NCBI GenBank assembly: GCA_028709585.1
Contig: JAQVWS010000003.1
Location: forward strand, 1-47,974
Direction: 5' to 3'
From: Syntrophomonas sp.
GTDB taxonomy: Bacteria > Bacillota > Syntrophomonadia > Syntrophomonadales > Syntrophomonadaceae
DNA length: 47,974 nt
Position 1 is the first letter of the stretch, and each line of letters begins with the position of its first letter. The translations under genes were made by a program, and so were the position numbers. Below are positions 1-47,974 of the stretch, in pieces. The notes under the pieces are model-generated. The model was not told the origin of the DNA and did no database searches. It was given only the letters and a program-made list of their open reading frames with translations.

Positions 1-50
1 GGGTTGAATCGTATGGTTAGCCCCAAGTATATATTTGAGGAGGTTCGGGT

Positions 51-2024
51 ATGAAGTCACCTTGGGGCAAATATAGAGCTTTTATTGCGTTGGTTTTTAT
101 TTTTTTCCTGATGTCGGGCGGAGTCTCTTATGGCCTGGCAAAACCGGATACGACTTTACCTTTGCCGAGCCCAGAATTACCTGTTATCGGCACATCTGAA
201 AATCTATTGCAGCTCCTGGCGAAATTCAGAGAAAATGGGCTGGTAAATGATTATGGAACGTTAAGGGCTTTAGAGGCATCGCCAGCAACAAACAAACAAG
301 CTGCGAATAAGGTTGAATCATTAGCCGGTGCAGATACACAGTATTCCCAAACCAATGTGCAGGTTAAGGGAGTTGATGAGGCTGACCTGGTAAAGACAGA
401 CGGGAAATATATTTATCAGGTAAACCAGGCAAAAGTATTGATAATTGAAGCAGTGCCTGCTGACCAGATGAAAGTCATCGCTGCTATAGAATTTGAAGAT
501 GCTGAATTTAAACCAATAGAGTTGTATCTGGCTGATGACAACCTGATTGTGGTAGGAAGTTATTCGCGTAGTATTCCCATTCTTTATGATGATAATCAAA
601 TTCAAGCCAAGCAGCGCTATATGCCAAACCGTTTTTTCCAATCAACTCGAGGGATCGTCTATGATATTAAAGATAAAAGCCATCCGGTAAAGGTTCGGGA
701 ACTGGAACTGGAAGGCAGTTATCTGTCTTCACGACTGGTGTATTCTTCCTTTTATCTCTTAACTAATAAACATTTGGAATATTACACTATACAGGAGCAA
801 CCGCATCTTACTCCCTTATGGCGTGATACAGTGCGGGGTAATGGAATGCTAAGCGAAGAACTGGGAAAAATACACTATTTCCCAGATTGTATCAGTCCCA
901 ATTATCTGACCATAGCAGCATTGGATTTAAAAAAGCCGCATGAAAAAGCTGATATTCACAGTTACTTGGGCAGCGGCGACCAGGTCTATGCATCTTTAAA
1001 AAATATTTATGTAGCGTTTGATAGATACGATTATGCGGAAATGCCCATTTCCAATGAGAAAATTAGATACAGGTCGCCAGATTCAAGCACCGCCATATAT
1101 AAATTCTCACTGGAACCCGGAAAGGTTAATTATTATGGTTCGGGATCAGTACCGGGCACCATATTAAACCAGTTTTCTATGGATGAGACTGGCGATTACT
1201 TCCGTATCGCCACCACCACCGGGGAAGTATGGCGAAGTGACCAAAACACCTCCCGCAATAATGTTTATATCTTAGATAAAGATCTGAAAACGTGCGGCAA
1301 ATTGGAAGACATCGCGCCAGGTGAAAAGATATACTCAACCCGCTTTATGGGTGATCGAGCCTATATGGTTACCTTCAAGAAGGTGGATCCCTTCTTTGTA
1401 TTGGATATGAAGGATCCCAACAATCCAAAGATACTTGGCAAATTGAAGATTCCAGGCTATAGCGATTATTTGCATCCTTATGATGAAAATCATATTATAG
1501 GGTTCGGTAAAGATACGGTGCAGGCCTACACCTGGAACGGTGAAAGCCAGGCTTTCTATCAGGGCATGAAAGTGGCTGTATTTGATGTGACGGATGTAAC
1601 TAACCCGGTTGAAATGAGCCGGGTATTCATTGGCGACCGCGGCACTGATTCTGAGTTATTGCGCAACCATAAGGCATTACTGTTCTCCCGGGAGAAAAAC
1701 CTCCTGGCATTTCCAGTAAAGGTCATGGAGATACAGAATAACGATGCTGGGAAACAGAACGGTATTCCTGAATATGGCAGTTTTGCTTTTCAGGGATTGT
1801 ACATTTACAATATTGATTTAATAAATGGGCTGCAGTTCAGGGGAAAGATTACCCATCTTAGTGTTGACGATTATCTTAAATCAGGTAATAACTGGTTTGA
1901 CAGAGAAAAGATCATTGAGCGGACACTATATATTGGAGATACTCTATATACGATGTCGCCCGATATGATCAAAGCTCATGATATATGGGGATTATGGGAG
2001 ATAGATTCATTGCCGCTGCGTTAG
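51..2024 (+). CDS. Secreted beta-propeller domain protein (Beta_propel family)
   Basis: 657-aa ORF, N-terminal signal/TM segment, GAGGAGG RBS, 'TDGKYIYQVN...VLIIEAVPADQMKVIAAIEF' and 'DVTDVTNPVEMSRVFIGDRGTDSELLRNHKALLF' motifs typical of the family. Confidence 0.8.
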   Translation: MKSPWGKYRAFIALVFIFFLMSGGVSYGLAKPDTTLPLPSPELPVIGTSENLLQLLAKFRENGLVNDYGTLRALEASPATNKQAANKVESLAGADTQYSQTNVQVKGVDEADLVKTDGKYIYQVNQAKVLIIEAVPADQMKVIAAIEFEDAEFKPIELYLADDNLIVVGSYSRSIPILYDDNQIQAKQRYMPNRFFQSTRGIVYDIKDKSHPVKVRELELEGSYLSSRLVYSSFYLLTNKHLEYYTIQEQPHLTPLWRDTVRGNGMLSEELGKIHYFPDCISPNYLTIAALDLKKPHEKADIHSYLGSGDQVYASLKNIYVAFDRYDYAEMPISNEKIRYRSPDSSTAIYKFSLEPGKVNYYGSGSVPGTILNQFSMDETGDYFRIATTTGEVWRSDQNTSRNNVYILDKDLKTCGKLEDIAPGEKIYSTRFMGDRAYMVTFKKVDPFFVLDMKDPNNPKILGKLKIPGYSDYLHPYDENHIIGFGKDTVQAYTWNGESQAFYQGMKVAVFDVTDVTNPVEMSRVFIGDRGTDSELLRNHKALLFSREKNLLAFPVKVMEIQNNDAGKQNGIPEYGSFAFQGLYIYNIDLINGLQFRGKITHLSVDDYLKSGNNWFDREKIIERTLYIGDTLYTMSPDMIKAHDIWGLWEIDSLPLR

Positions 2025-2040
2025 AAGCGCCTGAAGGCTA

Positions 2041-2069
2041 TTGCTTATTAGGTAAGAAAAGGCTATAAT
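2041..2069 (+). promoter_or_regulatory. Candidate sigma-A-type promoter TTGCTT-17-TATAAT upstream of phasin-like gene
   Basis: TTGCTT 2041-2046, TATAAT 2064-2069, 17-nt spacer. Confidence 0.5.
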
Positions 2070-2147
2070 GTAATATAGCAAGATGTTGATGTTGGCATTA
2101 TTTGGTTTCTCTAAATATGGGTGCTGGAATTATAAGGAGGTTTTATT

Positions 2148-2486
2148 TTGAATACACAAGAAAAGTTTGAAAAGTCTTTCGGCGCGGCCGATGATATGGC
2201 AAAAAAATTTTGGGATATGTGGATGATGGGTCTAGGCAGCTTTACCTGGAGTCAGGAACAAATGGAATTGATGGTAAAAAAATACATGGATCAACGCCAG
2301 TCAGCTCGGGAAGAAAGCCAAAAGGTAATTGAAGAGATGCTTACCCAGGTTCAGAACAATCAGGCTCAATCACAGAAGATTATTAAGGAAACTGTTAGCA
2401 CCTTGTTTAATACGGTAGATATGCCTTATGCCAACTTTTATAGTGATTACCTTAAAAAGATGCAGGAAATGACCAAAACAGAATAG
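2148..2486 (+). CDS. Small helical protein, phasin/polyhydroxyalkanoate granule-associated-like
   Basis: 112 aa, TTG start with AAGGAGG RBS, amphipathic helical composition rich in Q/E/K; family assignment by resemblance only. Confidence 0.45.
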   Translation: MNTQEKFEKSFGAADDMAKKFWDMWMMGLGSFTWSQEQMELMVKKYMDQRQSAREESQKVIEEMLTQVQNNQAQSQKIIKETVSTLFNTVDMPYANFYSDYLKKMQEMTKTE

Positions 2487-2520
2487 GCTGGTTTCATTTT
2501 ATTATCAGGTAAAACATACT

Positions 2521-2560
2521 TAAGGGGGGTAGTTCTGACCTAGCGGAACCACCTCCCTTA
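2521..2560. terminator. Stem-loop downstream of phasin-like gene
   Basis: TAAGGGGGGTAGTTC / GGAACCACCTCCCTTA imperfect inverted repeat. Confidence 0.5.
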
Positions 2561-2582
2561 TTATAGTTAAAGGAGGGGGCGG

Positions 2583-2741
2583 CTAATCCATGGGTCCGCC
2601 TTCCCAATACTGTCTTATTTTCCGCAAGGCATAACCCCCGAAAAAAAGACCGTTAATAAATGCTACCGGTATGGCCATGGTATCAAAGTTGATTTTCTGT
2701 TTTAAGCTACGTTGTTTTTTTACTCTTCTTAATCTCTGCAT
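2583..2741 (-). CDS. 52-aa small protein, basic N-terminus plus one hydrophobic segment (not in the ORF track)
   Basis: Minus-strand translation MQRLRRVKKQRSLKQKINFDTMAIPVAFINGLFFGGYALRKIRQYWEGGPMD*; AAAGGAGG SD 8 nt upstream of ATG. Confidence 0.6.
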   Translation of the reverse strand: MQRLRRVKKQRSLKQKINFDTMAIPVAFINGLFFGGYALRKIRQYWEGGPMD

Positions 2742-2787
2742 TTTTAAATCCCTCCTTTGCTGTATTTTTAGCAGGAGGGATTTAAAA
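2742..2787 (-). promoter_or_regulatory. SD-sequestering hairpin abutting the small ORF start codon
   Basis: 14-bp perfect inverted repeat TTTTAAATCCCTCC (2742-2755) / GGAGGGATTTAAAA (2774-2787) plus inner TGCT/AGCA; the GGAGG SD is in the 3' arm on the minus strand. Confidence 0.6.
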
Positions 2788-2833
2788 TATAGCTGGTTTA
2801 TTTTTCATAATAATTTGAACAATTTATGTTGTT

Positions 2834-3907
2834 TTAAATATCTTTATTATTCAAAGCTCTAACGATCATTATGGTAGACATTTTCGAGAGGTCTACCTCA
2901 TGGAAGGCATTTACTCTATCCTTGTTGCGGCTATTAATAACCCTGACAATTGGACGGGTTGGCATTTTCTTATTGGTATCCACAACAACACCTATAACAC
3001 CGGAACTTAGCTCAACAATGCTGCCAATAGGATACACAGCTACATTAGCAATTAATGCGGTCATACACCTAGGATCCAAATAAGTTCCGCCCATGCGCTG
3101 CAGGATAGCTATGGCTTGACTGACGGAATATGAAGAGCGGTAAGGGCGATCCGCCAGCAGGGCATCGTATACATCTGCTACCGCTACAATCCTCCCATAT
3201 GCATGGATATCAGTGCCGGTCAGACTTCTTGGATAGCCGGTTCCGTTCCAGCGTTCATGGTGCTGGTAAGCAATATGCGCTGAAAGCAATGAGATATCGC
3301 TATATTTTCTAAGTATCTCAAAACCATTATAGGCATGTTTCTTTATATCAAGATATTCCTGCCGGGTTAGGTCGTCATCTTTGTTAAGGATTTCCTTATT
3401 GATCTTAATCTTGCCAATATCGTGCAGCAGAGCGCCGATACCTAATTCTATTAATTTATGACTGTCATAATTAAGGGTGACACCTGTCATTAAAGAAAGC
3501 AAACAAACGTTTACAGAATGGGCGAAGGTGTAATCATCAAAACTGCGAATATCAGTCAGGTTTACCAGAACATTGGAATTATACAGAAGTTCGTCGATAA
3601 GATTATTCACTGTATCTTTTATCTGGCGAACATTTAGCTTATGGTTTAACTCCAATGTTTGGAAGGTTTGCCTGACTATTTTGACCGTCTCAATCCGGTT
3701 TTTTTCAGATATTACCTCCGGTATATCAATATCACCGATTATTTCATCTTTGACATAAACGGAGGCTATTCCTAAGCTATGCAGACGTTCGATATATGAT
3801 TCAGAAAGAATAACCCCGGAACTAAGTAGAATGCGCCCTTCGCTGTTATAGATATTGCGGGCTACAATCATATTGGACTGGAGGTTTTCTATATTTATTC
3901 TTCTCAT
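2834..3907 (-). CDS. HD-GYP domain protein (putative cyclic di-GMP phosphodiesterase)
   Basis: 'LLHDIGKIKI' and 'HHERWNGTGYPRSLTG...AYGRIVAVADVYDALLADRPYR' motifs; internal ATG preferred (ORF extends to 3922). Confidence 0.9.
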   Translation of the reverse strand: MRRINIENLQSNMIVARNIYNSEGRILLSSGVILSESYIERLHSLGIASVYVKDEIIGDIDIPEVISEKNRIETVKIVRQTFQTLELNHKLNVRQIKDTVNNLIDELLYNSNVLVNLTDIRSFDDYTFAHSVNVCLLSLMTGVTLNYDSHKLIELGIGALLHDIGKIKINKEILNKDDDLTRQEYLDIKKHAYNGFEILRKYSDISLLSAHIAYQHHERWNGTGYPRSLTGTDIHAYGRIVAVADVYDALLADRPYRSSYSVSQAIAILQRMGGTYLDPRCMTALIANVAVYPIGSIVELSSGVIGVVVDTNKKMPTRPIVRVINSRNKDRVNAFHEVDLSKMSTIMIVRALNNKDI

Positions 3908-4029
3908 TTGAACCCCTATCAATAATAATTAAGTCATTCTTCATACATATTATACATTTTAATGCCTTTTCCTGCCTATATGGATAAAATTTCTTTTTTT
4001 GCAGCTATGACTTTAATCCTAATATAATA

Positions 4030-4100
4030 ACCAATTAATTAGGTATTTTTAGAGATGATTTGCCATCCTGACGGCAAAATGTTAAATTTAATTAATTGGT
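4030..4100. promoter_or_regulatory. Inverted-repeat operator candidate between divergent genes
   Basis: ACCAATTAATTA (4030-4041) and TAATTAATTGGT (4089-4100), with small TTTGCC/GGCAAA hairpin between; TATAAT at 4111-4116 on + strand. Confidence 0.45.
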
Positions 4101-4159
4101 ATACAAGGCCTATAATATAATCTAAGATTAAAAATATTTAGAGGCTATGAGGGATAAAC

Positions 4160-6160
4160 ATGAAAACTTCCAAAAAAAATAGCTTTCCACGGGCAATGCT
4201 TAAAAAACTAGCCGAAGATATTGCCCAACTTATTTCCACCAATGAAGGGAGCCTGTCCATTCTGGAAATAGTAGAGGAGATACCTTATGACATACGAGCC
4301 GATGTCATCGAAGGTTTATCTTCCTTTTACAGCGCTGAACTGGTGGTCTTTTATCAGCTTATTAAAATGGAGTATGGCAATGAATTTGAAGTCATATGTA
4401 ATCGAGCCCTGGCTAAATTTAACCTGGCCGGTCTGCAAACGGAAAATAAGCCGATATTAATAGGTGATTTTTATAAAGCCTATGCCACTGCCAGCCGCCA
4501 TACAGGCCGGATGACCATAGATATTGCCTGGAGGAACCCGGAATCCAATTGCCTATATGTGGAGTGTTTTTTCCTAACCTTCAGTTCAGATGGGGTGCAC
4601 AGCTTTTTTGTTCTAGAAAACATCAGTGTGGAACAATACGAGGGAGATCGAAAAATGTTGGCTGAGATGGTGGAGATTAGCTACGCAGAGAGCTGTTTTC
4701 TTATTAGCGATGCCTTTAAATTCAATGTGCGTTTTATGAGCCGACCTGCTCTGGGAAGATTCCTATACCAGAGATACCTGGATGAAGATCCGGAATATGA
4801 TCATACAAAATCCAATGCGGTCATAAGAAAACTTTCAGCCAAGCTCACACCTCGTCAAACGGTTAATAGTTTCTTTCATGCGCTGCGTTGCCAGGATTTT
4901 AATTATATGTTTTCCATTCTTGCAGACGCCAATATGTCGCAAGGGATGCTGCTTAAGCAGCTGAATCGGGCTATGAATCCTGGAGCCCTGCTTCTGGAAG
5001 GCCAAGCTGAAGAGGTTAAAGGTTCCAACAATAGCGCCGTAATAAATGCCTATTCCATAATAATGTACGAACATGAAGTATACCGGAGCGATTATTTTTT
5101 TAAAATTCTTAAGGGAATTGATGGAGGTTGGCTGATAGCCGATATTGATAGAATTGAAACCCATAAACTGGAGGCTGATTCAGAAGCCAATCCATTTGCC
5201 ATGCAGGTATACTGTCGAGTTTATGAGATACTTGACGTTGATGAACTTTTTGCCATCCTGGATCGGATAGATAATATTCGCGAAGTCGAGGAGCTGCCGT
5301 ATGGGATGCACATGAGGGTTACCTGTTTTGAGGATGACTTCAATCATGGAGTTTCATTCATGACCGGTGTCATTGCGGACATGGTGATAAATGGCGATGA
5401 GTTCGTAGTTATATCCCAGGATAATGACACAACTGAAGATTTTCATAATCTGTTAACGATTGATCGTTCTAGCCCCCTGGTTGCCAGGGGAAAATACGAA
5501 CTCAGTCTTATAACGGCCTATAGCTACTTGAACGGACAATACATAAATTTTGAGGATATACTGTTAAATGAAGAACAGGAGTCGTTTTTTGAAGACGGAA
5601 TGCGTTTTATAACGGCACGTTATATTGTAAAGGATCGGAATAAGGTAATAAAACGTTTGGAGAAAATGGCTATCTTAAAGGTTGAATTGCCGGGTGAATT
5701 ACAAGTCCTCTATCAGTCAGATAATTGTGTTGAAAATCCCGGTTTTTTGGCTGAATACATACTAGGTTCCAGCTGGATTACAGTGTCTGCTTTTGGTGAT
5801 AAAGATATTGGGTTAATACGCCAGCGTTTCGAAGACAATATGTATGATGCTTTAGAGTTTGACGGTTTAGAAATTAGAGAAGAAGGAATATTTGAAATAC
5901 TAACTTTAGATGTAAAAAAACAGTATCCGGATCTGGAATCAGCCTTGAAAGAAATGTATCTCAACAAATGGTATAACTCCCATTTTCCAACTCTCAGCGG
6001 AATGAGCCCGTCTGAAGCATGTCAGACCGAGGAGGGAACCAGATTGCTGTGGACTATGTTCAAACGGATCAAAAAGAAAGAACATCAGAGATACTTGCAG
6101 GGAGATCGCAAACAGATCAGGCTAAAAGAATATATTCGTAAGGTTAATTTCTATAAATAG
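4160..6160 (+). CDS. Uncharacterised multidomain protein, NTF2/SnoaL-like middle region and W...P.L.G.SP.EA C-terminal motif
   Basis: 666-aa ORF; 'TPRQTVNSFFHALRCQDFNYMFSIL...GGWLIADID' and 'WYNSHFPTLSGMSPSEACQTEEGTRLLWTMFKRI'. Confidence 0.6.
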   Translation: MKTSKKNSFPRAMLKKLAEDIAQLISTNEGSLSILEIVEEIPYDIRADVIEGLSSFYSAELVVFYQLIKMEYGNEFEVICNRALAKFNLAGLQTENKPILIGDFYKAYATASRHTGRMTIDIAWRNPESNCLYVECFFLTFSSDGVHSFFVLENISVEQYEGDRKMLAEMVEISYAESCFLISDAFKFNVRFMSRPALGRFLYQRYLDEDPEYDHTKSNAVIRKLSAKLTPRQTVNSFFHALRCQDFNYMFSILADANMSQGMLLKQLNRAMNPGALLLEGQAEEVKGSNNSAVINAYSIIMYEHEVYRSDYFFKILKGIDGGWLIADIDRIETHKLEADSEANPFAMQVYCRVYEILDVDELFAILDRIDNIREVEELPYGMHMRVTCFEDDFNHGVSFMTGVIADMVINGDEFVVISQDNDTTEDFHNLLTIDRSSPLVARGKYELSLITAYSYLNGQYINFEDILLNEEQESFFEDGMRFITARYIVKDRNKVIKRLEKMAILKVELPGELQVLYQSDNCVENPGFLAEYILGSSWITVSAFGDKDIGLIRQRFEDNMYDALEFDGLEIREEGIFEILTLDVKKQYPDLESALKEMYLNKWYNSHFPTLSGMSPSEACQTEEGTRLLWTMFKRIKKKEHQRYLQGDRKQIRLKEYIRKVNFYK

Positions 6161-6174
6161 GATAAGAATGTATC

Positions 6175-6204
6175 TTGACATCAAAGTTTAAATGCTTGTA
6201 TACT
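6175..6204 (+). promoter_or_regulatory. Promoter of T-box/ilvD transcript, TTGACA-18-TATACT
   Basis: TTGACA 6175-6180, TATACT 6199-6204. Confidence 0.7.
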
Positions 6205-6210
6205 GTTGCG

Positions 6211-6505
6211 AAATAAAGCAAAAATAGCTATGAAGGAAAAAACCTGTGATAAAGCTTGATTACAGAGAACCGGGGAAGCTGCAAACCGGTATCAATGCAT
6301 TGCAGGTAAGTCATTCCGGAGCTGCTATCTGAAAAGTCCGGAAACGGAACTTAGTAGGTGGGGCCGGACGAACAAGTCCGTTAAGAAGTTTGCACAGCCT
6401 ATTCAAGTATGTGCTGCAAGAGGCCGTAATCATATTTATACGGCAAACAGGGTGGTAACGCGGGAAATACCTCTCGTCCCTGATGAGGACGAGGGGTTTT
6501 TTATA
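6211..6505 (+). promoter_or_regulatory. T-box leader (tRNA-sensing riboswitch), candidate Leu specifier CUU
   Basis: AGAGA motif near 6268, GAA-CTT-AGTAGG specifier region (CTT 6350-6352), T-box core AGGGTGGTAACGCGGG 6450-6464, then GC-rich terminator hairpin and T run. Confidence 0.9.
6469..6503 (+). terminator. T-box intrinsic terminator
   Basis: CCTCTCGTCC-CTGATGA-GGACGAGGGG followed by TTTTTT. Confidence 0.9.
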
Positions 6506-6577
6506 ACCTTTTTTAATATCAGATAAGAGGCGCCAGCAATAGCAGTCTAAGTCAATATTTCAACAAGGAGGATTATT

Positions 6578-8239
6578 ATGAAAAGCAATCAAGTTAAAAA
6601 CGGATTGGAGAAGGCCCCGCACCGATCACTTTTTAGAGCATTGGGTTTAACTGATCAGGAAATGGAACGCCCCTTCATAGGCATTGTAAACTCCTACAAC
6701 GATATCGTACCCGGTCATATAAACCTGGACAAAATAGCGGCGGCGGTAAAAGCAGGAGTACGCTTGGCCGGAGGGACTCCTTTTGAATTTCAAACGATTG
6801 CTGTTTGCGATGGCATCGCCATGAATCATATCGGTATGAAGTATTCCCTGGGAAGCCGGGAACTGATAGCCGATTCAGTTGAAATAATGGCAGTTGCTCA
6901 TTCTTTTGATGCATTAGTTTTTATACCCAATTGCGACAAAGTTGTGCCCGGCATGCTAATGGCTGCTGCCCGGCTTAATTTGCCTGCCATTTTTGTGAGT
7001 GGTGGCCCAATGCTGGCTGGTAATGCAGGTGATAAAAAACTTAGCGTAACCAGTATTTTTGAAGGGGTTGGAGCTGCTGCCAGTGGTAAGATAGACCGAG
7101 ATGAACTGACATTTTTGGAGAACAGGGCATGTCCCACCTGTGGATCCTGTTCGGGGATGTTCACAGCCAATTCCATGAATTGTTTAACTGAGGCTCTGGG
7201 AATGGGACTCCCGGGGAACGGTACTATTCCGGCAGTTTATTCAGAGAGAATACGGCTTGCCAAGAGTGCCGGTATTAAAATAATGGAATTATTTGCGCAA
7301 GATATTAAACCCAGCGATATTTTAACCCCGGCAGCATTTAGAAATGCCATGACTTTAGATATGGCCATTGGGTGTTCAACCAATTCCGTTCTGCATCTCC
7401 TGGCTATTGCCAGTGAAGCAGGGGTAAAAATTGATTTAAATATGTTTAACGAATTAAATGTGATTACTCCGCATTTATGTAAAATTAGCCCTGCCGGCCA
7501 GCATCATATGGAAGATCTTTATAATGCCGGAGGTATACAGGCCCTGTTTAACGAGCTTGACAAAAAAGGTTTGATTGACAAACAAGTGATGACAGTTACC
7601 GGTCTTACCCTGGGAGAGAATATAGCCAATACCCCGGTTCTTGACTATTCAGTAATTCGCCCTCTCGATAATCCTTATGATCAAAGCGGCGGGCTGGCAA
7701 TATTATTTGGCAATCTGGCTGCTGATGGGGCGGTTGTAAAACAAGGAGCAGTTGATCCTGAGATGATGGTACATCAAGGCCCGGCTCGGGTATTTGATAG
7801 CGAGGAAGAAGCGGTGGATGCCATACTTGATAAGAAGATAGTAGCCGGTGATGTGGTGGTTATTCGCTATGAAGGACCTCGGGGAGGGCCAGGAATGAGA
7901 GAGATGCTTACTCCCACTTCGGTTATTGCTGGTATGGGACTGGATCGAGAAGTAGCCCTGATTACCGATGGAAGGTTTTCCGGAGCTACCCGGGGAGCAA
8001 GTATCGGACATGTTTCACCTGAAGCAGCCGCCGGTGGATTGATAGCTCTGGTCGAAGAGGGAGATTTAATAAGGATAGATATCCCGCAGAAAACATTGGA
8101 ACTGTTAGTTGATGACAGTATTTTGGAAGTTAGAAAGAAGAAATGGCTCAAACCTGAACCTCGGATTAAAACCGGATATATGCAAAGATATGCCCAGATG
8201 GTACAATCAGCCAGTACGGGAGCTATATTTAATAAGTAA
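6578..8239 (+). CDS. ilvD: Dihydroxy-acid dehydratase
   Basis: 553 aa; '[24 protein letters not shown]', '[19 protein letters not shown]', '[16 protein letters not shown]', '[22 protein letters not shown]'. Confidence 0.97.
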
Positions 8240-8263
8240 GCTGCTCCAAAGATTGTAATTTTG

Positions 8264-8289
8264 GCGGGCAAACACCAAGCCCGCTTTTT
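8264..8289 (+). terminator. Intrinsic terminator after ilvD
   Basis: GCGGGC-aaacaccaa-GCCCGC followed by TTTTT. Confidence 0.75.
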
Positions 8290-8473
8290 ATTTACAGATA
8301 TTACCAACAAAAGCTAAGCCAAACAACTTTAGCTTAGATTCAAATTATAGAAATTTTTCTGAGACTGTGAATTGATAACACATATGTTGTATTATTATTA
8401 AACAAAATGATAGCATTTGCTTATTAATATTATAATAATTAATTTTTTAATAGTGGAGGTGATAGGAGTGAAG

Positions 8474-10153
8474 ATGAAAGGAGCTGAAATTTTATTACAC
8501 TGCCTGCAGAAGGAAGGAGTCGATGTAATCTTCGGCTACCCTGGGGGTCAGGCATTACCGATCTACGATGCCTTATATGATTCCCCCATACAGCACATTC
8601 TGGTTCGTCATGAACAGGGTGCTGTACATGCGGCAGATGGATACGCCCGGGCATCCGGCAAAACAGGAGTATGCCTGGCCACTTCGGGACCGGGGGCTAC
8701 CAATCTGGTAACTGGTATTGCCACTGCTTATATGGATTCAATACCTATGGTTGTCTTGACTGGACAGGTAGGAAGCTTATTAATAGGCAAAGATGCCTTC
8801 CAGGAGGCAGATATCACCGGTATAACCCTGCCGATAACCAAACATAATTATTTATTGGAAAGAACCGAAGATATATCCCGGATTATTAAGGAAGCCTTTG
8901 TTATAGCCAGAACCAACCGCCCAGGCCCGGTTGTAGTAGATTTGCCCAAAGACTTGATGGAAAAAACCATAGATTTTAAGGACGACACTGAAGAAGTCCA
9001 TATAAGGGGCTATCGGGTTATGAAGGGGGTTAACTCCGGACAGATAATTGCTGCGGCAGAGATGATTAACCAGTCGGAAAGACCGGTGATATACGCCGGC
9101 GGCGGAGTAGTTGCTTCCGGAGCGGCACCTGAAATGAAAGAATTTGCAGAAAAAATGAAGATCCCTGTAACTACTACCTTAATGGGTATGGGGGCTTTCC
9201 CGGGCACCAATTATCTGGCCCTGGGAATGCTGGGCATGCATGGTACCCGCTCTGCTAATTATGCTATTGGAGAATGCGATGTGCTTATTGCACTTGGGGT
9301 CAGGTTTGATGACCGGGTGACAGCCAAGATTCAGCACTTTGCACCTAAAGCTTCTGTTATTCATATTGACATTGATGCGGCTGAGATCGGTAAAAATATG
9401 GATGTAGATGTACCTATTGTGAGTGATGTTAAAGAGGCTTTGCGATTATTAATACCCAGGTTGCAGGCGCGCGAGGAGTATAGTGAATGGCACCAGACTA
9501 TTTCCCGCTGGAAAGAAGAGTATCCGCTTAATTATGGCAGCTCTTCCGAGGGACGAATTATGCCCCAGTATGTTGTGGAAAAGATATATGAAGTTACCCA
9601 GGGAGATGCCATCATTACTACTGAGGTAGGACAAAACCAAATGTGGGCTGCCCAGTATTATAAATTTAAGCAGCCGCGTACTTTTTTGACCTCAGGCGGA
9701 TTAGGCACCATGGGTTATGGATTTCCTGCTGCCATTGGTGCTAAAATAGCCTGTCCTGAAATGAGAGTAATAGATATTGCAGGAGATGGCAGCATCCAGA
9801 TGAATATTCAGGAACTGGGAACAGCTATGCAGTATAAACTGCCGGTTGTTATATGCATCCTCAATAATCACTTCCTGGGCATGGTTCGCCAATGGCAGGG
9901 ATTGTTTTACAACAGGCGTTATTCGCATACCGATATGACTCACCAGCCTGATTTTGTTAAATTAGCTGAAGCATATGGGGCAGTAGGAATAAGGGTTACT
10001 AAGAGTGAGGATGTTGAAGAAGCGCTTAAGAAAGCATTTCAGATTGATGATCGTCCGGTTATCATTGACTTCTGGGTGGAACGGGAGGCCAATGTATATC
10101 CTATGGTACCGCCGGGAGGCTCCCTGCAAAATATGCTCGGAGGTGAGGAGTAA
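8474..10153 (+). CDS. ilvB: Acetolactate synthase large subunit
   Basis: 'MKGAEILLHCLQKEGVDVIFGYPGGQALPIYDALYD', TPP motif 'GDGSIQMNIQELGTAMQYKLPVVICILNN'; start assigned to ATG after GGAGGTGATAGGAG (GTG 8468 also possible). Confidence 0.96.
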   Translation: MKGAEILLHCLQKEGVDVIFGYPGGQALPIYDALYDSPIQHILVRHEQGAVHAADGYARASGKTGVCLATSGPGATNLVTGIATAYMDSIPMVVLTGQVGSLLIGKDAFQEADITGITLPITKHNYLLERTEDISRIIKEAFVIARTNRPGPVVVDLPKDLMEKTIDFKDDTEEVHIRGYRVMKGVNSGQIIAAAEMINQSERPVIYAGGGVVASGAAPEMKEFAEKMKIPVTTTLMGMGAFPGTNYLALGMLGMHGTRSANYAIGECDVLIALGVRFDDRVTAKIQHFAPKASVIHIDIDAAEIGKNMDVDVPIVSDVKEALRLLIPRLQAREEYSEWHQTISRWKEEYPLNYGSSSEGRIMPQYVVEKIYEVTQGDAIITTEVGQNQMWAAQYYKFKQPRTFLTSGGLGTMGYGFPAAIGAKIACPEMRVIDIAGDGSIQMNIQELGTAMQYKLPVVICILNNHFLGMVRQWQGLFYNRRYSHTDMTHQPDFVKLAEAYGAVGIRVTKSEDVEEALKKAFQIDDRPVIIDFWVEREANVYPMVPPGGSLQNMLGGEE

Positions 10154-10635
10154 TGAATAAACATACTCTGGCTGTTACTGTTGAGAATAAACCGGGGGTA
10201 CTTACCCGTGTAACCACCTTGTTTCGCAGAAGGGGTTACAACATCGATAGCCTTACGGTTGGAACTACAGAAAATCCTGGTATATCCAGAATGACCATTG
10301 TAGTTGAGGGAGATGATAAGGTTATTGAACAAGTCACTAAACAGCTTTATAAACTAGTTGATGTCTGCAAGGTAGTTGATATAACCAGAGAAAATTCTGT
10401 AGACCGTGAACTAGCAATGATTAAGGTAAAAGCAGACAATAATGTGAGAGCAGAAATTGTTCAACTGGTGGATATCTTTCGGGCACGTATAGTGGATATT
10501 GGGCGTAATTCTTTAATTGTTGAGGCCACTGGTGACCGTCGCAAGATAGATGCTTTGGAGGATTCATTGAGGCCTTTCGGCATTATTGAACTGGTTCGTA
10601 CCGGTAAGATTGCCATGTTACGCGGGATCAAGTAG
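10153..10635 (+). CDS. ilvN: Acetolactate synthase small subunit (ACT domain)
   Basis: 'HTLAVTVENKPGVLTRVTTLFRRRGYNIDSLTVG'; TAATG overlap with ilvB. Confidence 0.95.
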   Translation: MNKHTLAVTVENKPGVLTRVTTLFRRRGYNIDSLTVGTTENPGISRMTIVVEGDDKVIEQVTKQLYKLVDVCKVVDITRENSVDRELAMIKVKADNNVRAEIVQLVDIFRARIVDIGRNSLIVEATGDRRKIDALEDSLRPFGIIELVRTGKIAMLRGIK

Positions 10636-10679
10636 TTAACGATTTTATTATTATTAAAAAATAAGGAGGAAATTTCATA

Positions 10680-11684
10680 ATGGCAAAAATGTATTATGAT
10701 GCTGACGCAAATCTGGATCTTTTAAAAGGTAAAACTGTAGCGGTAATAGGATTTGGCTCCCAGGGTCATGCCCAGGCTCAGAACCTTAATGACAGCGGCG
10801 TAAAGGTGGTAGTAGGGCTGAGAAAGCCCTTTGATGAAGCTACCCAGCGGGAATGGGACAAAGTAATTGCAGCTGGAATTGAAGTTATGACAACTGCCGA
10901 AGCAGCTGCTGCAGGTGACATTATTCAGATTTTAGTTCCAGATGAATTGCAGTCCAGAGTGTATAAGGAAGAGATTCAGCCTTACCTTAAGGAAGGCAAT
11001 GCGCTCTGTTTTTCTCATGGGTTTAACATTCATTTTGGTCAGATAGTTCCTCCTGCTTTTGTAGATGTATTTATGATAGCCCCCAAAGGGCCTGGACATA
11101 TGGTAAGACGAACTTATGAACAAGGCGCCGGGGTTCCTGCCATAGTTGCCGTAGAGCAGGATTATACAGGCAAAGCCATGGATCTGGGCCTGGCTTATGC
11201 TTGCGGAATTGGTGCTACCCGGGCCGGGGTTATTGAAACTACTTTCAAAGAGGAGACGGAAACCGACCTGTTTGGGGAACAGTGTGTATTATGCGGCGGA
11301 GTTACCCAACTTGTAAAAATGGGATTCGAAACCCTGGTGGAAGCTGGCTATCAGCCTGAAATCGCATATTTTGAGTGTTTCCATGAATTAAAACTGATTG
11401 TTGATCTGATGAACGAAGGCGGCATGAGTAAGATGCGTCACTCCATAAGCGACACTGCCGAATGGGGCGATTATATAAAGGGACCCGATATTATTGGTGA
11501 GGAAACCAGGTGGGCTATGGAAGAAGCACTGGCAGACATTCAGAATGGCACTTTCGCCAAAAACTGGATACTGGAAAATATGGTAGGTCGTCCCCAATTC
11601 AATGCTCTGAGGAAACAGAATAAAGAACATTTAATAGAAGAGGTTGGAGCAGAGTTGCGCAGTATGATGTCCTGGTTAAAATAA
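10680..11684 (+). CDS. ilvC: Ketol-acid reductoisomerase
   Basis: '[31 protein letters not shown]', '[23 protein letters not shown]'. Confidence 0.97.
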
Positions 11685-11730
11685 ATCAAGGCTATACGGC
11701 CAATATGTTTAATATTAATACTATTTAAGC

Positions 11731-11760
11731 TATTAAGGGTTGGGATGTCTCAATCCTTAA
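11731..11760 (+). terminator. Stem-loop between ilvC and leuC
   Basis: TTAAGGGTTG-ggatgtct-CAATCCTTAA. Confidence 0.45.
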
Positions 11761-11771
11761 TTTAATTATAC

Positions 11772-11798
11772 CTAGGAATTAGATTTATCTAATTCTAG
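11772..11798 (+). promoter_or_regulatory. AT-rich palindromic hairpin upstream of leuC
   Basis: CTAGGAATTAGAT-tt-ATCTAATTCTAG, one bulged G. Confidence 0.4.
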
Positions 11799-11836
11799 CC
11801 GGACAGAAAATTTATACGATTATTGGAGGACTTTTT

Positions 11837-13105
11837 ATGGGAATGACTATCAGCCAGAAAATTCTGGCCGCACATACCGATAAGGATTTTGTTGAGGCGG
11901 GAGAGCTTATCAATTGTAAGCTGGACGTAGTCCTTGGTAATGACATAACTGCCCCCATAGCCATTTCCGAGTTTCATAAACTTGAGTTAAATAAGGTTTT
12001 TGATAAGGAAAGCATCGTGCTGGTGCCAGATCACTTTGTACCCAACAAGGATATTAAATCTGCCGAGCAATGCAAGACAATGCGTGATTTTGTCAAGCAA
12101 TATGGTATTAAAAACTACTTTGAAGTGGGACAGATGGGTATAGAGCATTGTTTGTTGCCGGAACAAGGTTTGGTAGGTCCCGGTGATCTAATAATCGGTG
12201 CTGATTCCCATACTTGCACTTACGGAGCCCTGGGAGCATTTGCTACCGGGGTTGGGTCCACCGATATGGGTGCGGCTATGGCAACGGGGGAAGCCTGGTT
12301 CAAGGTACCTGAGAGCATTAAGTTTATTTATTACGGGAAGATCCCCCAATGGGTAAGTGGCAAGGATTTCATACTGCATGCCATAGGAGACATCGGAGGC
12401 GACGGTGCCCGCTACATGTCCATGGAATTTACTGGTGAGGCTATTAGCCGCTTATCAATGGACAGCCGTTTTTCATTATGCAACATGGCTATTGAAGCAG
12501 GAGGGAAGAATGGCATTATTGCGGTAGATGAGGTTACTCTGGATTATATCAAAGGCCGGCTTAAGCGACCCTACCAGATCCACTATTCTGATCCGGATGC
12601 TGTTTATGCACAGACGATAGAGTATAATGTGGCTGAAATGGAGCCGTTAGTTGCTTTTCCTCACTTACCTGAGAACACCCGGCCGGTAAGCCAGGCTGCA
12701 GGAGTTTTAATCGATCAGGTTGTAATTGGCTCCTGTACTAATGGCAGGCTTGAGGATCTGGCCATAGCAGCTTCTATTCTAAAGGGGAACAAGGTCCATT
12801 CTGAATTAAGAGTTATTATCCTGCCGGGCACCCAGGCAATATATCTGGAAGCTTTGCGCAGGGGATACATCGAGATCTTTATTGAAGCCGGGGCAGTTGT
12901 CAGTACTCCTACCTGCGGGCCTTGCCTGGGAGGGTACATGGGCATTCTGGCCAAAGGAGAAAAGGCTCTGGCTACCACTAATCGCAATTTTGTGGGCAGG
13001 ATGGGGGACCCCACCAGTGAGGTCTACCTTTGTAACCCGGCAGTAGCAGCAGCCAGTGCCTTAAAGGGTCAGATAACGCCACCCTGGGAAATGGTGCTGA
13101 AATAG
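11837..13105 (+). CDS. leuC: 3-isopropylmalate dehydratase large subunit (HACN/LeuC family)
   Basis: '[44 protein letters not shown]', '[22 protein letters not shown]', '[18 protein letters not shown]'. Confidence 0.93.
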
Positions 13106-13154
13106 ATGGCTAATAAATTTGCATAGACGGTATGAAATCCGAAGGAGGGTTTTT

Positions 13155-13643
13155 ATGAAATTTACCGGCAAGGTTCATAAGTTTGGCAACAATATAGATA
13201 CCGATGTTATTATACCGGCCAGGTATTTGAACAGCTCTGACCCGGCAGAACTGGCGCTTCATTGCCTGGAAGACCTTGATAAAGAATTTGCTCAAAAGGT
13301 CAAACCAGGAGATATTATCGTAGCTGAGAAGAATTTTGGCTGCGGAAGTTCACGGGAACATGCACCGATTGCTATTATGGCAGCCGGGGTGTCATGTGTA
13401 ATCGCTCATTCATTTGCCAGGATATTCTATCGCAACTCCATAAATACTGGTTTACCCATATTTGAATCAGCTGCAGCCTCTGAGGCCTTAAAAAATGGCG
13501 ACGAAATAGAAGTGGAACTGGAAACCGGCTTGATTAAAAATATAAAAACCGGAGCTCAATATAAAGCCACCGCTTTCCCTGGTTTCATGCAAGATATTAT
13601 TTCCCAAGGCGGGCTAATCAATTATGTGAAGAATAGGGGGTAA
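13155..13643 (+). CDS. leuD: 3-isopropylmalate dehydratase small subunit
   Basis: '[25 protein letters not shown]', '[15 protein letters not shown]'; start moved from 13119 to ATG after GAAGGAGGG. Confidence 0.94.
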
Positions 13644-13647
13644 CAGC

Positions 13648-14736
13648 ATGTATAGAATTGCATTGCTGCCAGGGGATGGAATTGGTACGGAGATAATACC
13701 GGAGGCTGTAAAAGCCTTACAGGCAATCGGGGATAAATTCGGCCATGAATTTGAATTTAACCAGGCGCTGATTGGTGGGGCAGCTTATGATGCTACAGGC
13801 CAACCGCTGCCGCCCGGCACCCTCTCTCTCTGCCGGGATTCAGATGCGATTTTGCTGGGCGCTATCGGCGGCCCCCAATGGGATAATCTGCCCGTCCATT
13901 TACGCCCGGAAATAGGAGGGTTATTACCCTTAAGAAAGGAACTGGGCTTGTTTGCCAACCTGCGCCCCTGTTTGCTCTATTCGGGTTTAGCACAGGCTTC
14001 CACTCTGAAAGAGGAAGTCATTAACGGGGTTGACCTGATGGTGATCCGCGAGCTTACCGGGGGGCTTTATTTCGGAGCAAAAAGCCGGGAAGCAACCCCT
14101 GACGGAGGCCAGAAAGCCACTGATGTGCTAACCTATTCCACCTTTGAGATCGAAAGGATTGTGCGGTTTGCCTATGGTACGGCTCGTAAGCGCCGCCATC
14201 GGCTTTGTTCGGTGGACAAGGCCAACGTTCTGGAAAGCTCGCGTTTGTGGCGGGAAACAGTAACCGAACTGGCTAAAGAGTATCCGGATGTTGAAACCAG
14301 CCATATGTATGTGGATAATTGCTCCATGCAGCTCATTCGCAATCCCCGACAGTTTGATGTAATTGTGACCGAGAATATGTTCGGGGACATATTGACTGAC
14401 GAAGCCTCTATGTTGACCGGCTCCATCGGCATGTTGCCCAGTGCCTCCATTGGCGGACAAGTTGGTCTATACGAACCTTCACACGGCAGCGCTCCCGACA
14501 TAGCCGGGCAGAGCAAGGCCAATCCCCTGGCAACCATATTATCAGCCGCCATGATGCTGCGTTACTCTTTCAATTTAGAAGCAGAAGCTATTATGATTGA
14601 GCAGGCTGTACACCAGGTTATAGAGGATGGCTATCGTACCCCCGACCTTATGGAAACAGGCAAAAAACTGGTTAATACCGTTCAGATGGGAGAAATGGTA
14701 AAGGAGAATATTGAAAAGCAGTGTATTGAAGGATGA
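13648..14736 (+). CDS. leuB: 3-isopropylmalate dehydrogenase
   Basis: '[21 protein letters not shown]', '[27 protein letters not shown]...[15 protein letters not shown]'. Confidence 0.97.
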
Positions 14737-14801
14737 TAAGGACGCCAGAAATGATAATGTAAAATTGTCCTCAGGGTAATATTCAGATATAAAAAGCGGA
14801 A

Positions 14802-14842
14802 AAGAGAGCGACAGAAATTTAATCTGCGGCTCTCTTGTTTTG
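14802..14842 (+). terminator. Intrinsic terminator downstream of leuB
   Basis: AAGAGAGCGACAGA / TCTGCGGCTCTCTT stem then TGTTTTG. Confidence 0.65.
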
Positions 14843-14914
14843 TGAACAGTCCCATGCTATAATAAATATTTGGAGAAATAATAATAAGGTCATAAAAATA
14901 TCCAACTATACTAT

Positions 14915-14932
14915 AGCATAACCGGTTATGCT
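14915..14932. promoter_or_regulatory. Perfect 18-bp palindrome, operator candidate
   Basis: AGCATAACCGGTTATGCT, 10 nt upstream of TATAAT at 14942-14947. Confidence 0.5.
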
Positions 14933-14972
14933 TGTAAAGCGTATAATTTTATTTGTTGGGAGGGATTTACGA

Positions 14973-15464
14973 ATGTCTTTACCTGCCGTTTTTCATTCTT
15001 TAGATTTGATACGTACGGAAAACAGGATTCATGAACTGCTGCTATGTAATGAAGTGCTGAAAAAACAAGGCTTGGTTTTATCTTTTTCAGATGCCGAGGA
15101 AATCATGGCAGTCAGGGGTCGCGTTTTAAAGAACCAGGAGAGAATTGAACTTGATATCAACGTAAGTAAAACACTTTTATATCAAATGGCCCAATCCAGT
15201 TATGTGAATCCAGAGAATTATGTGGCAACCGTCAATGATATGTATGGAATCTTTCATTATATTAAAAATGCTACCTCTGATCTGGTAAGCGATGAGGAGG
15301 TTATTGATGCAATCGTAGTTTACTACAATCAGGTCTGTGGCGGGTCGACAGAATTTCTGATGGGTAAAGGAATTGAGAAGATTCTGGCCAATTACCATCA
15401 GGGAAGAAATATGACCGATATTATAAATGAGAGGGAGGAAATCTATTGGCGCTTAAGCGAGTAG
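14973..15464 (+). CDS. DUF6323-like uncharacterised protein
   Basis: 'NRIHELLLCNEVLKKQGLVLSFSDAEEIMAVRGRVLKNQERIEL' resembles family from memory; start set to ATG after GGGAGGG. Confidence 0.6.
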   Translation: MSLPAVFHSLDLIRTENRIHELLLCNEVLKKQGLVLSFSDAEEIMAVRGRVLKNQERIELDINVSKTLLYQMAQSSYVNPENYVATVNDMYGIFHYIKNATSDLVSDEEVIDAIVVYYNQVCGGSTEFLMGKGIEKILANYHQGRNMTDIINEREEIYWRLSE

Positions 15465-16825
15465 AGGGCAGTCGAGAAGATCATAATGATGAAGCTAGTC
15501 TGGTGGTACAATCGGAAAAGGATGCTTTTGAAATCGGGGTTGCTTCAATACTGATAAGATTAATATCCAGGTATACATTTGGAGAGAGCAGTTCGGTAAA
15601 AGTTGAAACGGCTTCAAATATTCTTAATTCAATTTACTATGCTATCGATGTTTATAATGCCAGTCTTAGTAAAAATGTTGATTGTACGGTGATTGAGCAA
15701 CCCACGACAACAGACGAGATGTACAAGCGAGGCATGGAATTAATTGAGGCCTATGTTGAAGAAGCCAGGCAGCTTTATACGGAAATATTTCGTGATAAAC
15801 TGAATTTGCCTCTGGAAATATATAATGAGACCTTAATGGATGCGTTGCCGGCTTTTTTCAAGACCTATGATATTACCTTTGCTGCCAACAATACCCTGAC
15901 CAGCATGGATTACCCACTGGTATTTGATGATATGTCGAAGGAAGGGATTTTATATATCAAACAATGGCTAGCGACATTGAAGATCGAGACCCAGTTTTGC
16001 AAGTGTCTGGAGATGGACAGCGTCATAGAATTCCTGGAAGCTTATGGGCACAAATATGGCTTTGATTATAAGAACATGCCTATTAACTTATTCTCGGTGC
16101 TCTTTGAGCAATCAATCTTTTCGGTTTTTTCCGGTCATAATGAGGTGGGCTTGACAATTACCACAAGTGATTTTAACCGTATAAGTTTTTATGTAAAAGG
16201 CAAGAATCAGCAGCAGATACAAAATCTTATAGATCTGGCGGTTAAACAGATTATTTATAAGTTTGGCATAATAAATTCAGAACTTATAGAATATATGAAT
16301 CGTTATAAGGAATTGTTTTTGGTTCGGGTTGTAAACTCTCATAGTAATGATAATTTATCACAAATGGTGGTAATCGATGGGTTTGATCCCTATTTAAACA
16401 AGATTATTTATACTGATGGGGTGAGTATGAGCGATAAACAATTCAGAAATGTAATTAATCAGGTCAAAGCCTGCGATAAGGTAAGCGATAAGACCAGAAT
16501 TGTCTCCGCTTGTGTTCACTCATTGCAAGATTTCATAGATCTTTTAGGGGCAGGCTGTTTTTTTGATGATGAATATATAGCAGTGCTGGGGCTGCTGGGT
16601 GATTCTGAACTTGCCATCCTGGGAGAAATGGTATTCCAAGAAGAATTGAGATGCGGTGTTTTCAAGTTATTGCCGGAAAGGACCAGCATATTCAAGCAAA
16701 ATGCACGCGCAGAATGGCAGCTAAACTATATTGATTTCATATTCGATTTAGACCTAAACAGAAGAAAAATTGTAGAAGAATTAATTAATGAAATTACGGT
16801 TGAAGTTGATGCCGGGAAAGTATAG
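15446..16825 (+). CDS. DUF6179-like uncharacterised protein
   Basis: 459 aa, TTG start with GGGAGG RBS inside the previous gene; 'RYTFGESSSVKVETASNILNSIYYAIDVYN'. Confidence 0.6.
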   Translation: MALKRVEGSREDHNDEASLVVQSEKDAFEIGVASILIRLISRYTFGESSSVKVETASNILNSIYYAIDVYNASLSKNVDCTVIEQPTTTDEMYKRGMELIEAYVEEARQLYTEIFRDKLNLPLEIYNETLMDALPAFFKTYDITFAANNTLTSMDYPLVFDDMSKEGILYIKQWLATLKIETQFCKCLEMDSVIEFLEAYGHKYGFDYKNMPINLFSVLFEQSIFSVFSGHNEVGLTITTSDFNRISFYVKGKNQQQIQNLIDLAVKQIIYKFGIINSELIEYMNRYKELFLVRVVNSHSNDNLSQMVVIDGFDPYLNKIIYTDGVSMSDKQFRNVINQVKACDKVSDKTRIVSACVHSLQDFIDLLGAGCFFDDEYIAVLGLLGDSELAILGEMVFQEELRCGVFKLLPERTSIFKQNARAEWQLNYIDFIFDLDLNRRKIVEELINEITVEVDAGKV

Positions 16826-16902
16826 TGTATTTAACACATGCGAATATACTGGGTTTTACTTTTTCTGATTGAGTTATATTGTTGCACTAATGTACAGGGG
16901 GA

Positions 16903-17904
16903 ATGAAGATGAAAGCCATGATTATGGCAGCCGGAGTGGGGTCCAGGCTGATGCCCATGACCATTGAGATACCCAAGCCAATGATTGCGATGGCTAATCG
17001 GCCTTTAATGGCTAACACCGTAAAGCTTTTACAGAAACACGGATTTAACGATATTATTTGTAATCTTCATTACCATGCTGATAGTATCAGAAATTACTTC
17101 GGGGACGGACAACCCTGGGGGGTATCCATGCAATATTCTTTGGAAAAAGAGCTTATGGGAACTGCCGGAGGAGTCAAGCGCTGTGAATGGTTTCTGGATG
17201 ATACCTTTGTTATTATAAGCGGTGATGCTTTGACAGATATTGATATTGCCCGGCTGGTTCAGGATCACCAGCGTAAAGGAGCTCTGGCAACTATTGCCCT
17301 CAAAGAAGTAGATGATGTTGAGAACTATGGGATTGTTATATGCGATGAGGATGGCCTTATCCAGAACTTTCAGGAGAAGCCCCGGTCTGAGCAGGCTTTA
17401 AGCAGGGTAGCCAATACCGGGATCTATGTCTTTGAGCCTGAGATATTTCAATACATACCCGCCGGGCAGTTTTACGACTTCGGGAAACAGGTATTTCCAC
17501 ATCTGGTAAAGGCTAAATGCCCATTTTATGGGATAGCTGTTGATGATTACTGGTGCGATGTTGGCAATATTGATACCTATCGTCAGGCCAATGCAGATAT
17601 CCTGGCCGGCAAAGTACGCGCGGAGATAGCAGGAACCCTGACTTCTCTTAATAATGGAAGCATACTATTAATGGGGGAAAACAGCCAGGTGAGCCCAAAT
17701 GCAGCTCTGGAAGGAAATGTAGTAATTGGCTGCGGATGCAGGGTTGGGGATAATGTCAAGATTTGTGATTCAGTAATATGGAATGATACCATTATCGCAG
17801 ATGGCAGTATTATTAAAGGAGCCGTTGTTGGTTCCAACTGCATAATCGGGTCAGGCCATGAACTGGAAAAGGGCACAGTAGTTGCCAGCGGTTCATCGAG
17901 ATAG
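16903..17904 (+). CDS. Sugar-phosphate nucleotidyltransferase (mannose-1-phosphate guanylyltransferase-like)
   Basis: 'MKAMIMAAGVGSRLMPMTIEIPKPMIAMANRPLM', C-terminal left-handed beta-helix hexapeptide-like repeats. Confidence 0.88.
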   Translation: MKMKAMIMAAGVGSRLMPMTIEIPKPMIAMANRPLMANTVKLLQKHGFNDIICNLHYHADSIRNYFGDGQPWGVSMQYSLEKELMGTAGGVKRCEWFLDDTFVIISGDALTDIDIARLVQDHQRKGALATIALKEVDDVENYGIVICDEDGLIQNFQEKPRSEQALSRVANTGIYVFEPEIFQYIPAGQFYDFGKQVFPHLVKAKCPFYGIAVDDYWCDVGNIDTYRQANADILAGKVRAEIAGTLTSLNNGSILLMGENSQVSPNAALEGNVVIGCGCRVGDNVKICDSVIWNDTIIADGSIIKGAVVGSNCIIGSGHELEKGTVVASGSSR

Positions 17905-17921
17905 AGTGTTTAAGGCAGCCA

Positions 17922-17959
17922 AAAGGAGTGACAGGGTTTTAGCCTGGACCACTCCTTTA
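17922..17959. terminator. Bidirectional terminator between convergent genes
   Basis: AAAGGAGTGACAGG-gttttag-CCTGGACCACTCCTTT. Confidence 0.7.
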
Positions 17960-17974
17960 TTTACTAAGATAATT

Positions 17975-18580
17975 CTATTGGGCGGAACTGTCATGCAATA
18001 AGCTGTCAAAGTTTTCATCAAGTATATTAATATCCACTGCTTTAATCTGGGTAAGCGTTTGAGAATCGATGGGGGACATATTAAATATACGAAGCTGTCC
18101 GTTTTCTTTTATCAGCAAAGCGGTCTCCATGCCGTTATCTTTTCCGTTTTCCTTAAACATATATACCACTATGGCGCTTAATTCTCCGATTTTAGTATAA
18201 TCTTCCAATATTTCTATGGAAACCCCTTTGGGGATGGTATTTTCTTTTTCTATGTCGGCAATTATTTTACTTATATCAGACTCAATCTGGGCTCTTTGTT
18301 CCAGGAGTTGTGCGGGTGACATACCGGCATAATCAGGTAAAAAGCGTACCGACCAAAATACGCTAAGATTTTTGGCTACAGTATCAAAATCGCGCTCAAA
18401 ATAAGCCTGATAAAAATTATTTACCGTTTTTTCCGGAGGGGATGTGTCTACATAGGCGGCATACCAATACATTGATGCCAGAAGGGCTATAATTACTACA
18501 AAAATAAATCGGGGTACCCCAGGTCTAAACGGTTTATCTTCAAGAAGCCGAGGATCAGTTTCGTGAGAAGCATTATCCAA
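17975..18580 (-). CDS. Membrane-anchored NTF2-like uncharacterised protein
   Basis: Single TM 'PRFIFVVIIALLASMYWYAAYV' then 'PEKTVNNFYQAYFERDFDTVAKNL'. Confidence 0.55.
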   Translation of the reverse strand: MDNASHETDPRLLEDKPFRPGVPRFIFVVIIALLASMYWYAAYVDTSPPEKTVNNFYQAYFERDFDTVAKNLSVFWSVRFLPDYAGMSPAQLLEQRAQIESDISKIIADIEKENTIPKGVSIEILEDYTKIGELSAIVVYMFKENGKDNGMETALLIKENGQLRIFNMSPIDSQTLTQIKAVDINILDENFDSLLHDSSAQ

Positions 18581-18728
18581 TTTTGCAATTCCTCCATTTC
18601 AATACGATATAATAAATATTGTACTCTTTTTAGCCTGGATAAACAATTAAAAGGGCAGGATAATAGTGAAATTCATAGTAAGCGACAATTAATTACTAAA
18701 AAACGGAATTATACCAGGGGGATGACAA

Positions 18729-19976
18729 ATGCAGCCAATTATCGTAATAGGCGCCGGACCAGCAGGAATGATGGCGGCAATAACCGCAGTCAATTTAGGG
18801 AGCAAGGTAACTATTTTAGAAAAAAAAGACCGAGTTGGCCGTAAACTTAGTATTACCGGCAAAGGACGCTGTAACCTTACTTCCTCCGTAGATAAAGAAA
18901 ATTTAACTAAGGGATTTCCAGGCAATGGCCGTTTTCTGTTCAGTGCCTTCGATCAGTTTTCTAATCTGGATCTTATAGATTTTTTTGAACAGCGTGGATT
19001 AAAGACGAAAGTAGAGCGGGGCAACCGTGTTTTTCCTGTATGTGATAATGCGGAGGAAGTGGTAACGGTTCTTTATGAGAGCCTGAAGAGATCAGGGGTG
19101 AGCATCCTCACTGAAACCCCGGTGCGAGCTATTGTTATTGACTCCGGCAAGATTGTGGGGGTGGAATGTAAGCAGGGCAGACTTGCCGCTCAAGCGGTTA
19201 TTATTGCAACCGGAGGCATGTCTTATCCCGGTACTGGCTCCACCGGCGATGGTTATAAATGGGCATCTTATGCTGGACATACTATTATAGAGCCACGGCC
19301 TGGCCTGGTGCCGTTACTGGTTCAAGAGGAATGGGTACGGGAATTACAGGGCTTAAGTTTAAAAAACACCAAGGCTACTTCATATGATGCTCAAGGGAAG
19401 AAAATCAATCAGGATTGTGGGGAACTCCTCTTTACCCATTTTGGATTATCGGGGCCTATTATTCTTTCTATGAGCCATGATATAGGAGGCTATTTGAGCC
19501 GACATGATAAACCGGTTACAATTGAATTAGACCTTAAGCCGGCTTTGAGTCAAGAGAAACTGGATGAGCGTTTACAGCGAGATTTGGAGAAGTATGCCCG
19601 TAAAGTTTTCAAAAATAGTTTGGATGATCTGTTACCCCAGAAGTTAATACCTGTGATTATAGGGTTGAGCGGGATTGATCCCGGCAAGGTCTGCCATCAG
19701 ATTAACCGCAGCGAAAGGCTGGGACTGGTGCAGCTCTTAAAACACTTTAAAATGACTATTAATGGCACCAGGCCAATTACCGAGGCGATCATCACTGCCG
19801 GAGGGGTTAATGTTAAGGAGATTGATCCCAGGACTATGCAATCCAAATTGGTGGAAGGCCTGTTTTGGGCGGGAGAGGTTATTGATATTGATGGGTACAC
19901 CGGAGGTTATAATCTACAGGCGGCCTTCTCAACCGGTTATTTGGCAGGTAAATGCGCTGCCCATTCAGCGCGTTGA
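18729..19976 (+). CDS. NAD(P)/FAD-dependent oxidoreductase (HI0933/YhiN family)
   Basis: 'IIVIGAGPAGMMAAITAVNLGSKVTILEKKDRVGRKLSITGKGRCNLTS', 'GLFWAGEVIDIDGYTGGYNLQAAFSTGYLAG'. Confidence 0.92.
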   Translation: MQPIIVIGAGPAGMMAAITAVNLGSKVTILEKKDRVGRKLSITGKGRCNLTSSVDKENLTKGFPGNGRFLFSAFDQFSNLDLIDFFEQRGLKTKVERGNRVFPVCDNAEEVVTVLYESLKRSGVSILTETPVRAIVIDSGKIVGVECKQGRLAAQAVIIATGGMSYPGTGSTGDGYKWASYAGHTIIEPRPGLVPLLVQEEWVRELQGLSLKNTKATSYDAQGKKINQDCGELLFTHFGLSGPIILSMSHDIGGYLSRHDKPVTIELDLKPALSQEKLDERLQRDLEKYARKVFKNSLDDLLPQKLIPVIIGLSGIDPGKVCHQINRSERLGLVQLLKHFKMTINGTRPITEAIITAGGVNVKEIDPRTMQSKLVEGLFWAGEVIDIDGYTGGYNLQAAFSTGYLAGKCAAHSAR

Positions 19977-20117
19977 CTAAGATAACCGATATTTGATACT
20001 ATTCATTAGAGTGGCTATTAAAAATAAATCAATCATATACATGGGACTTTTGCGCTATCCGTTTTTTGATTATAGCCCTTTGATTATGGAAATTTTTTTC
20101 GGGAGGAATTATTACAA

Positions 20118-20984
20118 ATGGCACAGAATATGACTCAGTATCAGGGTTCATCTAATTATATCGTGAGTGATGAGTTAAGGAACAGCGTTAACATTGCCAT
20201 TGCTCTAGGAAAACCCCTCTTAATAAAGGGGGAACCAGGCACCGGCAAAACCATGCTGGCCTTAAGCATAGCGGAAGCTCTGCAAAAAAGAATATTGATC
20301 TGGAATATTAAATCTACCACCAAGGCACAGGAAGGACTGTATATTTATGATACGGTTCAGAGGCTTTATGACAGCCAGTTCAAGGATCATGACGTAGCTG
20401 ATATCAAGCAATATATTAGAACCGGGAAAATGGGTGAGGCATTCCAAAGCAGTGACCAGGTGGTTTTGTTAATCGATGAAATTGATAAAGCTGACCTGGA
20501 ATTTCCCAATGATCTTTTATGGGAACTGGATCAGATGAGCTATTATATTCCCGAAACCAAGGAGACTATAACCGCTATATCCAGACCCATCGTGATTGTG
20601 ACCAGTAATGCGGAAAAAGAACTGCCGGATGCTTTTTTGCGCAGATGTATTTTCCACTATATTGCGTTCCCCGATGCAGAAGAGATGAATAAGATTATTA
20701 AGGTGCATCACCCCGACCTGGATAAGCGTTTGCTTGAACAGGCCATGGAAACATTTTATATGCTCAGAAATATACCTAATATGCAGAAAAAGCCCAGCAC
20801 CAGTGAATTGATAGATTGGCTGCAGGCTTTGGTAGTAGGGGGAATCAGTCCCAATAAAATAAAGCAGGACTTGCCTTTTCTGGGAGTACTTTTAAAGAAA
20901 AACGAGGATCTGGATATCCTCTTAAACCAGGTCCATAATAAAACCCAGACCAAGGCTCAATCTCGCAGTTATTGGAATCGTTAG
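20118..20984 (+). CDS. MoxR-family AAA ATPase
   Basis: Walker A 'GEPGTGKTMLA', Walker B 'LLIDEIDKAD'. Confidence 0.9.
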   Translation: MAQNMTQYQGSSNYIVSDELRNSVNIAIALGKPLLIKGEPGTGKTMLALSIAEALQKRILIWNIKSTTKAQEGLYIYDTVQRLYDSQFKDHDVADIKQYIRTGKMGEAFQSSDQVVLLIDEIDKADLEFPNDLLWELDQMSYYIPETKETITAISRPIVIVTSNAEKELPDAFLRRCIFHYIAFPDAEEMNKIIKVHHPDLDKRLLEQAMETFYMLRNIPNMQKKPSTSELIDWLQALVVGGISPNKIKQDLPFLGVLLKKNEDLDILLNQVHNKTQTKAQSRSYWNR

Positions 20985-20994
20985 GAGAATAGGA

Positions 20995-22224
20995 TTGTTT
21001 ACGGAATTTTTTTATTACTTGAGAAATTTTGGAGTGCCGGTTTCCATAAACGAGTGGCAGAGTCTCATGGAGGCATTGGAGATGGATATGGCAGGCTCCA
21101 GCTTAACCGGCTTTTACTTTCTGTGCCGAGCCTTGCTGGTTAAAACCGAAGCCCATTATGACAGGTTTGACCTGGCTTTTGCCAATTATTTGGGAGATCT
21201 AGAAAGCCCGGAGGGACTGCCCGACAAGATTTGGGAGTGGCTTAACAAAGAACTTCCGCCGCAGGAAGTTTCTGAAGCTATGAGAAACAACCACCAGCAG
21301 CTTGATATCGAAGAGATGAAAAAGATGCTGGAAGAGAGATTAGGGGAGCAGAATGAGGAACATCACGGCGGCAATCGCTGGGTTGGCACCGGAGGTACGT
21401 CTCCATTTGGACATTCGGGCTATCATCCGGGAGGCATCCGTATTGGCGGCAATACCAGGAATTTATCGGCAGTAAAGGTTGCTGGAATGAGACGTTTCCA
21501 AGAATTTCGCACTGATGAGACCTTGGGTGTCCGCCAGTTCCAATTGGCTTTGCGCAAGCTCAGACAGTTTACCACCCGCCTGGACGGTGCCAAGGAAGAA
21601 GTGGATGTGGATGCTACAATTGACAAGACCTGCCAGAATGCCGGACGTCTGGAATTGGTATGGGAAAGGCCCCGGGTCAACAGTATGAAAGTTCTGTTGC
21701 TTATGGATGCAGGTGGTTCCATGCTGTCTTACAGCCGCCTATGCAATCAGCTTTTTACAGCAGTAAACAAGTCCAACCATTTCAAAGACCTAAAAATATT
21801 TTACTTTCACAATTGTATTTATGACCGGCTTTACCATGACCCGAGCTGCAGCGGCAATGACTATACCGATACTGAATATATACTCCGTACATGTGATTCT
21901 GATTATCGGGTCATCATAGTTGGCGATGCCAGCATGGGGCCTGCTGAGTTAATGCGTGCCGGCGGAATTATTGACTGGTATCTGCATAACGAACAACCCG
22001 GCATCGATTGGCTCGAGCGTATACGTCATCATTTTGAATACTCAATATGGCTTAACCCCGTGCCCGCTAAATATTGGGAATGGGTAGAAGGTGCCTATAC
22101 CATCAAGACTATCGGACAGGTATTTCCGATGGAAGAATTAACGGTTGAAGGTCTGGAGAGAGGTATAGCTAAACTAAAAAGCCGCACTGCAGTGGGAGAG
22201 GGGAGTAAAGTTGCTAAGAGATAA
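20995..22224 (+). CDS. VWA domain protein (CoxE-like), partner of MoxR
   Basis: 'MKVLLLMDAGGSMLSYSRLCNQLF...FYFHNCIYDRLYHD'; TTG start. Confidence 0.85.
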   Translation: MFTEFFYYLRNFGVPVSINEWQSLMEALEMDMAGSSLTGFYFLCRALLVKTEAHYDRFDLAFANYLGDLESPEGLPDKIWEWLNKELPPQEVSEAMRNNHQQLDIEEMKKMLEERLGEQNEEHHGGNRWVGTGGTSPFGHSGYHPGGIRIGGNTRNLSAVKVAGMRRFQEFRTDETLGVRQFQLALRKLRQFTTRLDGAKEEVDVDATIDKTCQNAGRLELVWERPRVNSMKVLLLMDAGGSMLSYSRLCNQLFTAVNKSNHFKDLKIFYFHNCIYDRLYHDPSCSGNDYTDTEYILRTCDSDYRVIIVGDASMGPAELMRAGGIIDWYLHNEQPGIDWLERIRHHFEYSIWLNPVPAKYWEWVEGAYTIKTIGQVFPMEELTVEGLERGIAKLKSRTAVGEGSKVAKR

Positions 22225-22858
22225 TAGGGTTGAGATTGTTGTGGATGGGGTTACTGGAGTAGGCAAATCCAGTCTGGTTAAGATTATCTGTGAAGAAATG
22301 CAATTAAAGCCTTTTAGTGAGATGTTTGAGGACGAAAACAGACTATTGCATAAATTTTTTTATGATCGTGAAAAATGGGCCTTTTCAATGCAGACTAATT
22401 TTCTAACCAATCGTTTTAAACAGTATCAGCAGGCTATGAAAGTGGGACGAGCGGTTATGGACCGTTCTATTTATTCTGACCGGATATTTGCCCTTATGTA
22501 TCTGAAACATGGTTATTTATGTCCGGAAGAATATGCGGTATATAACAATCTTTTGCATACCTTGCTGGAGCATGTCAAACCACCCAAACTTATGGTTTAC
22601 CTGCAGGTAAAGACTGATGAAGCTATACGTAGAATTCATCGGCGGGGACGCCCGGATGAGGTGGAAGTTGAACGGGAGTACTGGGATATGCTAAACCAGT
22701 TTTATGAGAAAAATTACAGTGATTTTAAACTGGGAAATCTTTTGGTTATCAAAGTTGATCACCTGGACTATGTTCATAAACCGGAAGATCGCAGATATAT
22801 AATGGGGGAAATAAGGCAGGCCTTGAACAATGTAACCAGAGCTGCTTCAGTCTTATAA
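22211..22858 (+). CDS. Deoxynucleoside kinase family protein
   Basis: P-loop 'VDGVTGVGKSS', 'DRSIYSDRIFA', LID-like 'RIHRRGRPDEVE'; 14-nt overlap with the VWA gene. Confidence 0.85.
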   Translation: MLRDNRVEIVVDGVTGVGKSSLVKIICEEMQLKPFSEMFEDENRLLHKFFYDREKWAFSMQTNFLTNRFKQYQQAMKVGRAVMDRSIYSDRIFALMYLKHGYLCPEEYAVYNNLLHTLLEHVKPPKLMVYLQVKTDEAIRRIHRRGRPDEVEVEREYWDMLNQFYEKNYSDFKLGNLLVIKVDHLDYVHKPEDRRYIMGEIRQALNNVTRAASVL

Positions 22859-22876
22859 AATATAGGTGGTGGTATT

Positions 22877-23308
22877 ATGGATATAGTATTAGTGATATTG
22901 GCAGGGCTGATATTCATAGTTTACTCCAGCTATTTTATGAAAATCATTACAGGTGACCCGAGCTTCTTTGAGGTTGAGATGCTCAAGGCTCTGGCCGGGT
23001 GGATTATCTCCAAAGGGACTATAAGCAAAATCTACATATGGGTCATGGTGTTATCATCGATATTGGCAGAAGCACTTTACTTCTGGCTCACCCTGGTATT
23101 AATCAGCAATCCGATTATGAGATCGTTAACCATTCTTCTTATTGCTATAGAAATCTATCATTTCAGCAAACTTGCACTTAATCTCAATCGTTTCTTTAAT
23201 GGCAAGGATCTCTTAAGCCAGGTATTCGACTGGCGCTTGGAGAGAACCAGTGCAATATTCTTTTTCACACATTCCTTTTTGGTCATTGTGGGGCGGTATT
23301 TTTTTTAA
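22877..23308 (+). CDS. Uncharacterised integral membrane protein
   Basis: 143 aa, about four hydrophobic segments; follows the dNK gene by 18 nt. Confidence 0.6.
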   Translation: MDIVLVILAGLIFIVYSSYFMKIITGDPSFFEVEMLKALAGWIISKGTISKIYIWVMVLSSILAEALYFWLTLVLISNPIMRSLTILLIAIEIYHFSKLALNLNRFFNGKDLLSQVFDWRLERTSAIFFFTHSFLVIVGRYFF

Positions 23309-23423
23309 TTCCTCACTTGTACAGCTATTGAGTCCGATGAACCTTATCTGGCTCTTATGATTTGCCTGCACCTACATCTTAATTAATTGCATGTAGGGAA
23401 AGAGTTTTACAATACAGCAAAAA

Positions 23424-23457
23424 AAAAGGCTTGGTATAATATGAATACCAAACCTTT
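23424..23457. terminator. Bidirectional intrinsic terminator
   Basis: AAAGGCTTGGTAT / ATACCAAACCTTT stem flanked by A-run and T-run. Confidence 0.8.
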
Positions 23458-23477
23458 TTGTTAATCAAGCAATTAAA

Positions 23478-23786
23478 TTAGCGGCTACGTCTGGCCTGGA
23501 AACAATCCCGGCAATAAACCGGTCTGTCACCTGTGGGCTCAAACGGAACGGTTGTATCTTGACCACAAGAAGCACATACTGTCTTAAACATTTGACGTTC
23601 TTCCCTGTATCCAGAGCCACCGCCGTAACCATTACGTTGCTGTTTGCGAGCTTTTCTGCAACTTGGGCAACGACCTGGTTCGTTTTCAAAGCCTTTTTCT
23701 GCGTAAAATTCTTGTTCCGATACTGAGAACAAAAATTCATTGCCGCAATCTTTACAAACGATATCTTTATCTTCCAACGTGTTCAT
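23478..23786 (-). CDS. Small double zinc-ribbon protein
   Basis: Two CxxC...CxxC modules 'CKDCGNEF...CPSC' and 'CASCGQDT...CRDC' joined by Gly/Tyr-rich linker. Confidence 0.8.
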   Translation of the reverse strand: MNTLEDKDIVCKDCGNEFLFSVSEQEFYAEKGFENEPGRCPSCRKARKQQRNGYGGGSGYREERQMFKTVCASCGQDTTVPFEPTGDRPVYCRDCFQARRSR

Positions 23787-23953
23787 CTCCCTTCTGGAAT
23801 TACTCTTGGACTAGTTACCCCAAAAAAGGAGATAATGCAAAGAACAAGGCAACATTGATTATAAATCAATTATTATTCGTTGTCAAATATTCTGCATATT
23901 TATTTCTAGCGGCGATACCAGCTTGGCTAACGGCCTTTGTTTAATTGAGTTAA

Positions 23954-25123
23954 TTAATAGCGCAACAAGGCTGCCAATGATTGATCATCAGGTACCCGGT
24001 CTGGGGCAACAACATATACTGTTCCGCCGTTTAAGATGGTTTGAACAGCAGTAAAGTCATATAGATCTTCATCCTCCAATTCCGCCGCTGCCGAGCTTAT
24101 TTGAACTTTATTCTGATGAGGGTCAAACTTGCCCCATTGCTCAGCGCCATCAGCCATAAACAATAGTTCTATCTGTCCGTTAAATGCTGCAGGGACAGCT
24201 TCGCATATATCGGAGGTAGTGCGTCCCGTGCCTTTAAAAGGACCGTAATAGGTAATGGCCTCCTGTTCAGCTTTGTGGAAATAATGCTCGACCAGCGGAA
24301 AAGCAAGCGTCTTAATCTCTTCAGGACTTAATATCTCCGGATTACCTGGCAGCGCTTCATCAGTCAAATATGCATAAGTATTTGCTTCCCGGTAAATAGA
24401 AGAGATAAAATCAACTCCAGCCAGCACCAGAGGCGAATCTTCGTTGCGCAGCAATTCACGCAAGCCCCGGTCAATCATTTGGCAATACCTTAAGATATTA
24501 GGCTTGCTATCGTCGTTCCCTACTCCGTGGCCATGAAACATAGCGATTTCCGAATTGTTATTGGTTCCCGGCAGGTTTTGGCTATGGGTTTGAACTTGTC
24601 TTTCAGGGTCATCATAGTCATCGTATTTAAGAGCTTCGGATATACTGTGGGGAATATTATCAAGTGTTATTTCTTTTACACTAGCCCGGGTACACTGCAA
24701 CACCCGAACATCATTTTGACTGAGAGCCAGAACGTAAAACAATCCATCTTCACTTAGCAAAGGCAGAAGGGGTTTGAGGTGAAATCGCCTCCCAATCTGT
24801 ACAAATTCATCAACTTTCACAGGCAGGTAATAGTAATGAAACATATCAGCAGATAGAAATATTGCCAAACCATCCCGCTGTTGTTGCCAAAACTGATTAT
24901 CCAGTACCAGTTTTCTAATCGGATCTAATAGTTTTTTAGCATTGGGTGAGCGCATTCCGCTCTTTATCAGGCGGGCCTCAGCTTCGGCGGCCAGATTTTT
25001 CAGCCGTATTCTTCCCTGCCTCGTTTCGCTTCCAGCTCTGAAGGCAGGCATATAAATAGATATGCAAATATCGTCTCGTTTCTTAATTAGAGTCGTTAAA
25101 TCTTCCCGAGTTAATAAATTCAT
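23954..25123 (-). CDS. Bacterial archaeo-eukaryotic release factor-like (baeRF) family protein
   Basis: 'CISIYMPAF', 'GLAIFLSADMFHYYYLPVKVDEFVQIGRRFHLKPLLPLLSEDGLFYVLALSQNDVRVLQC'. Confidence 0.7.
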   Translation of the reverse strand: MNLLTREDLTTLIKKRDDICISIYMPAFRAGSETRQGRIRLKNLAAEAEARLIKSGMRSPNAKKLLDPIRKLVLDNQFWQQQRDGLAIFLSADMFHYYYLPVKVDEFVQIGRRFHLKPLLPLLSEDGLFYVLALSQNDVRVLQCTRASVKEITLDNIPHSISEALKYDDYDDPERQVQTHSQNLPGTNNNSEIAMFHGHGVGNDDSKPNILRYCQMIDRGLRELLRNEDSPLVLAGVDFISSIYREANTYAYLTDEALPGNPEILSPEEIKTLAFPLVEHYFHKAEQEAITYYGPFKGTGRTTSDICEAVPAAFNGQIELLFMADGAEQWGKFDPHQNKVQISSAAAELEDEDLYDFTAVQTILNGGTVYVVAPDRVPDDQSLAALLRY

Positions 25124-25202
25124 ATTTTTAACCTCCTATCTTAATTTAGCTTTCCCCGCAAACAGATTTTATTTACGCTTATAAAAAATATTGCAGCTAG
25201 GC

Positions 25203-25443
25203 AAGGGGACGGTTCTTTTGCCTGCAGGGTTATTTTTTAGTATCATCAATATATAAAGATGAAGATTATTAAAGACCAGACAGGCACGTAATATACCGGA
25301 ATCTATTACGTTTAATGCGCGGCAATGAAAGGAAAAATATCTTTGAACAAACCTATCTCAGCGAGCCATTGTGAATCTACTGGGAATAAACAAAAGCACA
25401 GTTGAACGGCAGAAACAAATGCAGGCAAAAGAACCGTCCCCTT
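25203..25443. mobile_element. MITE-like / decayed transposon remnant with 24-bp perfect terminal inverted repeats
   Basis: AAGGGGACGGTTCTTTTGCCTGCA (25203-25226) and its exact reverse complement TGCAGGCAAAAGAACCGTCCCCTT (25420-25443). Confidence 0.75.
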
Positions 25444-25448
25444 ATTAA
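25353..25448 (+). pseudogene. C-terminal fragment of a Y1/REP-associated-type transposase
   Basis: Frame reads LSQRAIVNLLGINKSTVERQKQMQAKEPSPY* with the right TIR encoding AKEPSP; helix-turn-helix-like; upstream frame disrupted. Confidence 0.5.
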
Positions 25449-25518
25449 GGTGAAAGTCTGGGATATTGTACGGCGTAGTATTATTTGTAAATCGAATTAT
25501 ATCAAATCGGCAATTATA

Positions 25519-25549
25519 TTGACTGCACAAAGGCCACTAATGTTATAAT
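25519..25549 (+). promoter_or_regulatory. Extended -10 promoter (TTGACT...TGTTATAAT) for SLH gene
   Basis: TTGACT 25519-25524, TGT-TATAAT 25541-25549. Confidence 0.6.
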
Positions 25550-25638
25550 TAACCAAGAAAACGATGCTGTAATATAAAAATGTAGTAAAATGCATATTAT
25601 TGTTTTTATAATTAATTTCTTAAGGAGGTATTTAGAAC

Positions 25639-27630
25639 ATGAAAAAGAAAATATGGAGATGTTGCTTGCTGGCGACGATGGTTTTAATTTTTTTAAGCGC
25701 CGGAACCTGCATGGCAGCCAATCAGGTATTTCAAGATACGCAGGAGCACTGGGCCAAGGACTATATAAATGAACTGGCCAGATTGGATTACGTGGCAGGA
25801 AATCCTGACGGCACTTTTAAGCCGGACAAAAACATGACCAAAGCAGAGTTTACCCGTCTTTTAATAAGCTGCATGGGAATTAATAATCCCAGCGATGATA
25901 CCACCAAAAATTTCAGCGACACCGCTGGAAATTGGGCTATTAAATTTATCAATGAGGCAGCCATGCTCGGTATATTAGAGCCCAGCGAATACCCTGACGG
26001 GTTGCAGCCGGACGGAGCGATTAAGCGCAGTGAGGCCTGCGCTATGCTGGTTCGTGCTTTGGGCAAGCTGCCAGCTACAGGGATGACAACGTTTAATGAC
26101 AACGATAAAGTTCAACTCAGCGAATATCGGGGATTTATTAAAACAGCCGCTGATTTGGGTCTTATGTCAGGCTATTCCACTGGCAACTTCGAACCCTTTG
26201 CCGACCTGCCCCGCGGTCAGGCATGTACAGTTTTATACAAATACTTGTATCTGGAGGGTAAGATACCCACCATAACCCCTCCTGCTTCTGGAACCTATAC
26301 GCCTTCTTTTACCGGCAATATAAGATACGTTTCAATTGACGGTGAGCTGTATGATACCAATACGGTTCCCGTATCATTTATTATTGACTTCATTGAGGTA
26401 CCAGCCAAGTCGCTGGCCGTACACACATCTGGCATAAATCTTAACAATACCTATATTATTGAAACTGATAGCAGCAAAAATGCTGATATAGTCGTCCATA
26501 ATGTACGTTACGCGGTTAAAGAGTATGCGTTAAGCGGAGACAAGCTGGAGGTTACAGTCAGTTCCCGCAAAATTCACAAATTTGAGGTAGGAAACAGAAC
26601 CTATAACAGTGATTATGTCTATTTATATGTTGCATCTAGAGATGAAGGTTATTATCTGTCGGATATGACAGTTATTGATGATAATAAGGTAAAAATAGGC
26701 AACAAAGTTTACAATTTGAGCAATGACAAGATTACTATTTCTGCCAATGACAAGAATGATTTTTATGATATTGTTGAATTAGAAATTACCGATAAAGATA
26801 ACATATTGCAGTTGAAAGCCACTGATCCGGTTGTTATGGATAATCTGGGCATCTCGGATATAGCCGCGATTTTTGTTGATAATTCTACTCTGGACCTGGG
26901 GGATATTGACAACATTTACTTTATAATTGGCGGCACCAGATATGACTTATCCGAAGTTACCCTTGATGCTACCGGCAATTTTAACGTTGATAGCGAGGTC
27001 TATTCATATGATCGCGTAAAGATGGTTATTGATGAGTTGCAGTATGAAATTACCCTATTACATAGCAATAAAGCCAAATTCATATTTTACTGTGATGAGG
27101 GTTCTGATCAGGAATGGGTAATAGTTGATGATAAATACTACGATACCGAGGATGTTAAGTTTATTAAAGGTGCGTCTATTTATGATGTAGATGAAGTCAT
27201 GGTAGTTAGCAGAAACTTATATCGCATAGACAAAAAACAGTATACGCTGGATTCTAATCTGTTAGTCCAGGTAGATAATAAAACCTATACTATTTATGAA
27301 ATTTACTGGGATGCGCAAGAACAAGCTACGGTCATAGAAACCGATGATGATGTGGATTCTACCTTGGCTACCCAGCCCCAGGAAATAATATTTTATAATG
27401 ATGACACCAGATATCAGAAAGGCACCCAGGACGTAACCATCTATGCGTATCGTGAATGGGTCAGCTTTAGCAAAGTATTTATTTCTGACCCCGCTCATTA
27501 TGCTTATAAGGATAAAAACTATGATCTAATTGGAGCGGAATTAAGAATTGATGGCATTGAATTTGAGATATTAGACACGGCCTGGCATGGCTCCACCGCG
27601 ATTCTGGATATATTTATGGAAGAGCAATAG
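25639..27630 (+). CDS. S-layer homology (SLH) domain surface protein with degenerate beta repeats
   Basis: Signal peptide, three SLH modules ('FQDTQEHWAKDYINELARLDYVAGNPDGTFKPDKNMTKAEFTRLL' etc.), AAGGAGG RBS. Confidence 0.9.
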   Translation: MKKKIWRCCLLATMVLIFLSAGTCMAANQVFQDTQEHWAKDYINELARLDYVAGNPDGTFKPDKNMTKAEFTRLLISCMGINNPSDDTTKNFSDTAGNWAIKFINEAAMLGILEPSEYPDGLQPDGAIKRSEACAMLVRALGKLPATGMTTFNDNDKVQLSEYRGFIKTAADLGLMSGYSTGNFEPFADLPRGQACTVLYKYLYLEGKIPTITPPASGTYTPSFTGNIRYVSIDGELYDTNTVPVSFIIDFIEVPAKSLAVHTSGINLNNTYIIETDSSKNADIVVHNVRYAVKEYALSGDKLEVTVSSRKIHKFEVGNRTYNSDYVYLYVASRDEGYYLSDMTVIDDNKVKIGNKVYNLSNDKITISANDKNDFYDIVELEITDKDNILQLKATDPVVMDNLGISDIAAIFVDNSTLDLGDIDNIYFIIGGTRYDLSEVTLDATGNFNVDSEVYSYDRVKMVIDELQYEITLLHSNKAKFIFYCDEGSDQEWVIVDDKYYDTEDVKFIKGASIYDVDEVMVVSRNLYRIDKKQYTLDSNLLVQVDNKTYTIYEIYWDAQEQATVIETDDDVDSTLATQPQEIIFYNDDTRYQKGTQDVTIYAYREWVSFSKVFISDPAHYAYKDKNYDLIGAELRIDGIEFEILDTAWHGSTAILDIFMEEQ

Positions 27631-27692
27631 TATTCACAACCGGTAATCATTTGTGAGCTTTATCAGAGTGATTGCCGTTGGCGGATCAGAAA

Positions 27693-27740
27693 ATAATAAA
27701 CCCCTGGGCGTCCCCATTGTGGTAATGCCAAGGGGTTATT
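27693..27740. terminator. Convergent terminator hairpin
   Basis: AATAAACCCCTGGGC ... GCCAAGGGGTTATT. Confidence 0.65.
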
Positions 27741-27752
27741 ACTTGTGAAACT

Positions 27753-28661
27753 CTATTTAAGCAGGCGGGCAAATTTCTTCGGTATTTCCGTTTCGAATCT
27801 TAACAGCTCCCCGCTTAAGGGGTGTTTGAAAGCCAGAATATGAGCGTGCAATCCCAGGCGACCGATTGGGTTAGTAATCGCTCCATACTTTTTATCACCT
27901 ATAATGCTATGCCCGATATCCTTCATGTGTACACGTATCTGATTTTTCCTGCCGGTTTGAAGTCTGATCTCCAGCAGTGAAAACCTTTTTGTGGCTTGCA
28001 GAACTTTGTAATGCGTAATCGCTTCCAGGCCGTCCCCGATTCTAGTACTTGAATACATGAGCTTGGTTTTAGTTTCTTTTAGCCAGGATTTGACGGTGCC
28101 TGTCGTTTTTTCCACCTGACCCTCAACTACCGCAATATAGGCGCGATCAACTAAAGCATCTTTCCATTCATCCTGCAAAAGATGTTTGATTTTTTCATTT
28201 TTAGCAAAAAGCATTAACCCTGAAGTATCTCTATCTAACCGGTGGACAATAAATATACGATTCTGGGAATCAATGAGCTGGACATAATCCGTTAATAGGT
28301 GATAGGCGGTATAATGTTTCTCCCTATCGGATGCAATTGACAGCAGTCCGGCAGGTTTATCAATGACTATAACTTCTGAGTCTTCGTATATTATTTTTAA
28401 GCCTTGGTTTTGGTCATCATCCCTTACCAGAGACCAATTAACCACAACCTCCTGCCCTGGTTGCAATAGATGATTATACTTTGAAACTACTTTGCCGCTA
28501 ACCAGTACCTGACGGTGGGTTAATAACGATTTAATATTATTGCGAGCCTTATGTGGCAATTTTTCTATTAAAAAGCTCATTAATTCAGCAGGTTCTGATA
28601 CCGGCAGATGAGTCTGTCGTTCCTTACCCAGGTGCTGATTCCCCTGTCTATAGTTCCCCAT
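27753..28661 (-). CDS. RluA/RluD-family pseudouridine synthase
   Basis: S4 region and 'HRLDRDTSGLMLFAKN', 'RLQTGRKNQIRVHMKDIGHSIIGDKKYG'; start at ATG after AAGGAGG. Confidence 0.92.
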   Translation of the reverse strand: MGNYRQGNQHLGKERQTHLPVSEPAELMSFLIEKLPHKARNNIKSLLTHRQVLVSGKVVSKYNHLLQPGQEVVVNWSLVRDDDQNQGLKIIYEDSEVIVIDKPAGLLSIASDREKHYTAYHLLTDYVQLIDSQNRIFIVHRLDRDTSGLMLFAKNEKIKHLLQDEWKDALVDRAYIAVVEGQVEKTTGTVKSWLKETKTKLMYSSTRIGDGLEAITHYKVLQATKRFSLLEIRLQTGRKNQIRVHMKDIGHSIIGDKKYGAITNPIGRLGLHAHILAFKHPLSGELLRFETEIPKKFARLLK

Positions 28662-29322
28662 TAAAACCTCCTTGAATATCAAAAGGATTTGGTGTTTTTT
28701 GCTCTGCATAATCAGGATCATCTTCGCGAATAGCAGCCCGCTGGCGTTTAAGTATCCAGGCCATGACTCTATCGCGTTCCCCGTGCCGAAGATTACCGAA
28801 TTTTACTGACACGTTAAATATTTTAATATCAGGGTTGGTATCTTCAACAATTCGGACTGCTCTGCCAGGTAAGGTAACAGTATTGCCACCACCGATATCT
28901 AAAAACAATAGTATTTCATCATCTATATTTAAATTATCTGCAGTGGTAAAGCAGAGTCCATCTCCACTTATATCTACCAAGTGGTCGGTTTTAAAATCTT
29001 TCTTTTTGGCAGTCTCTGCGTGTGCCTGCAAGATCCACTGCAGCTCGGCGTTGGTTTTTAATCTAAACCATCTGCGATTATGTTGCTGTCCTGATAATGA
29101 ACTAGCCATTTTTCTTTGGCGCTCTTTATATAATTTATAAGATCTGCGTTGAGCTTCTTGAGTGCGTGCTTCGTGCCAGCGAAAGGTTAAGACTGCAGCA
29201 ATGATTATAATCATAATAATAGCAAAAGCAAATCCGCTCATATTGAAAAATTCTTTATTACCCAGATTATTGCTTAAGCCCTGGGAGAACTCTTTGAAGG
29301 TCATAGCTCCCATGTGCTGCAC
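28648..29322 (-). CDS. PilZ domain protein with N-terminal TM (candidate c-di-GMP receptor)
   Basis: 'RRWFRLKTNAELQW...VDISGDGLCFTTADNL' PilZ-like motif. Confidence 0.7.
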   Translation of the reverse strand: MQHMGAMTFKEFSQGLSNNLGNKEFFNMSGFAFAIIMIIIIAAVLTFRWHEARTQEAQRRSYKLYKERQRKMASSLSGQQHNRRWFRLKTNAELQWILQAHAETAKKKDFKTDHLVDISGDGLCFTTADNLNIDDEILLFLDIGGGNTVTLPGRAVRIVEDTNPDIKIFNVSVKFGNLRHGERDRVMAWILKRQRAAIREDDPDYAEQKTPNPFDIQGGFNGEL

Positions 29323-29402
29323 CTCCTTGGCAAGAATTTATAAAGCATCTTACGCCTCAGCTGTTATTCATAGTATCGACGGTTCTATAAATATAATAAC
29401 AT

Positions 29403-30068
29403 TTAGCCCTTGGTTTGTTCCATTGTTTTTTGCCTTTTTTGGCTAAGATAGGTAAATAAAGCTGGCAGAAAAGAAACAAAAATAATACCGAAAACAACCA
29501 GGGTAAAGTTCTTTTGTACTACCGGAATATTACCAAAGAAATAGCCCCCGGTGAGAAAGAGCATAATCCAGGATACACTCCCAATAATATTGTAAAAGAG
29601 GAAACGAGCATAGCTCATTTGGCCAATACCGGCTACAAAAGGCGCAAAGGTCCGAATAATTGGAATAAACCGGGCAATAATAATGGTCTTGCCTCCATGT
29701 TTTTCATAAAAATAATGGGTGCGCAAGAGATACTCCCTTTTCAGGAAACGAGCATTGCTATCAAATACCTTAGGTCCCAAATACCTGCCAATTTGATAGT
29801 TGCAGATATTTCCGAGTATGGCGGCAGTCATCAAAATGGCGCCAATGGCAATTAGATTAATATCTCCAGAAGCGGCTAACGCGCCCAGGACAAAAATCAA
29901 TGAGTCGCCGGGCAGAAAAGGTGTAACTACAAGGCCGGTTTCGCAGAAAATTACCAGGAAGAGAATGAGATAAGCCCATATTCCATAATTGATAATTATA
30001 TCTGTAAGGTATTTATCCAGGTTTATTAAAATGTCTACTATATTAATCAGTAGATTAGTATTATCCAT
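29403..30068 (-). CDS. DedA family membrane protein
   Basis: 'FCETGLVVTPFLPGDSLIFVLGALAA', 'GRFIPIIRTFAPFVAGIGQMSYARFLFYNIIGSVSW'-type motif. Confidence 0.9.
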   Translation of the reverse strand: MDNTNLLINIVDILINLDKYLTDIIINYGIWAYLILFLVIFCETGLVVTPFLPGDSLIFVLGALAASGDINLIAIGAILMTAAILGNICNYQIGRYLGPKVFDSNARFLKREYLLRTHYFYEKHGGKTIIIARFIPIIRTFAPFVAGIGQMSYARFLFYNIIGSVSWIMLFLTGGYFFGNIPVVQKNFTLVVFGIIFVSFLPALFTYLSQKRQKTMEQTKG

Positions 30069-30367
30069 ATGGATTCCTTCCGCTTTTTTATCTGTAGCTA
30101 ATAAAGTTATGGGATTCCCGATTCCCGAAAGCAATAAGGACAGAATATATCGAAATTCAGTTTAAAGTATATATTTTACCTCGTCAATGATAATAGCTTG
30201 TAAGAAATTTTTTTATAAAGCGTATAAATTAAGATGGAAAAGTTATGCCACTAAGGAAGGAAAAACATATAAAAAGTGGAATTGATAAATATTGCTATAA
30301 CTTTTATTGATGGTATAATCAAATAGATGTTTTGGGTGCTAATTATTTCCTAATGGAGAGATGCTGA

Positions 30368-31087
30368 TTGTTTGAAGCCATTTTATTTGATTTGGATGGT
30401 ACTTTACTGGATATTGATATGGATTTTTTCTTAACTAAATATTTTGAGGAAATAGGAAGAATGGCAGTGGATAAGGTTCAATGTGAACCCCGGCGCCTGG
30501 TAGAGCAAATACTCCTTTCTACAGATGTGATGATAAGGGATCTTAATCCGGATACCAGAAATGAAGAGGTCTTTATGGGAGATTTTATCAGCAGTCTAGG
30601 GACCGATGAACAACCCATGAGGAAATTCTTTGATGAGTTTTATCTAACCAGATTTCCATTGCTGCAGGGGTATTGCAAGCCTTTTGACATAGTTCCGGAT
30701 ATTATGGAAGCAGCTTTTAATCAGGATATAAAAGTTGTAATTGCAACAAATTCTGTTTTTCCCTTGCGAGCGATCCAATGTCGTCTGGAATGGGCTGGAG
30801 TTGGAAACTATCCTTATGAATTGCTTACTTGTTATGAAAATATGCATTACTGTAAGCCACATTGGCAATATTATCAGGAAATAATACAACAGATTGGAGT
30901 GGATCCGCACAGATGCCTGATGGTGGGCAATGATACCCGTGAAGACCTGGCTGCAGAAATGATTGGCATAAAGACATTTCTGGTTGAGGATCGTTTAATT
31001 GACAGAGGAAACAGTCCCTACAGTGCATATAGGCAAGGAAACCTAAATGATCTTTTTAAATTTATCAAACAAATGACAAAGGCATGA
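30368..31087 (+). CDS. HAD-superfamily hydrolase
   Basis: 'ILFDLDGTLLDID', 'MVGNDTREDLAAEMIGIKTFLV'; TTG start. Confidence 0.88.
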   Translation: MFEAILFDLDGTLLDIDMDFFLTKYFEEIGRMAVDKVQCEPRRLVEQILLSTDVMIRDLNPDTRNEEVFMGDFISSLGTDEQPMRKFFDEFYLTRFPLLQGYCKPFDIVPDIMEAAFNQDIKVVIATNSVFPLRAIQCRLEWAGVGNYPYELLTCYENMHYCKPHWQYYQEIIQQIGVDPHRCLMVGNDTREDLAAEMIGIKTFLVEDRLIDRGNSPYSAYRQGNLNDLFKFIKQMTKA

Positions 31088-31163
31088 TTATATTTGTCAA
31101 ATGCAATACTAAGGATAAGTGTTATTTCGATGAGTTATTTTGGAATTTTATTTTTGTAACTGT

Positions 31164-31374
31164 TATAATCTGAAATATGCATTTATCAAGGGGGATTTGC
31201 TGCTGGCAGTTGCAGATCTTTAGTTCTGCAAAACAGTTGTATCCCTAAGAAATTTCTGGTAGAGTTTATAGGGTTGAAATGAGGGCAATCTATCTCGGTA
31301 GCATTGAATATGGAATTATTGAGTAGTTTTATAAAGGATAAATCTAACTAAATTAGAGGAAGGGGTATTAAGCT
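31164..31374 (+). promoter_or_regulatory. TATAAT box and long structured 5' leader of glycosyltransferase gene
   Basis: TATAAT 31164-31169; TTGCAGA/TCTGCAA hairpin (31210-31231) nested within GGGAT/ATCCC. Confidence 0.35.
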
Positions 31375-32925
31375 TTGTTTGAAGGTTGGCTTTTTTATAC
31401 GCTTACGGTTATTGCAACCTTGTGTGAAGCAACAGTTTTTCTGATCTTAATGTATTATTATTATGTATCTGTATCAGGTTGGCGAAAGCATGACGAGGAA
31501 AAGGACTATAACCCCGAAAAAAGATTTGCGCTTATAACGGCTGCGCATAATGAAGAAGCTGTTATCCGTTATCATCTTGAAAGTCTAAAACAGCTAAATT
31601 ATCCTGAGGAGCTATTTGATATATATGTAATAGCAGATAACTGTACCGATAATACGGCTGAAGTTGCTCGCCAGGAAGGTGTCAAGGTAGTAGAAAGATT
31701 CTCTCCCCAAAGGGGCAAGGGCTTTGCTTTGGATTGGTTTTTTAACACAAAACTTTTCACCATGGAAGATGAGAACTATGATGCAATTTGTTTATTTGAT
31801 GCTGATAATGTAGTTTCCTCTAACTTTTTATTGGAAATGAACTCCAAGCTAAAGAAGGGATATCGCTCTATACAGGGTTATTTGGACACCAAGAACCCCA
31901 ACGATTCATGGGTATCAGCTTCTTATGCTACTGCTTATTGGTCGATGAACCGTATGTGGCAGTTAGCCAGACATAACAAGGGATTATCAAATGCCCTGGG
32001 GGGAACCGGAGTCTGCCTGGATTATCAGTTGCTCAAGGAATATGGCTGGGGTGCAACCTGTTTGACGGAAGATTTGGAATTCACGATGAAGCTTTTGCTT
32101 AACGGCATTAAAACATCCTGGGCCCATGAAGCTAAAGTATATGATGAAAAACCGGTTTATTTTTCCCAAACCTGGCGGCAGCGCACCCGTTGGCTATCAG
32201 GCCACTGGAATGTGGCTTTTCGCTATATGGTTCCGCTGATAAAAAAGGGATTTAGAGAAAAGAAATGGTATCCCATTGACGGAGCAATCTATTTATTTCA
32301 GCCTTTTGCAATTACGATAATGTTGTTTAACCTAATAATGGGCACCATGCATTATTTTTCTGGACCCAATCCAATCTACGCCTCACCATTTACCGACTTG
32401 GCACCGGGCTCTTTTTGGTTGACGTTCGGAATATTAGGCTACTTATATCCTATGTTGGGGTTAATACTGGAAAAGGCTCCGCGCAAGGCATATTTGTATT
32501 ATATTACTTACCCGTTTTATGGACTTACATGGTTCCCGGTAACTTTATGGGGACTGTTAAAACATAGCAACCAGGAAGAGTGGGCACATACTGCACATAA
32601 CCGAGGTATTTCGATCTCTGCTATCGAATCAGGCGGAAATGCCGCCACCGCTAAAGTTGTAAAACCTATTACCGCTCACCACCATCAACATCAGAAAGGT
32701 AAAGGGAGTGTGCGCAGGACTTATGCCCCTTATGCAACTCTGGTAACCCAGGATGAAAAGAGTGTTAAACGGGAGCCGGTAACTGAGCCGGCTGGACGGG
32801 TTGTATATCCTACATTAGTGGCAAATAAGGCTTCAGCTATTTTGAAACCAGTAGAAGTAGTAAAAGCTACAATTACCCAGGAAAAACGTACCCAAGCAAC
32901 TGCTGGCAGTAAAAATTATGGATAG
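31375..32925 (+). CDS. Membrane glycosyltransferase family 2
   Basis: 'ADNCTDNTAEVARQEGVKVVERF', 'LFDADN', 'WRQRTRWLSGHW', TM segments; TTG start with basic C-terminal tail. Confidence 0.88.
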   Translation: MFEGWLFYTLTVIATLCEATVFLILMYYYYVSVSGWRKHDEEKDYNPEKRFALITAAHNEEAVIRYHLESLKQLNYPEELFDIYVIADNCTDNTAEVARQEGVKVVERFSPQRGKGFALDWFFNTKLFTMEDENYDAICLFDADNVVSSNFLLEMNSKLKKGYRSIQGYLDTKNPNDSWVSASYATAYWSMNRMWQLARHNKGLSNALGGTGVCLDYQLLKEYGWGATCLTEDLEFTMKLLLNGIKTSWAHEAKVYDEKPVYFSQTWRQRTRWLSGHWNVAFRYMVPLIKKGFREKKWYPIDGAIYLFQPFAITIMLFNLIMGTMHYFSGPNPIYASPFTDLAPGSFWLTFGILGYLYPMLGLILEKAPRKAYLYYITYPFYGLTWFPVTLWGLLKHSNQEEWAHTAHNRGISISAIESGGNAATAKVVKPITAHHHQHQKGKGSVRRTYAPYATLVTQDEKSVKREPVTEPAGRVVYPTLVANKASAILKPVEVVKATITQEKRTQATAGSKNYG

Positions 32926-32969
32926 CACCGAAGTCGGCAGAAACGTTATTATTAGCCAATGAGAATTTA

Positions 32970-32997
32970 CAAGCCGTGGGATTGTTTCCACGGCTTG
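32970..32997 (+). terminator. Intrinsic terminator-like hairpin after glycosyltransferase
   Basis: CAAGCCGTGG-gattgttt-CCACGGCTTG perfect stem. Confidence 0.65.
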
Positions 32998-33061
32998 AAT
33001 AATTAGTAGCGGCGAGATAAATATATAATAAAACTGTTTTGCTGTGTGAAAGGAGAAAAGC

Positions 33062-33877
33062 ATGGAGATTAGACCAATTAAGAAAAAGCTTAAACTCTAT
33101 GGCTTCAATAATCTTACCAAAACTCTAAGTTTTAATCTTTATGATATTTGCTATGCAATAACTCCTGAACATAGACGGGAATATATTGAATATGTTGACG
33201 AAGAGTACAACGCAGACAGATTGACCAAGATTTTAACAGGTGTTGCTAAAATAATAGGGGCCAACATATTAAATATTGCCAAACAGGATTATGACCCGCA
33301 GGGAGCCAGTGTTACCATCCTTATTGCTGAGGATGAGATTCGTGTTGTAGAGGGTCACCTTGATTCAAGAGAGTCGCCTGGACCTCTGCCCGAGTCAGTA
33401 GTTGGCCATTTGGACAAAAGTCATATAACTGTACATACATACCCCGAAAGCCATCCTGACCAGGGGATTAGCACTTTCAGAGCTGATATAGATATCTCAA
33501 CCTGTGGCCAAATTTCACCGCTAAAGGCACTTAATTACCTTATTCATATTTTTGGCCCGGATATAGCCATTATTGATTATAGGGTAAGGGGCTTTACCCG
33601 GGATTTGGACGGCAGGAAATATTTCCTTGATCATAAGATTAACTCTATTCAGAACTATATAGCCAGCAAAACCCGTAATCTCTATCAGATGATTGATGTA
33701 AATGTCTATCAGGATAATATTTTTCATACCAAAATGCTGTTGAAGGAATTTGACCTGGACAATTACTTGTTTGGAACCGCCAAACAAGATATCAAGTCGA
33801 AACAAAGAACTATAATAAAACAGCAAATTAAGAAAGAAATGATGGAGATCTTCTCCGGCAAGAACATCCCCAATTAA
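33062..33877 (+). CDS. speD: S-adenosylmethionine decarboxylase proenzyme
   Basis: '[45 protein letters not shown]'. Confidence 0.92.
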
Positions 33878-33898
33878 TATGGCTTTTACATAGTATTT

Positions 33899-33928
33899 CA
33901 GCCTGCCTTTATGGACAAAGACAGGCTG
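33899..33928. terminator. Convergent terminator hairpin
   Basis: CAGCCTGCCTTT-atggac-AAAGACAGGCTG. Confidence 0.65.
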
Positions 33929-33940
33929 TAGTGATTGTTT

Positions 33941-35125
33941 CTATTCTCGACGCAGTGCTTCGATGGGTTTCAGGCGGGCGGCCTGGTTGGCAGGATAAAG
34001 GCCGAAGAATAATCCTACCCCGGCTGAAAATAAAAAGGCTATGATGATAGTCCACCAGGATACTAGAGGAGGCCAATTGGCCAGCTTGGCTACCACGTAA
34101 GCTCCGCCATAACCCAGGATAGTACCAATAAATCCCCCCATTAAACAAAGAACTATGGATTCAAAGAGAAACTGTACCAAAATATCCTGGCGCCGTGCGC
34201 CCAAAGCCATACGGATACCAATCTCTCTGGTACGCTCTGTTACTGATACCAGCATTATGTTCATTACCCCGATTCCTCCCACCAATAGTGAAATTCCGGC
34301 AATAAGGCTTATGACCAGACTCACAATACCGGTTATTTGGGTAGCTGCCTCCATCTCCTGCTCCATGCTGTAAGCCCTATAGTGGTTAGGGGCGTTATGA
34401 CGACGCTCCAGGATGCTCTTGCTGCGTTCCATAGCAGTTGCAACCGTTTCTTTGCTGACAGCACTGGCCCATATGTCACTAATCCAGGTCTGGCCGGTAA
34501 TATTGCGTATAAATGACATGGTGATATAGGCAGTGTGCCGGGAGCTGTTATCCAGTGCGGAACTATCCTTTTTTAAAACCCCAATCACCATAGCTGAACT
34601 GTTGCCAACAACAACCCGCTGTCCCACTGCATTTTCCGGGCCAAATAACTCCCGGGCGGTGTCTTCCTGGATAACAATAACCTGCCGGCCTGCACTTTCA
34701 TCCTCGTCACTTAAGAATCTGCCCTGAGACAGGGTTAGATTCCTGATGGGAGCATAGTCTGCGGTGGTAGCTATTATCTGTGCGTTTTTCTGGCCCTGAC
34801 TGCCCCTTAGTTTCATTTGCGAATAGCTGGAGGGAGCAATATATTTTACCTCCGGAACCATGCTTTTAATAATTGTAATATCACTTAATTGCAGATCAGA
34901 CGGTCTAAAGGTTTCGTCGTCCTGGTAATTTACATATAAAATAAACAGGTTGGTGCCGAACTTTTCCATTTCCTGCAGCAGCATGGCCCGACCCCCCTGA
35001 CCGATGGCAACAACTGATATTACTGAGGCAATACCTATTACAATACCCAGCGTAGTTAGAAAAGAACGCAATTTACTGCTTTTGATGCTGGCCAGGGCAA
35101 CTATCATCATTTCTCGTATGTTCAT
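33941..35125 (-). CDS. MacB-like ABC transporter permease
   Basis: 'LRSFLTTLGIVIGIASVISVVAIGQGG', 'GGIGVMNIMLVSVTERTREIGIRMALGARRQDIL'. Confidence 0.92.
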   Translation of the reverse strand: MNIREMMIVALASIKSSKLRSFLTTLGIVIGIASVISVVAIGQGGRAMLLQEMEKFGTNLFILYVNYQDDETFRPSDLQLSDITIIKSMVPEVKYIAPSSYSQMKLRGSQGQKNAQIIATTADYAPIRNLTLSQGRFLSDEDESAGRQVIVIQEDTARELFGPENAVGQRVVVGNSSAMVIGVLKKDSSALDNSSRHTAYITMSFIRNITGQTWISDIWASAVSKETVATAMERSKSILERRHNAPNHYRAYSMEQEMEAATQITGIVSLVISLIAGISLLVGGIGVMNIMLVSVTERTREIGIRMALGARRQDILVQFLFESIVLCLMGGFIGTILGYGGAYVVAKLANWPPLVSWWTIIIAFLFSAGVGLFFGLYPANQAARLKPIEALRRE

Positions 35126-35856
35126 ATGCTGATCGCCCCTTTTCGCAAGCAGTTGAGCGTCTCACCGGCATCTATCGGTGGTTCTACTTTATCATCCGCT
35201 ATTAATAAACCGTCGCTTAAGCGCAAGATTCGGCCTGCGTGCCGGGCTATGCTTTCTTCATGGGTAACAATAATTATAGTGGCACCGTCACGGTTTAACT
35301 GCTGAAAAACGCTCATAACTTCCAGGCTGGTAATACTATCCAGAGCACCGGTGGGTTCATCGGCTAGAATTATAGCCGGGTTATTGGCAATAGCTCGCGC
35401 AATTGCCACTCTTTGGTTTTGACCGCCGGATAGTTCATTGGGATAATGGTGCATACGATCAATCAGCCCCACTCTTTCCAGAAGCATCGTAGCTCGCGCT
35501 CTTCTTGCCGATAGCTTGATACCCGCATACATCATGGGCAGCTCAACATTGTGAAGGGCAGTCAGGTGAGGCAGCAGATTAAAGGTCTGGAAAACAAAAC
35601 CGATCTCTTGGTTTCTGATTCGGGCATAGTCCTTTTCTTCCAGGGCAGACACTTCTTTATGGTTCAGTATGTAAGAACCGGCTGTAGGTACGTCCAGCAG
35701 ACCCAGAAGATTCATCAGGGTTGACTTTCCAGAGCCGGAGGCTCCCATTATGGCTACAAATTCACCTTGATCAATATTAAAGGATATGCCCCGTAAGGCT
35801 TCTACGGTTATAGTGCCGGTATCATATGTCTTGCGCAAATCATTTACTGCAATCAT
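35122..35856 (-). CDS. ABC transporter ATP-binding protein (MacB/LolD type)
   Basis: Walker A 'GASGSGKST', signature 'LSGGQNQRVAIARA', Walker B 'IILADEP'. Confidence 0.95.
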   Translation of the reverse strand: MIAVNDLRKTYDTGTITVEALRGISFNIDQGEFVAIMGASGSGKSTLMNLLGLLDVPTAGSYILNHKEVSALEEKDYARIRNQEIGFVFQTFNLLPHLTALHNVELPMMYAGIKLSARRARATMLLERVGLIDRMHHYPNELSGGQNQRVAIARAIANNPAIILADEPTGALDSITSLEVMSVFQQLNRDGATIIIVTHEESIARHAGRILRLSDGLLIADDKVEPPIDAGETLNCLRKGAISI

Positions 35857-37160
35857 TGGGCTGCTCCTGTATCGGTTTTTACCCTCTGTCCGTTTTTATA
35901 TTCGGGTCTGGGGTTGACCACTACCTCTTCATCGGGATTCAAGCCTGATAGCACAATATCAAAGAGCTCATTGCCTCTTCTTATTTCAATTATCCTTTCC
36001 TCTAGTACGGAATCCTTGACCACAAATGCTATCTTGCTGCCGTCACGTTCAATTAAGGCATTGATAGGCAGGACCAGAACATCTTTTTCTTCAGCAGTTT
36101 GGATGATCAAATCAACTGAATAGCCAATTTTGAGTTCACCTTTACCTTCGTTAAGATTAATGGTAACCGGCACATTGATGGTTTCACCGCTGCTGCCTTT
36201 TTGCACTACTGCCGCTCCGCCGATCCTGGCCACCTCACCCAGGTAGGTTTTTCCTGGCAAGGCAACACTGCTGGCCTTTACAGGTTGTCCAATCTTTAAG
36301 TTGCCGGCATCTATCTCGCTGATATCAGCTGTAACCTCCAGCAAGCTGTCATCGCTTATTACCAGCAATTCTGTTCCTTCCATTACTCGATTGCCTTGTT
36401 TGGCCGATATAGAAGTAACCACCCCATCAAACTGAGCTACAAAGGTTGCCATGTCCAATCGCTCTTTGGCCTGAGCTACCTCCTGCCGGGCCAGAGCTAC
36501 CTGGGATTGCAGGGATAATACCTGTTTGCCGGAAGCATTATAGCTGGCTTTAATCTTAGCTTCTTCATAACTGTTAGTTGCTCTGGCCAGATCAAGTTGT
36601 GCAGATTCCATTTCTGCAGCACTGACTGCGCCTGCTGCAAATAGCTGTTCCATGCGGTTATAATGATTATTAGCTTTGTTATATTCTGCCTCAGCCGTTC
36701 TAAGGCCTAACTGGTCATTAATAGCCTGAGCGCGGACTAACTCAGCTTCCTTGCCGGATAATACTGCAACCGCATTCTGATATTGACGAGCCAGTTCCAG
36801 TGAATCCAAACGCCCTAAGACCTCACCCTTTTTAACCTGGTCACCTAGCTTTATATTAAGCTCCATCAAGGTGCTATCCACCGGAGTAAAAAAAGTTTGC
36901 TCGTTTACTGCTTTTAAACGTCCATTGGCAAAGATATTGCGCTCAATGGTCTGGTTATTTATCCTATTAACCTCGACTGGTACGGGATTATTTTTGTTTT
37001 TTATAACCAGTCCTCCTATAGTTATAACAAGCAATAAAACAATCAAGGTAGTAAATTTTAACCATTTGGGTATTTTGGCATACACTAAACCTATCTGGTT
37101 AGCCCACCGCCGGTCTTTTATCTCCTGCACAACAAAAACCTCCGTGAAAAAATAATCCAA
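35853..37160 (-). CDS. HlyD/MacA-like membrane fusion protein
   Basis: Single TM, biotinyl-lipoyl-like 'LNIKLGDQVKKGEVLGRLDS', coiled coil; 4-nt overlap with ATPase gene. Confidence 0.9.
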   Translation of the reverse strand: MDYFFTEVFVVQEIKDRRWANQIGLVYAKIPKWLKFTTLIVLLLVITIGGLVIKNKNNPVPVEVNRINNQTIERNIFANGRLKAVNEQTFFTPVDSTLMELNIKLGDQVKKGEVLGRLDSLELARQYQNAVAVLSGKEAELVRAQAINDQLGLRTAEAEYNKANNHYNRMEQLFAAGAVSAAEMESAQLDLARATNSYEEAKIKASYNASGKQVLSLQSQVALARQEVAQAKERLDMATFVAQFDGVVTSISAKQGNRVMEGTELLVISDDSLLEVTADISEIDAGNLKIGQPVKASSVALPGKTYLGEVARIGGAAVVQKGSSGETINVPVTINLNEGKGELKIGYSVDLIIQTAEEKDVLVLPINALIERDGSKIAFVVKDSVLEERIIEIRRGNELFDIVLSGLNPDEEVVVNPRPEYKNGQRVKTDTGAAQ

Positions 37161-37338
37161 CCTATATACTATTCTCTAATGACACAGCAATATCCTCTAA
37201 TAATTTACATTTGTGTCTATAATGCTCAAAATACGGCGGCAACAGATGCCAATTCTTTAATAAGGTCATTTTAGCAGGATTTGCTGGTATTCATGGAGAA
37301 AGATTAGACGACAAATCAAAAAAGGAGGTATTAATATA

Positions 37339-37734
37339 ATGATTACTTGGAGTGACGAATACAGGGTGGGGGTAAAAGAGGTAGATGAACAGCACCGTCA
37401 GCTCTTTGCTATTGCTGGCAGAGCTTATGAATTGCTAAAAAATGAAATGCTTACTGACAAGTATGACAGCATCATAGAAATATTACAAGAACTTAAAGCA
37501 TACGCTGTGTATCATTTTCAATATGAAGAAGAATATATGGACAGCATAGGCTATGCTAAATTATTGTCCCATAAAGTAATGCACGCTGATTTTGTAGAAA
37601 AAATCAATGGAATTGATTTCAGAAAGGTTGACGATAATCAGGGACAATACCTGATGGAAATACTGGAATTCGTAGTTAAATGGATAGAGGGCCATATTTT
37701 GGGTCAGGACAAAAAATATGCAGGTCTAGTTTAA
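37339..37734 (+). CDS. Bacteriohemerythrin
   Basis: 'WSDEYRVGVKEVDEQHRQLF', 'HFQYEEEYMDSIGY', 'HKVMHADF', 'WIEGHILGQDKKY'. Confidence 0.93.
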   Translation: MITWSDEYRVGVKEVDEQHRQLFAIAGRAYELLKNEMLTDKYDSIIEILQELKAYAVYHFQYEEEYMDSIGYAKLLSHKVMHADFVEKINGIDFRKVDDNQGQYLMEILEFVVKWIEGHILGQDKKYAGLV

Positions 37735-37839
37735 GCGGGATTAACATGTTTATCTCGCAATATGGGGAATAACTTATTAATTCCTTACATTTGCCAAATC
37801 ATACTGTTTACTCAATTCTCAATAAGGCAGGTTTTCCTT

Positions 37840-39042
37840 ATGAATATCAATGAATGCTTCCTTAGCCTGTCACGCAGTTTGGATTTTTCCCGTCATGGAT
37901 TAATGCGCCATCATCACAGAACAGCTCTAATTGCTGTCAAGATTGGAAGAGCTGCAGGTTTGCCTGAAGATGAGATATTTGAACTCTTTCAGGCCTCAGT
38001 TATTCATGATATTGGAATAATAAGCTGGCAGGAGAAAACTGAACTGGGTACATTTGAAATTGATGCCCCTTGGCAGCATTGTCGCCGCGGCTACGAATTA
38101 ATGTGCCATAATGTTTCCCTGCAGCACTTAGCCCCAATAATCCTGAGTCATCATGACCGCTGGTCAGGCGGTAATCCTTCCGGACTGGCTCAAGACCACA
38201 TCCCTTTAGCCAGCAGGATTATACATCTGGCAGACCGCATCGAGATATTGCTGGTCAAGACTCCAAGTATATTAGATCAGAGAGGATTAATCATGAAAAG
38301 GCTCCGCGGGTTTGGGGGTGTATATTTTGACCCGGCTCTAATCACAATTCTTGAGGAGATGGCATATAATGACAGCTTCTGGTTGGATATTATTTCACCA
38401 TGGGAAAAAGAATGTCTTGATTTGATTGTACCGCCTTACCGTATGCAAATGGAAACTGATTATTTGTTAGATATAGCCAACCTATTTGCTCAGGTAGTGG
38501 ATGCTAAAAGTTCGTTTACCTATAGACACTCAAAAGGAGTAGCCGCGATTGCTAAATTTCTTGGGAAGCAGATTGGTCTTGATGAAAAAAATTGTGAATT
38601 GCTGGAGATTGTCGGATTATTACATGATTTAGGCAAGCTTTCAGTGCCCAATGAAATATTGGAAAAGCCGGGCCAGCTTACTCCTTCAGAGTACAACCTA
38701 ATGAAACAACATGCCTATTATACCTACTGGCTGCTAAAGCCGGTGACGCAGACCTTCCCGCTGGCTGAGTGGGCCTCCTTTCATCATGAAAGGCCTAATG
38801 GGCGAGGTTATCCCTTTGGCAGGAAGGGTGAGGAATTAGAACCGAATGCCCGGATTATCACTATTGCAGACATCGTGGTTGCTTTGCGGGAAGAAAGGCC
38901 GTACCGCAGTAATATGAGCTGGGAGCAAATAACTAAAATAATGAATAACCTGACAGTGGTTGAAGGCTTGGATAAAGACCTTGTTTCCTCCATACTCGAC
39001 AATAAAAAAGCATTAGACTACATATGGTCAGGTTTATCTTGA
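37840..39042 (+). CDS. Tandem HD / HD-GYP domain protein
   Basis: First HD 'HHHRTALIAVKIG...VIHDIGI...HHDRWSGGNP'; second 'YRHSKGVAAIAK...LLHDLGKL...HHERPNGRGYPF'. Confidence 0.88.
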   Translation: MNINECFLSLSRSLDFSRHGLMRHHHRTALIAVKIGRAAGLPEDEIFELFQASVIHDIGIISWQEKTELGTFEIDAPWQHCRRGYELMCHNVSLQHLAPIILSHHDRWSGGNPSGLAQDHIPLASRIIHLADRIEILLVKTPSILDQRGLIMKRLRGFGGVYFDPALITILEEMAYNDSFWLDIISPWEKECLDLIVPPYRMQMETDYLLDIANLFAQVVDAKSSFTYRHSKGVAAIAKFLGKQIGLDEKNCELLEIVGLLHDLGKLSVPNEILEKPGQLTPSEYNLMKQHAYYTYWLLKPVTQTFPLAEWASFHHERPNGRGYPFGRKGEELEPNARIITIADIVVALREERPYRSNMSWEQITKIMNNLTVVEGLDKDLVSSILDNKKALDYIWSGLS

Positions 39043-39135
39043 AGTTTAGATGTAAATTATTAGCCTTTCTTATGAAAACTTTCTCGAACCTTAACTATAG
39101 AATATTTATTCTTATAACGGAGAAAATAACCTAAC

Positions 39136-39163
39136 CTGGCTGCAAATCGTATTTGTCAGCCAG
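39136..39163 (+). promoter_or_regulatory. Tight stem-loop upstream of Fe-S oxidoreductase gene
   Basis: CTGGCTGCAAAT-cgt-ATTTGTCAGCCAG, 12 bp with one bulged T. Confidence 0.4.
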
Positions 39164-39209
39164 CCGGAAAACAAGCGCTTTAATAGTAAGAATTTAAGGA
39201 GGGTTAAAT

Positions 39210-41330
39210 ATGCTTTTTGCTTTTCATGCTTTTGAAGGCGGATATGATATACCTAAGCGGGTAGTTGGTGCTAATATTCCTTACGAGTGGATAATATATA
39301 TAATCATGTTCATTCCTCTGGGAGTTTTTGCTTATGGTGTTTACACCAGAGCTCGATATTGGGGCCTCGGTCAGGGGGAACAGATTAGGACAGACCAACT
39401 TAAAAAAAGGATAATAGCTTTTATAACCGAAACCTTTGGGCAGACCCAATTGATCAGAAAGCCGGCGGTTGGTTGGTCGCATTTGTTATTATTTTGGGGT
39501 TTTGTTTTTCTTTTTCTGGCTACTGCGGCCTGGGGTGCTTGGAGCAAGATTAACTTCCCCCCTATGGTAGGAGACATCTATATTTGGTCCTCAGCCATAG
39601 TAGATATAATGGGAGCATTAGCAACTATAGGGATAGTTATCCTGGCCATAAACAGGTACATAATTAAGCCCGATCGTTTGAATGATACCAGAGCTTTGGA
39701 CGGCTATATATTATTATTAATATTTCTTATCCTGGTTACCGGTTATGTCATTGAGGGGGCTCGGATAGCAGCCCAAATTCAACTGTCTCCTATGATGGAG
39801 CAGATCGCCTATGAAAAAGTAGCATCTCCGGTTGGATGGCTCTTTGCTTACCTGTTTAGCGGTGCCAGTCATGAGAGTATTTTACTTTGGCACCGTTTTT
39901 TATGGTGGTTCCATATGGCTATTGCTTTTTTATTTATAGGAATGGTGCCCTTCACCAAGCTGTGGCATATCTTTACAGGGATGATCGCTTATTTTTCCAA
40001 GGATTTGGAGCCATCCCACTGCCGCATGGTGCATAATATTGAAGAAGCAGAGACCTTTGGGAAAGAAGCAATTGAAGAGTTTGGGTGGAAGGATCTGTTG
40101 GATCTGGACGCCTGTATTCGCTGCGGCAGGTGCCAGGAAGCCTGTCCGGCATACAATACCGGCAAACTCCTTAATCCCAAAATTACAGTTATCCAGGCTA
40201 TGAAACAGCATTTTGACAATAAAGCACCTTTGTTAATGAAGGGACAAATGCCGGTTGATGAAGGCAATTTAGCACTTACTATAAACGAACCGGCAGTATT
40301 AAGCGGCAGCGCGGAGGCTTCACTAATATATGAAGTGGTGACACCGGATGTGCTGTGGGCATGCACTAATTGCCGGGGTTGTGTATTCCATTGCCCCATG
40401 CATATCGAGCATGTAGATAAGATTTTGGAAATGAGAAGAAACCTTGTTATGTGGCAGGGTGATATGCCTGGTGAGGCTCAAAATGCCTTTTCCAATCTGG
40501 AAAGAAACTATAACCCCTGGGGAGTAGGTTTTGCCTCCAGGTCCAATTGGCTGGAAGAAAGAAAAGTCAGGGAATTGGTGAAACTCATTCCTGAAGATGG
40601 CAGTGAATTTGAGTACTTACTCTTCGGTGGCTGCGCGGTGGCTTTTGATGACAGATATAAAAAGGTTGGTGAAGCGGTTCTGCGCATTTTTGCAAAAGCA
40701 GGACTCAGCATCGGCTATTTGGGGACAGAAGAACAATGTTGCGGTGATCCGGCTCGCAGGTTAGGCAACGAATACCTGTACCAAACCCTGGCTGCTCATA
40801 ATATTGAAACCTTTAACAAATATGGAGTTAAGAAAATAATCTGCCTCTGCCCCCATGGATTTAATGCCATAAAAAATGAGTATCCGCAGATGGAAGGCAA
40901 TTTTGAGGTTTATCATTATACAGAAGTACTTGCAGACCTGGTTGCTAAAGGGAAGCTGCAGGTTAAAGCGGAAGAAATAAAACTAAGCTATCACGATTCA
41001 TGTTTTCTGGGCCGACATAACAATATTTACGAACAGCCACGCAGTATTCTTAAAGCAGCCGGTTCTAAAATTACCGAGTTGGATAAAGAGCGGCAATTTG
41101 GGTTCTGCTGTGGAGCAGGCGGCGGGCGCATGTTCCTGGAGGAAGAGGCTGTCGGTGGCTTTAAGAGAATTAATGATACCCGTACCGAACAACTTTTAAA
41201 ATCCGAACCACAGTATATTGGAACCAATTGTCCCTTCTGTCTTACCATGATAACTGACGGGGTAAAAGAATCCGAAAAAGAGGTAAAAGTTATGGATGTG
41301 GCTGAAATAATCTGGGACAGAGTGAAGTAG
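39210..41330 (+). CDS. Membrane-bound HdrD-like Fe-S oxidoreductase (NarI-like TM + two 4Fe-4S + CCG domains)
   Basis: N-terminal TM region, 'CIRCGRCQEACP', 'CTNCRGCVFHCPMHIEHVD', 'CCGDPARR', 'CCGAGGGRMF'. Confidence 0.88.
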   Translation: MLFAFHAFEGGYDIPKRVVGANIPYEWIIYIIMFIPLGVFAYGVYTRARYWGLGQGEQIRTDQLKKRIIAFITETFGQTQLIRKPAVGWSHLLLFWGFVFLFLATAAWGAWSKINFPPMVGDIYIWSSAIVDIMGALATIGIVILAINRYIIKPDRLNDTRALDGYILLLIFLILVTGYVIEGARIAAQIQLSPMMEQIAYEKVASPVGWLFAYLFSGASHESILLWHRFLWWFHMAIAFLFIGMVPFTKLWHIFTGMIAYFSKDLEPSHCRMVHNIEEAETFGKEAIEEFGWKDLLDLDACIRCGRCQEACPAYNTGKLLNPKITVIQAMKQHFDNKAPLLMKGQMPVDEGNLALTINEPAVLSGSAEASLIYEVVTPDVLWACTNCRGCVFHCPMHIEHVDKILEMRRNLVMWQGDMPGEAQNAFSNLERNYNPWGVGFASRSNWLEERKVRELVKLIPEDGSEFEYLLFGGCAVAFDDRYKKVGEAVLRIFAKAGLSIGYLGTEEQCCGDPARRLGNEYLYQTLAAHNIETFNKYGVKKIICLCPHGFNAIKNEYPQMEGNFEVYHYTEVLADLVAKGKLQVKAEEIKLSYHDSCFLGRHNNIYEQPRSILKAAGSKITELDKERQFGFCCGAGGGRMFLEEEAVGGFKRINDTRTEQLLKSEPQYIGTNCPFCLTMITDGVKESEKEVKVMDVAEIIWDRVK

Positions 41331-41383
41331 TATTATTTGGGGAAGAGAGGAAAGAAGTTGTTATTCAGAGGAGGTTGTTGGGG

Positions 41384-41863
41384 ATGGAAAAGCATAAAAT
41401 GCGCAAGTTTGAACGGCAGATGGATAACGAGGAAGCTTTATCCAGGCTGCAGAAAGGATTATATGGAGTGTTATCTACGGTTGATAATAACGGGCAGCCT
41501 TATGGGGTACCGCTGAACTATGTAATAAGAGAAAATGCCTTATATTTTCATAGTGCCGTGGAAGGGCATAAGTTAGATAACATAAAATATAATAATAAAG
41601 TAGCTTTTACAGTGGTAGGTTCAGCTGAAATTTTAGCGCGTCAGTTTTCTACAGCTTATGATTGTGTAGTCCTGTTTGGAATTATTAGTCTGGTGAAGGA
41701 TGAGCAAGAGAAAAGACAGGTTCTAATGGATCTGGTTAATAAATATAGCCCCGAATTTGCCGAAGAGGGTACAAAATACGTTGCAAATTCCATAGATAGA
41801 TGTGTAGTTTTGAAGATTGCCATCCAATCCTTGACAGGCAAGCAGAGGTTAAAATCATTATGA
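41384..41863 (+). CDS. Pyridoxamine 5'-phosphate oxidase-like FMN-binding family protein
   Basis: '[49 protein letters not shown]'. Confidence 0.85.
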
Positions 41864-44298
41864 GCAAAGAATCCATTAAGATAGCAGGAATGAGCTGTGC
41901 AGCCTGTTCCGCCAGGATTGAAAAGGGTTTAAAACAGATGGCAGGAGTTCAATCTGCTAATGTGAACCTGGCTATGGAAAAAGCAACGATAGAGTATGAT
42001 GGTAGTCTGGTGCAGCCGGAGCAGTTTGAACAGCTGATAAAAAAATTGGGATATGAGCCAGTGATGGAAAAGGCTGATGACCAAGGCCAGGCTGATCTGA
42101 AAATTACAGGAATGAGCTGTGCAGCCTGTTCCGCACGGATAGAAAAAAAACTGTCTGGTCTTAAGGGTGTAAAGCTGGCTAGTGTGAATCTTAGCACCGA
42201 GAGAGCCCGAGTATCATACGATCCCGGTGTAATTAAGGCCAGTGATATGATCAAGGTTATAGAGGACCTGGGTTATGGAGCTGAGAAGATTGAAAATATC
42301 AGCTATGACCAGGATAAAGAGCTCAAGGATAAAGAGGTCAGAAATCTGCTTATATCTCTTTATGCTGCAGCAATATTAAGCTTTCCACTGGTAGCAGCCA
42401 TGATATTAAACCTACTGCAGATTCAAGGGCCGATTCCTTCTTTGTTACATAATGAGTATTTTCAACTAATAGTTACTACTCCGGTACAGTTTGTTATTGG
42501 TGCCCGCTTTTACAAAAACTCATATTACGCTTTGCGTTCCGGGAGTGCCAACATGGATGTTTTGATAGCAATGGGCACTTCAGCGGCGTATTTCTTTAGT
42601 CTTTACAATGTATTCTTTGAGACCGTTGCGCCGGGGATGATGAAGAGCCTGTATTTTGAGGCAGCCGCGATTATTATTACTCTTATTCTATTGGGCAAAT
42701 ACCTGGAGGCAGTAGCCAAAGGCAGAACGTCGGAAGCCATAAAAAAACTGGCGCAGCTTCAGCCCAAGACGGCTCGTGTGATAAGGCAGGATACAGAACA
42801 GGATGTGCCAATTGATGAGGTGCAAATAGGGGATATATTGATAGTAAAACCAGGGGAAAAGGTGCCGGTGGATGGAAAAATAACAGCAGGAGATTCTGCA
42901 GTAGATGAATCTATGCTCACCGGTGAAAGTCTGCCGGTAGATAAAAAAGCTGGCGACTTGGTTTATGGCGGTACCATTAATGAGTTTGGAACATTTAAAT
43001 TTGAAGCTACCCGAGTTGGGCGGGATACAACTCTGGCGCAGATAATCAAGATGGTGGAAGATGCACAAGGATCCAAGGCACCTATTCAAAAGATAGCCGA
43101 CCAGGTGGCAGGGGTCTTTGTGCCTGTAGTCCTGGGTATCGCTGCTGCAACATTTCTGATCTGGTATCTGGGGGGCGCAGGTGTTAACAAATCGCTTATC
43201 AGCGCAGTAGCTGTTTTGGTTATTGCCTGTCCCTGCGCGTTAGGCCTGGCAACCCCTACAGCCATTATGGTGGGTACCGGCAAAGGGGCGGAAAACGGTA
43301 TTCTGATTAAAGGCGGGGAGCATCTGGAGATGGCCTATAAAATCAATGCGGTGGTTTTGGACAAGACCGGCACTATTACCAAGGGTCAGCCGGAGGTCAC
43401 TGATATATTAAGCCTGGGGCAGTTAGAAACCGGAACTCTTTTGCGGTTGGCTGGCCGGGCTGAAAAAAGCTCGGAGCATCCTCTGGGAGCAGCCATATAT
43501 AAGAAAGCTCAGGAGGAATATGGAGTTCTCCATGACCCGCAGAGTTTTGAGGCCATACCAGGAATGGGAGTCAGGGCTAATATAGAGGGTCAGGAGATAT
43601 ATGTAGGAACCCGCAAGCTCATGGTTGAAAGAGGCATTGATGCCGGGCACATTGAAAAGACCATGGCAGATCTGGAAGGTCAGGGCAAAACCGCTATGCT
43701 CATGGCCATAGACGGTAAACTGGAATCTATTTTGGCAGTTGCAGACACAATTAAGGATGGTTCCAGGGAAGCAATTGCGGATCTTTTGAATATGGGCATG
43801 GAAGTTTATATGATAACCGGTGACAACCAGCGTACCGCTGATGCTATTGCCAAACAGGCAGGCATTAATATTGTGCTGGCCGAAGTACTGCCGGGAAATA
43901 AGGCTCAGGAGGTCGAAAAGCTTAAAGCCTCGGGGAAAATAGTAGCTATGGTGGGAGACGGCATAAATGATGCGCCGGCGTTGGCTACGGCTGATATTGG
44001 AATGGCTATGGGAACCGGGACGGATGTTGCCATGGAATCAGCCGATATAACTTTGATGAGAGGGGATCTCAGATCTATACCGGCTGCAATCCGGTTATCC
44101 CGCCAGACTATGAAAAAGATAAGACAAAACCTGTTCTGGGCTTTCATTTATAATATTATCGGCATCCCCTTTGCCGCGCTGGGCATGCTGAATCCAGTTA
44201 TTGCCGGAGGTGCTATGGCTTTCAGCTCCGTATCAGTGGTCACCAATTCACTAAGCCTTAAGAGGTTTGACCCTAACCGAACCTCTTTAAAGAAATAA
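41860..44298 (+). CDS. copA: Copper-translocating P-type ATPase with two HMA domains
   Basis: Two [13 protein letters not shown] motifs, '[13 protein letters not shown]', '[10 protein letters not shown]', '[18 protein letters not shown]'; ATGA overlap with upstream gene. Confidence 0.95.
41885..42134 (+). repeat. 28-bp exact direct repeat within copA HMA domains
   Basis: CAGGAATGAGCTGTGCAGCCTGTTCCGC at 41885-41912 and 42107-42134. Confidence 0.85.
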
Positions 44299-44314
44299 TA
44301 AACAGTCAATCATA

Positions 44315-44358
44315 TGGCCTGAACCCGATACTTTGTGAACTTGAACCCGTTCAGGCCA
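44315..44358. terminator. Convergent inverted repeat between copA and the class V aminotransferase
   Basis: TGGCCTGAAC (44315-44324) / GTTCAGGCCA (44349-44358), 10-bp perfect. Confidence 0.5.
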
Positions 44359-44374
44359 AACTGCTTTAAAATTC

Positions 44375-45781
44375 TTATATTTTCATATAATGACGGCAGA
44401 TATTACTGATATAGTCATGGCAGTTTAGGTCGGTGGGAATAAATCCCCCCTCTTGAGGAGAGAATTTGTAACGCCTTCTGAATTCATATCGATTATCGGC
44501 TATAATTTTAAGCCATTTAATCAAATAATCCACTTCCGCGTAAGTGTTGTAAGGAGCCAGGCTGATCCGGACCATACCTGGAATTTTATCCAGCTCCTTG
44601 CTATCATAGAATTGCAGCTGTTGATAATCTTCCGGCACACCCAGCAGATTGCGTACATAGTTCTGAGCACAAAAACATCCGGTTCTTAAACCGATACCCG
44701 CTTCAAAACATAATATTGCGCCTGTAAGTGCGTAAGGAATACCTTTCAGGTTGAAACTGATTACTCCTACCCGGGGTCTGGAGCCATATAACCTGACAAA
44801 GCTTAATTCGACCAGTTTTTTTAAGGTATATGAGGTAAGCTCTGCTTCGCCTTGGGATAGAACATTCATATCAAGTTTATCTAAATATTGCAGTGTCCGA
44901 GCCAAACCATAGGCGCCAATAATGTTGGGTGATCCCGCTTCTTCCCTGGCAGGCGGATCAGCCCAGAATACCTCGTCCTTAAATACCAGCTTAACTGTGC
45001 CGCCCCCTTGATATTCGGGAGAACCGTTAAAAAAAACGTCCCGAGGGCCGATCAGAACCCCCACACCAAAGGGAGAAAATATCTTATGCCCGGAAAAAGC
45101 CAGAAAATCGATGTGTTCGGGATCGTCATGGCTTTTCATATCAAAATGATGATGGGGGATTAGCTGGGCCCCATCGACAAAAATTTTGCAGCCAAAATTA
45201 TGGGCTATTTTAGCCATTAAATGTACATCATTAATATGACCGGTAACATTTGAAGCTCCGCATACTGCCAGGAGTTTAACATGGGGCTGATTTCTTATTA
45301 AAAGATCTTCCAGGCGGTTGAGATCCAGTTTGCCTTCATTGTCCACTGGTACAGTTTTGACTTGGGCTCTGGCCCTCCAGGGCAGTTCATTGGAATGATG
45401 CTCCATCGCAGTAATTATTATAATATCCTGGGGCTGCAGTTGCAGCCGGTAGGAAAGCTTATTTACAGCCTCAGTAGTATTTTTAACGAAAACGACTGAG
45501 TCCCTGGATAGATCGGCACCCACGAATCTTCCGACGATTTCATGGCAATCATCGTATATTCTGGAGCTTATCAGCGATTTATACCCGGTGCCTCTGTGAA
45601 CGCCTGCATACCAGTCCATATAGTCATCCATTTCTTTTAAAACAGGAATCAGCGGTGGGGTGCTGGCGGCGTTATCCAAATAAATATAGTTGCTTTTCTT
45701 TTTTCCTTTGAGTAAAACTTTTTTATCAATACCTTTAATATCCTGGCGAAACCTTACAAATGTTGTTTTTTTGGCAAACAT
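44375..45781 (-). CDS. Class V PLP-dependent aminotransferase / cysteine desulfurase-like
   Basis: 'YLDNAASTPP', PLP Lys 'FLAFSGHKIFSPFGVGVLIG', Cys motif 'GIGLRTGCFCAQ'. Confidence 0.88.
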   Translation of the reverse strand: MFAKKTTFVRFRQDIKGIDKKVLLKGKKKSNYIYLDNAASTPPLIPVLKEMDDYMDWYAGVHRGTGYKSLISSRIYDDCHEIVGRFVGADLSRDSVVFVKNTTEAVNKLSYRLQLQPQDIIIITAMEHHSNELPWRARAQVKTVPVDNEGKLDLNRLEDLLIRNQPHVKLLAVCGASNVTGHINDVHLMAKIAHNFGCKIFVDGAQLIPHHHFDMKSHDDPEHIDFLAFSGHKIFSPFGVGVLIGPRDVFFNGSPEYQGGGTVKLVFKDEVFWADPPAREEAGSPNIIGAYGLARTLQYLDKLDMNVLSQGEAELTSYTLKKLVELSFVRLYGSRPRVGVISFNLKGIPYALTGAILCFEAGIGLRTGCFCAQNYVRNLLGVPEDYQQLQFYDSKELDKIPGMVRISLAPYNTYAEVDYLIKWLKIIADNRYEFRRRYKFSPQEGGFIPTDLNCHDYISNICRHYMKI

Positions 45782-45856
45782 AGTACACTCTTTTCTTACA
45801 TTTATGTTTATACTATGTACCCACAAGCATTAAGGTTACAATAAAGTTTGCTGCAA

Positions 45857-46348
45857 TTATATAAAAAGTTGAATATTGGAATTTAATGCATCCTGTAAAT
45901 AGGCTTGCACATCAATTACCTCAATTCCCTCCAGCAGTTCTTCAGATTTGAAGCCCATTATTTCCAACGATAGTTTACAGGCGCAGAATCGTACCCCTTT
46001 ATTACGCGCTCCTTGTAGAAAGTCCTGGAGATGAGGGGTATCGTTTTCATCCATCATGGTTAAGAGCATATTTTTACCGATCCCGGCTAGATTCATTTTT
46101 GAAAGGGGCAATTTTTCAGCCTCAGAAGGTGTGATTGAAGAAAACATCTTTTCATAGATATTTTTATCTTCCATAGATATCTTATCCACATCTCTTAGGA
46201 GAAACAGCCCCCAAAAGGCGCAGAACACAGTAACAGTAAGGCCCATTTGTCTCGCGCCATTGACAAGAATTAAGGCTGCCAAGCACTTATCATAATCGCC
46301 GCTGAAAAGCAAAATATTAAGATGTTTATTATTATTATTATTCTCCAC
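45857..46348 (-). CDS. DsrE2-like (DsrE/DsrF/DrsH-like) sulfur-relay family protein
   Basis: 'VTVFCAFWGLFLL', 'FCACKLSLEIMGFKSEELLEGIEVIDVQAYLQDA'; GTG start with AAAGGAGC RBS. Confidence 0.82.
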   Translation of the reverse strand: MENNNNNKHLNILLFSGDYDKCLAALILVNGARQMGLTVTVFCAFWGLFLLRDVDKISMEDKNIYEKMFSSITPSEAEKLPLSKMNLAGIGKNMLLTMMDENDTPHLQDFLQGARNKGVRFCACKLSLEIMGFKSEELLEGIEVIDVQAYLQDALNSNIQLFI

Positions 46349-46429
46349 AAACAGGCTCCTTTGTTAATTATTTTTTAGGCTTTAACTAAAACATGCCAAT
46401 AGGGTTTTAACTTAGTTTGGCCCTCCCAG

Positions 46430-46450
46430 CCGATAATTATTTATTATCGG
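46430..46450. promoter_or_regulatory. Palindrome in divergent intergenic region
   Basis: CCGATAAT-tattt-ATTATCGG. Confidence 0.35.
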
Positions 46451-46609
46451 GATGAGTTTGTTCAAAGTCGCAAAATATCAAAAGGAGAACGATCCGATTT
46501 ACTGGGCAGGAAAATTGTTACTAATTAAGAATTTCCCATAAAGAAATATATTGGCTATAATAACCACAAAAACAATAGGAATAATAAAATAAATGAAGGG
46601 GATTTTTCG

Positions 46610-47902
46610 ATGAGTGAGAGAAAGCTGAAATTTGATACATTACAGGTTCATGCAGGTCACCAGGCTGATCCCACCACAGGTTCCAGAGCGGTTCCTATTT
46701 ATCAGACCACATCTTTTGTATTTAAAAATGTCCAACATGCCGCAGATCTGTTTGCGCTTCGAGAACCAGGCAACATTTATACCCGGATGATGAATCCCAC
46801 CAATGATGTTTTTGAACAGCGGGTAGCAGCTCTGGAAGGAGGGATAGGGGCACTGGCAACAGCGTCAGGCTCGGCAGCCATTACCTACGCAATTCTAAAT
46901 ATTGCTTGTGCTGGAGATGAGATCGTATCTGCCAGCACTTTATACGGTGGAACCTATAACTTATTTGCGGCTACATTGCCCAGCTTCGGAATAAAGACCC
47001 ACTTTGTTGATCCGGATGACCCTGATAATTTCAGAAAGGCCATCAATGCAAAAACCAAGGCGCTATATATAGAGACTATAGGCAACCCGGGAATTAATAT
47101 AGTGGATATAGAAGAGGTAGCCAATATTGCTCATGCCCATGGCATTCCGCTCATTGTCGACAATACATTCGGGACCCCTTACCTGATCAGGCCTATTGAA
47201 TTCGGAGCCGACATTGTAGTTCACTCGGCCACCAAGTTTATCGGCGGTCATGGAACTTCTATCGGGGGTATAATCGTTGATTCCGGGAAATTTGATTGGG
47301 CGGGCAGCGGGAGATTTCCAGGTTTGACTGAACCCGATTCCAGCTATCATGGCATGAGATATGCCACTGATGCAGGAGCAGCAGCATATATCCTAAAAGT
47401 CCGGGTAGGCCTGCTTAGGAATACTGGAGCAGCCCTGAGCCCATTTAATAGTTTTTTATTTATACAAGGTTTGGAAACCTTGTCGCTAAGAATGGAAAAA
47501 CATGTTGCCAACACCAAGATAATTGCCAAACATCTTAAAGACCATCCTCAGGTAAGCTGGATAAACTATCCCAGTCTGGAAGGGGACAAATACTACAACC
47601 TGGCTCAGAAATACCTGCCCAAAGGAGCGGGATCAATATTTACCTTTGGGATTAAAGGCGGAATTGAGGCAGGCATAAAGTTCATAGACAGTTTGGAAAT
47701 ATTCTCGCTGCTGGCGAATGTAGCTGATGCTAAATCTCTAGTAATCCATCCGGCCAGTACCACTCATTCCCAGTTATCCGACCAAGAGCTGGCAGATGCA
47801 GGGGTTACCCCTGACCAGATCAGGCTTTCTATCGGTATAGAAGATGTTGAGGATTTGATATTTGACCTGGATCAGGCTTTAGATAAAGCCGCTCAGGTTT
47901 AA
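46610..47902 (+). CDS. O-acetylhomoserine sulfhydrylase (homocysteine synthase)
   Basis: '[29 protein letters not shown]', '[23 protein letters not shown]'. Confidence 0.95.
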
Positions 47903-47907
47903 TTAGC

Positions 47908-47974
47908 ATGTCGCAGCATAAAAAGCTGGCTGCTCTGCAGAACATGCTTAAACTAACAGGCGGTATTGCCATCC
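47908..47974 (+). CDS. 5' end of a truncated ORF (runs off window)
   Basis: Reads MSQHKKLAALQNMLKLTGGIAI..., close behind previous gene; weak RBS. Confidence 0.3.
   Translation, partial: MSQHKKLAALQNMLKLTGGIAI

What the first reader, a model, noticed from the sequence alone, without database searches (positions are those of the whole stretch)
2583..2787. Unlisted 52-aa protein with its ribosome-binding site locked in a perfect hairpin
Directly visible on the minus strand: an ORF MQRLRRVKKQRSLKQKINFDTMAIPVAFINGLFFGGYALRKIRQYWEGGPMD* with an ideal AAAGGAGG SD. The SD and the spacer up to the ATG form the 3' arm of a 14-bp perfect inverted repeat (2742-2755/2774-2787). It lies downstream of, and on the same strand as, the HD-GYP gene. 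Inference: a small, possibly membrane-inserted protein under structural translational control (thermometer, sRNA or protein-opened switch).
Basis: partly seen in the sequence, partly recalled or inferred. Interest (0 to 1): 0.6.

Follow-up and report, generated by a model that had tools for sequence, protein, structure and literature searches.

The report
Spore-type small gene, read-through hairpin
A real but unannotated 52-residue membrane-type protein, conserved in Syntrophomonadales bacteria, seems to have its own spore-type promoter, and the eye-catching hairpin over its ribosome site most likely forms only in RNA that runs in from the upstream gene, as already proposed for the Bacillus sigG gene.

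Summary
In detail: a 52-aa minus-strand ORF (2583-2741) has its SD and leader in the 3' arm of a perfect inverted repeat, 15 bp rather than 14 (2742-2756/2773-2787). The ORF is a real gene: found in the window's genome and 48 of 100 relatives, all of the same order, Syntrophomonadales, with dN/dS about 0.11-0.14. The proposed switch (thermometer, sRNA or protein-opened) is not supported. Aligned upstream regions share a two-box promoter, GNNATA, 14-15 nt, GNTMAAAATA, resembling forespore sigma-F/G promoters; the same matrix picks out SASP spore-gene promoters in these genomes. In the window the repeat's 5' arm is exactly the 15-nt promoter spacer, so mRNA from this promoter should lack it (SD opening cost about 0.1 kcal/mol, against 19.1 in read-through RNA). 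The perfect repeat is not conserved: congeners have 8 bp or none. Best reading: a forespore-type small membrane-protein gene whose RBS is locked only in read-through RNA from the HD-GYP gene, as proposed for B. subtilis sigG. No transcript data exist; start site and sigma factor are inferred.

The parts
2583..2741 (-). ORF B: 52-aa protein MQRLRRVKKQRSLKQKINFDTMAIPVAFINGLFFGGYALRKIRQYWEGGPMD (ATG start, stop included in the coordinates)
   Evidence: homologues; dN/dS; no family in Pfam or NCBIfam above cut-off
2751..2758 (-). Shine-Dalgarno AAAGGAGG
   Evidence: sequence; AAAGGAGGGA conserved in most homologues
2742..2756 (-). 3' arm of the inverted repeat (AGGAGGGATTTAAAA): SD and leader up to the ATG
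2773..2787 (-). 5' arm of the inverted repeat (TTTTAAATCCCTCCT), which coincides exactly with the 15-nt spacer of the predicted promoter
2788..2793 (-). -35-like box GCTATA
   Evidence: conserved GNNATA box across genera
2763..2772 (-). -10-like box GCTAAAAATA (forespore sigma-F/G type)
2755..2757 (-). approximate predicted transcription start, about 7 nt past the -10 box (inferred, not mapped)
   Evidence: inference from the position of the -10 box
2834..3922 (-). upstream co-directional HD-GYP gene, presumed source of read-through RNA; no terminator was found between it and ORF B
2521..2560 (.). terminator-like hairpin between ORF B (-) and the phasin-like gene (+)
   Evidence: fold, (z about -2.5 to -2.8)

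Best explanation
ORF B is a genuine small, probably single-helix membrane protein of Syntrophomonadales. It is most likely transcribed in the forespore from its own sigma-F/G-type promoter (GCTATA, 15 nt, GCTAAAAATA). Transcription from there would start at about 2755-2757, just at the SD, giving a leader with a free ribosome site. The 15-bp hairpin can form only in longer RNA that enters from the HD-GYP gene, where it locks the SD and keeps the protein from being made outside sporulation. Shown here: gene conservation, the two-box motif, its likeness to SASP promoters, the exact coincidence of the 5' arm with the promoter spacer, and the energies. Inferred: the sigma factor, the start site, the existence of read-through RNA, and the silencing effect.
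For: Found in the window's genome and 48 of 100 relatives and in Syntrophomonas, Thermosyntropha and Syntrophothermus records; dN/dS 0.11 and 0.14 from the values. The two-box motif is at 14-15 nt spacing in nearly all of 31 representatives. A matrix built from 28 of them scores SASP upstream regions above 81 control genes (12 of 29 above the control 95th percentile, p = 5e-6). The spacer is exactly the reverse complement of the leader. SD opening cost 19.1 kcal/mol in long RNA and 0.1 in own-promoter RNA. No sigma-A -35 box lies upstream. All four order members without SASP and SpoIVA hits lack ORF B, and in three of them the neighbouring region is covered. B. subtilis sigG has a 20+ bp hairpin proposed to block read-through RNA and absent from its own transcript (PMC5942855).
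Against: No transcript or protein data. The SASP p value is not corrected for relatedness, and the matrix did not significantly enrich spoIIR or gpr. SASP and SpoIVA genes are present in genomes that lack ORF B at a covered site (G036, G022), so it is not needed for having those genes. The perfect hairpin is confined to the window among sampled genomes; apart from the window, no representative's spacer order beats shuffled spacers at p < 0.05, although SD locking in long RNA is commoner than in controls (9 of 31 against 4 of 81).
Confidence: 0.6

Rival explanations
1. The repeat is a mutational product, for instance of template switching that perfected a weak quasi-palindrome, and has no function; the gene still has its own forespore-type promoter.
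For: The two nearest congeners have an 8-bp partial pairing at the same place and differ from the window at 6 of 15 spacer positions; among spacers only the window's exceeds shuffles clearly.
Against: SD locking in long RNA is commoner in the family than in control genes, and three related genomes carry a different, longer RBS-spanning repeat.
Confidence: 0.25
2. One reading: the hairpin is in the gene's main mRNA and is opened by heat, an sRNA or a protein.
For: Very stable SD-locking fold; the -35-like box could also be read as a sigma-A -10 (TATATT), which would put part of the 5' arm in the mRNA.
Against: No sigma-A -35 box; the second conserved box would be unexplained; congeners L034 and L035 lack the hairpin; no Rfam family above its gathering score.
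Confidence: 0.08
3. The repeat is an operator for a DNA-binding regulator of the promoter.
For: It spans the promoter spacer and the leader symmetrically about the -10 box.
Against: Not conserved within the genus.
Confidence: 0.05

Closest known systems
B. subtilis sigG (spoIIIG) read-through hairpin (PMC5942855)
   Same: Large hairpin over the RBS that is proposed to form only in read-through RNA from an upstream gene and not in RNA from the gene's own forespore promoter
   Different: Different gene; upstream gene is HD-GYP rather than spoIIGA-sigE; here no experiment exists and the perfect repeat is confined to one genome among those sampled
Forespore sigma-F/sigma-G promoters (B. subtilis, C. 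difficile; PMC5942855, PMC3789822)
   Same: Two boxes with 14-15 nt spacing and an A closing the -10 box; resemblance to SASP promoters of the same genomes
   Different: The second G of the -10 box, as I recall it for sigma-F, is usually absent; sigma factor not shown
RNA thermometers and riboswitches that lock the SD
   Same: SD paired in a hairpin in the long RNA
   Different: 5' arm predicted to be outside the gene's own mRNA; no Rfam match above gathering score

Membership tests
Forespore sigma-F/G-dependent gene | promoter boxes of forespore type at about 15-nt spacing | tested here: met
Forespore sigma-F/G-dependent gene | expression dependent on sigma-F or sigma-G | not testable with these tools
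   no expression data
Forespore sigma-F/G-dependent gene | absent where sporulation genes are absent | tested here: inconclusive
   absent in 4 of 4 genomes without SASP and SpoIVA hits, but also in 10 with SASP; draft genomes
Read-through-silencing RBS hairpin (sigG type) | hairpin over the RBS in the long RNA and not in own-promoter RNA | tested here: met
   (energies; the start site is inferred)
Read-through-silencing RBS hairpin (sigG type) | read-through RNA exists and is poorly translated | not testable with these tools
   no RNA data; no terminator found in between
RNA thermometer / riboswitch | hairpin within the gene's main mRNA and conserved in relatives | tested here: not met
   the part about the main mRNA rests on the inferred start site
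Known protein family | match to a Pfam or NCBIfam model above cut-off | tested here: not met

The most novel reading that the evidence does not exclude
A lineage-specific family of small forespore membrane proteins whose genes are insulated from upstream transcription in different ways in different species: an RBS-locking hairpin built from the promoter spacer in some, a terminator-like palindrome in others.
Probability: 0.3. Interest if true: 0.5.

Novelty: new member of a known kind. Interest (0 to 1): 0.33.

Why it matters
It adds an undescribed conserved small protein with a probable link to spore formation in syntrophic bacteria, and a second candidate for the read-through block proposed for sigG. 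It also warns that an RBS hairpin seen in genomic sequence need not be in the gene's own mRNA.

Tried and rejected
Intrinsic terminator for the HD-GYP gene: no T-run follows the repeat on the minus strand (sequence; one search finds no such site). Known RNA family: no Rfam match above its gathering score. Sigma-A promoter: no -35 box, mean match 2.29 against 2.57 in shuffles. Compensatory changes: not tested with a pair-counting tool; by eye the 3' arm is nearly constant because it holds the SD. An SD-pairing test with simple shuffles looked strong, was weaker with dinucleotide shuffles, and was redone as opening energy. A co-loss argument from G002 was dropped because its contig ends about 270 nt past the neighbour gene.

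Full report
What is there. On the minus strand, 2583-2741 encodes a 52-aa protein with an AAAGGAGG SD. A perfect 15-bp inverted repeat (2742-2756/2773-2787) has the SD and the leader up to the ATG as its 3' arm. In the RNA that would run in from the HD-GYP gene, freeing the SD costs 19.1 kcal/mol, against a mean of 6.2 in dinucleotide shuffles and at most 10.9 in 81 control genes.

The gene is real. A protein search finds it in the window's genome and in 48 of 100 relatives, all of the same order, and names Syntrophomonas, Thermosyntropha and Syntrophothermus among the holders. A search of 399 genomes of the phylum gave only weak, partial matches outside the order. The C-terminal core is nearly invariant in alignment A2. 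dN/dS against two congeners is about 0.11 and 0.14, from the values. Neither Pfam nor NCBIfam has a family for it above cut-off. AlphaFold2 gives one helix, residues 2-47, at mean pLDDT 75.9 and pTM 0.37; the hydrophobic stretch suggests membrane insertion, which is inference.

The conserved promoter. Upstream regions aligned on the SD show two boxes at 14-15 nt spacing, GNNATA and GNTMAAAATA. A weight matrix from 28 of them scores SASP upstream regions above control genes (12 of 29 above the control 95th percentile, p = 5e-6, not corrected for relatedness); spoIIR and gpr were not significantly enriched. [quoted passage not shown] No sigma-A -35 box is conserved upstream. In the window the 15-nt spacer is exactly the reverse complement of the 15-nt leader, so RNA starting past the -10 box lacks the 5' arm, and its SD opening cost is 0.1 kcal/mol.

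How far the hairpin is shared. The perfect repeat is found only in the window. L002 and L003 of the same genus keep 8 bp; L034 and L035, from the same genus and without an upstream co-directional gene (their loci L083 and L084), have no such hairpin. Across 31 representatives, 9 have SD opening costs in long RNA above shuffles at p 0.05 or less, against 4 of 81 controls (Fisher p = 0.001; representatives are not independent). Spacer order alone exceeds shuffles clearly only in the window. L046, L047 and L049 have a different, longer RBS-spanning repeat. Several others (such as L004, L016, L020) have instead a palindrome that resembles a terminator.

Link to sporulation. The window's genome holds SASP, gpr, spoIIR and spoIVA matches. 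The four order members with neither SASP nor SpoIVA hits (G002, G003, G021, G059) all lack ORF B, while 49 of 59 with SASP have it (Fisher p about 0.002 worked out by hand, not corrected for relatedness or for incomplete assemblies). The neighbouring region is covered in G003, G021 and G059 and holds no ORF B; G002 cannot tell. G036 and G022 have SASP and SpoIVA but lack ORF B at a covered site, so the gene is not needed for having them.

Interpretation. The arrangement matches what is proposed for B. subtilis sigG, where a hairpin of 20+ pairs would block read-through RNA and cannot form in RNA from the gene's own promoter (PMC5942855). I favour this at 0.6. A neutral mutational origin of the perfect repeat is the main rival. 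Nothing here measures RNA or protein.

Noticed in passing
L052-L093, usually ending about 65-70 nt upstream of ORF B: A conserved ORF of about 34-37 aa with one hydrophobic stretch (such as MFLFIKLLSLFFIILIGGTLLYLLFAKVVPTVTNKK) precedes ORF B in most Syntrophomonadaceae loci and was not found in the window or its two nearest congeners.
   Followed up: partly
window 4160-6160 (+): 666-aa protein conserved next to ORF B in most loci, with no Pfam match.
   Followed up: partly
L046, L047, L049, upstream of ORF B: A different, longer repeat (CCTCCTTTCCTCATATT / AATATGAGGAAAAGGAGG) spans the -35-like box and the RBS.
   Followed up: partly
window 2148-2486 and 2521-2560: A phasin-like gene (Pfam match below its cut-off) faces ORF B, with a terminator-like hairpin between them.
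   Followed up: partly
window genome G000, contigs C140 and C36: The gpr match in the window's genome is split over two contigs, probably an assembly break.
   Followed up: no
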